From a virus: a stretch of 44,441 bases of DNA. Both the position numbers and the translations under genes were made by a program. Below are positions 1 through 44,441 of the stretch, in pieces (positions within the stretch are counted from its first letter, which is position 1; the number at the start of each line of letters is the position of its first letter). The stretch lies in IMG/VR virus record IMGVR_UViG_3300028550_004391, positions 1 to 44,441 of that record. One strand, 5' to 3'. The notes beneath the pieces are model-generated. The model ran no database searches. It was not told the origin of the DNA and saw only the letters and a program-made list of their open reading frames with translations.

Positions 1-1550
1 AAAAATCAGCTGACCACTCTAATGGGCGAATAACTCACGAAGAAAAACTAGCATGGGATATTAATGCTCCTTCAAGCTATGCTGTATATCCTGGAAACTG
101 GAATGAAAGCCAAAATAATATATATGTATCCGTAGGAAACCAGGATGACACTCAAAGCGCTGGATGGAAAATGGCTTCCGGCTCTACAGTTGCTGAAGGA
201 ACCCTACCAGGATTCACAGGAAGTATGCAAGAGTTAAGGTATTGGTCGTTCCCAACTAGTACGATCCTAAGTGATGCTGCATTTAATAATCACGTTCTTT
301 CACCACTATCTATTGAAGGCAATACCTACACATCATCATATACTGATTTGGTAGCTAGATGGCCAATGGGTGCAACAGGAGTAACTGCTAGTTTAAATAG
401 TGTAACCCTTGCATCTAAGCATCCGAACCAAAACATAGCAACAAACTCATTTTTAGATGCTTCCCCTTCGTTGCATATGGTGCTATCAGGATCTGGATAT
501 ACTGGCACAGCAGCAGACTGGCAATACGAAGAGGAAACGTTCTACACTGTGGTTCCTGAAATTATTGGCACAAGAGCAGTTTCAGATAAAATAAGAATTG
601 ACAACTCAACATACACCGGAAGTTTCTATGTAGATAGTTCGGTGGTTTCAAGCTCGATAAAACTATCGGCACCAGACTCCCCACTACTTGGGATATTCTT
701 TTCTCCTAACGACGATATAGATCTAGACATCTCCCACACAATAGGTGGTGCTAAGTTTGACGACTTTGTTGGTAACCCAAGGGATGCATATAGAACTACA
801 TATAAAGAGCTAAGGAGTATAAGTAACTTTTATTGGCAAAAATACCAAGCGAGCCCAACCTTTGCTGCTTATCTTAAAGTTCTAAAGTATTTTGATAGTT
901 CATTATTCCTACAGCTCGAATCTTTACTTCCTGCAAGGGCTAATAAGCAAACCGGCCTTTTAATTAAGCCAAATCTTTTAGAAAGACCAACAATTGCAAG
1001 AGTGTCTGAGTCCTTTGCCAATCTCACATATGAACAGGCAGAAGCCATAACCTTTAATCCTGCATTTAGTACAGAGCACATTGAAACCTATGAAGCGTTA
1101 TTTAAAACATATATAGTTCATGGCAGAGACACTCATGCTAGTGCTACCCCACACTTTCCAAATAGCTTTGATGATTCTTTAGCTACTGGGTATGGCATAA
1201 GTAATATGGCATCAGCAGACGTACCAGTTTATGATCTAACAACAGTAAGTAAGCGCTACCAAACATACACATCGGGAAGCTCAGGGATAATTTCAACAGC
1301 GATTTCGGTTCAAGACTTTCTACCAGCAGCTGTTAATAACCATCGATACGCAGGGTCTAAATATGGTCGCGTTCCGGGGTCAATAGGTGGAGTTATAAAC
1401 TTAATAAACGACACTTCAGTTACTGGTAAAGGATTATTCGATGCAAGTACAAACATTCGTTGCGCAATCGAAGTCGTAGAGACAAATCCTGTAGAATTAA
1501 CATCTACCCAAGGCCCACTAACGGCTTTAGGGGAAATACAAATTAGATAA
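1..1550 (+). CDS. Virion structural protein with LamG-like domain, 5'-partial
   Basis: The frame is open from the left edge (codon phase begins at base 3), so the true start lies outside the window and the first in-window ATG at 171 is internal. About 515 codons are visible. An early stretch, ITHEEKLAWDI, recalls the EHIAW region of the fibre-like protein at 33813. Residues after codon 56 read like a LamG/concanavalin-type fold: the segment GSMQELRYWS, followed by an Asn-rich strand and DLVARWPMG, resembles the usual LamG strand pattern. The rest has no recognised motif. It is followed by a GATATTTATA motif and further structural genes, so a tail, baseplate or fibre-associated role is likely. 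This is inference; the exact structure is unknown. Confidence 0.7.
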   Translation, partial: KSADHSNGRITHEEKLAWDINAPSSYAVYPGNWNESQNNIYVSVGNQDDTQSAGWKMASGSTVAEGTLPGFTGSMQELRYWSFPTSTILSDAAFNNHVLSPLSIEGNTYTSSYTDLVARWPMGATGVTASLNSVTLASKHPNQNIATNSFLDASPSLHMVLSGSGYTGTAADWQYEEETFYTVVPEIIGTRAVSDKIRIDNSTYTGSFYVDSSVVSSSIKLSAPDSPLLGIFFSPNDDIDLDISHTIGGAKFDDFVGNPRDAYRTTYKELRSISNFYWQKYQASPTFAAYLKVLKYFDSSLFLQLESLLPARANKQTGLLIKPNLLERPTIARVSESFANLTYEQAEAITFNPAFSTEHIETYEALFKTYIVHGRDTHASATPHFPNSFDDSLATGYGISNMASADVPVYDLTTVSKRYQTYTSGSSGIISTAISVQDFLPAAVNNHRYAGSKYGRVPGSIGGVINLINDTSVTGKGLFDASTNIRCAIEVVETNPVELTSTQGPLTALGEIQIR

Positions 1551-1561
1551 TCAATATTCAA

Positions 1562-1571
1562 GATATTTATA
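1562..1571 (+). promoter_or_regulatory. Late-promoter-like motif GATATTTATA
   Basis: Exact GATATTTATA in the short gap before the gene at 1590, 18 bases from its ATG, with AGGAG between. It is one of about 15 such sites, all in the same orientation before rightward genes. Promoter function is inferred from position and recurrence. Confidence 0.6.
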
Positions 1572-1589
1572 TATACCAAAGGAGACATA

Positions 1590-2219
1590 ATGGGATATTT
1601 AGACAAATCAACAATCACCGTCGATGCTATATTGACAAAACGAGGCCGTGAAAAACTTGCAGCTGGAAATTTCAACATTACTAAATTTGCACTTGCAGAC
1701 GACGAGGTCGACTACACACTATGGGATGAAAACCATGGTAAAGGAACTAATTTCTATGGTCAAGCAATTGAAAATATGCCTATGGTAGAAGCTGTTCCCG
1801 ACGAATCTAAAGTAATGAGATTTAAACTTATGACTCTAGAAAAGAACATTCAAAAGCTACCATTCCTACAACTATCTCCTGCCAATGCTATATTTGCTAT
1901 CACTTATAATGGCTTTGGTGCTATAACGGCTAAGACATCAATAGCAGGTTCGGGTACTGCATTTGCAGACACTTTCTATACTGCTATTATATCTGATGGC
2001 ACTTTGGTTACTTTTAGAGGCGATGATATTAACACTCAGGAAGGTGGATCAATATCTAAAAACTTCTTCGTAGAGGATGGTTCAGCTAATATAACATTTG
2101 AAGGTTTAAACCTTTCGGAAACAACCGACAAAACCACAACAATGACCGTTATAGGTAATGCAACAGGTATAACCCAAACGGTTACAATAAGTGTAACTAA
2201 AAAACCAGTAAACGCTTAA
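1590..2219 (+). CDS. Conserved T4-like structural protein, function unknown
   Basis: This 209-residue protein starts MGYLDKSTITVDAILTKRGR, an N-terminus I recognise from marine T4-like phages where it is usually called a structural or hypothetical protein. A conserved-looking acidic patch (ALADDEVDYTLWDE) follows around residue 36. Residues about 130-205 are Ser/Thr/Gly-rich with alternating hydrophobics, which suggests an Ig-like beta domain. AGGAG lies 8 bases before the ATG and a GATATTTATA motif precedes it, which fixes the start. No enzyme motif is visible. Its place among virion genes suggests a particle component; the role is unknown. Confidence 0.8.
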   Translation: MGYLDKSTITVDAILTKRGREKLAAGNFNITKFALADDEVDYTLWDENHGKGTNFYGQAIENMPMVEAVPDESKVMRFKLMTLEKNIQKLPFLQLSPANAIFAITYNGFGAITAKTSIAGSGTAFADTFYTAIISDGTLVTFRGDDINTQEGGSISKNFFVEDGSANITFEGLNLSETTDKTTTMTVIGNATGITQTVTISVTKKPVNA

Positions 2220-2231
2220 TAGAGTAATAAC

Positions 2232-3347
2232 ATGGCATCAATAACAACAGTAATAGCAGGAAATTCTTCATTTATCGACTTCGGCGTAACAGTAAACGAA
2301 GCTGGAGACGTTCTAGGCGGAGATATCCAATTAAACCCAGTAGGTGACAGAATTAATTCGGCAATGTGGGCAAGTGGAGACACAACCCTCCTTGGTAATG
2401 AAATGCACACATCTTCTACCCAGCATGCAACTTCGGGAGAATACTATCATGATGTCTATCGTACAGAGCAAACCTCAGTTGATGCTGACACAACACAGGT
2501 ACCTCAATTTTCTGTAGCTTATGGCAATTATAATGGATATGGAGAAACAAGTCTAGAAGGACAGACTAATGGGCTCACTCCTACTAAAGCTATTTACTCC
2601 CAGTATGCAGCTCTTCTAGAAGATAAAAATTCCACAGATGCAGACTTCAAGTTTAAAATTGGTGGTGCTGCAAGTGATTCTATTTACGTTATTAATATAG
2701 GCAGAAGCCAATTGAAAGAACGCGTAGACTCTGGTAACTGGGAGTTAAAGATTTCTGGATCCCTAGGCAACTCTACTTTTGTTGACCAATATCTTGGTTC
2801 TGGTAGTAACGACCTTGGTGATGGTCCTGTTCCAATCCGTTCTGGGTCTATAGGTTCTAGTTTTACTGGAACAACGGAATATGGTCTGTTTTATCCAAAC
2901 TATGGCGTTTTGGTTTTTGATACTGTAACTTTGGATGCCACAGTCGGTATGACCGCTTCAGCACATGTTTTAAATTATGATGGAACTGGAGCAGGTTACT
3001 CAGCAGCAACGTCTTTCAATAAAACTGGATCTTTAAATTTCCTTACGGCCCTTCAACTTGGAAACCACTTTAAGGCAAGAAGCACAGAACATTTACACAC
3101 CAGGACTTACTTTTGTAGAATCCCGTCGTATGCTGCTAACTTCTCGTCCAACCCAACCTTTGTTAAGCAAACAACTCAAGACGGATCATTTTTATACCAA
3201 TCAATGGTGGGTAACCCAAAAAGCTACGTCACAACCGTAGGCCTCTATGATGAACAACACGAACTCTTGGCAGTAGCTAAGCTTAGCAAACCTTTATTGA
3301 AATCATTCAGTAGAGAAGCTTTAGTTAGAGTCCGCTTAGAATACTAG
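2232..3347 (+). CDS. Virion structural protein with VGLYD C-terminal motif
   Basis: The 371-residue product has no catalytic motif. Its C-terminal 50 residues (SYVTTVGLYDEQHELLAVAK, then SKPLLKSFSREALVRVRLEY) closely parallel the end of the next gene product (PYVTTVGLYDDNSNLLAIGK, then GQAIKKSEKFDTSYVVRFDT). The two proteins therefore share a domain even though their N-terminal parts differ. I associate this ending with T4-like structural proteins from marine phages. The ribosome site is weak (GAGTAATAAC before ATG). The gap to the previous gene is 12 bases, so co-transcription is likely. Role in the tail or baseplate is inferred from context. Confidence 0.75.
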   Translation: MASITTVIAGNSSFIDFGVTVNEAGDVLGGDIQLNPVGDRINSAMWASGDTTLLGNEMHTSSTQHATSGEYYHDVYRTEQTSVDADTTQVPQFSVAYGNYNGYGETSLEGQTNGLTPTKAIYSQYAALLEDKNSTDADFKFKIGGAASDSIYVINIGRSQLKERVDSGNWELKISGSLGNSTFVDQYLGSGSNDLGDGPVPIRSGSIGSSFTGTTEYGLFYPNYGVLVFDTVTLDATVGMTASAHVLNYDGTGAGYSAATSFNKTGSLNFLTALQLGNHFKARSTEHLHTRTYFCRIPSYAANFSSNPTFVKQTTQDGSFLYQSMVGNPKSYVTTVGLYDEQHELLAVAKLSKPLLKSFSREALVRVRLEY

Positions 3348-3356
3348 GACTCTAAT

Positions 3357-4199
3357 ATGGCTGGAGCTTTCAAAACAGTAGCTACTAAAAACATAACCCG
3401 ACACACTGCTCATAAATCTTATGAAGTTGTGTTGCTGGATCATTCGGGAAGTTTTAGTGCCGAATCAGATCTCGAAGTATTTGTATATCACGGAAAGGAC
3501 AATACAGCGGAATATGGCCTAAGTGATACTGCTACTACAAATGGATATAACAACCGGGACATCTGGAATTCCATAAATACAAATTTCTATAAAAAAGTCG
3601 AAGGTCCTCCTGGAGAAGGTGGCGGTTACCAAGGCCATGTCGACCCGACCTTTAAAGGATCAACAAGGATTCTTAGTAACCCTCTCGGCGAACACATCCG
3701 TGTGATGTCAATTCCCCATCTAATGATAGGGGACGGCATTAAACCAGGAAGCTTTCTCCACGTTACATCGGTGGCCCTGAAATTTTACGACGACGGCCTA
3801 GGGAATGTATACTCAGAAAGCTACGGACCTTCTATCACAAAAGTCGGAAATATATTTTATAAACATGGTATAATAGTAGTAGAGGTCGCAAACGCTAGTA
3901 TAGAGTATTTAAGAGTGGGTACACTTAGCTTTAAAAACACCCATGTAATAGAAGAGCATGAGTATATGTGTAACGCTAGTAAGCATGAGTTCAATGCCAC
4001 TACCAACCAATCAGTTCTAAGTAACATAGCCTCCGGCTCGGTAGCTGGTTTTGTAAGTTCGTCTGCATTTAACCCATATGTAACAACTGTTGGTCTATAT
4101 GATGACAATAGCAATCTACTAGCAATAGGAAAGTTAGGCCAAGCAATAAAAAAATCAGAAAAGTTCGACACTTCATATGTCGTTAGGTTTGATACATAA
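3357..4199 (+). CDS. Virion structural protein, paralogous C-terminus with upstream gene
   Basis: This 280-residue protein follows the previous gene by 9 bases and ends in the same VGLYDxxxxLLAxxKL block (residues about 241-262). The middle region (EYLRVGTLSFKNTHVIEEHE) looks like beta-rich virion protein. A Gly/Pro-rich loop (EGPPGEGGGYQGH region, near residue 85) probably separates two folded parts. There are no signal, membrane or enzyme motifs. The partial duplication with its neighbour suggests two related proteins forming one sub-structure, but this is inference. Confidence 0.75.
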   Translation: MAGAFKTVATKNITRHTAHKSYEVVLLDHSGSFSAESDLEVFVYHGKDNTAEYGLSDTATTNGYNNRDIWNSINTNFYKKVEGPPGEGGGYQGHVDPTFKGSTRILSNPLGEHIRVMSIPHLMIGDGIKPGSFLHVTSVALKFYDDGLGNVYSESYGPSITKVGNIFYKHGIIVVEVANASIEYLRVGTLSFKNTHVIEEHEYMCNASKHEFNATTNQSVLSNIASGSVAGFVSSSAFNPYVTTVGLYDDNSNLLAIGKLGQAIKKSEKFDTSYVVRFDT

Positions 4200-4205
4200 T
4201 AAATA

Positions 4206-4652
4206 ATGAGTCACTGGAAGTACAAAGGCAAACCTCTGTCTGAAGTTCCCCAAGGATTTTTCGGTTTTGTTTATATAATTACCAATAGTAAAAATGGTAA
4301 AAAGTATATTGGCCGGAAGTACTTCGGAACCACAAGAAGAGTTAAAGTAAAGGGCAAGACCCGAAGAAAAATAGTTAGAAAGGAATCTGACTGGAGGACT
4401 TATGTAGGATCCTCTAAATCCCTTACAAAAGCAATCGAAGAGTTCGGATATGATAATTTTAGGTTTGAAATTTTATTCTTAGGCGAAACCAAAGGCCAAG
4501 TAAACTACATGGAAGAAAACGTCCAACACAAAGCCAATGTTATGATTCGGGATGATTATTATAATGATTGTGTAGGTTCTAGGAAGTTCGTCTCCGTTAA
4601 ATTCACAGACAGATCTAAAGCACTAATTTTTGAAACAAACCTCCCGAAATAA
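4206..4652 (+). CDS. GIY-YIG family nuclease-like protein
   Basis: The 148-residue product begins with a short W-K-Y-K-G segment. It then shows the GIY-YIG pattern: FVYIIT at residues 21-26 and KKYIGRKY at 32-39, followed by YVGSS, an AIEEFGYDNFRFEIL helix-strand, a Glu-rich helix (MEENVQ) and a conserved-looking YYNDCVG. Family members cut DNA one strand at a time and occur as homing endonucleases or repair nucleases. There is no DNA-binding tail of the I-TevI kind, so this is a compact stand-alone form. No clear ribosome site precedes the ATG. It opens the DNA-metabolism island ahead of the primase. Family assignment is fairly safe; the substrate is unknown. Confidence 0.75.
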   Translation: MSHWKYKGKPLSEVPQGFFGFVYIITNSKNGKKYIGRKYFGTTRRVKVKGKTRRKIVRKESDWRTYVGSSKSLTKAIEEFGYDNFRFEILFLGETKGQVNYMEENVQHKANVMIRDDYYNDCVGSRKFVSVKFTDRSKALIFETNLPK

Positions 4653-4689
4653 TTTTTTTTCTCGTAGTTATTTCTTATATTAAGAGGGC

Positions 4690-5607
4690 ATGATTAAACA
4701 GAAGATAAAGCATATTCTTGAGAGTGTTCTCGGTAAAGGTCACGATAAAAACCATGGTGACATATGGTTTAACTGTCCGTACTGCCATCATCCGAAACCA
4801 AAGCTATCCATAAACATAATCAACCAAAAATGGCAATGTTGGGTATGTGGTAAGAAAGGTCGCAAGCTTGTAAACATCTTAAAGTCTTTGCAGGCATCAT
4901 ATCAAAAAATAAAAGACCTGGGTAACTTGGTTGGCGAAGTAGATCAATTCCACGTTGACAAGCAACCAACATTCCTTGCACTTCCATTAGAATATATTCC
5001 TATTCTAGAAGGCAATATGAAAAGCCCGGACTTTAGGAATGCTGTAAAATATCTTAAATCTAGAGGCATAGCTAAATATGACATACTCAGATACTCCATC
5101 GGGTATTGTGAGTCTGGTGAGTATGGTGGAATGATAATCATACCTAGCTTCGATAGCTCAGGAGAACTTAACTACTTCACCGCAAGATCATTTTATGATA
5201 CTAGTTTTAAGCATAAGAATCCCAAAGTTTCAAAAGACATTATTGGGTATGATCTACTAGTTAATTGGAGCGAACCTATTAATATTGTCGAGGGTCCATT
5301 TGATGCTTTGACCGTCGGAGAGAATGCTATTCCTTTATTCGGTAAAATGATCCAAAAATCTCTACGATATAAAATACTACAGAATAGAGTAGCACGAGTT
5401 AATTTATTGCTAGATTCAGACGCAAGAGCTAAGTCTCTTGAGCACGCAGAATTTCTTATGAATAATAATATTGAAGTCCACATGGTTGACATGCAGGATT
5501 CAGACCCATCAGATCTAGGCCGATCTAAAGTTTTAGAATTAATATCCAAGTCATCAAAATTGACCTTTGGAAAATTAATGGAGTATAAGCTATATGCAAA
5601 AGCTTGA
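4690..5607 (+). CDS. 61: DNA primase, T4 gp61-like (zinc ribbon plus Toprim)
   Basis: This 305-residue protein has an N-terminal zinc ribbon with Cys29-X2-Cys32 and Cys50-X2-Cys53, typical of DnaG-class primases. A Toprim core follows, with the Glu motif NIVEGPFDAL (Glu201) and the DxD motif LLDSDAR (Asp242, Asp244). Such primases make the RNA primers for lagging-strand synthesis at the phage replisome. It is slightly shorter than T4 gp61. The start is supported by GAGGG six bases upstream. The 3' end overlaps the next gene by 14 bases, linking primer synthesis and recombination functions in one transcript. No helicase domain is attached, so the helicase should be encoded elsewhere. Confidence 0.9.
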   Translation: MIKQKIKHILESVLGKGHDKNHGDIWFNCPYCHHPKPKLSINIINQKWQCWVCGKKGRKLVNILKSLQASYQKIKDLGNLVGEVDQFHVDKQPTFLALPLEYIPILEGNMKSPDFRNAVKYLKSRGIAKYDILRYSIGYCESGEYGGMIIIPSFDSSGELNYFTARSFYDTSFKHKNPKVSKDIIGYDLLVNWSEPINIVEGPFDALTVGENAIPLFGKMIQKSLRYKILQNRVARVNLLLDSDARAKSLEHAEFLMNNNIEVHMVDMQDSDPSDLGRSKVLELISKSSKLTFGKLMEYKLYAKA

Positions 5608-8600
5608 TATTGGTATAAGCTCTGTAGAGCAAATCTTTCATATCGCAGACATACACATCAGGAATTATAATCGCCATGATGAGTATCGAAAAATATTTAC
5701 AGAACTTTATAAAGCTGTAGATGATCTTCCTGAGAAATCTATTGTGTATATAGCCGGAGACATTGTTCATAATAAAATCGACATGTCACCAGAGCTCATA
5801 GACTTAACGTCTGAATTCCTAAGGGAGCTTGCAAACAGAAGGCCAACTATTTTCATTCGTGGCAATCACGATATGAACTTAAATAACAAAAGCCGGATGG
5901 ATGCTCTAAGGCCTATATATGATAGCCTGAAACATCCGAACCTACACTACCTAGATAAAACTGAAGTGTATGATGTAGCAGATCTTTACCTTAGTGTATT
6001 TGATATTGCTGACGACCATGAAAACTATATCCAAGCAAAGGATATACCTGACGACAAGCTTAAGGTTGCATTCTTTCATGGTGCTGTCGATTCGTCTATG
6101 ACCGACGGAGGATTCAAGGTTACAAATTTAAATCATGGCATTGGCATGTTCGCTGGCTATGATCTAGTTCTACTCGGTGATATTCACAAACATCAATATT
6201 TGGACGTTGACAAGCGGGTACACTATCCAGGCTCATTAGTCCAACAGAACTTCGGAGAAGCTTATGAAAACCATGGCTATACTACTTGGAACACTGCTGA
6301 CTTGTCTAGCAGCTTTACTCATATCCATAACGATCATGGCTTCTATACCATTGATATTACTGATGGGGTGTTACCTAGCATTAAAACAATTCCTAAGTTT
6401 CCTAGACTAAGGATTAGAACAACCAACACCACCGAAGCAGAATTAAAAACTCTATTAAGTACGGTCAGAAAGAAAGCTACATTCGCTGATGCAATGGTTG
6501 TCAAGCTGGATAAGTTAGCAGGCACTGCCACAAACAAAACTTCAAAAGCCCTAGTGAATAATGTCAGGGATGTTGAATATCAAAATGAACTCATCGGGGA
6601 GTATATAGAAAGGAATTTCTCTGCTGACCCTGCTATAATCGATAGAGTTAAGAATATCAACCGTGGACTTAATAAAGATTTAGCTCCCGTCGAAATTTCA
6701 AGAAATATATTCTGGAAGGCCAAAGGGTTTGAGTTTTCGAATATGTTTAGCTATGGTCCTGACAATAGTATTGACTTTGATAAGGCTTCTGGCTTGATGG
6801 GATTGTTCGCAGCAAACCACTCAGGTAAGTCTGCAATCCTAGACTCAATAGCATTTTGCTTGTTTGATAAATGCAGTAGAACTAAAAAAGCTGAAGACGT
6901 TATGAACAACCGATCTTTAAACTTTTACTGCAAATTTAACTTTGAGGTGGATGGTGTTGATTTCTTTGTCGAACGAAAAGCCAAAAGAGTAAAGTCTGGT
7001 AAATCAAATGTCAAGGTCGATGTTAACTTTTGGATGATTGGCGAAGACGGAAGCGAGGTATCTTTAAATGGAGAGCAAAGAAGGGACACAAATAAGAACA
7101 TCAGAGGTTATGTTGGCAAGTATGAAGACTTTGAATTAACAGCCCTATCAGCCCAAAATAATAGCACCGGGTTCATAAACAAGTCCCAAACAGAGCGCAA
7201 GGATTCATTGGCCCAATTCATGGACATAACCGTTTTCGAAGAGATCTATGCTCTTGCCAACGAAGAGATCCGTGACGTCCAAGTTTCCCTGAGAGAATTC
7301 AAAAAGATGGATTATGATCGTCAACTCCTTGATGCTGAGGTAACTCTTCAAGAAGCGACAACTGAGTATGCAACCGCTTCTGTTGCAGAAAAAGAACTAA
7401 AGCAAACAATAGCAGAATTATCTAGTAAGATCCTAGAAAAGTCTAAGCAACTCCGACAGACTATACCTCATGTAGACATCGATGCTCTGATGCAAAAGTC
7501 TGGAAGCTTGGTGAAAGCCTTGTCAGACAAGTACACACTTCAGAAAACCTTTGAATCCCAAACCGAAGCTAATAAAGAAAGATATATAGGAATAGCATCA
7601 GAACTCGAGCAAATAGATTATACCTCTGTAGATTCCAATGTTACTGACTATTATGAGACAATAACTGATAGGGACAATACAGAAACAAAACTAACAATTC
7701 TGATGGCTTCTGCAAAGCAGAAACGCAAACTTGTTGATGAACTAGAAAACCATTCTTATAATCCTGACTGTTCGCATTGTGTTGATAATCCATTTGTTAA
7801 GCAAGCTAAGCAGGCTCAGACGGAATTGGTTACCGACAAAACAACTGCTAATGCTCATTCCGAAAAGATTGCAAAATTGGAAGCATCGTCGGAGGACTTA
7901 TATACATATGTTGAGCAGAAATCCCATTACGACACCTTAAAAGTCCGCCTTGGTGGTATTAAAGCCAAGCAATTAGATATTAAAGTAGATAAGGCTAATG
8001 TAGGGTCTACAATCAATAATTTGAAATTATCTATGACTGGCACCATGAATAGTATTGCTGAATACCATGCTAATAAAAGGGATCTCGAACATAATAAAAC
8101 AATTGAAGCCAAGATCACTATTGTAGAAAATGATCTTGCAATTGCTACAGCATACCTCGACGATATCCAATCCTCAATAAAGCAGAAGCACACAGAACGT
8201 GCACTTGCAAGGACAACGATATCTCAAATAGAAGAATCTATTGATAATGCCAATGATGTAGAAAATAAACTAAAAGCCTATGAATACTACCTCGAAGCAA
8301 TTAAAAGAGACGGTGTACCATACGAACTTATATCAGAAGTACTTCCTCTAATACAAGACGAGGTAAATGAGATCCTAGCCCAACTTGTAGAATTCACAGT
8401 TATATTTGAAACTGATGGTAAAAACATCCTAACATTTATTAAGTATGATAAAAGCTCATGGCCACTAGAATTAACTTCTGGCATGGAAAAGTTTATATCC
8501 TCCTTAGCTATTAGAGTTGCCTTAATTAATGTTTCAAATTTGCCAAGGCCAAACTTCCTAGCAATCGACGAAGGATTCGGAACTTTAGACTCTGAGAACC

Positions 8601-8746
8601 TTAATAGCATGTTTATGCTATTTGACTATTTAAAGTCTGAGTTCTCGTTCATTTTGGTTATATCACATTTAGATGCATTACGAGATGTGGCTGACAATCT
8701 ATTTGAAATTAATGTAACTAATGACTTTAGCAAAATCACATTCTAA
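5594..8746 (+). CDS. Fused Mre11/SbcD-Rad50/SbcC nuclease (gp47-gp46 fusion)
   Basis: One 1050-residue reading frame carries both halves of the recombination nuclease. Residues 1-300 are a calcineurin-type phosphoesterase: ADIH (Asp19, His21), AGDIVHN (Asp56), RGNHD (89-93), FFHGA and LLGDIHKHQ. Residues 385 onward are a Rad50-type ATPase with Walker A AANHSGKS (Lys412), long coiled coils, a zinc-hook CSHC (Cys726, Cys729), signature LTSGMEKFISS near 960 and Walker B FLAIDEGFG (Asp992, Glu993). In T4 these are separate proteins, gp47 and gp46, which resect DNA ends for recombination-dependent replication and host DNA breakdown. I see no stop or shift between the halves. The Walker A has Ala where Gly is usual. 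Confidence 0.92.
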   Translation: MQKLDIGISSVEQIFHIADIHIRNYNRHDEYRKIFTELYKAVDDLPEKSIVYIAGDIVHNKIDMSPELIDLTSEFLRELANRRPTIFIRGNHDMNLNNKSRMDALRPIYDSLKHPNLHYLDKTEVYDVADLYLSVFDIADDHENYIQAKDIPDDKLKVAFFHGAVDSSMTDGGFKVTNLNHGIGMFAGYDLVLLGDIHKHQYLDVDKRVHYPGSLVQQNFGEAYENHGYTTWNTADLSSSFTHIHNDHGFYTIDITDGVLPSIKTIPKFPRLRIRTTNTTEAELKTLLSTVRKKATFADAMVVKLDKLAGTATNKTSKALVNNVRDVEYQNELIGEYIERNFSADPAIIDRVKNINRGLNKDLAPVEISRNIFWKAKGFEFSNMFSYGPDNSIDFDKASGLMGLFAANHSGKSAILDSIAFCLFDKCSRTKKAEDVMNNRSLNFYCKFNFEVDGVDFFVERKAKRVKSGKSNVKVDVNFWMIGEDGSEVSLNGEQRRDTNKNIRGYVGKYEDFELTALSAQNNSTGFINKSQTERKDSLAQFMDITVFEEIYALANEEIRDVQVSLREFKKMDYDRQLLDAEVTLQEATTEYATASVAEKELKQTIAELSSKILEKSKQLRQTIPHVDIDALMQKSGSLVKALSDKYTLQKTFESQTEANKERYIGIASELEQIDYTSVDSNVTDYYETITDRDNTETKLTILMASAKQKRKLVDELENHSYNPDCSHCVDNPFVKQAKQAQTELVTDKTTANAHSEKIAKLEASSEDLYTYVEQKSHYDTLKVRLGGIKAKQLDIKVDKANVGSTINNLKLSMTGTMNSIAEYHANKRDLEHNKTIEAKITIVENDLAIATAYLDDIQSSIKQKHTERALARTTISQIEESIDNANDVENKLKAYEYYLEAIKRDGVPYELISEVLPLIQDEVNEILAQLVEFTVIFETDGKNILTFIKYDKSSWPLELTSGMEKFISSLAIRVALINVSNLPRPNFLAIDEGFGTLDSENLNSMFMLFDYLKSEFSFILVISHLDALRDVADNLFEINVTNDFSKITF

Positions 8747-8748
8747 AT

Positions 8749-8758
8749 GATATTTATA
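8749..8758 (+). promoter_or_regulatory. Late-promoter-like motif GATATTTATA
   Basis: Exact GATATTTATA directly after the recombination nuclease stop codon and 45 bases before the ATG at 8804. It marks the switch from DNA-metabolism genes to virion genes. Function inferred. Confidence 0.6.
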
Positions 8759-8803
8759 TTAGATTCCCCTCGTAGGTGGAAGTATATATCAGGAGTATTA
8801 TAA

Positions 8804-10807
8804 ATGCCGTTCATTAAACTGAACCAACCTAAATATTTGTCTCAGGGCCAATATTTAATAGCGGACACAGACCCTGATTCGACCTATTTTGATGTAAGTG
8901 AAGTCCCCGATATTCTAACAGGTGGTAAAAACTTGTTTATGATTAAAGGTAATAAAGATCTACTGGTTCCTGGCTCTACAATAGAAATAGAAGTCACAGA
9001 TCTAAACGGCAGAGTTATTTACCATGAAAATGCTAATTATATAGAGCCTGGTACAAAACGCCGTGCAGTAGCTATATATGTGTATGAGAGTACACCTCAA
9101 GGCGGTGGAGTCATAACCATAACTGGCACAGCCCAAAAAAGACCCAATGGAAAATCTGTTTCTTCGGAGCTTCAAAAAACTCTTAACGTTAAGTGGCAGA
9201 AAAGACTTAATGTATTACCATTTATGGAAAACCAAACCCGGGTAATTGTGACAAAGTCCCCGGCAATATCAATTAAAGAAGTAGAAAGAACCTATTTAAC
9301 CCCTACGGGAAGCTTTGGAACAACACAGATATCCACAAACTTAGAGGGTATTTCATATCAACTTATTAGTCAGGGTAACAACCTTGGTTTTGGACAAGAA
9401 GGATATCTTACAACAACTTCTTCATACTTTACTATCACAGACCTTGGATCCGATATAGTCTTATCTGGAGGAACTTCGGAACTACCCGACAACTACTTCG
9501 AGCCAGAAATAGGACCCGATGGAGCAATCGCCACTTATTTTAATATTGGATCCCCTTACGGCAATCCTGTATTTCCTGCTGAAGTAACCGACATAGGTGT
9601 GTTCGGAGAACTTAACGTTGCTACTATAGCAGCTGCTTTAAAACAGGTGATTCAGATAAAATATTATGACGCAGGGCAAACCATTGTTGGAGAAGGTTCT
9701 CCTTTTACTTGGTATCCTCCCACGGTCACAGGCTTATTAGGTTCCCACGACCACCTGGGGGAATATGAATTTGAGGCCCAGGTCCCAAATAGTGAATCCT
9801 GGGCTAAGGTGTTTATTTCAAATTTAGATCCAATATGTGGAGACATCGCTTCGGTTAAGGTCTATAAAAGATCCCAGGGATTCCAACAATGGCAATTTGT
9901 TGAAAATGCAAATTTAGAAGTTGTCGAACTATTAGAAAACAACGACTCAAACGCCATATCCCAAAACCTAGGAGAATTTAACACCCAAACAATAGTTAAT
10001 ACTTACTGGACTGGTTCCCTTCAAGGGGTTGATACTGTAACTGCAACTGCAAGACCGATCACCGCATCCAACGGAACTATTTTTGTAAATGGAGTAGTAA
10101 TATCCGGATCTGAACTTTTACAAAGCTTTGATCCTGACAATCCTAATGGTCGAGATGATGCTTATGTAGAATATAGAATGAAGCCGTCCGCTGATTGGGA
10201 TGCTGACGGTACGCCAACCGCAGGTATTGATATACCTAGTGCCGGAAGCTACACTGTAACCCTTAAAGCAGCTTCTGAATCAGTCCTCGATGGGGTTGGA
10301 GGGGTATTGGGGCTTCCATCTATAAGAATGTATGCATCCGGCTCTGCAATAGATTCTGATACAGATGGGGATGACAAGTTAAAGCTCACCACTATAACAT
10401 ATGGTAGTGAAGCCGGAGGAGACTCCGTTTCTTTCCTTGATGCTTTTCAAACTAGTAATAACTTGCAACTGATATACGATGAAAACTTATTGTCATTTGA
10501 TATTGATGTCCAAAGAGCTGGAACAATAGCCTTGATTTTTCAAATTCCATATGGACGATGGTATCTTTCCGACATTTCCATAAAGTCATCAGCCCAAACA
10601 GGATGGACACCCAACTATACCATAATAAATTTTTATGTAGCAAATAATTTCCAACAAGTAGATTTTCTCGATTTTAAATTTGAACTATATGATAATCTTG
10701 GCAATAAAGTTTTTACAAAACAAACCAATGGTGTAGAATGGACAGGCGGTAATTTATACATAAATGGATCTAATAATGTTCTTAATGGAACTATAGAAAT
10801 AGGATAA
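8804..10807 (+). CDS. Large virion structural/adhesin-like protein
   Basis: This 667-residue protein has an N-terminal domain (residues about 1-150) with ADTDPDSTYFDVSEVPDILT and GGKNLFMIKG, a sequence type I associate with marine T4-like phage structural proteins. Beta-rich stretches with many Ser, Gly and Thr follow, and the product ends in NGVEWTGGNLYINGSNN. No enzyme motif or membrane segment is visible. AGGAG lies 8 bases before the ATG and a GATATTTATA motif precedes the gene. It heads a run of fibre-like genes reaching 15477, so a role in host contact or as their attachment base is likely but inferred. Confidence 0.7.
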   Translation: MPFIKLNQPKYLSQGQYLIADTDPDSTYFDVSEVPDILTGGKNLFMIKGNKDLLVPGSTIEIEVTDLNGRVIYHENANYIEPGTKRRAVAIYVYESTPQGGGVITITGTAQKRPNGKSVSSELQKTLNVKWQKRLNVLPFMENQTRVIVTKSPAISIKEVERTYLTPTGSFGTTQISTNLEGISYQLISQGNNLGFGQEGYLTTTSSYFTITDLGSDIVLSGGTSELPDNYFEPEIGPDGAIATYFNIGSPYGNPVFPAEVTDIGVFGELNVATIAAALKQVIQIKYYDAGQTIVGEGSPFTWYPPTVTGLLGSHDHLGEYEFEAQVPNSESWAKVFISNLDPICGDIASVKVYKRSQGFQQWQFVENANLEVVELLENNDSNAISQNLGEFNTQTIVNTYWTGSLQGVDTVTATARPITASNGTIFVNGVVISGSELLQSFDPDNPNGRDDAYVEYRMKPSADWDADGTPTAGIDIPSAGSYTVTLKAASESVLDGVGGVLGLPSIRMYASGSAIDSDTDGDDKLKLTTITYGSEAGGDSVSFLDAFQTSNNLQLIYDENLLSFDIDVQRAGTIALIFQIPYGRWYLSDISIKSSAQTGWTPNYTIINFYVANNFQQVDFLDFKFELYDNLGNKVFTKQTNGVEWTGGNLYINGSNNVLNGTIEIG

Positions 10808-10810
10808 GCC

Positions 10811-11746
10811 ATGCCAGATATTAGAAGTAAAGGATATGAAGGATTCAATTCAGGCTCAGCAGAAACTGGAACTAAGGGTTGGATGATGTGGTCGGGTTCA
10901 TCAGTAGCTGGTGAACAAACTTATTCTGGCGTTGGTGTAGAGCTCGTAGCAGGATCTGAATCATACTTAAGATTTGATGCCACTCAACCTGGCGCTGAGT
11001 TAGATATAAAAGCTCGTAAATTCTTTATCGGAACCACTGGGGCTCAATACATTTCCGGCTCTAGTGGAAATATAGAAATATCATCATCCCTATTCCATTT
11101 AGATCCTGTGAATAGCAAACTAGTTATTGGTGCAGGCACAACTATAAATGCAGCTCTTTCAGCAGATGATATATTTGTACCGGCATCGGCAACTAGTAGC
11201 GGGAATGCTAAAGCTTACATATCTGCTTCTGGAGATGCGGGATTTCTTGGTGATGGGGCAGGTAATTACATTGCCGACTTTACGAATGGCACAGCAAGCA
11301 TAGCCGGATGGGCTATATCGTCATCATTCCTTAGTACAGGTAATACAGTGTTATCTTCTTCCGGAGCTATTCAAATGGGAACGGGGTCTGCTCTAGAATT
11401 CTATTCAGGGAATTTCGGAGGTACTTACGCCCCCACAAATTTAGCTGCCAGATGGGAAATTGACCCCGACGATGGTAAAAGCCTGCAACTTCGAATACCT
11501 TCAGGTTCAAACGGTAATACGCAAGACAAAATAGCTTTCTATGTATCGGCATCGGGAGAAGTGGGTGTGAACACAAAAACGCCTACAGTGTCTTTTCAAA
11601 TTAAAACAAGTGCATCTCAAGCAATAAAACAAGGTCCAACCGCTGTAGCAGGAACCCTTACCGTCTCCGGCGAAATAACAGCATCTGGGAATATAAGCTC
11701 AAGTGGAACCCTTAGTGTATCTGGGATAGATGGAGGAACCTTTTAG
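10811..11746 (+). CDS. Fibre-like virion protein with TASG/SSSG repeats
   Basis: The 311-residue product contains repeated Ser/Gly-rich units (YISGSSGNIEISSS, AYISASGDAGFLG, FYVSASGEVG) and ends with EITASGNISSSG and then SGIDGGTF. The same IDGGTF ending recurs in the gene at 12603, so these are related fibre modules. Repeats of this type commonly form trimeric beta-helical or coiled fibre shafts. The start follows the previous stop by 3 bases with AGGAT upstream, indicating one transcription unit with 8804. Host recognition or virion decoration is inferred; no receptor-binding domain can be named. Confidence 0.7.
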   Translation: MPDIRSKGYEGFNSGSAETGTKGWMMWSGSSVAGEQTYSGVGVELVAGSESYLRFDATQPGAELDIKARKFFIGTTGAQYISGSSGNIEISSSLFHLDPVNSKLVIGAGTTINAALSADDIFVPASATSSGNAKAYISASGDAGFLGDGAGNYIADFTNGTASIAGWAISSSFLSTGNTVLSSSGAIQMGTGSALEFYSGNFGGTYAPTNLAARWEIDPDDGKSLQLRIPSGSNGNTQDKIAFYVSASGEVGVNTKTPTVSFQIKTSASQAIKQGPTAVAGTLTVSGEITASGNISSSGTLSVSGIDGGTF

Positions 11747-11748
11747 GT

Positions 11749-11758
11749 GATATTTATA
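11749..11758 (+). promoter_or_regulatory. Late-promoter-like motif GATATTTATA abutting a start codon
   Basis: Exact GATATTTATA lying only one base before the ATG at 11760. If it is a promoter with a normal start point a few bases downstream, its transcript could not carry that ATG. It may serve 12040 and beyond. Confidence 0.45.
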
Positions 11759-11759
11759 T

Positions 11760-12059
11760 ATGGCAACTAAAATTAAATGGAACGAAGCTAATTTTAAATG
11801 GGACCTAAACCCCCATTTATGGAACTTGGCTGAAATAGTAGAAATTGTCGATTCTGTAACTAATAATGGCTATGTAGACGACACAGAGCTTCACAAGTTA
11901 AAAGACGACAAAAAGAAAAAGTTAATCCGTTTGATTATGCATAGGAATGGAATTAAGATTTATGATGAGAAAAAAGAAGTTAAAAATATAACTCATCATA
12001 CAAAAGAAATAGAATTAATAGCAGAGGAATTAAAAAGACATGTACACATTATACACTGA
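11760..12059 (+). CDS. Conserved small phage protein, function unknown
   Basis: This 99-residue, lysine-rich protein begins MATKIKWNEANFKWDLNPHL. Its Trp-containing N-terminus is of a type I have seen in marine T4-like phages. The rest is predicted mostly helical (ELHKLKDDKKKKLIRLIMHR) and there are no catalytic motifs. No ribosome site precedes the ATG, because the 11 bases upstream are a GATATTTATA motif, so translation probably depends on read-through mRNA or re-initiation. It overlaps the next gene by 20 bases. The gene sits between fibre-like genes. Function unknown. Confidence 0.65.
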   Translation: MATKIKWNEANFKWDLNPHLWNLAEIVEIVDSVTNNGYVDDTELHKLKDDKKKKLIRLIMHRNGIKIYDEKKEVKNITHHTKEIELIAEELKRHVHIIH

Positions 12060-12603
12060 CAAAATAGAAAAGTTTTCAGCTAAAATAAAGCTCGAAGGTG
12101 CTTCACTTAAAAAGTCTCAAGCAAGACTTGTAGTAGAATCTGATGATTTTGATTTGATGTTTAAAGGCACAATATCATCTGGCGGTGAAGTCGAAATCCC
12201 TGTTAAAAGACTAAAGGGTTTACTAGAGGATACGTCTACTGGGAAGATCCGATTAGAAGTAATTGCAGAGGACACATACTTTGTACCATGGGAATCTACA
12301 TTTGAAGTCGAGACCTCTAGAAAGGTAACTGTTGAAGTTAAATCCCAAGGATCGCGAAAGGTTCTTGAATCTAAATCTCAAGTAGAAATCCTATCCCAAA
12401 ACCCAACTATTAGTGAAAAGCAACACGTACTAAACTTAGTTCGACTTTTAATAAAAGAAGACATTACAATGGCTAATCTTGTTATTAAGCGCAACAAACT
12501 AAATAACATCGTAGCAACGTATATTAATGAGAATACTATCGAAGGGGCTCAAAAAACCCCTGTGATTGATAAAGTACTAAAAGTTTTAGAGAAGCGTAAG
12601 TAA
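12040..12603 (+). CDS. Conserved phage protein, function unknown
   Basis: This 187-residue protein starts inside the 3' end of the previous gene, with AGAGGA 12 bases before its ATG. The N-terminal half alternates strands (KIEKFSAKIKLEGASLKKSQ, then ARLVVESDDFDLMF, KIRLEVIAEDTYFVPWESTF), suggesting a compact beta domain of about 100 residues. The C-terminal half is helical and charged. I recognise the family as recurrent in T4-like marine phages but know no function. Its stop overlaps the next ATG by one base (TAATG), so translation of the two is likely coupled. Confidence 0.7.
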   Translation: MYTLYTDKIEKFSAKIKLEGASLKKSQARLVVESDDFDLMFKGTISSGGEVEIPVKRLKGLLEDTSTGKIRLEVIAEDTYFVPWESTFEVETSRKVTVEVKSQGSRKVLESKSQVEILSQNPTISEKQHVLNLVRLLIKEDITMANLVIKRNKLNNIVATYINENTIEGAQKTPVIDKVLKVLEKRK

Positions 12604-13199
12604 TGCCATTACCAAACCTTAGCGGAAGTAATATACAAGACACCTTTCAAAGGGTGTTGCAAACAGATGGGACCACTATATATGATGGCACAGGATCTGC
12701 TTGGCTGACTGATGCTAACGGCAATGCACCCGACCAAAACGGGGTAGTAAGATATAATAGTTCTGGAAAACTAATTGCAGACAGTGGCTGGACTTTCGGC
12801 ACACATAATGGTAGTGCATCGATTATGCATCTAGAGGCTAACGAAATTAATTTCAAAACTTCAACGGGAATTAACCTAGCAGGGGATATCTCTGCAAGTG
12901 GCATTATTCAAGCAGGTGATATCGTTAACCATTCCAATGCTACTTCGGGTCTTAGATTCAATCCAGCATCAACAGATGTGCTATCTAACCTAATTGTTTC
13001 GGGGTCAATAACAGCATCAGGTGACATAAGTGCAAGTGGAACTATACATTCGCTCAGATATATTGAAGCCGGCACAAATATAAGCTCAATTTATGCTCCC
13101 ATAGCAAGTCCATCATTTACAGGCAACATAACAGCATCGGGAAATATAAGTGCAAGTGGCGACTTATTATTTAATAACATTGACGGAGGAACGTTCTAA
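12603..13199 (+). CDS. Fibre-like virion protein ending in IDGGTF
   Basis: This 198-residue protein has an N-terminal part resembling short phage structural proteins (LSGSNIQDTFQRVLQTDGTT). It then carries repeated shaft-like units: SGSITASGDISASGT, TGNITASGNISASGD and a final NNIDGGTF that matches the ending of the product of 10811. The underlying DNA repeats are nearly identical at 13008 and 13128. It is joined by TAATG overlaps at both ends to 12040 and 13199, implying coupled translation at matched levels. Likely a short fibre or fibre-tip component; inferred from repeats and context. Confidence 0.7.
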   Translation: MPLPNLSGSNIQDTFQRVLQTDGTTIYDGTGSAWLTDANGNAPDQNGVVRYNSSGKLIADSGWTFGTHNGSASIMHLEANEINFKTSTGINLAGDISASGIIQAGDIVNHSNATSGLRFNPASTDVLSNLIVSGSITASGDISASGTIHSLRYIEAGTNISSIYAPIASPSFTGNITASGNISASGDLLFNNIDGGTF

Positions 13200-14797
13200 T
13201 GGCAAACACAATACAACTAAAAAGGGGAACCGGTACTTCCGAACCCTCAAGCCTTGCAGAAGGCGAACTAGCAATCAATCTAGATTCTGGTAAATTATTC
13301 TATGGATCTGGTTCAAGTGTGCTAAGTGACTTTAGATTTGACAAAATAACTGCAGAAACATATGTGATCTCATCATCTGTGACTCATATGACAACATCTT
13401 ATAGTTCTGGTTCAACAGAATTTGGAGACTCAGCTGGAGACACTCATACATTTACAGGGAACATAACAGCATCAGGTAATATAAGTTCAAGTGCCAATGT
13501 ATACGCCGCAGACTATTTCAATGATGGAGCAAACATATCCACAATCTATCAAGCTGCTTTAACTTTTGGAATTGCAGACACAAACGTACTTAGAGCAAAT
13601 GCAAACGTTGCTGATAATGACTTTTTAAGAGTTGATGGTACAAGCATAGAAGGTAGATCTGCAGCTCAAGTTCTAAGTGATATTGGCGCTGCTTCAACGG
13701 ATGCACTGATAGGCCAATCCGCACCAACTGATGGTGCTTTTGTAATCGCTGATGATGGTCGTAGCATGGTAGACTCAGTACTATCTCAAGCAGGTTCAGT
13801 TGTAAGCTCTACTGGACATATAAGTTCAAGTACCAATATATATGCTGCAGACTATTTTGACAACCTAGTAAACATAAATACTATTTATTCTCCTATTGCA
13901 GGACATGGCAACATAGTAACAGTAGGTACAATTACTACAGGAACATGGAACGCAGGAATAATTGCCGAAGGTAAACTTCAAAACCAATCCGGAACAAATA
14001 CTGGTGACGAAGTAGCAGCATCTCTTACTACAGCTGGTGTTGTGGAATTGGCTACCTCTGCTGAAACCAATACCGGTACTGATGCTAATAGAGCAGTCAC
14101 ACCGGACGGACTAGAAGATTGGGAAGGTTCTACCAATGTAACTACCCTTGGTACTATTGCAACAGGTACATGGAACGCAGGAATAATTGCCGAAGGTAAA
14201 CTTCAAAACCAATCCGGAACAAACACCGGCGATGAAGATCTAGCAAGTATAAATGCATTAGACATCACTGAGTTAGGTACTATAAGTAGTGGAGTATGGG
14301 AGGGCACTGTTATTGCAAGTGCTAAACTAGATACAGATACAGCACACTTGACCACTGACCAGACGTTCACCGGTATTAAACAGGTTAACTTAAGAAAATT
14401 CCCTATATCGTCTGGAACAGACGGTAACGCTATAGGCGATGTGGTTTACTTTGGTGGTACTACGTCTATGACAGTTGGTACTATATACCACTACAAATCT
14501 GACGGCACATGGGAGGTGGCAAACGCTAACGCAGTGGCAACATCTGATGGTTTACTTGGCGTTGCTTTAGGAGCGGCTTCTGACACTAATGGAATGCTTT
14601 TAAGAGGTATGGTTACTTTAGACCATGACCCTGGAGCAGTTGGAGACGTTTTGTATTTAAGTAACACTAATGGAGACGCCTCGGCTACTGCCCCATCAGA
14701 TAGTGATGACGTTGTTAGAGTTATAGGTTATTGTTTACATGCAAGTGCTGGTAACATATGGTTTAATCCTGATAGCACATTCGTGGAGATTGCATAA
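13199..14797 (+). CDS. Tail-fibre-like protein with N-terminal KRGTGT/LAEGELAIN module
   Basis: The 532-residue product opens with IQLKRGTGTSEPSSLAEGEL and AINLDSGKLFYG, a module common at the N-termini of phage fibre and tropism proteins. One TASGNISSS unit follows, then two in-frame copies of GTWNAGIIAEGKLQNQSGTN encoded by a 56-base perfect direct repeat (13943-13998 and 14168-14223). The C-terminal 130 residues resemble a conserved fibre-end domain with DGLLGVALGAASDTNGMLLR. GGAGG upstream gives a strong ribosome site, and both ends overlap neighbours by TAATG. Host recognition role inferred from the module architecture. Confidence 0.75.
   Translation: MANTIQLKRGTGTSEPSSLAEGELAINLDSGKLFYGSGSSVLSDFRFDKITAETYVISSSVTHMTTSYSSGSTEFGDSAGDTHTFTGNITASGNISSSANVYAADYFNDGANISTIYQAALTFGIADTNVLRANANVADNDFLRVDGTSIEGRSAAQVLSDIGAASTDALIGQSAPTDGAFVIADDGRSMVDSVLSQAGSVVSSTGHISSSTNIYAADYFDNLVNINTIYSPIAGHGNIVTVGTITTGTWNAGIIAEGKLQNQSGTNTGDEVAASLTTAGVVELATSAETNTGTDANRAVTPDGLEDWEGSTNVTTLGTIATGTWNAGIIAEGKLQNQSGTNTGDEDLASINALDITELGTISSGVWEGTVIASAKLDTDTAHLTTDQTFTGIKQVNLRKFPISSGTDGNAIGDVVYFGGTTSMTVGTIYHYKSDGTWEVANANAVATSDGLLGVALGAASDTNGMLLRGMVTLDHDPGAVGDVLYLSNTNGDASATAPSDSDDVVRVIGYCLHASAGNIWFNPDSTFVEIA
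13943..13998 (+). repeat. 56-bp direct repeat, copy 1
   Basis: Perfect 56-base identity with 14168-14223, starting ACATGGAACGCAGG. The copies are 225 bases (75 codons) apart and in frame inside the fibre gene. Confidence 0.9.
14168..14223 (+). repeat. 56-bp direct repeat, copy 2
   Basis: Second perfect copy of 13943-13998. Flanking codons differ synonymously (ACTGGTGAC against ACCGGCGAT). Confidence 0.9.
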
Positions 14798-15477
14798 TGG
14801 CAACTTTAAACGCATCTAAATCAGGAAGGCTTTCTTCGGGAAACAAAAATAGTCATGCTGGGGCTAGGGATTTAGCTACAGCAGGCTCGACAGTTGTTAA
14901 CCCTAGTTCAGGCACATTCTCTAATGGAATTATGTATACCAAATCAGCTGGAAGGAGAGGTAATGTTTATAATATAACTCGCCACTTTTATTATTTTGAC
15001 ACTAGTGGTATAACAGGTAATGTTTCTGACGCATCTGTTAATATATTAGGTGCTCACAATGAAACTGCCCATGTTCTTTTAGTACCTAGCACAGCCTTTG
15101 GAGGGGATGGCAGTGCAGATATAGTAGCTGCTGATTTTAATAATGTAACGTTTGATGCTAGTTATAGCGCTGTCTTTAATGGGTGGGATGATGGAGCTAA
15201 TAATTCTTTAGTTCTAAAAACTACTGCTACTAACAATATAAGAGATAATGATTACTTTATTTGTGCTGTAATTGAAGGTCAACATGACTACCCTGATAGC
15301 GACCCAGGAAGTACTGTCTCTTATATAAACGGTATAAATTATGGAACAGCAGCTTTTTTAAGTTACACAGAAGCATCAAGCGGATATGCCAATGACGTAA
15401 TGGGAGTAGCAACAGCGAACATAGGTAAAGTGTTAGGTGTCGCAACAGCAAATGTTGGCAAGGTAATTGGAGTCTAA
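14797..15477 (+). CDS. Virion protein with GVATAN repeats; possible carbohydrate-binding domain
   Basis: The 226-residue protein has a central beta-rich region in which FYYFDTSGITGNVSDASVNI recalls the strand pattern of DNRLRE/carbohydrate-binding modules seen in secreted adhesins. This is a weak resemblance. The C-terminus has tandem units MGVATANIGKV and LGVATANVGKV and ends VIGV. Such repeats occur in marine viral structural proteins. The gene is coupled by TAATG to the fibre gene and closes the transcription unit before a GATATTTATA motif. It may be a fibre tip or an assembly partner of the fibre; inferred. Confidence 0.65.
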   Translation: MATLNASKSGRLSSGNKNSHAGARDLATAGSTVVNPSSGTFSNGIMYTKSAGRRGNVYNITRHFYYFDTSGITGNVSDASVNILGAHNETAHVLLVPSTAFGGDGSADIVAADFNNVTFDASYSAVFNGWDDGANNSLVLKTTATNNIRDNDYFICAVIEGQHDYPDSDPGSTVSYINGINYGTAAFLSYTEASSGYANDVMGVATANIGKVLGVATANVGKVIGV

Positions 15478-15479
15478 TG

Positions 15480-15489
15480 GATATTTATA
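15480..15489 (+). promoter_or_regulatory. Late-promoter-like motif GATATTTATA
   Basis: Exact GATATTTATA 17 bases before the ATG of the double kinase, followed by AAGGAG. Shared with the virion genes, so the kinase is likely expressed late. Confidence 0.6.
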
Positions 15490-15506
15490 TATCAAGGAGC
15501 TAATTC

Positions 15507-17402
15507 ATGAAATCAATTAAAGAGGGCGTATATGACCCAAACATATTAAAAGCCATATTTCTAGCAGGTGGTCCTGGATCTGGTAAATCTTATTCAGCTG
15601 AAAACATTTTTGGTGTAGCAGACATAATGAAGTCCACATCAGGTCTAGGTTTAAAGCAAGTGAATTCAGATCCTGCATTTGAAATGTACCTAAAGAAATC
15701 TGGTGTCAATCCCAAAAACTTGGCTAAGATGACAGACAAGGTTTTTAAGTACTACACTGACAATCCTAATGCTGCTCGTCAAAAGGGCCGCCGGATGAAA
15801 GCAAAACTCCAGGCCCTATATGAAGATGGAAAATTAGGTATGGTGTTAGATGGCACAGGAGCTAATTATAGTAAGATCGCCAAACGTAAAGCTAGACTAG
15901 AATCCCAAGGTTATGATTGTTCTATGGTTTTTGTGAACACATCATTGGAGAAAGCCCAGAAACGAAACCTTCAGAGGGACCGGGTGCTACCAGCAGACTT
16001 GCTTGAAAAGAATTGGAAAGATGTCCAAAACAATATGGGCAAGTTCCAATCTCTATTCGGATCTGGCTTTATTATTGTTGATAATACAGAGGATGGTAAT
16101 TTTAGTAAGATGCATGCAGATAAAATTAAAGCTGCTACAAGATTAGTAAAGAGTCCATTGAAAAACCCAATTGGTAGGAAATGGATACAAGATCAGCTAA
16201 AACTAAAATCCCTTGGTGAATCAAAAATCACAAAAGAGCCATTATCTTTAGGAGAGTCTATAGCTTATGCTACACTATTAGAAACAATATCCCAAAAAGA
16301 GTTGGATGCATTTATAATTGAAAGCAATTCAACCAATCTAACAGGTGGCGATGTCGACGACGGACCTACAGCATATTATAATAGCTTAGCTCATTTCAAA
16401 TCTGCATCGAATAAAATGGCTGATCGACTTGGAATGAAAGTTATAGACTACATAATGGACGACGGAGACTTTACGAAATTCAAAGACCCATATTCATCGA
16501 CATCGCCTTCATATTTCCCAGCAGGTCTTCCCGGACAAAACACCCCTTCAAATCCCAAAGACTATAAGGCATCAAAAGCATACGCTTTATGGAAGAAACA
16601 CATAAAGAAAATAGCAGGTAAACTTGGAATTGAATTCCTATCTTTTAAAGATGAGATACCTAGTAAATCTCCCGGAGGTGAAAAAATAGAAGAACCAGAC
16701 ATAGACGATTTCAAATATCTTAAAGAAGGGATTAATGATAAGTACATATTTAAAGCTATATTTTTAGCCGGTGGTCCTGGTTCTGGCAAATCAACTGTAA
16801 TTAATAAGTTATTCAACGACCCATCAGCCAAACAAATAAAAAGTCTGACATCAACAGGCCTTAAGGTTGTTAATCTAGACCAATCACTTGAGTACCTAAA
16901 AAATAAACATAATATCCCTGCAAATTCTGATGATATGACAGATGATGAGAGAAGCCTTGATGGCAAGCTTATGGGTAAGTCTGTTAAGATTGCTAAGAAG
17001 CAATTAGAAAATTATCTAAGTGGTAAGCTCGGAATTATAATAGACGGCACCGGTGCATCCTCAAATGCATTATTCGGAAAAAAGAAAAGTATCGAAGCTT
17101 TGGGGTATGACACTTATATGGTTTATGTTAATACAACACTAGAGACTGCTTTGTCACGAAATGCAAATAGGCCTGAACGTAAATTACTAGATAAGGTAGT
17201 AGAGAGGGTTTGGCAAAAAGTTCATGACAACCTAGATGCATTTAAAAGTGGCTTTGGATCCAACTTCATAAAAGTAGAAGCAGATGGCAATATGATAGAG
17301 AATCTACCTCCAGGAACTAAAGCAGCAGTCATGAAGTTTTTAAAAAAACCCGTAAAAAATAAAGAAGCCCTTAAGTGGATTAAAAAAAGTAAAAGGTTAT
17401 AA
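15507..17402 (+). CDS. Tandem double P-loop kinase (zeta-toxin/polynucleotide-kinase-like), possible head cargo
   Basis: This 631-residue protein contains two homologous P-loop kinase domains. The first has KAIFLAGGPGSGKSYS (Walker A 21-28), later VLDGTGANYSKI and an Arg-rich lid AQKRNLQRDR. The second has KAIFLAGGPGSGKSTV (422-429), IIDGTGASSNAL and ALSRNANRPER. About 190 unrelated residues link them. The order of elements fits zeta-toxin/adenylate-kinase-like phosphotransferases; the substrate is unknown. Each domain is preceded by a similar lead, SIKEGVYD and YLKEGIND, and Ile/Leu-X-Glu before Gly resembles T4 gp21 protease sites. A GATATTTATA motif and AGGAG precede the start. Late expression next to terminase suggests a virion or packaged role (inference). 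Confidence 0.8.
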   Translation: MKSIKEGVYDPNILKAIFLAGGPGSGKSYSAENIFGVADIMKSTSGLGLKQVNSDPAFEMYLKKSGVNPKNLAKMTDKVFKYYTDNPNAARQKGRRMKAKLQALYEDGKLGMVLDGTGANYSKIAKRKARLESQGYDCSMVFVNTSLEKAQKRNLQRDRVLPADLLEKNWKDVQNNMGKFQSLFGSGFIIVDNTEDGNFSKMHADKIKAATRLVKSPLKNPIGRKWIQDQLKLKSLGESKITKEPLSLGESIAYATLLETISQKELDAFIIESNSTNLTGGDVDDGPTAYYNSLAHFKSASNKMADRLGMKVIDYIMDDGDFTKFKDPYSSTSPSYFPAGLPGQNTPSNPKDYKASKAYALWKKHIKKIAGKLGIEFLSFKDEIPSKSPGGEKIEEPDIDDFKYLKEGINDKYIFKAIFLAGGPGSGKSTVINKLFNDPSAKQIKSLTSTGLKVVNLDQSLEYLKNKHNIPANSDDMTDDERSLDGKLMGKSVKIAKKQLENYLSGKLGIIIDGTGASSNALFGKKKSIEALGYDTYMVYVNTTLETALSRNANRPERKLLDKVVERVWQKVHDNLDAFKSGFGSNFIKVEADGNMIENLPPGTKAAVMKFLKKPVKNKEALKWIKKSKRL

Positions 17403-17959
17403 TGGATAAAAAAGGAATACAAAGAATGAGGAACCTGGTTTCAGGGAACGCCTCAGATAAAACAAAAATTTCAACTGGTTATGGAAAAAGTAGGGTCGTT
17501 AGATCTGAAGGTGATGTGTGGGAAGTTAAAGGTAAAACCTGGACTATAAAAAATGGCATTCGTCAAACAGTATCTAAATTAGATTCTGCTAGAAAAGCTA
17601 TACGGATTCCTTCAGAATGTCCCAAATGCGGCGACCATAGAATGCAACACCATGCTTACAAAGCTATGTATAAAAAATTTGGTATGTGTTTGAACTGTGT
17701 TGTTAAATTAGAAAAAGGACTTAGAAAAGCTGGAAAGTATGAAAAGTTTGTAACGGAATTAGCAAAGTCTCATAATGAAGCATGGATAAAGGATAAGACT
17801 GAAGAGTATTATGATTGGCTAACCACTATGGATAATGAGTCTTACATTACCGAAGCAGGGGATATTGAAGATTGGTCGGGAGGAAAATCTAAAGAGGTTT
17901 TAAAAAAAGAATTTGACAATCAAGTTAAAAAAATAAAAAAGGATTTGGAATCCAAATAA
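17402..17959 (+). CDS. Conserved phage zinc-ribbon protein
   Basis: The 185-residue product has a Cys4 zinc-ribbon pair, Cys73-X2-Cys76 (SECPKCGDHRM) and Cys96-X2-Cys99 (GMCLNCVV), within a basic context. The N-terminal region (RMRNLVSGNASDKTKIS and DVWEVKGKTWTIKNGIRQTV) is a sequence type I recognise from many marine T4-like phages, with no assigned function. The C-terminal 40 residues are charged and helical. It overlaps the double kinase by one base (TAATG). It could bind nucleic acid or act in head assembly near the packaging genes; neither is shown. Confidence 0.75.
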   Translation: MDKKGIQRMRNLVSGNASDKTKISTGYGKSRVVRSEGDVWEVKGKTWTIKNGIRQTVSKLDSARKAIRIPSECPKCGDHRMQHHAYKAMYKKFGMCLNCVVKLEKGLRKAGKYEKFVTELAKSHNEAWIKDKTEEYYDWLTTMDNESYITEAGDIEDWSGGKSKEVLKKEFDNQVKKIKKDLESK

Positions 17960-17969
17960 GGAAAATGTT

Positions 17970-18281
17970 ATGAAGAAAATATTTACATTTATGTTAATTA
18001 TAGGAGCTTCAATCGCTGCTGTTCTTACTATGTTATTTGCAAGTAGCAAAAAATCTGCAGCTAAGAAAAAGTTTAAAGAAGATATAAAAGACTCTAAAAA
18101 AGCTGTCAAGGTTACAAAAGAAAAAACCGCTAAGGTTGTAGCAGAAAAAAAGGTTACTAAAGCAAAGCTAACAAAAGCAAAAGTTAAAACATCCCAAGCA
18201 AAAGCAAAAAAGAAACCCACAGCAAAAGCTAAATCTACCGCCAAAAATTTTAAAGCTAAATACAAGGCTAAAAAGAAATGA
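17970..18281 (+). CDS. Membrane-anchored lysine/alanine-rich protein
   Basis: This 103-residue protein has one N-terminal hydrophobic segment (residues 4-23, IFTFMLIIGASIAAVLTMLF). An extremely basic Lys/Ala tail with recurring KAK, TKAK and KKPTAKAK units follows, like the C-terminal tail of histone H1 or bacterial H1-like proteins. No cleavage site is obvious, so it is probably an inner-membrane protein with its basic tail in the cytoplasm or periplasm. AAGGA lies 9 bases before the ATG. Its end overlaps the next gene by 4 bases. Binding of DNA, RNA or anionic lipid is possible; function unknown. Confidence 0.65.
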   Translation: MKKIFTFMLIIGASIAAVLTMLFASSKKSAAKKKFKEDIKDSKKAVKVTKEKTAKVVAEKKVTKAKLTKAKVKTSQAKAKKKPTAKAKSTAKNFKAKYKAKKK

Positions 18282-18658
18282 GATTAATATTAGCCCTATT
18301 AATAACCATGTTGTCGTTTGCCGGATCTGCTCAAGACACAATACCAGTGCCTCAAGTAGAGCTTGATGGTATAATTGAGGCTATAGATACGTTAGTTGAA
18401 CAGGATTCTATAAACAACCTAATAATTTTAAGCCTTGAAACCGAGGTAAAGCTTTTTGAAACTATTATCAAGCAAGATAGCTTGGTTCTTGCATACAAAC
18501 AAGAGCAAATTACCCTATTAGAAAGCCAAATCGAACTATATGATGATCGGCTTAATCAGGTCGACAAGTGGTATGATAAAAGACCTTTTGGAGTTGTAAT
18601 AGGTGTACTCGGAACAATAGGTATTATACATGTAATCGGCTACACTTTACCAGAGTAA
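18278..18658 (+). CDS. Exported coiled-coil protein with C-terminal membrane segment; spanin/lysis candidate
   Basis: The 126-residue protein begins with a Sec-type signal (MRLILALLITMLSFAGSAQ, cleavage likely before Asp20). A heptad-rich helical region (about 25-95) follows, then a hydrophobic segment near the end (GVVIGVLGTIGIIHVIGY). A periplasmic coiled coil anchored in a membrane is the plan of spanins and other envelope-disrupting lysis proteins, but family identity is not established. The Ala-Gln signal end followed by Asp resembles exported proteins of Bacteroidota. It overlaps the membrane-anchored basic protein by ATGA, so the two may act together. Confidence 0.6.
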   Translation: MRLILALLITMLSFAGSAQDTIPVPQVELDGIIEAIDTLVEQDSINNLIILSLETEVKLFETIIKQDSLVLAYKQEQITLLESQIELYDDRLNQVDKWYDKRPFGVVIGVLGTIGIIHVIGYTLPE

Positions 18659-18662
18659 GTAT

Positions 18663-18671
18663 ATATTTATA
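18663..18671 (+). promoter_or_regulatory. Late-promoter-like motif TATATTTATA
   Basis: ATATTTATA preceded by T, 8 bases before the terminase ATG. This is close spacing; the TATATTTA form also resembles a Bacteroidota -7 box (TAnnTTTG). Confidence 0.5.
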
Positions 18672-18679
18672 TATAGGTT

Positions 18680-20254
18680 ATGGCAAAGAAAACAATAAAA
18701 CAAATCATTGCGGACGAGTACAAGTTATGTGCTCAGGATCCAGTACACTTCATGCGGAAGTATTGCTATATCCAGCATCCAGTCAAAGGTAAGATCCTAT
18801 TTAATCTATTCCCATTCCAAGAGCGATCACTTACTGAATTTAAGGACTATGACTATAATATCATTCTAAAGTCCCGACAATTAGGAATATCAACCCTAAC
18901 AGCTGGGTATGCTCTTTGGGCTATGACATTTAATGAAGACTTTAACACGCTAGTTATTGCTACAAAACAAGAAGTTGCTAAAAACTTGGTTACAAAGGTC
19001 CGGGTAATGCATCACTACCTTCCTTCATGGTTAAAAAATGCTGCTGAGGAAGATAATAAGCTTTCATTAAGATTTGAAAATGGATCCCAAATCAAAGCGG
19101 TATCTGCTGCTGGCGATGCTGGTAGATCGGAAGCACTATCTTTATTGGTAATGGACGAAGCCGCCTTCATTGATAAAATCGATGATATCTGGGCATCATC
19201 CCAACAAACCCTAGCAACAGGTGGTAAGGCTATTATATTGTCAACTCCTAATGGCACTGGTAATTTTTTCCATAAGACATGGGTAAAAGCAGAAGAGCCA
19301 AATAACAAATTTAACACCATAAGACTTCACTGGTCAGTACATCCAGAAAGACATCAAGCATGGAGAGATGAACAGGATGATCTTCTAGGTGCTAAGCATG
19401 CTGCTCAAGAATGCGACTGTGACTTTATAACCTCTGGTAATTCTGTAATAGCTGGAGAATTGCTAGAGTGGTATAAGGACAATATGATTTTGCCACCTAT
19501 TGAAACCCGTGGCATAGCTGGTGAATTCCAAATATGGGAAAGGCCGGACTACACCAGAAGCTATATAGTAGTTGCAGACGTTGCCCGTGGAGATGGAAGT
19601 GACTTTTCAACTTTCCATGTAATGGACGTAGAATCGGTAACCCAAGTTGCAGAATATAAAGCCCAGATCGGAACAAAAGAATTTGGAAACATGTTAGTTA
19701 ATGTTGCCACGGAATATAATGAAGCCTTGTTGATAGTTGAGAATGATAATGTAGGGTGGGCAGCACTACAACCATCGATCGACAGAGGCTATAAAAATTT
19801 ATACTACACTTATAAACACGAGGGAGTGGTTGATGCAGCAACCCAATTGTCTAAGGGCTACGATCTAAAAGATCGATCTCAAATGACTCCTGGCTTTTCA
19901 ACAACATCTAGAACTAGACCACTCCTAATATCGAAACTTGATATTTATTTTAGAGAAAAAGCTTGTACAGTAAGGTCTTCTAGATTAATAGAAGAGCTAT
20001 TCGTTTTTATTTGGAATGGTTCAAGACCAGAAGCTCAACGTGGATATAATGATGATCTTGTAATGGCATTTGCCATCGGGCTATTCGTTAGAGATTCTGC
20101 ATTAAAGCTTAGAAATGAAGGTCTTGAATTGAATAAAAGTGCTATGGATCATATAGGTAGAACTGGATTCTACAGTAATGCCACAGGTCCTGGTGTTGAT
20201 GCTTGGAAACAAAATATCGCCGGACAAGATGAAGATCTTAAATGGCTACTATAA
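18680..20254 (+). CDS. 17: Terminase large subunit, gp17-like
   Basis: This 524-residue DNA-packaging motor has an N-terminal ATPase with the Walker A region KSRQLGISTLTAG (65-72) and Walker B LLVMDEAAF (Asp159, Glu160). The coupling motif STPNGTGNFF follows. The C-terminal RNase-H-like nuclease shows VADVARGDGSDFS (Asp300), LIVENDNVGW (Glu354) and YNDDLVMAF (Asp458, Asp459). It translocates and cuts concatemeric DNA at the portal. The Walker A has Ile where T4 gp17 has its catalytic Lys; an Arg in SRQ may substitute, as proposed for some terminases. It is shorter than T4 gp17 (610). The portal gene follows directly. Confidence 0.95.
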   Translation: MAKKTIKQIIADEYKLCAQDPVHFMRKYCYIQHPVKGKILFNLFPFQERSLTEFKDYDYNIILKSRQLGISTLTAGYALWAMTFNEDFNTLVIATKQEVAKNLVTKVRVMHHYLPSWLKNAAEEDNKLSLRFENGSQIKAVSAAGDAGRSEALSLLVMDEAAFIDKIDDIWASSQQTLATGGKAIILSTPNGTGNFFHKTWVKAEEPNNKFNTIRLHWSVHPERHQAWRDEQDDLLGAKHAAQECDCDFITSGNSVIAGELLEWYKDNMILPPIETRGIAGEFQIWERPDYTRSYIVVADVARGDGSDFSTFHVMDVESVTQVAEYKAQIGTKEFGNMLVNVATEYNEALLIVENDNVGWAALQPSIDRGYKNLYYTYKHEGVVDAATQLSKGYDLKDRSQMTPGFSTTSRTRPLLISKLDIYFREKACTVRSSRLIEELFVFIWNGSRPEAQRGYNDDLVMAFAIGLFVRDSALKLRNEGLELNKSAMDHIGRTGFYSNATGPGVDAWKQNIAGQDEDLKWLL

Positions 20255-20265
20255 AAGGAAGTAAG

Positions 20266-22059
20266 ATGAACGATAAATCATTTTTTGGTAGGTTAAGAAC
20301 ATTATTCTCTACCTCAACAATTATCCAAAGGGCTGATAAAGGTCTTAAGGTTGTTGACATTAATAAAATACAGGCAGGTTCAGACTTAGCTTCGAATAGA
20401 CTGGTTGATAGGTTTAATCGCTTATACCAAGCTCAGCGTGGAGAAGGTCGTGGGATCCATACGAATTACCATGCTATCCGTATGCAACTATTTACAGACT
20501 ATGAGCTAATGGACGAAGATTCAATCATATCGTCAGCATTAGATATCTATGCAGACGAGTCAACTTTAAAAAACGAATTTGGTAATGTTTTAGAGATTAC
20601 AAGTACAAACTCAGAAGTTGAGAAAATACTTAATAACCTTTTCTATGACGTATTGAATATCGAATTTAACTTGTGGCCTTGGATTAGAAATATGTGCAAG
20701 TATGGTGACTTTTACCTTAAGCTAGACATTACTGAAAAATATGGAGTTACTGGAGTACATCCTATGTCAACCTATGAAATGGTTCGTATAGATGGTGAAG
20801 ATCCCGCTAACCCAGAATTGGTTAAATTTGTCCATGATCCAACTATGGCAGGAGCATCCCAGTATGGTGGTGCTGTTAATAGAGAACAGGATGAATATGA
20901 CAATTATGAAATAGCACACTTTAGACTATTAAGTGATGCTAATTTTATTCCATATGGTAAGTCAATGATCGAAGGAGCCCGAAAAAACTGGAAGCAACTA
21001 ACTCTTATGGAGGATGCAATGATGATCCATAGAATTATGAGAGCTCCTGAAAAAAGAGTGTTTAAAATCGACATTGGAAATATACCTCCTGCAGAAGTTG
21101 ACAATTATATGAAAAGGATTATCGATAGCATGAAAAAAACTCCTTTTGTAGATCCTGCAACTGGACAATACAATTTAGAATTTAACATGCAAAATATGAT
21201 GGAGGATTTCTTTCTTCCAGTAAGAGGTGGCCAATCTGGAACTGAAATTGATTCTTTATCTGGTATGGATTTCGGAGGTATCGATGATATTGAATATCTA
21301 AGAAATCGTATGTTTGCTGCTTTAAAAATACCAAAAGCATTTTTAGGTTATGATGAAAACCTAGGTGAAAAAGCCACATTAGCAGCAGAAGATGTTAGAT
21401 TTGCTAGAACAATTGAAAGACTCCAGAAAATATTCGTTTCAGAATTAACAAAGATAGCTATCGTACACTTATATTCCCAGGGCTATACAGATGCTGATCT
21501 AGTTGACTTTAAATTGTCACTGTCTAATCCATCAACAATTGCTGAGCAGGAAAAAATGGAACTATGGTCTTCAAAGGTAGACCTAGCCGATTCTATGAAA
21601 AATAATAAGATGCTTTCAGAAGCTTGGATCTATGAAAATGTATTTGGACTTAACTCCGAAGATATTGAAAATGAACGAGAAGGTGTAATAGAAGATACTA
21701 AACAAGCATTTAGAAAGTCTCAAATCGAAATGGAAGGCAACGACCCATCGAAATCTCAAGAAACTCTAGGAACTCCTCATGCATTGGCAACAATCGACAC
21801 GGAAGAGTCAGAAGGTCCTCCTGAAGGTGCTCCTCCTCAAACAGACGAAGAATTTGGGGCACAAGGTGGCAGACCAAAAAAATCTCCCAAGTACGGAGCA
21901 TCCCAGGATTCAGCAAGAGGCCGAGACCCATTAGGAAAAGAAACTAGATCTGTTAATAGGGAAAACTTTATAAAATCTCTAGATAGAAAAGGATTGTCTA
22001 GGTCTAAAGGCCAAAATCTACTTAGTGAAAATAATATAATGGATGATAACTCTTTATAG
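20266..22059 (+). CDS. 20: Portal protein, gp20-like
   Basis: The product, 597 residues from this start, forms the portal ring that initiates head assembly and is the DNA entry point. Recognisable segments are EDSIISSALDIYADEST, WPWIRNMCKYGDFYLKLD, VHPMSTYEMVRIDGEDP and IPKAFLGYDENLGEKATLA. The last matches the conserved portal core. A longer frame starts at 20242, but AAGGAAG directly precedes the ATG at 20266, which also avoids overlap with the terminase stop, so I prefer 20266. The C-terminal 100 residues are acidic, Pro/Gly-rich and probably flexible. It is longer than T4 gp20 (524). Confidence 0.93.
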   Translation: MNDKSFFGRLRTLFSTSTIIQRADKGLKVVDINKIQAGSDLASNRLVDRFNRLYQAQRGEGRGIHTNYHAIRMQLFTDYELMDEDSIISSALDIYADESTLKNEFGNVLEITSTNSEVEKILNNLFYDVLNIEFNLWPWIRNMCKYGDFYLKLDITEKYGVTGVHPMSTYEMVRIDGEDPANPELVKFVHDPTMAGASQYGGAVNREQDEYDNYEIAHFRLLSDANFIPYGKSMIEGARKNWKQLTLMEDAMMIHRIMRAPEKRVFKIDIGNIPPAEVDNYMKRIIDSMKKTPFVDPATGQYNLEFNMQNMMEDFFLPVRGGQSGTEIDSLSGMDFGGIDDIEYLRNRMFAALKIPKAFLGYDENLGEKATLAAEDVRFARTIERLQKIFVSELTKIAIVHLYSQGYTDADLVDFKLSLSNPSTIAEQEKMELWSSKVDLADSMKNNKMLSEAWIYENVFGLNSEDIENEREGVIEDTKQAFRKSQIEMEGNDPSKSQETLGTPHALATIDTEESEGPPEGAPPQTDEEFGAQGGRPKKSPKYGASQDSARGRDPLGKETRSVNRENFIKSLDRKGLSRSKGQNLLSENNIMDDNSL

Positions 22060-22067
22060 AATATATA

Positions 22068-22077
22068 GATATTTATT
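22068..22077 (+). promoter_or_regulatory. Variant late-promoter-like motif GATATTTATT
   Basis: GATATTTATT, one base off the common form, 32 bases before the ATG at 22110 in a short intergenic gap after the portal gene. Confidence 0.4.
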
Positions 22078-22109
22078 AGTGATGCATCGAAACCCATCGT
22101 GGAAATAAT

Positions 22110-22970
22110 ATGAGCAAAGTAAAACATTCAAAATTTAAAAACACTGGAGTACTATTTGAGTTACTGGTAAGACAGATCACAAATGATGCTATTAATGCTG
22201 TAGACGATTCGCCAGCTGTAAATATAGTTAAAAAGTTTTTTAGTGGGCCCTCTATGCTTAAAAAAGAATTGAACTATTATCAGATGCTTAAAACTGAAGC
22301 AATGGCTTCAGAGACAAAAGCAAATAAATTTGTTGATATCGTCCTTATAGAACATAAAAATCTAAGTCAGCCCAAGCTTAAGTCTGAAAAATATAATTTG
22401 ATTCGGGAAATAAAAAATACCTATGACCTAGATCTATTTTTCTCAACAAAAATATCAGACTATAAAGTTAATGCTTCTATATACAACTTATTTGAAATGA
22501 ATCTAATGAAGTCTAAGTCTCCCTTAAAAACTATGACTTCAAGAACAACTTTAGTTGAGCATATTTTTCAGACCAAAACTAAAGTCCTTAAAACCGACAA
22601 ACTTTTAGAATCATATAAAACAGAATCTGAAGATGTTCGTTTACTAACATATAACATTCTTTTAGAAAAGTTTAATTCTAAGTATAATGGATTAAACAAA
22701 GGCCAAAAAACCCTGTTAAAAAATTATATCAATAATGTTTCTAATACTGGAAAACTTAAAGAGCACGTCCAGTCAGCTACTGGCAAAATAACAAAATCTT
22801 TAAGAGCTAACCTACCAAAAGTAGAAGACAAAGTGATTAAAGTAAAGCTTCAGGAGGTTATAGTTCAGTTACTAGCTATTAATGAATCAAAAACGATTAA
22901 AGATATTCAGGTGCTATCTATAATGAGAGCTCACGAACTAGCCCAGGAGTTACATCGTGTCGTTAAATAG
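22110..22970 (+). CDS. Head-region protein, function unknown
   Basis: This 286-residue, lysine-rich and largely helical protein sits between portal and protease, where T4 keeps small prohead core genes (67, 68). The N-terminus reads HSKFKNTGVLFELLVRQITN, a pattern I recognise as recurrent in marine T4-like phages without a function. There are no catalytic motifs, signal or membrane segment. The start has only a weak GGAAAT ribosome site. Its end overlaps the GTG start of the next gene by 14 bases. A role in prohead core or portal assembly is inferred from location alone. Confidence 0.75.
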   Translation: MSKVKHSKFKNTGVLFELLVRQITNDAINAVDDSPAVNIVKKFFSGPSMLKKELNYYQMLKTEAMASETKANKFVDIVLIEHKNLSQPKLKSEKYNLIREIKNTYDLDLFFSTKISDYKVNASIYNLFEMNLMKSKSPLKTMTSRTTLVEHIFQTKTKVLKTDKLLESYKTESEDVRLLTYNILLEKFNSKYNGLNKGQKTLLKNYINNVSNTGKLKEHVQSATGKITKSLRANLPKVEDKVIKVKLQEVIVQLLAINESKTIKDIQVLSIMRAHELAQELHRVVK

Positions 22971-23385
22971 CCAACTTGAAGAATTGATCAAAGATATCAT
23001 GGATGAAACAAATTCTACTGGAGCTGGTGAAGCTTATGATACTCCCAATGCATTTGGCGAGCTGGAAGATGAAGATATTGAAAAAAATGGCTATGAAAAA
23101 GTTAAAGAATCTACATTCGTAAAAGCTTCTAAAATTATGATAGGTGAAACTAGTTATCGAGCATATAAAAAAGATGAGTCAGCTACTTCCAAGCAAAAAG
23201 TAAACCGAGCAATCCGAGAAATCGGAGGAAAGCTTAAAGAAATTGACAAAATCCTTACTAACAATATAAAGCTTAAGACTGAAACTGGTGTTGATAGGGG
23301 TAAGTACTGGAAAAGTACTAGGAAGACCCTACACAGGATAGCAGAAAGAATGTCCGGCATTTCGGAAAAACTAAGGAGATTCTAA
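22957..23385 (+). CDS. Small head-region protein with GTG start
   Basis: This 142-residue protein starts at GTG (22957), with AGGAG 8 bases before it inside the previous gene. The N-terminal region is acidic and contains TGAGEAYDTPNAFGE (residues 21-35), a short motif I associate with T4-like head-assembly proteins. The C-terminal half is basic and helical (KVNRAIREIGGKLKEIDKIL and KYWKSTRKTLHRIAERM). No enzyme motif is seen. It ends in TAATG, overlapping a 47-residue gene. Part of the prohead core or scaffold set by context. Confidence 0.7.
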   Translation: MSLNSQLEELIKDIMDETNSTGAGEAYDTPNAFGELEDEDIEKNGYEKVKESTFVKASKIMIGETSYRAYKKDESATSKQKVNRAIREIGGKLKEIDKILTNNIKLKTETGVDRGKYWKSTRKTLHRIAERMSGISEKLRRF

Positions 23386-23528
23386 TGCCAACACAAAAAA
23401 CCAAAAGCAAAGTCATTACTGAAAATTTAACACCCGATGACATTTCAATAATAAGAGCTGTAATCAGAAAAGAAGTTGCAAAAATCTTTTTTGATCTATA
23501 TCGCAAAAAGTCAACTTGGAGTAAATAA
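23385..23528 (+). CDS. Small conserved-type head-region protein, 47 residues
   Basis: This short frame translates as a 47-residue protein starting MPTQKTKSKVITENLTPDDI and ending FFDLYRKKSTWSK. AAGGAG lies 7 bases before the ATG. It overlaps its neighbours by one base at each end (TAATG twice), so it fills the gap before the protease exactly. This tight fit, with strong ribosome site and helical sequence, argues for a real gene. Small basic proteins at this location in T4 (gp67, gp68) are prohead core components; equivalence is not shown. Confidence 0.75.
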   Translation: MPTQKTKSKVITENLTPDDISIIRAVIRKEVAKIFFDLYRKKSTWSK

Positions 23529-24160
23529 TGACTAAACAATTACTAGTTGATTATAACATATTTAAGATTTCCCCACAAATGATTAATGAGTCTGAAGCCA
23601 AAAACGGCGGTAGGGTAATTGTAAAGGGGATCCTTCAACGAGCAGGTGCTGAAAATCAAAATGGCAGGGTATACCCCCGACCAATACTAGAACGAGAAGC
23701 TAGAAAGTACGATGAACAATTCATAACTCAAAATAGAGCACTTGGTGAATTAGATCATCCAGACTCCTCAGTAGTAAACTTGGCCAATGTATCCCACAAC
23801 ATCAGAAAAATCTGGTGGAAAAATAACGATCTAATGGGTGAAGTTGAAGTACTTGGTACACCTTCCGGAAACATTCTAAAAGAACTTCTAAAAGCTGGCA
23901 TCTTATTGGGCATTAGCTCAAGAGGTCTAGGTTCGGTAAAAGAATCAGCTGGTGGCGTGGAAGTTCAAGATGACTTTGAATTGGTCTGCTGGGACTTTGT
24001 AAGTAACCCATCTACTCATGGTGCATTTATGACACCTGCAGTCAATGAATCTATAAATAATAAACTAATAGCCCTAAATAAATATGATAGGGTCAACACT
24101 ATAATAAATGAAGTGCTATGTGACCTCACGTGCCAGTGTTCACTTCCAACCAAGAGATAA
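23528..24160 (+). CDS. 21: Prohead core protease, gp21-like
   Basis: The 210-residue protein belongs to the T4 gp21 serine protease family. It has GRVYPRPILEREA, then RALGELDHPDSSVVNL holding the catalytic His, GILLGISSRGLGSV holding the catalytic Ser, and FELVCWDFVSNPSTHGAFM. The protease matures the prohead by cutting scaffold, capsid and internal proteins after Glu in Leu/Ile-X-Glu contexts. Length matches T4 gp21 (212). The start overlaps the 47-residue gene by one base. Several nearby products carry candidate sites near their N-termini. Confidence 0.92.
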   Translation: MTKQLLVDYNIFKISPQMINESEAKNGGRVIVKGILQRAGAENQNGRVYPRPILEREARKYDEQFITQNRALGELDHPDSSVVNLANVSHNIRKIWWKNNDLMGEVEVLGTPSGNILKELLKAGILLGISSRGLGSVKESAGGVEVQDDFELVCWDFVSNPSTHGAFMTPAVNESINNKLIALNKYDRVNTIINEVLCDLTCQCSLPTKR

Positions 24161-24163
24161 CCC

Positions 24164-24898
24164 ATGAATCTAAAAGATCTTCTATATGAAAACAATAAGG
24201 ATCGCCTAGCAAGGCACTTAACAAAAGAAGCAAAACAAGATATTATTAAATCTGTTTCTGCATTTAACGAGTTTGGATCTAAAATCTATAGAACCGAAGA
24301 AATTAAAGAAATGGTTGAATCCATAATCAAAATGTCTGAAGGAGCTACTCAATTGGCACTTCAAGAAACTGACGATTGGTTTGATTCTGTAACTGTTAAA
24401 CGTGATATGAATGAAGTAGCATCTTCGGTCAAGTTGTTTGAAAAGACAGCAAGAGAGCTATCATCACTTCAGCAACGACTAGAGTCTGTGTATGAGGATA
24501 TGGGCCACAAGCTAGGCAAATACTACGAGATCTCAGAAGGTAATGCATTTGGAGCTGAAAGAGCTAAAGCGATTGCTGGTGATGATGACGAGTTCACTGT
24601 AGATGGAAAGAAATTCCCAGTAAAAAGTGTAGATAAAGAGGACGAAGAAAATGCAGAAGAATTTACAGAGTCAACCAAACTAGGATCTATTCTTAAAGAA
24701 GGTAGTAGCACATGGAAGGTTAAGTTTGCAAAGGCAAATGTCAATGGCGTTGCTTATGGTGGTGTGTCAAAGGTAATTGCTAGAACTCCAGCAGAAGCAA
24801 TTAAAAAAGCTGTAAAGATTGTTCAAGCAAAAGCAGGCTTTAAAGGTAGTAGTAATGATTGGATGGCTGTTGACGTAGATTCAGTGAGCAAGGCATAA
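24164..24898 (+). CDS. Head-region precursor protein with candidate gp21 sites
   Basis: This 244-residue protein begins MNLKDLLYENNKDRL, where L-Y-E before Asn fits a gp21-type site. A helical region follows (SSLQQRLESVYEDMGHKL), then an acidic linker (KSVDKEDEENAEEFTES). A second site-like LGSILKEGSS precedes a compact C-terminal domain of about 70 residues (TWKVKFAKANVNGVAYGG, ARTPAEAIKKAVKIVQAKAG). This looks like a scaffold-like pro-region attached to a mature domain. It lies 3 bases after the protease gene and ends in TAATG overlap with the next. Head-internal role inferred. Confidence 0.7.
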   Translation: MNLKDLLYENNKDRLARHLTKEAKQDIIKSVSAFNEFGSKIYRTEEIKEMVESIIKMSEGATQLALQETDDWFDSVTVKRDMNEVASSVKLFEKTARELSSLQQRLESVYEDMGHKLGKYYEISEGNAFGAERAKAIAGDDDEFTVDGKKFPVKSVDKEDEENAEEFTESTKLGSILKEGSSTWKVKFAKANVNGVAYGGVSKVIARTPAEAIKKAVKIVQAKAGFKGSSNDWMAVDVDSVSKA

Positions 24899-25158
24899 TG
24901 AATAAAGAAAGGCTTAAAAATATCATCAGAGAGGAAATATCTAGTATTTTACTTGGAGAGGCACTTTCACCAAAAGATGTCTTAATGCTTGCTAACATAG
25001 CAGCAGCTAAGGAAAACTTAACTCCTCATGAAAAAAAAGCATATCTAACATCCCTTGCAAAAGACATTAAAAAGTCTGGCGTTAAAAAGTATAAAAACTT
25101 CGACCTGGATGATTGGTCTGAAGATATTGATGCATACATTTCGGAAAGAGGACTATGA
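24898..25158 (+). CDS. Small head-region protein, function unknown
   Basis: The 86-residue product starts MNKERLKNIIREEISSILLG. Both IIRE and LLGE-A resemble gp21 cut contexts, and the N-terminal helix recalls capsid-targeting leaders of T4 internal proteins. The remaining 65 residues (LSPKDVLMLANIAAAKENLT to the end) are helical and charged. One-base overlap upstream and four-base ATGA overlap downstream place it in a tightly coupled cluster behind the protease gene. Possible internal head protein; unproven. Confidence 0.65.
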   Translation: MNKERLKNIIREEISSILLGEALSPKDVLMLANIAAAKENLTPHEKKAYLTSLAKDIKKSGVKKYKNFDLDDWSEDIDAYISERGL

Positions 25159-25304
25159 GTAAAGAAAAAACATTTAGCGTACAAGAATGGAAACGAAAGC
25201 TAGTAGAATTGGAAGCCCAATTCGAAAGTGACGATCCTGTCTATGTGACAACAAACAAAGATAAGACCAAAAAGAAATCAAAATATTTCGGAGAAAGATC
25301 ATGA
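25155..25304 (+). CDS. Small charged protein, 49 residues
   Basis: This frame encodes a 49-residue protein starting MSKEKTFSVQEWKRKLVELE and ending KKKSKYFGERS. AGAGG is 4-8 bases before the ATG. ATGA overlaps join it to both neighbours, so it is exactly fitted into the operon. The N-terminal half is an amphipathic helix and the C-terminal half is lysine-rich. No function can be assigned; it is probably part of the head-assembly small-protein cluster. Confidence 0.65.
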   Translation: MSKEKTFSVQEWKRKLVELEAQFESDDPVYVTTNKDKTKKKSKYFGERS

Positions 25305-25588
25305 TAAAATTAAAAGGTATATTAAAAGAAAATTCTGTATTAGGAATTTTACCATCATCTAAACTGATGAAAATGAAGTGGAATCCTCTAACAGAAGCAG
25401 AGCCAATGAACGAAGAGTACATTGAAACTATTGATGGCGATGGAGACATTGGCGCAGCGCTGGAACTTATTGAAGAAGCTTGGCTTACTTGGGGTAGAGG
25501 TCCAATGACTGAACCACAACATGTAAAACCAGCCAAAAAAGAATTGATCAACTATGTTGTCAAGCACCTTAATAAGGTTCTAAAATAA
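25301..25588 (+). CDS. Small head-region protein with LKE leader
   Basis: This 95-residue protein begins MIKLKGILKENSVLGILPSS. The basic, hydrophobic lead ending in L-K-E before Asn is like the cleaved leaders of T4 internal head proteins. The remainder is acidic in the middle (EAEPMNEEYIETIDGDGD) and basic at the end (KPAKKELINYVVKHLNKVLK). GGAGA precedes the ATG, which overlaps the previous stop by ATGA. It ends in TAATG with the cysteine-rich microprotein. Packaged or scaffold role is inference. Confidence 0.65.
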   Translation: MIKLKGILKENSVLGILPSSKLMKMKWNPLTEAEPMNEEYIETIDGDGDIGAALELIEEAWLTWGRGPMTEPQHVKPAKKELINYVVKHLNKVLK

Positions 25589-25680
25589 TGAAGTGCTTGT
25601 TATCTGAAGTCCTTGGGTTTTGTATGGGATGTCCATGTGACAAATGCGACGAGCAAGGCTGCACCTGTAAAACAAGATAG
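25588..25680 (+). CDS. Cysteine-rich microprotein, 30 residues
   Basis: A 30-residue frame begins at the TAATG overlap with the previous stop. It reads MKCLLSEVLGFCMGCPCDKC, then DEQGCTCKTR. Seven cysteines lie at residues 3, 12, 15, 17, 20, 25 and 27, giving CxxCxC and CxC spacing like small metal-binding or disulfide knots. There is no separate ribosome site beyond AAGG upstream, so translation would depend on coupling. It is the last frame before a terminator. The dense Cys pattern and precise operon fit make it credible, but chance cannot be excluded at this length. Confidence 0.5.
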   Translation: MKCLLSEVLGFCMGCPCDKCDEQGCTCKTR

Positions 25681-25696
25681 GGCTATTAAATTTATT

Positions 25697-25738
25697 AAAA
25701 ATAGTTGGTGTATAATTTTTTATATCAACTATTTTTTT
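25697..25738 (+). terminator. Intrinsic terminator after head small-gene cluster
   Basis: An 11-bp perfect stem, AAAAATAGTTG (25697-25707) and CAACTATTTTT (25726-25736), has an 18-base loop and ends in a T run. It closes the 22110-25680 gene cluster before the bS21 gene. Confidence 0.7.
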
Positions 25739-25773
25739 GTATATTGACATAGTAAATAATTAATAAAGTACAC

Positions 25774-26097
25774 ATGGAAGATTATAAAAAGCGTAAGCGC
25801 TATAAAAGAAACGACTTCACACTAGATAAAAGTGGAACCGGAGTAAGGGTACCAGACAATTCTTCAGCAGCACTTGAAGGTGCATTAAGAAGTTTTAAAA
25901 AAAACCTTAAAGAAGCTGGTAAGATCGACGAATATAAAGATCGCAGAACATATACCAAACCAACAACTGCAAAACGAAGAGCTAGAATAGAAGCTTGCCG
26001 CAATGAACAGTTCAGATGGAAAGCCCAGAAAAAACTAGAAGATGGTTATATTTGGACAGCCCTTATAGACACCAATCAGGGTGGCACAGCAATGTAG
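25774..26097 (+). CDS. rpsU: Phage-encoded ribosomal protein bS21 homologue
   Basis: The 107-residue product carries a bS21 core at about residues 24-85: VRVPDNSSAALEGALRSFKK, NLKEAGKIDEYKDRRTYTKP and TTAKRRARIEACRNEQ. This parallels the ALRRFKR...AG...YEKPTTERKRAKA signature of bacterial bS21. A basic 20-residue N-terminal extension and a C-terminal tail make it longer than the usual 65-71. bS21 sits on the 30S platform next to the anti-Shine-Dalgarno sequence of 16S rRNA. Phage copies are known, and replacement of host bS21 in the ribosome is the likely role. It lies between two terminators, and its ATG has no clear ribosome site. Function on host ribosomes is inferred. Confidence 0.8.
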   Translation: MEDYKKRKRYKRNDFTLDKSGTGVRVPDNSSAALEGALRSFKKNLKEAGKIDEYKDRRTYTKPTTAKRRARIEACRNEQFRWKAQKKLEDGYIWTALIDTNQGGTAM

Positions 26098-26124
26098 GTT
26101 AATTCTTATGTAAAACTTAAATTA

Positions 26125-26157
26125 GATCAAAGATTTAACGTCTTTGGTCTTTTTTTT
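26125..26157 (+). terminator. Intrinsic terminator after bS21
   Basis: A 9-bp stem, GATCAAAGA (26125-26133) and TCTTTGGTC (26141-26149) with one T-G pair, has a 7-base loop followed by eight T. It isolates the bS21 transcript from the scaffold gene. Confidence 0.85.
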
Positions 26158-26200
26158 GTGGGCTTTTTATAAATTCATATATACTTATATTATGTAACCA

Positions 26201-26278
26201 GCATGCAAAAATGCCCCATCCGTAATATGTGGCAAGACATGCAATCCAAAACAATTTTATTGAGACTCCTAATAGTCT
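26201..26278 (+). promoter_or_regulatory. Structured leader upstream of scaffold gene
   Basis: The 210-base gap between bS21 and the scaffold gene holds nested inverted repeats: GCATG (26201-26205) with CATGC (26238-26242), around TGCCCCAT (26212-26219) with ATGTGGCA (26227-26234, one mismatch). A small hairpin follows, AGACT (26263-26267) with AGTCT (26274-26278). An RNA leader structure is plausible; no known riboswitch class is recognised. There is no GATATTTATA motif here. Confidence 0.4.
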
Positions 26279-26309
26279 TATTTCCTAATTATAATATAAG
26301 GAGAATAAT

Positions 26310-27233
26310 ATGTCAAAAGACCTATTAAAAGAAGCTATAGCTGATGCTAAGGCAGTCCGTCAGACTGCAATTGCAAATGCAAAATTAGCTTTAGAAGAAG
26401 CGTTTACGCCCAAACTCCAGTCTATGTTATCTACTAAGATCCGTGAAGAGTATGAAGACGAAGAAGATGAAGAAGAAGTTGACGTTGCCGAAATGGCAAT
26501 GGATTCTGAAGAAGAAACTGACCCCGTTGCAGACCTTGTCGCAGACGAAGAAGAAACAGAGGTTGAGGGTATGTATGGCGAAGACGCAGAAATGGCACCA
26601 GAAGATGAGCTTGAAGAAGACGAAGCTGAAGGTGGACCATCTGAAGATGACCTCGAGTTAGAAGCTATCCTTCGTGAACTAGAAGCCGGAACTGATACAG
26701 AAGAGGATGAAGATCCTATGGCTGAAGACGCCGCTGCTGTATACACTGGCGCTGAAGAAGAAGAGCCTGTAACAGAAGATGCAACAGAGGACGATGAAGA
26801 ATTCGACCTCGAAGAAGTTATTAATGCCCTAAGAGAAGAAGACGAAGAAGAAGCTCCTGTTGAAGAAGATGCTACTGAAGACGATCTAGAAGAAGCTTAT
26901 GCAACTATTAAGTTCCTAAGATCTAAGATCAACGAAGTAAATCTACTTAACGCTAAGCTACTATTCTCTAACAAACTCTTTAGAGCTAATAACTTGAATG
27001 AATCACAAAAACTACGTGTAATTGAAACGTTCGATAGAGCAGCATCAGTACGTGAAGTTAAGTTGGTATATTCAACACTTGCTGAATCAATGGTAGGAAA
27101 ATCAGGAACTAAAACTTCAATGACTGAAGGCTTAGCTTCAAAATCTACAAAATCTACTGCACCAAATAAATCGGTGATTGTAGAATCAAACAACTTTTCA
27201 GACCGCATGCGTAAGCTTGCCGGTTTAATTTAA
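26310..27233 (+). CDS. 22: Prohead core scaffold protein, gp22-like
   Basis: This 307-residue protein has the plan of T4-like scaffolds. A helical N-terminus (MSKDLLKEAIADAKAVRQTA) is followed by about 150 very acidic residues in runs of Glu and Asp (residues 47-205). A helical C-terminal third has DLEEAYATIKFLRSKINEVN, and the end SDRMRKLAGLI resembles other gp22 C-termini. Scaffold fills the prohead and is then degraded by the gp21 protease; several LKE, LEE and IRE contexts are present. AAGGAG before the ATG and direct placement ahead of the capsid gene support the call. Confidence 0.88.
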   Translation: MSKDLLKEAIADAKAVRQTAIANAKLALEEAFTPKLQSMLSTKIREEYEDEEDEEEVDVAEMAMDSEEETDPVADLVADEEETEVEGMYGEDAEMAPEDELEEDEAEGGPSEDDLELEAILRELEAGTDTEEDEDPMAEDAAAVYTGAEEEEPVTEDATEDDEEFDLEEVINALREEDEEEAPVEEDATEDDLEEAYATIKFLRSKINEVNLLNAKLLFSNKLFRANNLNESQKLRVIETFDRAASVREVKLVYSTLAESMVGKSGTKTSMTEGLASKSTKSTAPNKSVIVESNNFSDRMRKLAGLI

Positions 27234-27254
27234 TTTAAAATTTAGGAGACAATA

Positions 27255-28754
27255 ATGTCAAATATTTCAAACTTGCTGCAAGATTCAAAAGCAGCTTTTG
27301 CGGATCAACGCAATGAAACACAAGGCTACGTTACTAAATGGGAAAAGACTGGACTTTTAGAAGGACTTAGTGGTGAATATGATAAACATAACACTGCTAT
27401 TCTTTTGGAAAACCAAGCTAAACAACTCATCTCTGAGGCAAACAATACTGCAACAGCTAATGATGAGTGGAATGGCGTAGCTTTACCACTAGTAAGACGT
27501 ATCTTTGCAGAAATCTCAGCAAAAGATTTCGTATCAGTACAACCAATGAACTTACCATCAGGTCTAGTTTTCTGGTTGGACTTTAAATATGGTAACACAG
27601 CTGGTGGCCATAAAGCCGGAGAATCTGTCTACGGTGCTGGTTCAAAGAATGCAGTAACTGATTTCACAAAAGGTCTATATGATGGCCCTGGACGTGAAGG
27701 CTTTAGTTTAAAAGCTACAAAACTTAGCGATGGTTCAGGATCTACACATGTCTTTACTGGTGTCGATGGCGAAGAAGCTGACCCAGGAATGCTAATGTCT
27801 GCATACGCTATCACAGGTGGTAATGTAGTACAAGTAGCTTCTGTTGATGGTCTAACAGTAACATGGGATTCTGTTTTAGGACTAGGTGGTGAAGGCGATT
27901 CTGATGTTTATTACTACAAAGAAAACCTCGCCGCAGCAGCACGTGGTGACTTTGAGGCACAGCATACTTTTGGAACAGCCAATGAAGAAGCTAACTTAGA
28001 GATTCCAGAACTAGAGGTTGCTCTAGAATCGGAGGCTTTAGTTGCTAAGACACGTAAGTTAAAAGTTGTATGGACTCCAGAGTTTGCACAAGATTTAAAT
28101 GCGTATCACTCAATTGATGCTGAAGCAGAATTAACTTCAATGTTATCTGAGTACATCGCAATGGAAATCGATTTAGAGATCCTACAGATGCTACACGCTT
28201 CTGCTGGCCATACAGGTACATGGTTCGCTAACCCTCCAGCTGATGCATATGCAGAAACTAACACATATTCTTCAGGTTCAACTTGGGCTTATCAGTTAGG
28301 TACTCACAATGCTACTATTGGATTTGAAATCCAAAAGATATCTAATAAGATCCACAGATCAACAATGCGCGGTGGTGCAAACTTTATCGTTTGTTCACCA
28401 GATATTGCTACTATTCTTGAGACTATCCCTAGTTTCGCAGTAGACACTGATGGAAATCAAGATGGATTCGCAGCTGGCGTTGAAAAGATTGGAAACTTTG
28501 CAAACCGTTATAAGGTTTACAAGAATCCATATTGGAACTCAGACGATCTAATTATCGGGTTTAGAGGAAATCAATTCCTTGAAACTGGTGCAGTTTATGC
28601 TCCGTATATCCCGCTAATCATGACTCCGTTGGTTTATGATCCAAACAACTTTACTCCACGTAAAGGTGTAATGACACGTTATGCTAAAAAGGTAGTTCGT
28701 AAGGACTTCTATGGTAAGCTAACAGTTGCTAACAAAGCAGGATTAGGTTTATAA
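27255..28754 (+). CDS. 23: Major capsid protein, gp23-like
   Basis: The 499-residue HK97-fold capsid protein of T4 type includes GVALPLVRRIFAEISAKDFV, SVQPMNLPSGLVFWLDFKYG, then ELEVALESEALVAKTRKLKV and VWTPEFAQDLNAYHSIDAEA. These are characteristic gp23 segments. The prohead-cleaved leader probably ends at QLISE (Glu61) before Ala-Asn, close to the T4 cut after residue 65. Length is near T4 gp23 (521). AGGAG with ideal spacing and a strong terminator downstream fit very high expression. No separate vertex protein (gp24) is seen in the window. Confidence 0.95.
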   Translation: MSNISNLLQDSKAAFADQRNETQGYVTKWEKTGLLEGLSGEYDKHNTAILLENQAKQLISEANNTATANDEWNGVALPLVRRIFAEISAKDFVSVQPMNLPSGLVFWLDFKYGNTAGGHKAGESVYGAGSKNAVTDFTKGLYDGPGREGFSLKATKLSDGSGSTHVFTGVDGEEADPGMLMSAYAITGGNVVQVASVDGLTVTWDSVLGLGGEGDSDVYYYKENLAAAARGDFEAQHTFGTANEEANLEIPELEVALESEALVAKTRKLKVVWTPEFAQDLNAYHSIDAEAELTSMLSEYIAMEIDLEILQMLHASAGHTGTWFANPPADAYAETNTYSSGSTWAYQLGTHNATIGFEIQKISNKIHRSTMRGGANFIVCSPDIATILETIPSFAVDTDGNQDGFAAGVEKIGNFANRYKVYKNPYWNSDDLIIGFRGNQFLETGAVYAPYIPLIMTPLVYDPNNFTPRKGVMTRYAKKVVRKDFYGKLTVANKAGLGL

Positions 28755-28785
28755 TAATAATTTATTATTAATTAACTTATGAATT

Positions 28786-28815
28786 AGAGGCTCATTAATT
28801 TGAGCCTCTTTTTTT
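28786..28815 (+). terminator. Intrinsic terminator after major capsid gene
   Basis: A perfect 9-bp stem, AGAGGCTCA (28786-28794) and TGAGCCTCT (28801-28809), has a 6-base loop and a seven-T run. It is one of the clearest terminators in the window. Confidence 0.92.
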
Positions 28816-28821
28816 GTGCTA

Positions 28822-28831
28822 GATATTTATA
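28822..28831 (+). promoter_or_regulatory. Late-promoter-like motif GATATTTATA
   Basis: Exact motif directly after the capsid terminator and 20 bases before the ATG at 28852 of phoH. Its position between terminator and ribosome site is good evidence for promoter function. Confidence 0.65.
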
Positions 28832-28851
28832 GTAAAGAAGAGGAGATCTCA

Positions 28852-29529
28852 ATGTCTACAAGTTTTTCAAATAAACCCAAAAATAATAAAAAAGGGTATA
28901 GGTTTTTATTATCCCTAAACCCAGAGCAAAAAAAAGCTAAGTCTATAATTCTAGAAAATGATGTGTCAATCATAATGGGTAATGCAGGATCTGGAAAAAC
29001 CCTATTAGCATGTCAAATAGCATTAAACTTAACCCTAGATAAAAATGTCGAAAAAATAATTATTACAAGGCCCACAATATCTAAAGAGGACCTAGGATAT
29101 TTACCAGGAGGCATTGACGATAAAATGGATCCATGGGTAGCACCTGTATATGGTAACATGTATCAACTACTTAGACGTGAACGTATAGACTCTATGATAA
29201 GCGATAGACAGATCGAAATAGTTCCTGTATCATATATGAGAGGACGTACCTTTACCAATTCGGTGATAATTGTAGACGAGGCCCAAAACTTGACCCACGA
29301 CCAAACCCTAATGATACTTCAAAGAATCGGTAAAGGTTCCAAAATGATGTTCTGCGGAGATTCAGACCAAATAGATTTAAAATCTACAGGAGAGTCTGGT
29401 TTAAAGTTTTTACAATCAATAACAACGGTTAATGGCTTACACACTATTGAGCTATTGGAAAATCACAGGCATCCAATACTAAAACAGATCTTAAATGCAT
29501 ACGAAGAGATGCCAGGTAAAGTTTTATAG
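28852..29529 (+). CDS. phoH: PhoH-like ATPase
   Basis: The 225-residue protein has a P-loop IIMGNAGSGKT (Gly43-Thr50), the PhoH segment IIITRPTISKEDLGYLPGG, Walker B VIIVDEAQN and the sensor FCGDSDQIDLKSTGESGL. These place it in the PhoH/RNA-helicase-like family common in marine phages. Its role in infection is unsettled; phosphate response and RNA metabolism are both suggested in the literature. A longer frame opens at 28816, but that codon precedes the promoter-like motif, and AGAGGAG stands 7 bases before the ATG at 28852, so the shorter start is preferred. It begins the unit behind the capsid terminator. Confidence 0.92.
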   Translation: MSTSFSNKPKNNKKGYRFLLSLNPEQKKAKSIILENDVSIIMGNAGSGKTLLACQIALNLTLDKNVEKIIITRPTISKEDLGYLPGGIDDKMDPWVAPVYGNMYQLLRRERIDSMISDRQIEIVPVSYMRGRTFTNSVIIVDEAQNLTHDQTLMILQRIGKGSKMMFCGDSDQIDLKSTGESGLKFLQSITTVNGLHTIELLENHRHPILKQILNAYEEMPGKVL

Positions 29530-29553
29530 TGTATTTATTTAGTACTCTTTCGT

Positions 29554-29562
29554 ATATTTATA
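29554..29562 (+). promoter_or_regulatory. Late-promoter-like motif TATATTTATA
   Basis: GTATATTTATA in a TTTCG context, 31 bases before the ATG at 29594. A weaker GTATTTATTT lies 25 bases further upstream, just after the phoH stop. Confidence 0.55.
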
Positions 29563-29593
29563 TATGGAAGTACAATCACGTTTAGGAGACCCC

Positions 29594-29959
29594 ATGGCAG
29601 CTGGCATTTATAATTTTACCATAGAACAAGGAACAACAGTAGTAAAGCAATTCACATATAAGGATGCTAATGCAGCGGTTGTGGACTTAGCAGGCTATGA
29701 TGTCCGAATGCAAATACGTGATACTGTAGCGTCTTCAACCGTAATAGATACCTTCGGTACCGGTAGCGGAATGACTATCCTAGCTACTGCTGAATCTACC
29801 GCTAGTGGTACTATACAACTTAGAATTGAAGCAGCTTCTTCTTCCTTATATACATTTACAACAGCAGTTTATGACATTGAAATAGAGGCAACAGGTTCTT
29901 CAACAGTCACAAGACTTTTACAAGGTTCGATAAAGTTATCTCCTGAAGTCACGAGATAA
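29594..29959 (+). CDS. Small beta-rich virion-associated protein
   Basis: This 121-residue protein starts MAAGIYNFTIEQGTTVVKQF. I place the start at 29594 because AGGAG is 6 bases upstream; an in-frame ATG at 29564 lies inside the promoter-like motif. The pattern QGTTVVKQFTYKDANAAVVD then LAGYDVRMQIRD is like the N-terminal Ig-like or BppU-type domains of many phage tail and baseplate proteins. The alternation of strands to the end suggests one small beta sandwich. It leads the second bank of fibre-like genes; exact role unknown. Confidence 0.7.
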   Translation: MAAGIYNFTIEQGTTVVKQFTYKDANAAVVDLAGYDVRMQIRDTVASSTVIDTFGTGSGMTILATAESTASGTIQLRIEAASSSLYTFTTAVYDIEIEATGSSTVTRLLQGSIKLSPEVTR

Positions 29960-29961
29960 CA

Positions 29962-30618
29962 TTGTCCAGCGAAGTTGAGATATATAACGACTCTGAGTCA
30001 ATAAGTGTTTCTGACTTAACAGTACATAGTCTAGATATTAATGATATATTAGCAGGTGGCACAATAGCAATAAGCTCTGCCGTTAGTATATTAGAAGGTG
30101 GCACAATAACTACCGCCCCAAATGTTGAAACAATAACCCCTGCTGCAGACATTAATGTAAAAGTATCTGTTACTGTAGAGGCTCCTAATCAAGTACAAAT
30201 AAGCATTAGTGGGGATAATGAAGTATCAATAGCTGATGTTGCGTCATTAGGCCCAACAGGGGCTACAGGAACTCAAGGACCTTCTGGGGTTGGGGTGTTT
30301 AATGACCTTATAGGTAATCCATTTAGGGCTAATGGCACTGAGACAGAATATAAGGTTGGTTTAAATCTTACTAATCCTCAATATGAACTTGAGCTAACTT
30401 CAACTCTATTTTCTCCTGTGATATCAAGCTCGGCAGTAGCAATAAATGGCAATGGAGCTAGTGACCTTTTTATAGTTAAGCTTAATGATTCGTCTGAGAG
30501 TAAATTTATAATTAATTTACAGGGAGTAACTATATTGGGTCAATTTGAAACTACGCCAACACCAGTGGATGGAGGAATGTTCTATAGCTCTTCTGGGGAT
30601 TTTTATCTTGGCAGCTGA
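29962..30618 (+). CDS. Fibre-like protein with collagen-like segment, TTG start
   Basis: The 218-residue product begins at TTG (29962), two bases after the previous stop, with no ATG in the N-terminal part. Residues 97-109 form a short collagen-like run, GPTGATGTQGPSG, dividing an N-terminal strand-rich domain (about 1-90) from a C-terminal domain with VINGNGASDLF-like beta repeats. Gly-X-Y runs are common in phage fibres as trimerising shafts. The non-ATG start should be checked, but the frame is well conserved in composition along its length. Likely fibre or whisker component. Confidence 0.65.
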   Translation: MSSEVEIYNDSESISVSDLTVHSLDINDILAGGTIAISSAVSILEGGTITTAPNVETITPAADINVKVSVTVEAPNQVQISISGDNEVSIADVASLGPTGATGTQGPSGVGVFNDLIGNPFRANGTETEYKVGLNLTNPQYELELTSTLFSPVISSSAVAINGNGASDLFIVKLNDSSESKFIINLQGVTILGQFETTPTPVDGGMFYSSSGDFYLGS

Positions 30619-30626
30619 TATTTATA
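30617..30626 (+). promoter_or_regulatory. Late-promoter-like motif GATATTTATA
   Basis: Exact motif overlapping the stop codon of the previous gene, 28 bases before the ATG at 30655. Confidence 0.6.
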
Positions 30627-30654
30627 GTTGAAATGATAGTAATAGGAATAATTA

Positions 30655-31902
30655 ATGGCATTATTTAACGGAAAATGGGAAATCAAGACATGGCAGGAGC
30701 TTTCAGCATCAGTTGCCGACTCTTCTAACGCCCTTGAGTTTAGGCCTAAACATAGGCTTCCCTACAAATTGCAACAAGGTGCAAAAGCTTCTAAAGTTGT
30801 TGGAGGATTTTTTAATAGAGAGTCAATTCTAACAGCACCTGACTATCCTGATGGATTTTTTATATATGATACAGGCTCGGGTCTTTCATATACTGGTTTG
30901 GTTAAGGCAAATTTTAAATCGGATGTTCAAAATTTTCTTGCATCAAGTTCCTTTTCTTCCGCAGCAAAAACACAACTTAGTGCATCTTTTCATGCTACTA
31001 ATCACCCTGACATTATAGTGCAAGTAGACGAGTCGGGGGCTAAAAGCTTATTGCCATTTTCACCAGCTACGGCTAGTTGGGATGTACCGTGTGCTTTTAT
31101 AGGAGACTCTGCAAATGGACTGGTTACGGTAAATAATTCTACAAATTCTACAAACATAAAACTTAAAGCAGCTGGTGTCTTTGTATCGGGAAGCATACAT
31201 GAGGTAGAATTTACTCTTCCTATGGAAACAATAAGCTTTACAGGAACTTTTGTATCCAGAAGCATTAAGTTTGCTTCATTTACAGGATCGGAATATACCC
31301 CAGATCAATATGCAAACAGTGCTATTTATACTCCACACGGGGAAGCTCAAACTACAGCTTCGATTATCGGGGAAATATTTGGATCTGGATCATTTAAACC
31401 CCATCCCCGGGGACTTTATGACCATGTTGAACATGGGGGATTCTTAATGGCCTTGGGTGATGATATTTTAACTGGAAGCAATTCTGCTTCTGATGGTGGT
31501 TATGTATATGGTGGCAAATTAGGAGTGTTACATTTCCCGTCCGGATCTGTAATAGCAAGTGCATCATTTACTAATATCTATGCCACCACAGATACAAATA
31601 TGTCGGGATCTTCAGGATCTGCAGGAGAAATATTTTTTGTTAGTGGATCCCTATCCGCAACAGGTTCTACCGTTGATGGCTCTGCATACTTTTGGGACAA
31701 TACATTTCCTGCTGGAGCTGGATATATCACTAATAATCAAGATTCTGGTTCGCATGTATTTGCAGATGCAGAACTAAAAACAGGTGCAGCAGAAGGGATC
31801 TATGTCTTTTCAGGATCTAATTCAGCATCTTTAGTAATATTTCCAACCTCAAATATACAAGAATTCCCAAGAGTTCCTAGATTCAGCGGAACCAAATATT
31901 AA
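30655..31902 (+). CDS. Virion structural/fibre-like protein
   Basis: This 415-residue Ser/Gly-rich protein starts MALFNGKWEIKTWQELSASV. Repeated short units such as VFVSGSIHE, GEIFGSGSF, FFVSGSLSATGS and YVFSGSNSASL indicate an elongated beta-rich structure. A histidine-containing region around residues 254-266 (HPRGLYDHVEHGG) stands out, but no enzyme family is recognised. AGGAA and a GATATTTATA motif precede it. It heads the group of Trp-Lys-tagged proteins and may be the platform or a fibre itself; inferred from context. Confidence 0.65.
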   Translation: MALFNGKWEIKTWQELSASVADSSNALEFRPKHRLPYKLQQGAKASKVVGGFFNRESILTAPDYPDGFFIYDTGSGLSYTGLVKANFKSDVQNFLASSSFSSAAKTQLSASFHATNHPDIIVQVDESGAKSLLPFSPATASWDVPCAFIGDSANGLVTVNNSTNSTNIKLKAAGVFVSGSIHEVEFTLPMETISFTGTFVSRSIKFASFTGSEYTPDQYANSAIYTPHGEAQTTASIIGEIFGSGSFKPHPRGLYDHVEHGGFLMALGDDILTGSNSASDGGYVYGGKLGVLHFPSGSVIASASFTNIYATTDTNMSGSSGSAGEIFFVSGSLSATGSTVDGSAYFWDNTFPAGAGYITNNQDSGSHVFADAELKTGAAEGIYVFSGSNSASLVIFPTSNIQEFPRVPRFSGTKY

Positions 31903-31924
31903 AATTAAATAGAGTAAACACAGC

Positions 31925-33784
31925 ATGGCAAATTGGAAGAAAATAATATTAAAGGATGACAATGCAGAACTAGCAACAGTCACCGCAAGTGTAGGTCTAA
32001 GGATCACAGGAATAATCCCATCCGGAGGTGCTGATGACAATGTAATGGTTGTTGATGCTAGTGGAAATGTCAAGTCAATAGCACAAGGAGATGTATCTGG
32101 TGTTGACACAACATATACCGCATCTGGTCTCGGCCTCACAATGAGTGGAACTCCTTTCACGACATTCTCTATTGTTCCCGCAGAAATTGATCACAATGAT
32201 CTTTTAAGCCATGAAGCTAATGAACACGTAGCTTGGGCTACTTCTTCTGCTGGCAACGAAATTCACGAAGATAACTATATCAATACAACCTATGCAGGGG
32301 GTACTGGTATAACAATGACTATAGATGGCAACGGTAACGGCACAGCATCTACAGATGAAAACCAATCCCATGTAACTCAAGTAGGCACCCTTACAACTGG
32401 TAGTATTGCACCTGGCTTTGGAAACATACATACTACAGGCACTATAAGTTCATCCGGTACTATTTCCTCAACACAGTTGAATGTTGGTACTATGGAGGTT
32501 GCCAATAACTTAACAGTTGCGGGAACTTTATCGGCATCTGCTATCACGACCCCAAGTCTTCAAATAACAGGTTCACTTGAAGTAAGTGGAAGTCTTATTT
32601 ATAATGCCGAAACATTTAACACTGTAGTTGAAAATACAACTACTGGATCAAACCAATGGGGAAGTCTAGAAACAGATAATCACTACTTTACAGGAAGTAT
32701 AACTGCAAGTGGTGCTATAAGTGCTAGTAATTTCATAGGTGATGGTTCCAATATAACTGGAATTACCCCAGGAGCGGTGAATAACTTCACCTTATCTACC
32801 GGAGTTGGGGTATACATCACGGGCACCCCTGGTACCTATGATGGTACGACCCCGGAGACCATACAGATCGTTGGGACGTCAGGACTATCCTCAACTGCTG
32901 ATGGACTTTCTATATCTACAGCAGGGGTTACAAATTTAAAAATAGCCGCAAACGCGGTGCGAAACGAACATATTACCGCTTCTGCTATTACTTCGGGCAA
33001 GCTCCATAAAACTTTAATTACCGATCTAAATGCTATATCATCTATTGCAGGAACAGAAGTAATTCTAGTTTCAACGGGATCAACCCCAGCTCTAGGAAAG
33101 GTCACTATAGATGATCTAAAAACCTATATCGATAATGAAATCTCATATACTACTGCAACAGGATCTGTAACTTCGGTCGCTGGTGGCACTGCACCCTCGG
33201 GATTAACATTTAGTGTAACAAACCAAACCACAACCCCGACTATGAGTTTGAGTGGTGATATCAATATCAATAATACTAATTGGTCTGGAGCAGCACTCTC
33301 CATTGCTAACGGAGGTACCGGAGCAACAACTCAAGCTGGTGCAGCAACGGCTTTATTAACTGGAAACTTAGGTAACTTAACGATTGGTGATGGCAATGAT
33401 ACTATTACAATTCCTGGAGACTTAGAAGTAACAGGTGATGTAACCACTATATCTACAACTAATCTAGAAGTAAAAGACAAGTTTATATTAATAGGTTCTG
33501 GTTCAACATCTAATGACGTGGGAATACAATTTGGTCAAGCAGCTTCAAAAGGCAACAATCTATTTTGGGACACAGACTATTCGGGTAGTGAAGGCCGATT
33601 CGCTATAGGGTACAACTTTGGATCTTCTATTTGGAATGATAATGATAATACAATAGAAGCAACCTCAGCAGCATACCACTTAGCAGGTGTCCTTGTCGGC
33701 GATGAAGACGCTGCAACATCGGTGAATGCAGATCAGATTGGAAATATAAGAGTAGAAGGCACTTCGGCTTTTATTTATGCATAA
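31925..33784 (+). CDS. Fibre-like protein, WKK-tag family
   Basis: The 619-residue protein begins MANWKKIILKDDNAELATV, the N-terminal tag shared with four following genes. It contains IDHNDLLSHEANEHVAW and GNEIHEDNY, then shaft repeats (GTISSSGTISST, GSITASGAISASN). A conserved distal domain follows, NLEVKDKFILIGSGSTSND then VGIQFGQ, that also ends the next protein. The two are clear full-length paralogues with diverged middles. Phage fibres often show this conserved-end, variable-middle plan. The ribosome site is weak (AGAGTAAACACAGC before ATG). Receptor binding is inferred. Confidence 0.72.
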   Translation: MANWKKIILKDDNAELATVTASVGLRITGIIPSGGADDNVMVVDASGNVKSIAQGDVSGVDTTYTASGLGLTMSGTPFTTFSIVPAEIDHNDLLSHEANEHVAWATSSAGNEIHEDNYINTTYAGGTGITMTIDGNGNGTASTDENQSHVTQVGTLTTGSIAPGFGNIHTTGTISSSGTISSTQLNVGTMEVANNLTVAGTLSASAITTPSLQITGSLEVSGSLIYNAETFNTVVENTTTGSNQWGSLETDNHYFTGSITASGAISASNFIGDGSNITGITPGAVNNFTLSTGVGVYITGTPGTYDGTTPETIQIVGTSGLSSTADGLSISTAGVTNLKIAANAVRNEHITASAITSGKLHKTLITDLNAISSIAGTEVILVSTGSTPALGKVTIDDLKTYIDNEISYTTATGSVTSVAGGTAPSGLTFSVTNQTTTPTMSLSGDININNTNWSGAALSIANGGTGATTQAGAATALLTGNLGNLTIGDGNDTITIPGDLEVTGDVTTISTTNLEVKDKFILIGSGSTSNDVGIQFGQAASKGNNLFWDTDYSGSEGRFAIGYNFGSSIWNDNDNTIEATSAAYHLAGVLVGDEDAATSVNADQIGNIRVEGTSAFIYA

Positions 33785-33812
33785 GATACACTATAGAATG
33801 GAGAATAACTAA

Positions 33813-35735
33813 ATGGCTTGGAAAAAAGTAATAACATCTGGTAGTCATGCCGAACTGGCTCAAGTTTCAGCATCAGGGTTAAACATTCCTCAGAACACAA
33901 CCCCAACCACAGGCCTTGCGGTTCTTGTAGATGGTGGTAGTGGGGTTATCCATGAAAGAGATCAAGAATTAATCCAAGGAAGCAATACCACATATGCTGC
34001 TGGCAATGGGCTTGGTTTAAGTGTCTTAGCATTACCTCATATATTTAAACTCAACCTCGGCGAAATAGATCATGATTTAATGGCCAACTTTTCTGCAAGC
34101 GAGCATATTGCTTGGGAGGATTCTCAGTCTATTAATATACATGAGGATAACTATTATGATATGGTTATATCTGCTAGTTCAGGTATAGACATTAATTCAA
34201 TAGGCTCAGCTACAGCCAGCACTTTTGAAATAAGTTCTAGTGCTACTCAATCCCATATAACGGCAGTTGGCGATTTAATAGATGGTGACATCGGTGAATA
34301 TGGAATCCCTGCTGATTTTAATATCTACAGTACTAGCAGCATAACATCATACTATCTATTTGGATCAGTTGTATCAGCATCTAATGCCAACCATACAAGT
34401 ATAAATAACTTTGTTACCTATGGCACTGCCAGTGCTTCGGTCATAACTTCACCAGATGTACTTGTCACAGGTGTTGCTGAAGTATCGGGGACCTTTATAT
34501 ATAATAACCTGGAATTTGTAGAGCAGATACTTCAGACCCATTCAGGATCTCATACATTCGGAGGACCTTCCGAATCTACTATTCAGACTTTCAGTGGTAG
34601 TATTTATGTAATGAGTGGAGTAACAGCCTCAAATGGATTCTCAGGAAGTGGTGCAGGACTTACAAACATTTCTCCAAGTAATGTTGGATATGAAACTTTA
34701 ACTTTAGGGAATGGCTTTTCAGGGAGTAACTTTAACTTCACTAGCGATTCGACAATGTCTGTACAGTTTAGTGGATCAGACTCGGGATTAGAACCCTTCC
34801 CGCAATTCCCATCATCTGCTGTTCAAATTGCTGAAGATGGCGTAACTTCTAGGATGTTTGCAACAGCATCTGTTCTAACCCCATCCATCGGCCCCACTGT
34901 AATACGGTCCCATCATTTAACCTCATCTATCATAGCAGATCATGCATCAGCGTTAGTTCATGCATCGAATGAGTACCTAGTCTACCCTGTAACACCAGCA
35001 CCAACATACCATAGAAAGGTCTCCCAATCCCCTCTGACCACATATATCGGAGATTCTATAACAGCTGCTTCTAGCAACGCTACAGGATCTGTAACAAATA
35101 TATCCGTATTGCCTCTTACAGGTAGCACGGCTATAAACCATTTATTTCTATCGATAGAATCTGCATCTACAACCCCAATTATTAGTATGGGCGGTGATGT
35201 CCAAGTAGGCAATACACAATGGACAGCGTCATCGCCAGGTGCTGCTGACCAATACCAATCAGTTGGGAATGGTGGACTTGGACATGGAACTCAAGCAGAA
35301 TCAGCAGGACATATTCTCAATATTTCCCAACAAGGTGCCTTAACTATAGGTGCAATTGAAAACACGATTAAGATATCGGGATCGCTGTTAGTTAATGCTC
35401 CTGGTGAAACAAACATATCAACTGACAATCTAATTGTTGAAGATAGGTTCCTACTTCTAGGTGAAGGTGAAACAACCTCTACCGTTGATATTGGAATTCA
35501 ATTCGGATCAGATGCTACTTCTAGTAATACTATATTATTTAACACCCCTGCATCAGGAGAAGGTCGATTAAGTTTTGGAAATAGTTTGGATGCCACTACG
35601 ACACTTAATGCTAATCCAAACTACCACCTGATTGGGGTCCATTCAGGATCAACATCTACAGCAGCTGCTGTCAGCGCAAATCAAAAAGGCAATGTGCTAA
35701 TAGATTCCGCCGCAGACATCTTCCTTTGGATATAA
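33813..35735 (+). CDS. Fibre-like protein, WKK-tag family, paralogue of upstream gene
   Basis: This 640-residue product starts MAWKKVITSGSHAELAQV. Like its neighbour, it has EIDHDLMANFSASEHIAW, NIHEDNYYD, a repetitive Ser-rich middle and the distal DNLIVEDRFLLLGEGE and DIGIQFGSDA domain. The paralogy indicates a tandem duplication followed by divergence, giving two alternative or complementary fibres. GGAG lies 9 bases before the ATG. No chaperone gene is recognisable next to it, and no autocleavage motif was recognised. Confidence 0.72.
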   Translation: MAWKKVITSGSHAELAQVSASGLNIPQNTTPTTGLAVLVDGGSGVIHERDQELIQGSNTTYAAGNGLGLSVLALPHIFKLNLGEIDHDLMANFSASEHIAWEDSQSINIHEDNYYDMVISASSGIDINSIGSATASTFEISSSATQSHITAVGDLIDGDIGEYGIPADFNIYSTSSITSYYLFGSVVSASNANHTSINNFVTYGTASASVITSPDVLVTGVAEVSGTFIYNNLEFVEQILQTHSGSHTFGGPSESTIQTFSGSIYVMSGVTASNGFSGSGAGLTNISPSNVGYETLTLGNGFSGSNFNFTSDSTMSVQFSGSDSGLEPFPQFPSSAVQIAEDGVTSRMFATASVLTPSIGPTVIRSHHLTSSIIADHASALVHASNEYLVYPVTPAPTYHRKVSQSPLTTYIGDSITAASSNATGSVTNISVLPLTGSTAINHLFLSIESASTTPIISMGGDVQVGNTQWTASSPGAADQYQSVGNGGLGHGTQAESAGHILNISQQGALTIGAIENTIKISGSLLVNAPGETNISTDNLIVEDRFLLLGEGETTSTVDIGIQFGSDATSSNTILFNTPASGEGRLSFGNSLDATTTLNANPNYHLIGVHSGSTSTAAAVSANQKGNVLIDSAADIFLWI

Positions 35736-35753
35736 AAATCAAGAGTTATAAAA

Positions 35754-35915
35754 ATGCCATTATTATCAAAAAAACTAAAAAACGAAAAACCAGAACTTAC
35801 CAAGGAAGAATTAGAATTCCTTTTAAGAATGATAGCAGAAGCCCAATTTGAAGGCAAAGATGTTCAGATAGTATATTCTACTGCTGTAAAATTACAAAAA
35901 ATAATCACTGGATAA
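35754..35915 (+). CDS. Small helical phage protein, 53 residues
   Basis: This short frame encodes 53 residues. It starts MPLLSKKLKNEKPELTKEEL and continues EFLLRMIAEAQFEGKDVQIV, ending VKLQKIITG. The LTKEELEFLL...GKDVQIVY...KLQ pattern is one I recall from small proteins of marine T4-like phages, function unknown. It fills part of the 420-base stretch between fibre genes. The ribosome site is weak (CAAGAG upstream). Probably a real gene on codon pattern and family resemblance. Confidence 0.65.
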   Translation: MPLLSKKLKNEKPELTKEELEFLLRMIAEAQFEGKDVQIVYSTAVKLQKIITG

Positions 35916-35940
35916 TTTTTTATTTCAAACCTTTTTTCGT

Positions 35941-35949
35941 ATATTTATA
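35941..35949 (+). promoter_or_regulatory. Late-promoter-like motif TATATTTATA
   Basis: CGTATATTTATAG preceded by a six-T run, 26 bases before the ATG at 35976. The T-run plus CGTATATT context also occurs at 29545-29562. Confidence 0.55.
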
Positions 35950-35975
35950 GTGTATAAATTAAATAAAGGAAAGTT

Positions 35976-36155
35976 ATGTTTACAAAAGAAGAATTAGTAT
36001 TAATGCATAAGGCACTATCTGAATTGACAATGAGCGGCGCAGACTCCCATGTAGTATCTCACACTCTAAATAAAATAGCAGAGCTTCATCAAAAGCCTCC
36101 GGTTACAAATAAAAACATTAGTAAACTTGCAAAAACCCCAAAAAGCGAAAAGTAA
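35976..36155 (+). CDS. Small helical protein, 59 residues
   Basis: The frame encodes 59 residues: MFTKEELVLMHKALSELTMS, then GADSHVVSHTLNKIAELHQK and a Lys/Pro/Ser-rich tail. AAAGGA lies 7 bases before the ATG and a promoter-like motif precedes it, so expression is well supported. The F-T-K-E-E-L opening and two-helix layout resemble the preceding 53-residue product; the two may be distant paralogues. Function unknown. Confidence 0.65.
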   Translation: MFTKEELVLMHKALSELTMSGADSHVVSHTLNKIAELHQKPPVTNKNISKLAKTPKSEK

Positions 36156-36158
36156 TAA

Positions 36159-36362
36159 ATGCCACAAGATTGGAAAAAAGTAATAACCAAAAATTCTATA
36201 GCAGAGCTAAAAACTCTAGTGGCAAACGGTGACATAAGCATTTCAGGAAGTCAGCTGATCATAAAGAACCTACCAGATTCTGACCCAACTGAAGCAGGAA
36301 AACTATACCGTTATAATGCCCCAAACGGGGAGTCTTGGCTAAAAATATCTACTGGGTCTTAG
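36159..36362 (+). CDS. Short WKK-tag protein
   Basis: This 67-residue product is MPQDWKKVITKNSIAELKTL followed by SISGSQLIIKNLPDSDPTEA and a short YRYNAPNGESWLKIS end. It is essentially the N-terminal tag of the fibre family plus one beta-rich mini-domain. The ending LPDSDPTEAGKLYRYN parallels LPISDPGVPGALYKRP in the gene at 37240. A minimal member of the family, it could cap or plug the site where the large fibres attach. That idea is inference. Confidence 0.65.
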   Translation: MPQDWKKVITKNSIAELKTLVANGDISISGSQLIIKNLPDSDPTEAGKLYRYNAPNGESWLKISTGS

Positions 36363-36371
36363 GGTAAGCAC

Positions 36372-37229
36372 ATGGCAACTTGGCAAAAACTAATATTAAG
36401 TGGTAGCGATGCTCAAGTAACATCGCTGGGCATAACAAATCCTATTTCTGGAACCTCTGTTATTGAAGTAGAAACGGGTTCGGTTTTTTTGCCCGACTTG
36501 CCAAGTTTAGGAATAGCCTATTCTCTCGACACGCACCAGTTAATGCAATCAAATGTTTCTGTAAATGGCTTTGGGGTATATATTAAAAACCCACAAGAAG
36601 ACATTGAAGAAGGTGTCCCGGTTATAATTCCTTGGAACTATGCTGCGATAGACCTCAACGGCGATGGCGCAATCACCTCAGCGGACCTTCTCGTTTTACT
36701 TGGGGCATGGGGAGATGGGATAAATGAGAACTTACCATGGGGAACTCAAGCAGATCTCGATCAAGATGGAATAGTCGGAGCGGCAGATCTTCTTATAATT
36801 TTATCGAGCTTTGGACAACCCCTAAACCCCTCTAATGACACCCGACCAGAAATCACATGGAATGACTCTGAGACATATAGTTACACCAACCCCGTCACAA
36901 ACGTAACAACCGGTTGGGTTGATAATACCGATCCATCAAACCCAAGAGTTACTGTAGAATCTGTTACAGCCCTTCACACAGCAATGGGGGACTTCAATTT
37001 TTGGGAAATGCTACCAAGCTCGGGAACCGTTCAACAGGTAACCTCTTATATAACTCAGATGCCTAGTCATAACAACCCAACCCTTGAAATATTTTTATAT
37101 ATCTATTTCCGACAGTTTTATGGCGAAACTGGCGATGTGTCTTCAACTGGGGCTACCTGGAAAGGTGGGCACAATTTTTACAATAGAGAATTAAATGGTC
37201 CAGGTGGTGTTAATGGATATCCAGGGTAA
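36372..37229 (+). CDS. WKK-tag virion protein with dockerin-like repeats
   Basis: The 285-residue protein starts MATWQKLILSGSDAQVTSL (family tag). Residues 94-113 (DLNGDGAITSADLLVLLGAW) and 128-148 (DLDQDGIVGAADLLIILSSF) are two calcium-loop-helix units with the DxNxDG...SADLLxLL spacing of type I dockerin repeats. Dockerins bind Ca2+ and dock to cohesin modules, and also occur in non-cellulosomal surface proteins. The C-terminal 130 residues are unrecognised. The ribosome site is weak (AGGGTAAGCAC before ATG). A calcium-dependent protein-protein joint in the virion is inferred. Confidence 0.7.
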   Translation: MATWQKLILSGSDAQVTSLGITNPISGTSVIEVETGSVFLPDLPSLGIAYSLDTHQLMQSNVSVNGFGVYIKNPQEDIEEGVPVIIPWNYAAIDLNGDGAITSADLLVLLGAWGDGINENLPWGTQADLDQDGIVGAADLLIILSSFGQPLNPSNDTRPEITWNDSETYSYTNPVTNVTTGWVDNTDPSNPRVTVESVTALHTAMGDFNFWEMLPSSGTVQQVTSYITQMPSHNNPTLEIFLYIYFRQFYGETGDVSSTGATWKGGHNFYNRELNGPGGVNGYPG

Positions 37230-37239
37230 TTGAGTAGAT

Positions 37240-37479
37240 ATGAGTAGTTGGAAAGAATTAGAATTAAACGACAGTCCTGTAGAACTAAAATCCTTGTATA
37301 TATCCGGAGACCCTACAGGAAATCTTCCTGCCCTTGTAATCAATGGCTCAGGTGGGGAGGCCTCCTATATTCAATTTCTTAATTTGCCCATATCAGATCC
37401 TGGAGTTCCAGGGGCTCTATATAAAAGACCCATTACGATAAATCAGGCTCAGAGCCCTATTATGATCTCCAACGGCTAG
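37240..37479 (+). CDS. Short WKK-tag-like protein
   Basis: This 79-residue product begins MSSWKELELNDSPVELKSLY, a diverged version of the family tag. It continues with a strand-rich section ending LPISDPGVPGALYKRPITIN, similar to the end of the 67-residue protein at 36159. No ribosome site is evident (GAGTAGAT upstream). It closes the second fibre bank before the neck genes. Attachment or capping function is possible but unproven. Confidence 0.6.
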   Translation: MSSWKELELNDSPVELKSLYISGDPTGNLPALVINGSGGEASYIQFLNLPISDPGVPGALYKRPITINQAQSPIMISNG

Positions 37480-37498
37480 CGTTAAAAGAAGCTAAGTT

Positions 37499-37508
37499 GA
37501 TATTTATA
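37499..37508 (+). promoter_or_regulatory. Late-promoter-like motif GATATTTATA
   Basis: Exact motif 16 bases before the ATG of the gp13-like gene, followed by CAGGAG. Confidence 0.62.
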
Positions 37509-37524
37509 AGTACAGGAGAACTCC

Positions 37525-38667
37525 ATGGCAACCACAACTAACTTATTTGCTGGCACCGCGACATTCAATGCCGGTTTCGGACAAACCCCATTCGGGACAT
37601 ATGATAATCAAGGCACATATAACTCTGATGTAGAAAATACAGCATTATGGTGTGCTAAAAGACTTGGCTATCCTATTGTTGATATTGAACTACAAGATGT
37701 TCATTTTTTTGCATGTTTTGAGGAAGCTGTTACAGAGTATGGTGCACAAATACAAAGATACCAGATCCGCCAAAATCTTTTAGATGCAACATCCCAACCT
37801 AAAACCAACTTAACCACAGCTTCAGCAGATGGTCTTAATGGCTTAATAAGTCTAACCGAACACTATGGAACAGAAACATTAACTGGGGGTAACACAGATC
37901 TAAAGCAAGGATCTATTTCAGTAGTATCTGGGTCTCAAGTTTATGATATGCAAGCACTATGGGGAGCAGTTAGTGAAAGTGGCAAAAGGTTAGAAGTGCG
38001 AAAGATCTTTCACGATAGAACTCCTGCATCGATACGCCATACAGATCAATATGCATTAGGTAATAATAGTGCTATGGCAGTTAGTGAATTTGGACTTCAA
38101 AATAGAGGTGCTGGTGTATCATTTATGATGCTACCAATATACGATATTTTATTACGCCAACAACAAGTCGAATTTAGTGACATAGTTAGAAAGTCTGCAT
38201 ATAGCTTTGAGCTCCAAAATAATAAAATAAGACTATTTCCAAAGCCAACTACAAATTTCACAATGTGGTTCCAATACTATGTAAAAGCCGATAAGTATAC
38301 TGATAGTTTAGGTGATACAGCCACAGTATCTAATTTTGCTGATATAGATTATAGATCTTTAAATTATTCTACTATTAATGCTCCTGGAATTCAATGGATT
38401 AGAAAGTATGCTTTAGCACTATCCAAAGAGTTACTAGGTATTGTCCGAAGTAAATATAGCTCTATACCTACACCTGGAGGTGAAATCACAGTTGATGGTG
38501 ATGCTTTAAGAAGTGAAGGTGCAACAGAAAAAGAATCTTTAATAGCTACTTTAAGAGAAGATCTTGAAGCATCATCTAGAAGAAATATGCTTGAAGCAAA
38601 AAAAGACGAAGCAGAATTCCTTAGAGAAACTATTACAAACATTCCATTAAACATCTACTTAGGCTAA
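37525..38667 (+). CDS. 13: Neck protein, gp13-like
   Basis: The 380-residue protein has NTALWCAKRLGYPIVDIELQ and DVHFFACFEEAVTEYGAQIQ, segments I recognise from T4-like neck/head-completion proteins. IRLFPKPTTNFTMWFQYYV lies in the second half. It precedes gp14-, gp15-, gp18- and gp19-like genes in the T4 order, supporting gp13. It is somewhat longer than T4 gp13 (309). Neck proteins close the filled head and make the joint to the tail. AGGAG is 7 bases before the ATG. The assignment rests on order and partial sequence recognition. Confidence 0.78.
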   Translation: MATTTNLFAGTATFNAGFGQTPFGTYDNQGTYNSDVENTALWCAKRLGYPIVDIELQDVHFFACFEEAVTEYGAQIQRYQIRQNLLDATSQPKTNLTTASADGLNGLISLTEHYGTETLTGGNTDLKQGSISVVSGSQVYDMQALWGAVSESGKRLEVRKIFHDRTPASIRHTDQYALGNNSAMAVSEFGLQNRGAGVSFMMLPIYDILLRQQQVEFSDIVRKSAYSFELQNNKIRLFPKPTTNFTMWFQYYVKADKYTDSLGDTATVSNFADIDYRSLNYSTINAPGIQWIRKYALALSKELLGIVRSKYSSIPTPGGEITVDGDALRSEGATEKESLIATLREDLEASSRRNMLEAKKDEAEFLRETITNIPLNIYLG

Positions 38668-38668
38668 T

Positions 38669-39184
38669 ATGGGATTATTCGGATCATTTAGAGACGTAAG
38701 ATTATTCAACGCAATGAATAAAGAACTTATAAACGAGGTAATCGGTATATCGGTAGATGTTTATAAATCTTCGTTAAAAGATATGCAAGAAGATTTGTAT
38801 GGTGAAGCCATAAACAAAGTCTACTTTCCAGGCGTTAGAATTGCATGTATGGTAGAAGTTGACGATAAAGAATATGTATCCGATGAGTTTGGTATAGATT
38901 TTAACAAGACAGCAAGATTTAACTTCCTTAGAGAGGAATTAAGGACTGTAGCTAATCTAAAACTTGAAATTGGGGATATTATTGGTTGGGATGATGCTTA
39001 TTGGGAAATTGATAAAAAAAGTGAAAGTCAATATATAGTAGGTAAAAATCCTTCTACCGACAAAGGCGATGGAGCTCACGGAGGGAACTTTTCAGTACTT
39101 TGTGAAACTCACCAAACAAGAACAACCAAGCTTAACATAGAAAAAATACATAGAGCATATAATAATAAGCTTAGGAATATATAA
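38669..39184 (+). CDS. 14: Neck protein, gp14-like
   Basis: This 171-residue protein includes YGEAINKVYFPGVRIACMVE, then ARFNFLREELRTVANLKLEI and GDIIGWDDAYWEIDKKSES. The GD-I-I...W...Y-WEID pattern fits T4-like gp14/neck proteins. It is shorter than T4 gp14 (256). It lies one base after the gp13-like stop and overlaps the gp15-like start by one base (TAATG). It should form the neck collar with gp13. Moderately sure; gene order supports it. Confidence 0.75.
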   Translation: MGLFGSFRDVRLFNAMNKELINEVIGISVDVYKSSLKDMQEDLYGEAINKVYFPGVRIACMVEVDDKEYVSDEFGIDFNKTARFNFLREELRTVANLKLEIGDIIGWDDAYWEIDKKSESQYIVGKNPSTDKGDGAHGGNFSVLCETHQTRTTKLNIEKIHRAYNNKLRNI

Positions 39185-39960
39185 TGGCAAAAGAGATAGA
39201 TAGATCTAAACAAATTGATATGACAGGCTCTAAAAAAGCCATTTCCCTAGGTTTATACGACATAGATTCTGTTATCAAATACTACTTTGATAATGTAATC
39301 CAACCCACGGTAACAGGCCATGACGGTAAAACCCCTGTGCCAATTATATATGCCTCCCCTGAAAAATGGAAGTCTATATCTAGAGGAGGATTTCTAAGAG
39401 ACGCTAAAGGTAAAATACAACTACCTGCTATTGCATACCAAAGAACTTCTATGGAAAATTCCATGATAGGAACAAAGGTGGACGTTAATAATCCCCTCGT
39501 TCAGTCATATCAAAAACCATACAGTTCTAAAAATAGATATGATAACTTTTCAGTACTAAATGAAAGAACTCCAGTTAGAGAATATACAAATATAGTCGTT
39601 CCCGACTATGTTAAACTAAGTTATGATTGCATTATTTGGGCAGATTATATATCACAATTAAATTTAATTATAGAGGATATTAACTATGCTGCTAACCAGT
39701 ACTGGGGTAATGAACGATTTAAATTTCTTTCTAAGATATCTACATTTGCAACATCTTTAACCTCTGAAACAGGTGAAGACCGTGCTTCAAAGGCTACATT
39801 CACAATAGAAATGAATGGCTACGTTATACCAAACAACATCCAGAAATCTTTAAGTAATTTCAATCCTAAAACATTTTCTTCTGCAAAAATCGTTATTGGG
39901 ACTGAAACCTTAGGTTCTATAAATGATATTCCAACAAACGAACAAAATAATCCATGTTAA
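39184..39960 (+). CDS. 15: Tail completion / sheath stabiliser, gp15-like
   Basis: The 258-residue product aligns in pattern with T4 gp15: IDSVIKYYFDNVIQPTV, VPIIYASPEKWKSISR, LPAIAYQRTSMENS, VVPDYVKLSYDCIIWADYIS and FTIEMNGYVIPN. Length is close to T4 gp15 (272). gp15 caps the tail tube and sheath and binds the neck. It is coupled to gp14 by TAATG and overlaps the next small gene by 7 bases. Good support from both sequence pattern and order. Confidence 0.85.
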   Translation: MAKEIDRSKQIDMTGSKKAISLGLYDIDSVIKYYFDNVIQPTVTGHDGKTPVPIIYASPEKWKSISRGGFLRDAKGKIQLPAIAYQRTSMENSMIGTKVDVNNPLVQSYQKPYSSKNRYDNFSVLNERTPVREYTNIVVPDYVKLSYDCIIWADYISQLNLIIEDINYAANQYWGNERFKFLSKISTFATSLTSETGEDRASKATFTIEMNGYVIPNNIQKSLSNFNPKTFSSAKIVIGTETLGSINDIPTNEQNNPC

Positions 39961-40205
39961 AAGAAATCAAGTTTACACCAGAAGAAATGACTTCCGTTTC
40001 ATCTATTAAATCATCATTCGAAGAATTAACTTTTAAATTCGGTCAAATAGAATTAGAAATCCAAAATTTAGAACTAGAAAAGACAAAGCTTAAAAAAGAA
40101 TTTGTTTTGGTAAAAGCCAATGAATCTAAAGTTATAGCTGATATAACGGCTAAGTATGGTGATGGCACATTAGATCCAGAAACAGGCGTTTTTATTTCCA
40201 AATAG
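39954..40205 (+). CDS. Small coiled-coil protein, function unknown
   Basis: This 83-residue protein contains a long heptad helix (about 15-62, with FGQIELEIQNLELEKTKLKK) and ends YGDGTLDPETGVFISK. The helix-then-YGxGxLDxETG ending is a family I recall as recurrent in marine T4-like phages; function unknown. It starts within the last codons of the gp15-like gene. The coiled-coil form and location before the sheath gene suggest a tail-assembly partner. Confidence 0.7.
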   Translation: MLKEIKFTPEEMTSVSSIKSSFEELTFKFGQIELEIQNLELEKTKLKKEFVLVKANESKVIADITAKYGDGTLDPETGVFISK

Positions 40206-40228
40206 GTGACGTTTAGAATCCCTGAAAT

Positions 40229-40237
40229 ATATTTATA
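40229..40237 (+). promoter_or_regulatory. Late-promoter-like motif TATATTTATA
   Basis: ATATATTTATATA in the gap before the sheath gene, 37 bases before its ATG, with AGGAG downstream. Confidence 0.55.
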
Positions 40238-40274
40238 TATTGAATAATAATACAATCTATTAGGAGACAAATAA

Positions 40275-42386
40275 ATGGCTGAAAAATTAATAAGCCCCGG
40301 TGTATTTACGCAAGAAAACGATTTGTCATTTGTACCGCAAGGTATTGGTGAAATAGGTGGAGCTATCATAGGCCCTACAGTCAAAGGTCCTGCTCTAATA
40401 CCAACACTAGTATCAAACTATCCAGAATATGTTCAAATGTTTGGCGATACATTCACATCTGGTAGTACAGTAACAGAATACTTAACCTCAATCTCAGCAA
40501 GAGAATACCTAAAGCACTCAGGTGCTTTAACCGTAGTCCGAATCCTCGGAACTAGCTATAGCAATGCATCCCAATCAGTAGCTTCTGCTGGATCTCCAAC
40601 AGGAATATTAAAAGCCTCTGGTTCATCCGTAGTACTTACAGCAAACGAATCTGATACCATTAAGGTAGTTAAAACTGACGGAACAACAATTAACTTTATA
40701 GGTCAATTGAACCCAAGCCCAGACGCATCTGATGATTCAATTAGATTCTTTGATAGAGGGAACTCCACAACGAAGTACGCAGAAAACTTTGCTGCAGAAT
40801 TTAATTCCGTTTCAAGTCTATCTGCATTTACTGCTGATAATACCGGAGCATCTATAGAAGTAACAGCTTCAGCAGCAGGAACAGCTGGAAATCACGTCGG
40901 TGGAAATGGTTTGATCATAACATCAGGTTCATCTGGAGCCCCAACTGCTGCAATGTTTGCCACAGCTGGAGGAACATCAACTGTAGGTACATCAATTACA
41001 TCTTTTGTACTAAATACAATTGCTGATGGTGCATCTATGAATTCTTCAGGTTCAGCAGGTACTAATGATCTATTAACAAATGGGTCAAAAGACAACCTAA
41101 GGTTTGAGATTTCAAATGTATCTGGCAATAAGGGTACATTTACTCTTCTAGTTCGTCGAGGTGATGACACATCTAAACGTAAAACTATTTTAGAAACTTG
41201 GTCAGGTCTAAGTCTTGATCCAAACCAGCCAAACTTTATTAGTAAAATGATTGGAGATCAATACCAAACTATAGCTCAAGACGGTGGAGTTTACCTACAA
41301 CCAAAAGGTAACTACCCAAACAAGTCAAAGTATGTCTATGTTTCTGAAGTCAATGAAATACCAGACTACCTTGATGCTAATGGAGCAACAAGTTCAGCAG
41401 CTAATGCCGGACAACTTCCAGAAGCAGCAACAGGAACTTTTACAGGAGGTAGTGATGGTGGTAAAGTTAATCCAGCTTTATACTTTGATAAAATGATCGC
41501 AGCAAACATCCAAGGATTAAACCCTGGATCACCTGCCAATGGTCAAACTTCGTATGAAAATGCAATAGACCTACTAACTAATGCCGATGAGTATGATATC
41601 AATATGATTTCAATGCCAGGTTTAACTACTAGAGACCATTCTGCATTAACCAACAAGCTAATTACTGCTTGTGAAACAAGAGGTGATTGCTTTGCTGTTA
41701 TTGATCCTACATTAGCTTCTCAAAATATCTCAGTAGCCACAGGACAAGGTGAATTACTCGACTCAAGCTATGCAGCTATGTATTGGCCTTGGGTACAGAC
41801 ATCAGCAAATGGCAAATTCGTATGGGTTCCACCATCAACTCTTATTCCTGGTATTTATGCCTTTAATGATAAAGTTGCTGCTGAATGGTATGCTCCTGCA
41901 GGTCTTAACCGAGGTGGTTTAGAAACTGTAGTTCAAGCAGAGCGTAAGCTAACACATGCAAACCGTGACACTTTATACGAGGACAATATTAATCCTCTAG
42001 CAACATTCCCAGGAGAAGGCGTTTGCGTATGGGGTCAAAAGACTCTTCAGAAAAAAGCTTCTGCTCTTGATCGTGTGAATGTACGTCGATTATTAATCAA
42101 TCTTAAGAAATTCATAGCTAGTACTTCTAAATACCTTGTATTCGAGAACAACACAGCAGCTACTCGCAATAGATTCCTAGGTTCAGTTAATCCATATATG
42201 GAATCTGTTCAACAAAACCAAGGTCTATATGCATTTAAAGTAGTTATGGACGAGTCTAACAACACTCCAGATCTTATCGATAGAAATATCATGAAAGGAG
42301 AGATTTTCTTACAACCTGCAAAAGCTGCAGAGTTTATCGTAGTTGACTTTAACATCATGCCAACTGGCGCAACTTTCGAAGACTAA
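40275..42386 (+). CDS. 18: Tail sheath protein, gp18-like
   Basis: The 703-residue contractile sheath subunit has a characteristic N-terminus (LISPGVFTQENDLSFVPQGI, GEIGGAIIGPTVKGPALIPT) and a conserved C-terminal region. That region includes MYWPWVQTSANGKFVWVPPS, VAAEWYAPAGLNRGGLETVV, DTLYEDNINPLATFPGEGVC and WGQKTLQKKASALDRVNVRR. It is similar in size to T4 gp18 (659). The middle third (about residues 100-260) is Ser/Ala/Gly-rich and poorly conserved, as expected of the outer protrusion domain. AGGAG with good spacing and an upstream motif fit high late expression. Confidence 0.95.
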   Translation: MAEKLISPGVFTQENDLSFVPQGIGEIGGAIIGPTVKGPALIPTLVSNYPEYVQMFGDTFTSGSTVTEYLTSISAREYLKHSGALTVVRILGTSYSNASQSVASAGSPTGILKASGSSVVLTANESDTIKVVKTDGTTINFIGQLNPSPDASDDSIRFFDRGNSTTKYAENFAAEFNSVSSLSAFTADNTGASIEVTASAAGTAGNHVGGNGLIITSGSSGAPTAAMFATAGGTSTVGTSITSFVLNTIADGASMNSSGSAGTNDLLTNGSKDNLRFEISNVSGNKGTFTLLVRRGDDTSKRKTILETWSGLSLDPNQPNFISKMIGDQYQTIAQDGGVYLQPKGNYPNKSKYVYVSEVNEIPDYLDANGATSSAANAGQLPEAATGTFTGGSDGGKVNPALYFDKMIAANIQGLNPGSPANGQTSYENAIDLLTNADEYDINMISMPGLTTRDHSALTNKLITACETRGDCFAVIDPTLASQNISVATGQGELLDSSYAAMYWPWVQTSANGKFVWVPPSTLIPGIYAFNDKVAAEWYAPAGLNRGGLETVVQAERKLTHANRDTLYEDNINPLATFPGEGVCVWGQKTLQKKASALDRVNVRRLLINLKKFIASTSKYLVFENNTAATRNRFLGSVNPYMESVQQNQGLYAFKVVMDESNNTPDLIDRNIMKGEIFLQPAKAAEFIVVDFNIMPTGATFED

Positions 42387-42396
42387 GATATTTATA
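42387..42396 (+). promoter_or_regulatory. Late-promoter-like motif GATATTTATA
   Basis: Exact motif 2 bases after the sheath stop codon (42384-42386 plus A) and 18 bases before the tube ATG. Confidence 0.65.
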
Positions 42397-42414
42397 TACA
42401 AGGAGAAACACTAA

Positions 42415-42909
42415 ATGGCAAATTTAATAGACCCAACAGAACTGATGCACACTAATTTTGAACCTAAGGTTGCAAATAGGTTTATCATGTATGTTGACGG
42501 AATACCATCATATCTTATACGCAAGTGCCCAAGGCCTAGTATTAGTAATGGTGAAACTGCAATCAAGCATATGAACACTACTAGATACATTAAAGGTAGG
42601 TCAGAATGGGATGCAATATCAGGCATGGAACTTTACGATCCAATTGTTCCGTCTGGAGCACAAGCCGTTATGGAATGGGTAAGACTACATCACGAATCAG
42701 TTACTGGCCGAAATGGCTATTCTGATATGTATAAAAAGGATATAACAATCAATGTGTTGGGTCCAGTAGGTGATAAGGTTGAAGAATGGAATCTTAAAGG
42801 TGCTTTTATAACAAAAGCAACATTTGGAGATTTATCATATGAAGAGGACGGAACTCCTCTAATGATTTCACTAGACATTAGATATGATCACGCTATCTTA
42901 CAATACTAA
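42415..42909 (+). CDS. 19: Tail tube protein, gp19-like
   Basis: The 164-residue product matches T4 gp19 in size (163). Its pattern includes EPKVANRFIMYVDGIPSYLI, RKCPRPSISNGETAIKHMNT, YIKGRSEWDAISGMELYDPI and AFITKATFGDLSYEEDGTPL. Hexamers stack to form the inner tube. AAGGAG lies ahead of the ATG, and the gene has its own GATATTTATA motif. The sheath-then-tube order is as in T4. Confidence 0.95.
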   Translation: MANLIDPTELMHTNFEPKVANRFIMYVDGIPSYLIRKCPRPSISNGETAIKHMNTTRYIKGRSEWDAISGMELYDPIVPSGAQAVMEWVRLHHESVTGRNGYSDMYKKDITINVLGPVGDKVEEWNLKGAFITKATFGDLSYEEDGTPLMISLDIRYDHAILQY

Positions 42910-42921
42910 GGAGTAATATTT

Positions 42922-43182
42922 ATGGCTCTTTATACTAATACTACAATGTCTATATTTACTGGTAATGTTGATGCAAACGAAACGTCAGATACTGCAGGAA
43001 CCCTATCTAAAGCAGTTAATGACCATATCTTAACTCTTCATACTGGAAGTATTATTTCTATGGAAACTACTATATCCCAAACATATGTCAACGCTCGACC
43101 TGAAGGTAATAAAGTAGTGGTTTCAATATTAAATGCATCCGGAAGCGGACACACATATAATATTGCAGATAGAGCAGTATAA
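42922..43182 (+). CDS. Small protein, function unknown
   Basis: This 86-residue protein starts MALYTNTTMSIFTGNVDANE. It looks like a small beta-rich virion or tail-associated protein (ILTLHTGSIISMETTISQTY). AAGGAG is placed 9 bases before the ATG, indicating strong translation. It lies between the tube gene and a terminator, in the tube transcription unit. No known family is recognised. Confidence 0.65.
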   Translation: MALYTNTTMSIFTGNVDANETSDTAGTLSKAVNDHILTLHTGSIISMETTISQTYVNARPEGNKVVVSILNASGSGHTYNIADRAV

Positions 43183-43206
43183 ATAACCCTAAATAATATA
43201 TTTAAG

Positions 43207-43231
43207 AAAGGCTCCTCAGGGAGCTTTTTTT
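43207..43231 (+). terminator. Intrinsic terminator after tube unit
   Basis: Stem AAAGGCTCC (43207-43215) and GGAGCTTTT (43220-43228), with one G-T pair, 4-base TCAG loop and a T run. It is followed at once by a promoter-like motif. Confidence 0.85.
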
Positions 43232-43239
43232 ATTGCTAT

Positions 43240-43248
43240 ATATTTATA
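43240..43248 (+). promoter_or_regulatory. Late-promoter-like motif TATATTTATA
   Basis: TATATATTTATATA, 9 bases after the terminator and 28 bases before the ATG at 43277. Confidence 0.6.
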
Positions 43249-43276
43249 TATACGAACCTCAAAAGGAACCTAAATT

Positions 43277-44149
43277 ATGAATAAAGTTACAGATGATTAC
43301 CCAGGCAAAGCCCTATCCACAGACGACCTAAAACAACAACTTGCAAATGAGTCTAATACGACTCTGATTAAAGAGTCTAAATTTCCAACAGAAATCATAG
43401 ACCTTCCAAGCGGAGGAACATTATATCCTGAACATAGTGCATTATCGTCAGGTAAGGTTGAAATGAAGTATATGACTGCTAAAGAAGAAGACATCCTAAC
43501 ATCTTCTAATCTAATCCAAAAAGGCTTAGTTATTGACACACTACTTAGAGCTCTGATCGTAAGTAATGGTGAAGGTAAATCTGTAAACTATAACGACTTA
43601 GTTACCGGAGATAAGAATGCAATCATGGTAGCAGCAAGAGTGCTAGGATATGGTGCTGAATATCCAGTAGAATTGGCTTGTCCTGCATGTGGCGCTAAAC
43701 ATAAACAAAATGTCGATTTAACATCTTTAGAAAATAAAATTCTAGAAGGCGATGCCCCAGACAGTGAAGGTCGATTTACATTTAAACTTCCAATAGCTAA
43801 AAAAACCTTAACATTTAAAATTCTAACTCACGCTGACGAAAAGCTAGTTGAAGCAGAAGCAAAAAGAATGAAAAAAAAGAAGGTTGGTGGCAACGGAGTA
43901 ACATATGAACTAACCAGTCGGTTTAAATATATGATTGTAGCTATAGATGGTGAAGAAGACAAAACGGAAATTAGATCGTTTGTTGATAATGAATTTTTAT
44001 CTAGAGATTCTTTAGCATTTCGTCAGTACTTAGACACAGTATCCCCCGACGTAGACATGACGATTGACTTTGAATGTGAAAGCTGTGGTCACGAAGATCC
44101 AACAGTTCAAATGCCAATGAACGTCCAATTTTTTTGGCCTAGGGCTTGA
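43277..44149 (+). CDS. 26: Baseplate protein, gp26-like, with zinc-finger pairs
   Basis: This 290-residue protein has IIDLPSGGTLYPEHSAL and KVEMKYMTAKEEDILTS, the signature of T4-type baseplate gp26 proteins. A Cys4 zinc site is split into LACPACGAKH and FECESCGHE. The C-terminus is NVQFFWPRA. It is longer than T4 gp26 (208). The gene product acts in baseplate hub assembly. Immediately before its stop is a run of seven T, at which a +1 shift would extend the protein by about 80 residues (see the next entry). AAGGA precedes the ATG. Confidence 0.87.
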   Translation: MNKVTDDYPGKALSTDDLKQQLANESNTTLIKESKFPTEIIDLPSGGTLYPEHSALSSGKVEMKYMTAKEEDILTSSNLIQKGLVIDTLLRALIVSNGEGKSVNYNDLVTGDKNAIMVAARVLGYGAEYPVELACPACGAKHKQNVDLTSLENKILEGDAPDSEGRFTFKLPIAKKTLTFKILTHADEKLVEAEAKRMKKKKVGGNGVTYELTSRFKYMIVAIDGEEDKTEIRSFVDNEFLSRDSLAFRQYLDTVSPDVDMTIDFECESCGHEDPTVQMPMNVQFFWPRA

Positions 44150-44378
44150 TTACAAGCCCATTCTGCACAAACAAATCTTTGAGATAGCATACCATTCTCA
44201 AGGTGCATTTACGCACACTGATGTCTACACCCTTCCAGTATACCTAAGAACTTTTTATTATAAGACCCTGTCAGATCAGTTGAAAAAAGAGGCGGAAGCT
44301 CAGGAAAAAGCAAGTAAGGGAAAATCATCTAGGACACCTCCCCCAAGATATCCTAATTCAACCAAAACTCCAAATTAG
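44121..44378 (+). CDS. 51: gp51-like extension, reached by +1 frameshift from gp26
   Basis: A frame shifted +1 to the gp26-like gene is open from 44121 to the TAG at 44376-44378. It has no ATG or GTG, and its first TTG (44280) is near the middle. From the T7 run onward it encodes GLGLDYKPILHKQIFEIAYH, then SQGAFTHTDVYTLPVYLRTF and YYKTLSDQLKKEAEAQEKAS. The LPVYLRTFYYK pattern matches tail/baseplate assembly chaperone-type sequences, and T4 gene 51 follows gene 26. Zero-frame codons are CAA TTT TTT TGG; slipping TTT by +1 keeps pairing. The fusion would be about 366 residues. A homopolymer sequencing error is the main alternative. Confidence 0.65.
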   Translation, partial: TSNFFGLGLDYKPILHKQIFEIAYHSQGAFTHTDVYTLPVYLRTFYYKTLSDQLKKEAEAQEKASKGKSSRTPPPRYPNSTKTPN

Positions 44379-44379
44379 T

Positions 44380-44389
44380 GATATTTATA
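44380..44389 (+). promoter_or_regulatory. Late-promoter-like motif GATATTTATA
   Basis: Exact motif just after the gp51-like frame and 27 bases before the ATG at 44417. Confidence 0.6.
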
Positions 44390-44416
44390 CTTGAATAGAT
44401 CTACATAGGAGTAGCC

Positions 44417-44441
44417 ATGGATAATGAGAAAAAACTTAGAA
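44417..44441 (+). CDS. Start of a further late gene, 3'-partial
   Basis: An ATG with AGGAG 6 bases upstream and a GATATTTATA motif further up opens a frame reading MDNEKKLR before the window ends. Only eight codons are visible, so no identity can be given. Its position after gp26/gp51-like genes suggests another baseplate or tail gene. Confidence 0.5.

Follow-up and report, generated by a model that had tools for sequence, protein, structure and literature searches.

The stretch of DNA analysed (the window, 44,441 nucleotides) belongs to a T4-like virus of bacteria, and its ORF at 15507-17402 was found to encode a protein of 631 amino acids in which two kinase domains are separated by a linker domain. 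This ORF, the elements identified within it and the neighbouring features are listed below, with a slash denoting a predicted cut or a border in short motifs.

15482-15489, + strand: TATTTATA box, 17 nt before the ATG of the two-kinase gene (motif scan)
15507-17402, + strand: two-kinase protein, kinase-linker-kinase, 631 aa (ORF, domain matches, alignment of one half with the other)
15507-15524, + strand: N-terminal leader, residues 1-6, predicted cut after E6 (KSIKE/GVYD; motif and leader statistics)
15525-16211, + strand: kinase domain 1, residues 7-235, Walker A at 15567-15590 (Pfam, alignment, AlphaFold pLDDT)
16212-16322, + strand: segment of residues 236-272 with four [LI]xE sites, after E238, E250, E259 and E272 (motif; low pLDDT)
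16323-16706, + strand: linker domain, residues 273-400, common to nucleotidyltransferase-ligase-like proteins (domain searches)
16707-16727, + strand: segment of residues 401-407 before kinase 2, predicted cut after E407 (KYLKE/GIND; motif)
16728-17399, + strand: kinase domain 2, residues 408-631, Walker A at 16770-16793 (Pfam, alignment, fold match)
17402-17959, + strand: Cys-containing protein of 185 aa, homologue of the gene after the cassette in locus L010
23528-24160, + strand: gp21-type head maturation (prohead) protease, the presumed cutter (phrog_207, E 1.9e-53)
24164-24898, + strand: unrelated protein with a like leader, MNLKDLLYE/N (leader list at a looser threshold)
25301-25588, + strand: unrelated protein with a like leader, MIKLKGILKE/N (same list)
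26310-27233, + strand: acidic scaffold-like protein with many [LI]xE sites (position and sequence)

The motif GGPGSGKS was found at residues 21-28 and 422-429 of the two-kinase protein, and DGTG at residues 115-118 and 513-516. Comparison of residues 1-235 with residues 401-631 (BLASTP) gave 40% identity over 239 columns (E = 2e-44), far beyond chance. The base-type Asp was identified as D55 in kinase 1 and D458 in kinase 2, and the lid arginines were located in RNLQRDR (153-159) and RNANRPERK (551-559) respectively; in P-loop kinases, residues of these kinds are the catalytic ones. Among seven aligned domains, the base-type Asp and lid residues R153, N154, R157 and R159 were invariant, while in DGTG the first G can vary, Pelagibacter phage HTVC008M carrying DSTG. 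The ORF thus almost certainly encodes two kinase domains with motifs intact in both. This bears out an earlier note on this DNA in its claim of two homologous kinases, whose catalytic residues prove intact in homologues also; the joining segment that it described is present (residues 236-407, approximately), but is closer to 170 residues in length than to the 190 proposed.

Searches of the ORF against Pfam identified AAA_33 (3.8e-19) and Zeta_toxin (1.7e-17), each matching in two stretches, with Zeta_toxin scoring 63.9 bits against a curated cut-off of 22.3. Matches among PHROGs were phrog_12810, an ATPase family and a polynucleotide kinase family, while a sequence-profile search of the PDB returned zeta (1gvn) first at 1.2e-6 and T4 Pnk (1ly1) at 3e-5. 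An AlphaFold model of the protein, built from 13 sequences, had a mean pLDDT of 64; values were mostly 80-93 in kinase 1 and 65-87 in kinase 2, and fell below 50 at residues 1-8, 236-354 and most of 357-410, where six of eight [LI]xE sites lie. The fold search with the full model (VIA-align) returned kinase 2 only, with the kinase of Clostridium thermocellum Pnkp as its best match (Z 17.0, rmsd 2.7, 166 residues aligned), followed by phosphoseryl-tRNA kinase (Pstk, 16.1), zeta (14.1) and T4 Pnk (14.0). The fold is therefore established separately for kinase 2, and that of kinase 1 is assigned from the 40% identity and its pLDDT. Together, these sequence and fold matches place the domains in the PNK/zeta group, in agreement with the affinity originally proposed. 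As to substrate, a nucleotide sugar, an RNA end or a protein had been suggested; nothing found here favours phosphorylation of protein or UDP-sugar over that of nucleic-acid ends, nor does anything argue against it, and the chance that the kinases act on such ends may be put at slightly under even.

At least 570 relatives of the kinase were detected by profile scan, of which 80 were kept. The scan pattern contains E-G, so that its loci are biased toward the border motif described below, and two further locus sets were gathered independently of that motif. Among the ORFs of 172 loci and the window, domain searching identified 112 that encode a kinase alone, 96 with nucleotidyltransferase-linker-ligase-like order, nine that hold all four domains, six of the kinase-linker-kinase form and one linker-kinase, along with a few partial forms; as the loci were fetched with these queries, and some overlap on one contig, the numbers indicate what exists and not frequencies. 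Single and double forms of the kinase, the distribution of which the earlier note had proposed to examine, thus both occur. The double form was found at five IMG/VR loci (L005-L009, 78-87% identical), with those of L008 and L009 running off the contig end and the first kinase of L009 truncated. An apparent second kinase in L019 was a weak false split (E 0.006) and not a double. Twenty-five loci came from bacterial or archaeal assemblies, nearly all of them MAG or bin contigs, as phage sequence would be.

The linker was identified as a separate domain common to the double kinase and the nucleotidyltransferase-ligase-like proteins, and gave no match when searched alone against annotated phages. 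The ligase-like domain of the partner protein carries EKTDG or EKLDG (KxDG test, on relatives and not the window). Its assignment as a ligase falls under every cut-off: Pfam RNA_ligase reached E 0.011, under cut-off, in one of four partner proteins, and T4 Rnl1 was at rank 14 (E 0.19) for a low-confidence model. No fold is claimed for the linker or ligase-like parts, because pLDDT is low in large stretches of their models. In the records of L005, a close relative of the window (97 kb), and L028 (64 kb), either of which may be incomplete, only the linker matched the nucleotidyltransferase-ligase-like protein. Other arrangements were seen in Kyanoviridae-like loci such as L070, in which a single chain holds a cytidyltransferase-type nucleotidyltransferase (phrog_3041) with the kinase after it, and in HTVC008M, where a nucleotidyltransferase of the phrog_3041-type family adjoins the kinase gene. 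DUF6267 (phrog_455), which has a KWDG motif, was observed near nucleotidyltransferase and kinase genes in Kyanoviridae (L002:6242-7474, L070:3564-4799, L203:27296-28270). It may be a diverged ligase-like partner; homology with the KTDG domain was unsupported (hhalign probability 0.2%), and DUF6267 is kept as a lead.

The two-kinase gene appears to have arisen from neighbouring genes. L028 has a single kinase gene and, after it in another frame, a linker-kinase gene (N-terminus MKLSEWLADNILE) that carries its own leader. The second kinases of the doubles (that of L009 included) and the L028 linker-kinase formed one clade with a support of 0.997, at a tree distance of about 1.9 from the first kinases. 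The tree rules out recent tandem duplication, the kinases being separate and deeply diverged lineages, and to call the kinase duplicated, as had been done, is misleading: two lineages appear to have been joined by gene fusion. Given the two-gene form of L028 and the clade of second kinases, the window gene looks like a fusion of two neighbours, and SLGESIAYATLLE in the window stands at the expected place of the second gene's leader. The gene that follows the two-kinase gene was found to be homologous (25% identity, E 3e-14) to that after the cassette of L010, where a kinase and a nucleotidyltransferase-linker-ligase-like protein occupy the matching place; the double kinase therefore sits in the seat of a larger cassette.

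The T4 prohead protease gp21 cleaves after L/I-X-E (PMC9026906). In the double kinase, [LI]xE with a next residue other than P was found after residues 6, 106, 167, 238, 250, 259, 272 and 407. Six of these eight sites fall within 67 border residues of the 631 (binomial 3e-5, for borders picked post hoc). Sites E238, E259 and E272 were conserved in the window protein and in each of the other five double-kinase proteins, while the site at 106 was missing from relatives. A lone site proves nothing, since that after E167 (DLLE/K) is conserved yet sits in kinase 1 within a predicted helix. Ahead of kinase 2, the border varied in length and sequence (YLKE/G, PLTE/G, PLKE/G) with the motif kept, and P3 of the N-terminal site was I, V, I and I in the four doubles with complete N-termini, the V being that of L005.

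Across 91 distinct kinase borders (from 133 rows, after removal of 39 duplicates and three without a Walker anchor), P1 was E in all 91 and P1' was G in 90, with L (59), I (18), V (12), M (1) and F (1) at P3. In the first of the sets gathered independently of the motif it was present in 23/23, and in the second (25 loci, less two without a recognisable core) E-G/A stood at the border in 21/23, with L or I at P3 in 20 of those 21; failures of the strict rule in this set were L197 (E then S) and L202. An E-G pair this invariant, where the kinase starts, could belong to the fold itself. The partner protein was found to have [LI]xE ahead of the nucleotidyltransferase in 61/67 distinct sequences (background windows 36/1000), ahead of the linker in 29/29 (7/348) and directly ahead of the ligase-like domain in 74/77 (42/2054). 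Like those for the kinase borders, these counts measure conservation and not independent events, as the sequences are related. Background was taken from windows of equal size in the folded ligase-like domains of the same sequences (2-4% with the motif), and 17, 66 and 0 sequences respectively had no usable anchor. Three ligase-like borders lacked the E. The segment before the ligase-like domain resembles the partner protein's own N-terminal leader, as for MSLGNWLADQIISE and ESLGQWLANQILLVE in L110.

A profile of the kinase leader, built from its final seven positions in 33 kinases and scanned without the start Met, was found to recur at N-termini in 14 of 430 families (26 proteins) without similarity to cassette proteins. 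At the same threshold, shuffled N-termini gave a mean of 1.7 families, with no more than 6 in any of 300 runs, while the value for inner stretches was 1.15 (maximum 4). The general enrichment of [LI]xE at N-termini was modest (17.6% against 9.5-13.2% in inner windows, 466 protein families), and only the kinase-leader profile test is clear. In their letters, the kinase-type leaders presumably resemble those of T4 internal proteins. In L016 (4978-5977), three consecutive small unrelated genes with a kinase-type leader (looser threshold) precede the kinase gene; by their leaders, these would be candidates for further head-packaged proteins.

The window protease at 23528-24160 is surrounded by portal, scaffold-like and capsid genes, and a homologue was found in 9/11 records tested. 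The scaffold-like gene directly precedes the major capsid gene (27255-28754), and its product had no match among PHROGs. A gene for a bS21-like ribosomal protein (25774-26097; phrog_21469, E 2.4e-8) was also observed in the head gene region. The two-kinase gene lies within a long same-strand run of mostly virion genes; the terminase (18680-20254), beside which it had been placed, is near but not adjacent, lying three small genes downstream. The late-type motif reported upstream is present; TATTTATA corresponds to the T4 late box in reverse complement, but is the form which these phages put before genes. On the coding strand of the window, TATTTATA occurs 16 times (at 1564, 8751, 11751, 15482, 18664, 29555, 30619, 35942, 37501, 40230, 42389, 43241, 44382 and three other positions) against three for TATAAATA, and 13 of the 16 are intergenic, though gaps between listed genes amount to only 2309 of 44441 bases. 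At the loci of the first of the two sets gathered independently of the border motif, it was found within 60 nt upstream of 175/743 genes, and TATAAATA of 12. TATTTATA may be this lineage's own late-promoter box. As it falls inside the listed start of the PhoH-like gene (28816-29529), that gene probably begins after the listed GTG.

Our reading, to which we assign a probability of about 50%, is that the gene product is a head-targeted polyprotein of leader, kinase 1, linker domain and kinase 2, which the protease would cut to yield two injected kinases, most likely acting on nucleic-acid ends. The leader and the matching segments at inner borders would carry the polyprotein into the prohead core, where the gp21-type protease would cleave after [LI]-x-E and free two polynucleotide-kinase-like enzymes and the linker domain. 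Targeting to the head and cutting by the prohead protease are, on sequence grounds, probable. The freed kinases may then remain in the head with the DNA and be injected along with it, a step that we hold likely with slightly less assurance; action at the next infection, which had been suggested, finds support here. The injected enzymes would most likely add phosphate to nucleic acid at its 5'-OH ends, the target probably being RNA that a host defence has cut. Relatives would couple 5'-end phosphorylation to the nucleotidyltransferase and ligase-like domain. A repair role in the window phage is weakly founded, as the L005 and L028 records match the linker only and the ligase assignment is under every cut-off. 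This reading goes beyond the earlier note in its punctuation of the prohead-protease type, the shared linker domain and the wider cassette.

The protein could instead be an ordinary late enzyme with two kinases that remains uncut in the infected cell, [LI]xE-G being a structural cap and the border motifs helical linkers. This would account for the near-invariance of E and G at the kinase start even in distant family members, and is consistent with the long same-strand run of mostly virion genes. However, a like motif begins three other unrelated domains as well as unrelated proteins, the flanking sequence varies in length while the motif is constant, and a protease family with the matching rule is encoded, so that we regard an uncut enzyme as unlikely.

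A zeta-toxin-like kinase of cell-wall precursors (UNAG), injected or made late and weakening the wall, agrees with the Zeta_toxin match and with zeta 1gvn as best PDB sequence match, and wall weakening has been proposed for the zeta-like kinases of polyvalent proteins and MuF fusions (PMC5512222). It is nevertheless improbable, as the fold search, which covered kinase 2, ranks the Pnkp kinase ahead of zeta (Z 17.0 against 14.1), the domains joined in relatives are a nucleotidyltransferase and a ligase-like domain and not wall enzymes, and no antitoxin-like neighbour was recognised by Pfam among the scanned neighbours. A nucleoside or cofactor kinase working with a HIGH nucleotidyltransferase, as in NadR (NAD salvage), is equally hard to sustain: relatives have the kinase fused or adjacent to a nucleotidyltransferase of PPAT/NMNAT fold, and an 'NAD synthetase' PHROG matches window 4206-4652 (a protein that also matches four homing-endonuclease families), but no such nucleotidyltransferase was recognised among the scanned window proteins, protein search detected none in the L005 and L028 records, and the ligase-like domain and the two kinases would be left unexplained.

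Extending the head-targeted polyprotein to relatives, we tentatively propose that many T4-like phages carry a pre-made, head-packaged repair kit (5'-kinase, nucleotidyltransferase, ligase-like) as polyproteins with a targeting segment and cut site for each domain, the capsid protease both maturing the shell and freeing the enzymes, and that the window line took on a second kinase in place of the ligase-like part and the nucleotidyltransferase; this is rather less likely than its being otherwise. If true, widespread T4-like phages would deliver repair-type enzymes at infection, before any phage gene is read, and these could act faster than host defences in which tRNA or other RNA is cleaved. 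The principle of T4 Alt and the internal proteins would be extended to multi-enzyme polyproteins, and [LI]xE at domain borders together with a gp21-type protease would provide a sequence rule for injected proteins, applicable to phage genes of unknown function.

Capsid targeting sequences bring proteins into T4 heads (PMC9026906). The window protein shares with the capsid-targeted, gp21-processed and injected T4 Alt and IPI-IPIII a short N-terminal L/I-x-E leader, a gp21-type protease and a head-gene context; unlike these, it is a polyprotein with several sites and two kinase domains, and its packaging is predicted. Polyvalent proteins, as described by Iyer et al. 2017 (PMC5512222), are likewise multi-effector chains with zeta-like kinases and a proposed delivery with DNA, but there an embedded peptidase is proposed to free the domains, whereas here this is assigned to the prohead protease; no embedded peptidase was found among the Pfam and PHROG matches of the ORF. 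Bacterial Pnkp and T4 Pnk, which are 5'-OH polynucleotide kinases, have the same kinase fold, base-type Asp and lid arginines, while the window chain is without a fused phosphatase or ligase and its 5'-OH activity is putative. Zeta toxin and PezT share the Pfam family match and fold, but the window protein is viral and tandem, and no epsilon/PezA-type antitoxin was matched by Pfam among the scanned neighbours of its gene. In open-licence literature, no description was found of a polyprotein that combines kinase, nucleotidyltransferase and ligase and is processed by a prohead protease.

Homologous single kinases with the same E-G border were identified in HTVC008M (gp129) and Agrobacterium phage Atu_ph07 (gp053), the flanking regions of the latter differing from those of the window protein. 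Atu_ph07 gp053 (L003:7254-9590) was observed to have border motifs ending in E (VTE/G, LTE/LFDTE, LNE/LFDTS) and to lie beside a run of genes of similar size. By RefSeq numbering, it falls inside CDS 31-76, a cluster with 29 virion proteins and one of three virion-protein clusters, as reported by Attai et al. 2018 (PMC6102473). Purified S-SM1 virions contain 'a putative citidylyltransferase (T4-GC190)', as reported by Sullivan et al. 2010 (PMC3037559). T4-GC190 in S-SM1 corresponds to SSM1_190, which was found to match phrog_395, phrog_455 and phrog_3041 and to carry the leader MKKFSAFLNE/A; its family is that of the nucleotidyltransferase which forms one chain with the kinase in L070 and adjoins it in HTVC008M.

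Follow-up and report, generated by a model that had tools for sequence, protein, structure and literature searches.

We report a gp26-type gene in which a programmed +1 ribosomal frameshift would generate two chaperones from one gene, as in the lambda G/GT system, and we put the probability of this full reading at about 0.87. In a marine T4-type phage and hundreds of its relatives, a one-base slip at a run of T residues is predicted to produce a longer gp26-51 chaperone in addition to gp26. The DNA analyzed (44,441 nucleotides, hereafter the window) is a virus fragment from IMG/VR (IMGVR_UViG_3300028550_004391), with the gp26-type gene located near its end. Frameshifting of tail chaperones is known as a kind, while the protein family, the +1 motif, the direction switches and the link to T4 described below are new to our knowledge. 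A search of the open-access literature, with subscription journals and preprints outside its scope, returned no report of frameshifting for gp26/gp51 or for the hub assembly catalyst.

The gp26-type gene spans positions 43277..44149 on the plus strand, as do all features of this locus, and encodes a zero-frame product of 290 aa ending in NVQFFWPRA. By its matches to Pfam PF12322 (T4_baseplate; E 5e-15, 56.2 bits against a curated cut-off of 24.5) and PHROG phrog_150 (baseplate hub; E 3.5e-17), it belongs to the gp26/gp51 family of T4. The gene ends in CAA TTT TTT TGG CCT AGG GCT TGA, with the TGA stop at 44147-44149, and the seven T of the putative slip site occupy 44129..44135, where TTT (44132-44134) would be the P-site codon and TGG (44135-44137) the A-site codon. 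The +1 frame is open from 44121 to 44378 (85 codons), and its first ATT and CTG codons lie 13 and 16 nt past the first base of the gp26 stop, within the conserved region. The first-pass annotation had described this overlapping frame without a start codon, the seven T in the frame CAA TTT TTT TGG, a gp26 ending in FFWPRA and a 366-residue fusion after slippage. All of this was borne out, TTG starts being absent as well as usable ATG and GTG, except that the open frame begins upstream of the shift: the part read after it is the extension at 44136..44378, an 80-aa gp51-type tail lacking a start codon and ending at a TAG stop (44376-44378). The predicted fusion gp26-51 (43277..44378, 366 aa) was obtained by translation with one base skipped. 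Upstream are genes for the tail sheath (40275..42386; PF04984, E 1.3e-15) and a gp19-type tail tube (42415..42909; PF06841, E 2.1e-5, below the family cut-off), and the next gene starts downstream (44417..44441), with AGGAG at 44407-44411 and ATG at 44417.

Several other features of the window were recorded. The window gp26 has two CxxC pairs (CPACG and CESCG, residues ~135-139 and 268-272) resembling a zinc ribbon, which are absent from many relatives; T4 gp51 has a CxxC (CPKC). Between a small 86-aa gene and gp26 (43183-43276), a hairpin followed by a T run resembles a terminator, and the AT-rich stretch TATATATTTATATATA in the same region could be a late promoter; Bacillus phage SP-15 has an annotated terminator at the matching place. 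Elsewhere, 15507-17402 encodes a 631-aa protein in which a P-loop kinase/zeta-toxin-type domain covers residues 416-580 and the N-terminal half has no assignment, and 13199-14797 a 532-aa protein, possibly a tail fibre or variable protein, with a weak match, below cut-off, to PF18454 (major tropism determinant N-terminal domain).

Viral contigs gave at least 587 stretches with gp26 homologs. In a first scan of viral contigs yielding 80 loci, nearly all gp26 genes ended with TTTTTTTGGCCT in the same phase, and in nearly all a +1 frame roughly 60-90 aa long came next. After further viral and genome contigs had been added, both parts were found in 173 loci, with the extension in +1 in 171 and in -1 in two; a natural in-frame fusion of gp26 and extension was sought among these loci, and none was found (0 in frame 0). 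Isolates with the arrangement include Flavobacterium phage immuto, Microcystis phage Mel-JY01 and Rhodothermus phage RM378, and gp26 plus extension were also found in Bacillus phage SP-15 and Listeria phage LIS04; in the Mel-JY01 annotation the overlapping frame is a separate hypothetical gene starting from TTG. As the window comes from a metagenome and homopolymer runs are error-prone, faulty assembly or sequencing could be suspected, as could gene decay; the same frame relation recurs in the 171 loci and in isolate genomes, with strong coding conservation on both sides of the slip site, and the probability of such an error or decay is practically nil. The alignment proposed in the first-pass annotation showed the conserved T run and shift, with the nonamer TTTTTTTGG at the slip position in 106 of 125 non-identical junctions. 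The possibility raised there of a run of really six or eight T fails, as run length and frame recur in independent metagenomes and isolates.

The same gp26 and +1 extension also occur on GTDB contigs (L096-L105) binned to Flavobacteriales, Winogradskyella, Halobacteriovorax, Methylococcaceae and a Woesearchaeota bin; these contigs are probably phage, and the likely hosts are mostly Bacteroidota. The phages GXN1, LIS04 and SP-15 (L005, L006 and L007), which have Gram-positive hosts, carry a +1 frame after gp26 as well, with other putative sites (TTT C, TTT A) and a common CCC GAT in the +1 frame.

Codon usage at the site was compared across 28 representatives with <80% amino-acid identity to each other. 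At the two slip-site Phe positions all 55 Phe cells (55/55) read TTT, with immuto having CTT at the second slip codon, and the following Pro codon is CCT in 28/28, while six other conserved Phe columns have TTT in 116 of 159 cells and all other conserved, degenerate codons vary. The Phe-codon bias has a p of about 3e-8, computed as if the representatives were independent, so that shared ancestry makes it overstate the case. The T of CCT is needed by the Leu codon of the +1 frame, whereas the third bases of both slip TTT codons are explained by the protein of neither frame. Judged by these codons, the slip sequence is conserved beyond protein need, as in programmed frameshifting. A role for the CCT AGG codons of the window was considered and rejected because AGG is not conserved.

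The remaining 19 of the 125 junctions are conservative variants (10 TTTCTTTGG, 5 TTTTTTTAC, 2 TTTCTTTAC, 1 TTTTTTTTC and 1 TTCTTTTGG), all of which keep (U/C)UU_U. At every site the P-site codon is (U/C)UU with U as the next base, so that its tRNA can re-pair on UUU after a +1 step. A -2 slip within the T run would lead into the same frame and add one Phe; with seven T, the -2 step also re-pairs fully, the site of the window included, and -2 shifting is known in phage Mu (PMC5009743). However, in L165 (TTC TTT TGG) and Streptococcus phage GXN1 (TTC TTT CGT) a -2 step lands on a UCU mismatch while +1 re-pairs, and in L004 (AAC TTT CTA) +1 gives UUC and -2 gives ACU, with re-pairing only after +1, so we regard the -2 slip as very unlikely. 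Transcriptional slippage at the T run, giving a mixed mRNA pool on which ribosomes do not shift, would fit a homopolymer at the slip site, and RNA polymerase slippage at such runs is known for other genes. Because the variants TTTCTTTGG and TTCTTTTGG break the T run, this explanation is disfavored and a +1 shift on (U/C)UU_U favored. In addition, 13 of the 125 non-identical sites (TTTCTTTGG, TTCTTTTGG and TTTCTTTAC) have a run of just three or four T, an eighth T on the 5' side of the run never occurs among the 125, the A_AAT_TTC sites of the -1 lineages contain no long run, and RNA hairpins lie at ribosome-type distances from the slip site, all of which leaves polymerase slippage scarcely credible.

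Conservation in frame 0 extends as far as the Phe pair, with a stop four codons past TGG in 23/28 representatives, and the +1 frame is dissimilar among relatives before the slip site and conserved from FFGL onward. In this comparison, frame-0 conservation hands over to +1 conservation exactly at the slip site (FFG). The programmed +1 frameshift joining a gp26-like and a gp51-like frame, as originally proposed, is supported by this junction together with the conserved slip codons. Alternatively, the extension could be a separate small gene with a non-standard start or reinitiation after the gp26 stop, as possible starts exist in some relatives: Cygsa01 has a TAATG overlap, and most cyanophages have an ATG 5-14 nt past the end of the gp26 reading frame, where reinitiation is possible. 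However, the +1 clade has no conserved start: 14 of the 28 representatives are free of ATG, GTG and TTG through codon +8 of the +1 frame, and in the other 14 the starts lie at scattered positions. Conservation of the extension sets in at the slip site, an invariant TTT TTT TGG would be unnecessary for a separate gene, and 10 of 84 cyanophage loci likewise lack a start, which makes a separate gene highly improbable. The independent starts that the first-pass annotation had named as counter-evidence do occur outside the window clade, in S-SCSM1, Cygsa01 and many cyanophages with a possible ATG, but these are other lineages, mostly with a -1 heptamer.

The site is flanked by predicted RNA structure. 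In the window, a 3' stem-loop, GGGCTTG-ATTA-CAAGCCC (44142..44159), pairs 44142-44148 with 44153-44159 and begins 7 nt after the P-site codon, and the gp26 stop (TGA) reaches from the end of its 5' arm into the loop, of which it takes the first base. Across 19 aligned sequences, those of the window and relatives, 98.4% of cells are paired and 17 cells carry changes on both sides; none of 500 shuffles was as good, and slid pairings reached at most 58%. By this covariation, the stem is a predicted stimulatory RNA element of the window clade. When 70 representatives were compared with synonymous-codon shuffles that kept the amino acids, excess structure was found directly upstream of the site (mean z of -1.32) and directly downstream (mean z of -1.35); upstream controls were near zero, downstream ones weaker and uneven (0 to -0.9). 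Structure was present only before the site in 23, only after it in 26, on both sides in 4 and on neither in 17 of these representatives (Fisher p 1.8e-4, with kinship ignored), and the 5' hairpin and 3' stem thus seem to replace each other between lineages. Such an apparent exchange of stimulators would offer a ready test set for the workings of +1 shifting.

In the two loci with a -1 extension, L155 and L180, TTC TTC replaces TTT TTT, A_AAT_TTC stands in the right phase for -1, and no start precedes the conserved part. In the gp26 tree these two pair with full support and are nested among +1 phages; on this topology, two lineages among the +1 phages have switched to -1. In cyanophages and Pelagibacter phage HTVC008M, the gene next to gp26, in the -1 frame, goes by the name gp51 or baseplate hub assembly catalyst, and T_TTT_TTC is found in the right phase in 83 of 84 non-identical cyanophage-type junctions, the exception being HTVC008M with a longer T run; a -1 frame of at least 45 codons is present in 83 of the 84. 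The cyanophage slip Phe codons are TTT (31/31) then TTC (30/31), with other Phe columns mixed. At the tail position no gene is annotated in S-CAM1, S-WAM1, S-SSM6b, ACG-2014d and ACG-2014i. Two loci of this wider family are unusual. Synechococcus phage S-SCSM1 (L091, 3150-3374) keeps T_TTT_TTC, its -1 frame has stops, and its gp51 tail lies in +1 with its own ATG, as a result of a sequencing indel or a real switch. HTVC008M (L192, 970-986) has a run of eight T followed at once by the final AA of the gp26 stop TAA, and its tail is in -1 without a start, possibly a mix of ribosomal and transcriptional slippage. As shift direction has been observed to be conserved among orthologues (PMC3711429), an orthologous shift that changes direction would form a natural series contrary to that observation.

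The kinship of the extension with gp51, guessed at first from the sequence, gained support from profile comparison with cyanophage gp51. The window extension alone gave no hit at E<=0.001 against phages, PHROGs and Pfam, and none to gp51; single-sequence matches of the extension to the gp51-type tail were weak (best E 0.011). In contrast, the profile of the +1-clade tail matched that of cyanophage gp51 with 93.6% probability (P 2e-7), colinear over 62 columns, while controls with shuffled columns reached at most 0.5%. By this match the +1-clade tail is homologous to the cyanophage tail (phrog_634, baseplate hub assembly catalyst). Compared directly with T4 gp51, the window-clade extension profile was negative, and an HMM of the fused cyanophage protein did not hit T4 gp51 although the curated Pfam and PHROG profiles match it strongly. 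T4 gp26 is a PF12322 protein (E 8.8e-64), while T4 gp51 has PF12322 in residues 1-201 (E 3.9e-52) followed by a tail matching phrog_634 (E 1.2e-23), of which residues 211-246 align with the cyanophage tail in the profile comparison. By domain content, T4 gp26 thus corresponds to the zero-frame product and T4 gp51 to the shifted one, so that T4 would hold as two genes what its relatives make from one. The two T4 proteins pair in the tree (98/85), although the long branches call for caution. Cyanophage gp51 has been described as lacking the first 200 residues (Sullivan et al., PMC3037559), and on the frameshift reading these missing residues would be gp26.

With respect to function, T4 gp26 and gp51 are listed as hub-assembly chaperones, gp51 being required and absent from the final particle (PMC3004832). 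Gene order in relatives is sheath-tube-gp26-tail-tape measure; the gene is annotated between tail tube and tape measure in immuto, LIS04 and SP-15, with the tape measure following, and in the near relative L011 a 99-aa frame precedes one of 647 aa or more, a candidate tape-measure gene by its position. This order puts the gp26 gene where G/GT sits in lambda, after the tail tube and ahead of the tape measure. The first-pass parallel with lambda-type chaperones stands, while its term "baseplate pair" is better replaced by "tail-assembly chaperone pair" because the gene sits between the tube and tape-measure positions. In T4-type phages, the gp26 and gp26-51 products are best read as a tail-assembly chaperone pair of the lambda G/GT kind. 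The two parts were folded separately. The gp26 model (pLDDT 79) matched its own family in BFVD, including SP-15, and had no significant match in the PDB, where the HK97 chaperone gp13 (2ob9) ranked second at a non-significant E of 1.7 (probability 0.23). The extension was modeled as three helices (pLDDT 83); its fold search gave nothing at E<=0.001, the best match being a 57-aa protein of phage pf16 (probability 0.90). A PDB sequence search with the fusion profile and a nucleotide-level search of phages gave no match.

Based on these comparisons, the following mechanism is proposed. Most ribosomes would stop at the TGA and yield gp26 (290 aa), whereas a fraction, paused with peptidyl-tRNA-Phe at the second UUU while UGG occupies the A site, would slip +1 onto the overlapping UUU and continue in the +1 frame to give gp26-51 (366 aa), which would share its N-terminus with gp26. 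An RNA hairpin just 3' of the slip site in the window, or just 5' of it in other lineages, would aid the shift. The part common to both products may hold the tape-measure protein, as in lambda gpG/gpGT, while the extension may recruit another tail part, and the ratio of the products would set the ordered assembly of tail and hub. The shift itself, its efficiency, the +1 rather than -2 step in the window phage and the binding partners are what we infer from sequence.

Conservation of lambda G-GT shifting has been described for long-tailed phages, with T4 as the exception (PMC5009743), and on our reading T4 relatives would have the G/GT-type shift that T4 was said to lack. We consider it fairly probable that gp26/gp51 is the G/GT of the T4 superfamily, originally a single gene with a programmed shift at a terminal Phe-Phe, in which direction (+1 or -1) and stimulators (3' stem or 5' hairpin) changed over time while shifting persisted, and in whose place T4 has a duplicated gene. 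If true, this would explain both the "T4 exception" and the truncated cyanophage gp51, and the two T4 chaperone genes look like two shift products fixed by duplication. The frameshift would also correct the annotation of many marine phage genomes.

Compared with known systems, the arrangement resembles lambda gpG/gpGT in the shared N-terminus, a shift near the gene end and a gene between tail tube and tape measure, and the T4 counterparts of the window pair are assembly factors; unlike lambda, which shifts -1, the shift here would be +1 at UUU_UGG, and the window family (PF12322, 290 aa) is unrelated, with no significant fold match. T4 gp26 and gp51 belong to the same family, with PF12322 alone and PF12322 plus tail, respectively, but T4 uses two separate genes and no shift, whereas the window has one gene for both. 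The cyanophage gp26 and phrog_634 genes are homologous to the window gp26 and tail and likewise adjacent in shifted frames; they differ in the -1 heptamer T_TTT_TTC and are annotated as separate genes, or the tail is unannotated. The bacterial prfB (release factor 2) site, YTT_TRA_C (PMC3711429), is similar in that a P-site YUU re-pairs on UUU after +1, as in all main-clade variants, and its 5' duplex stimulator recalls the 5' hairpin of some lineages here; however, the prfB A site holds a stop, here replaced by a sense codon (UGG, UAC or UUC), and the stimulators here are mRNA hairpins rather than a Shine-Dalgarno duplex. Finally, SPP1 gp17.5/17.5* is a tail chaperone pair made by a -1 shift at UUUUUUC, the same heptamer as in cyanophages (PMC6316719), although SPP1 is a siphovirus with different proteins and its shift is -1, in contrast to the +1 of the window clade.
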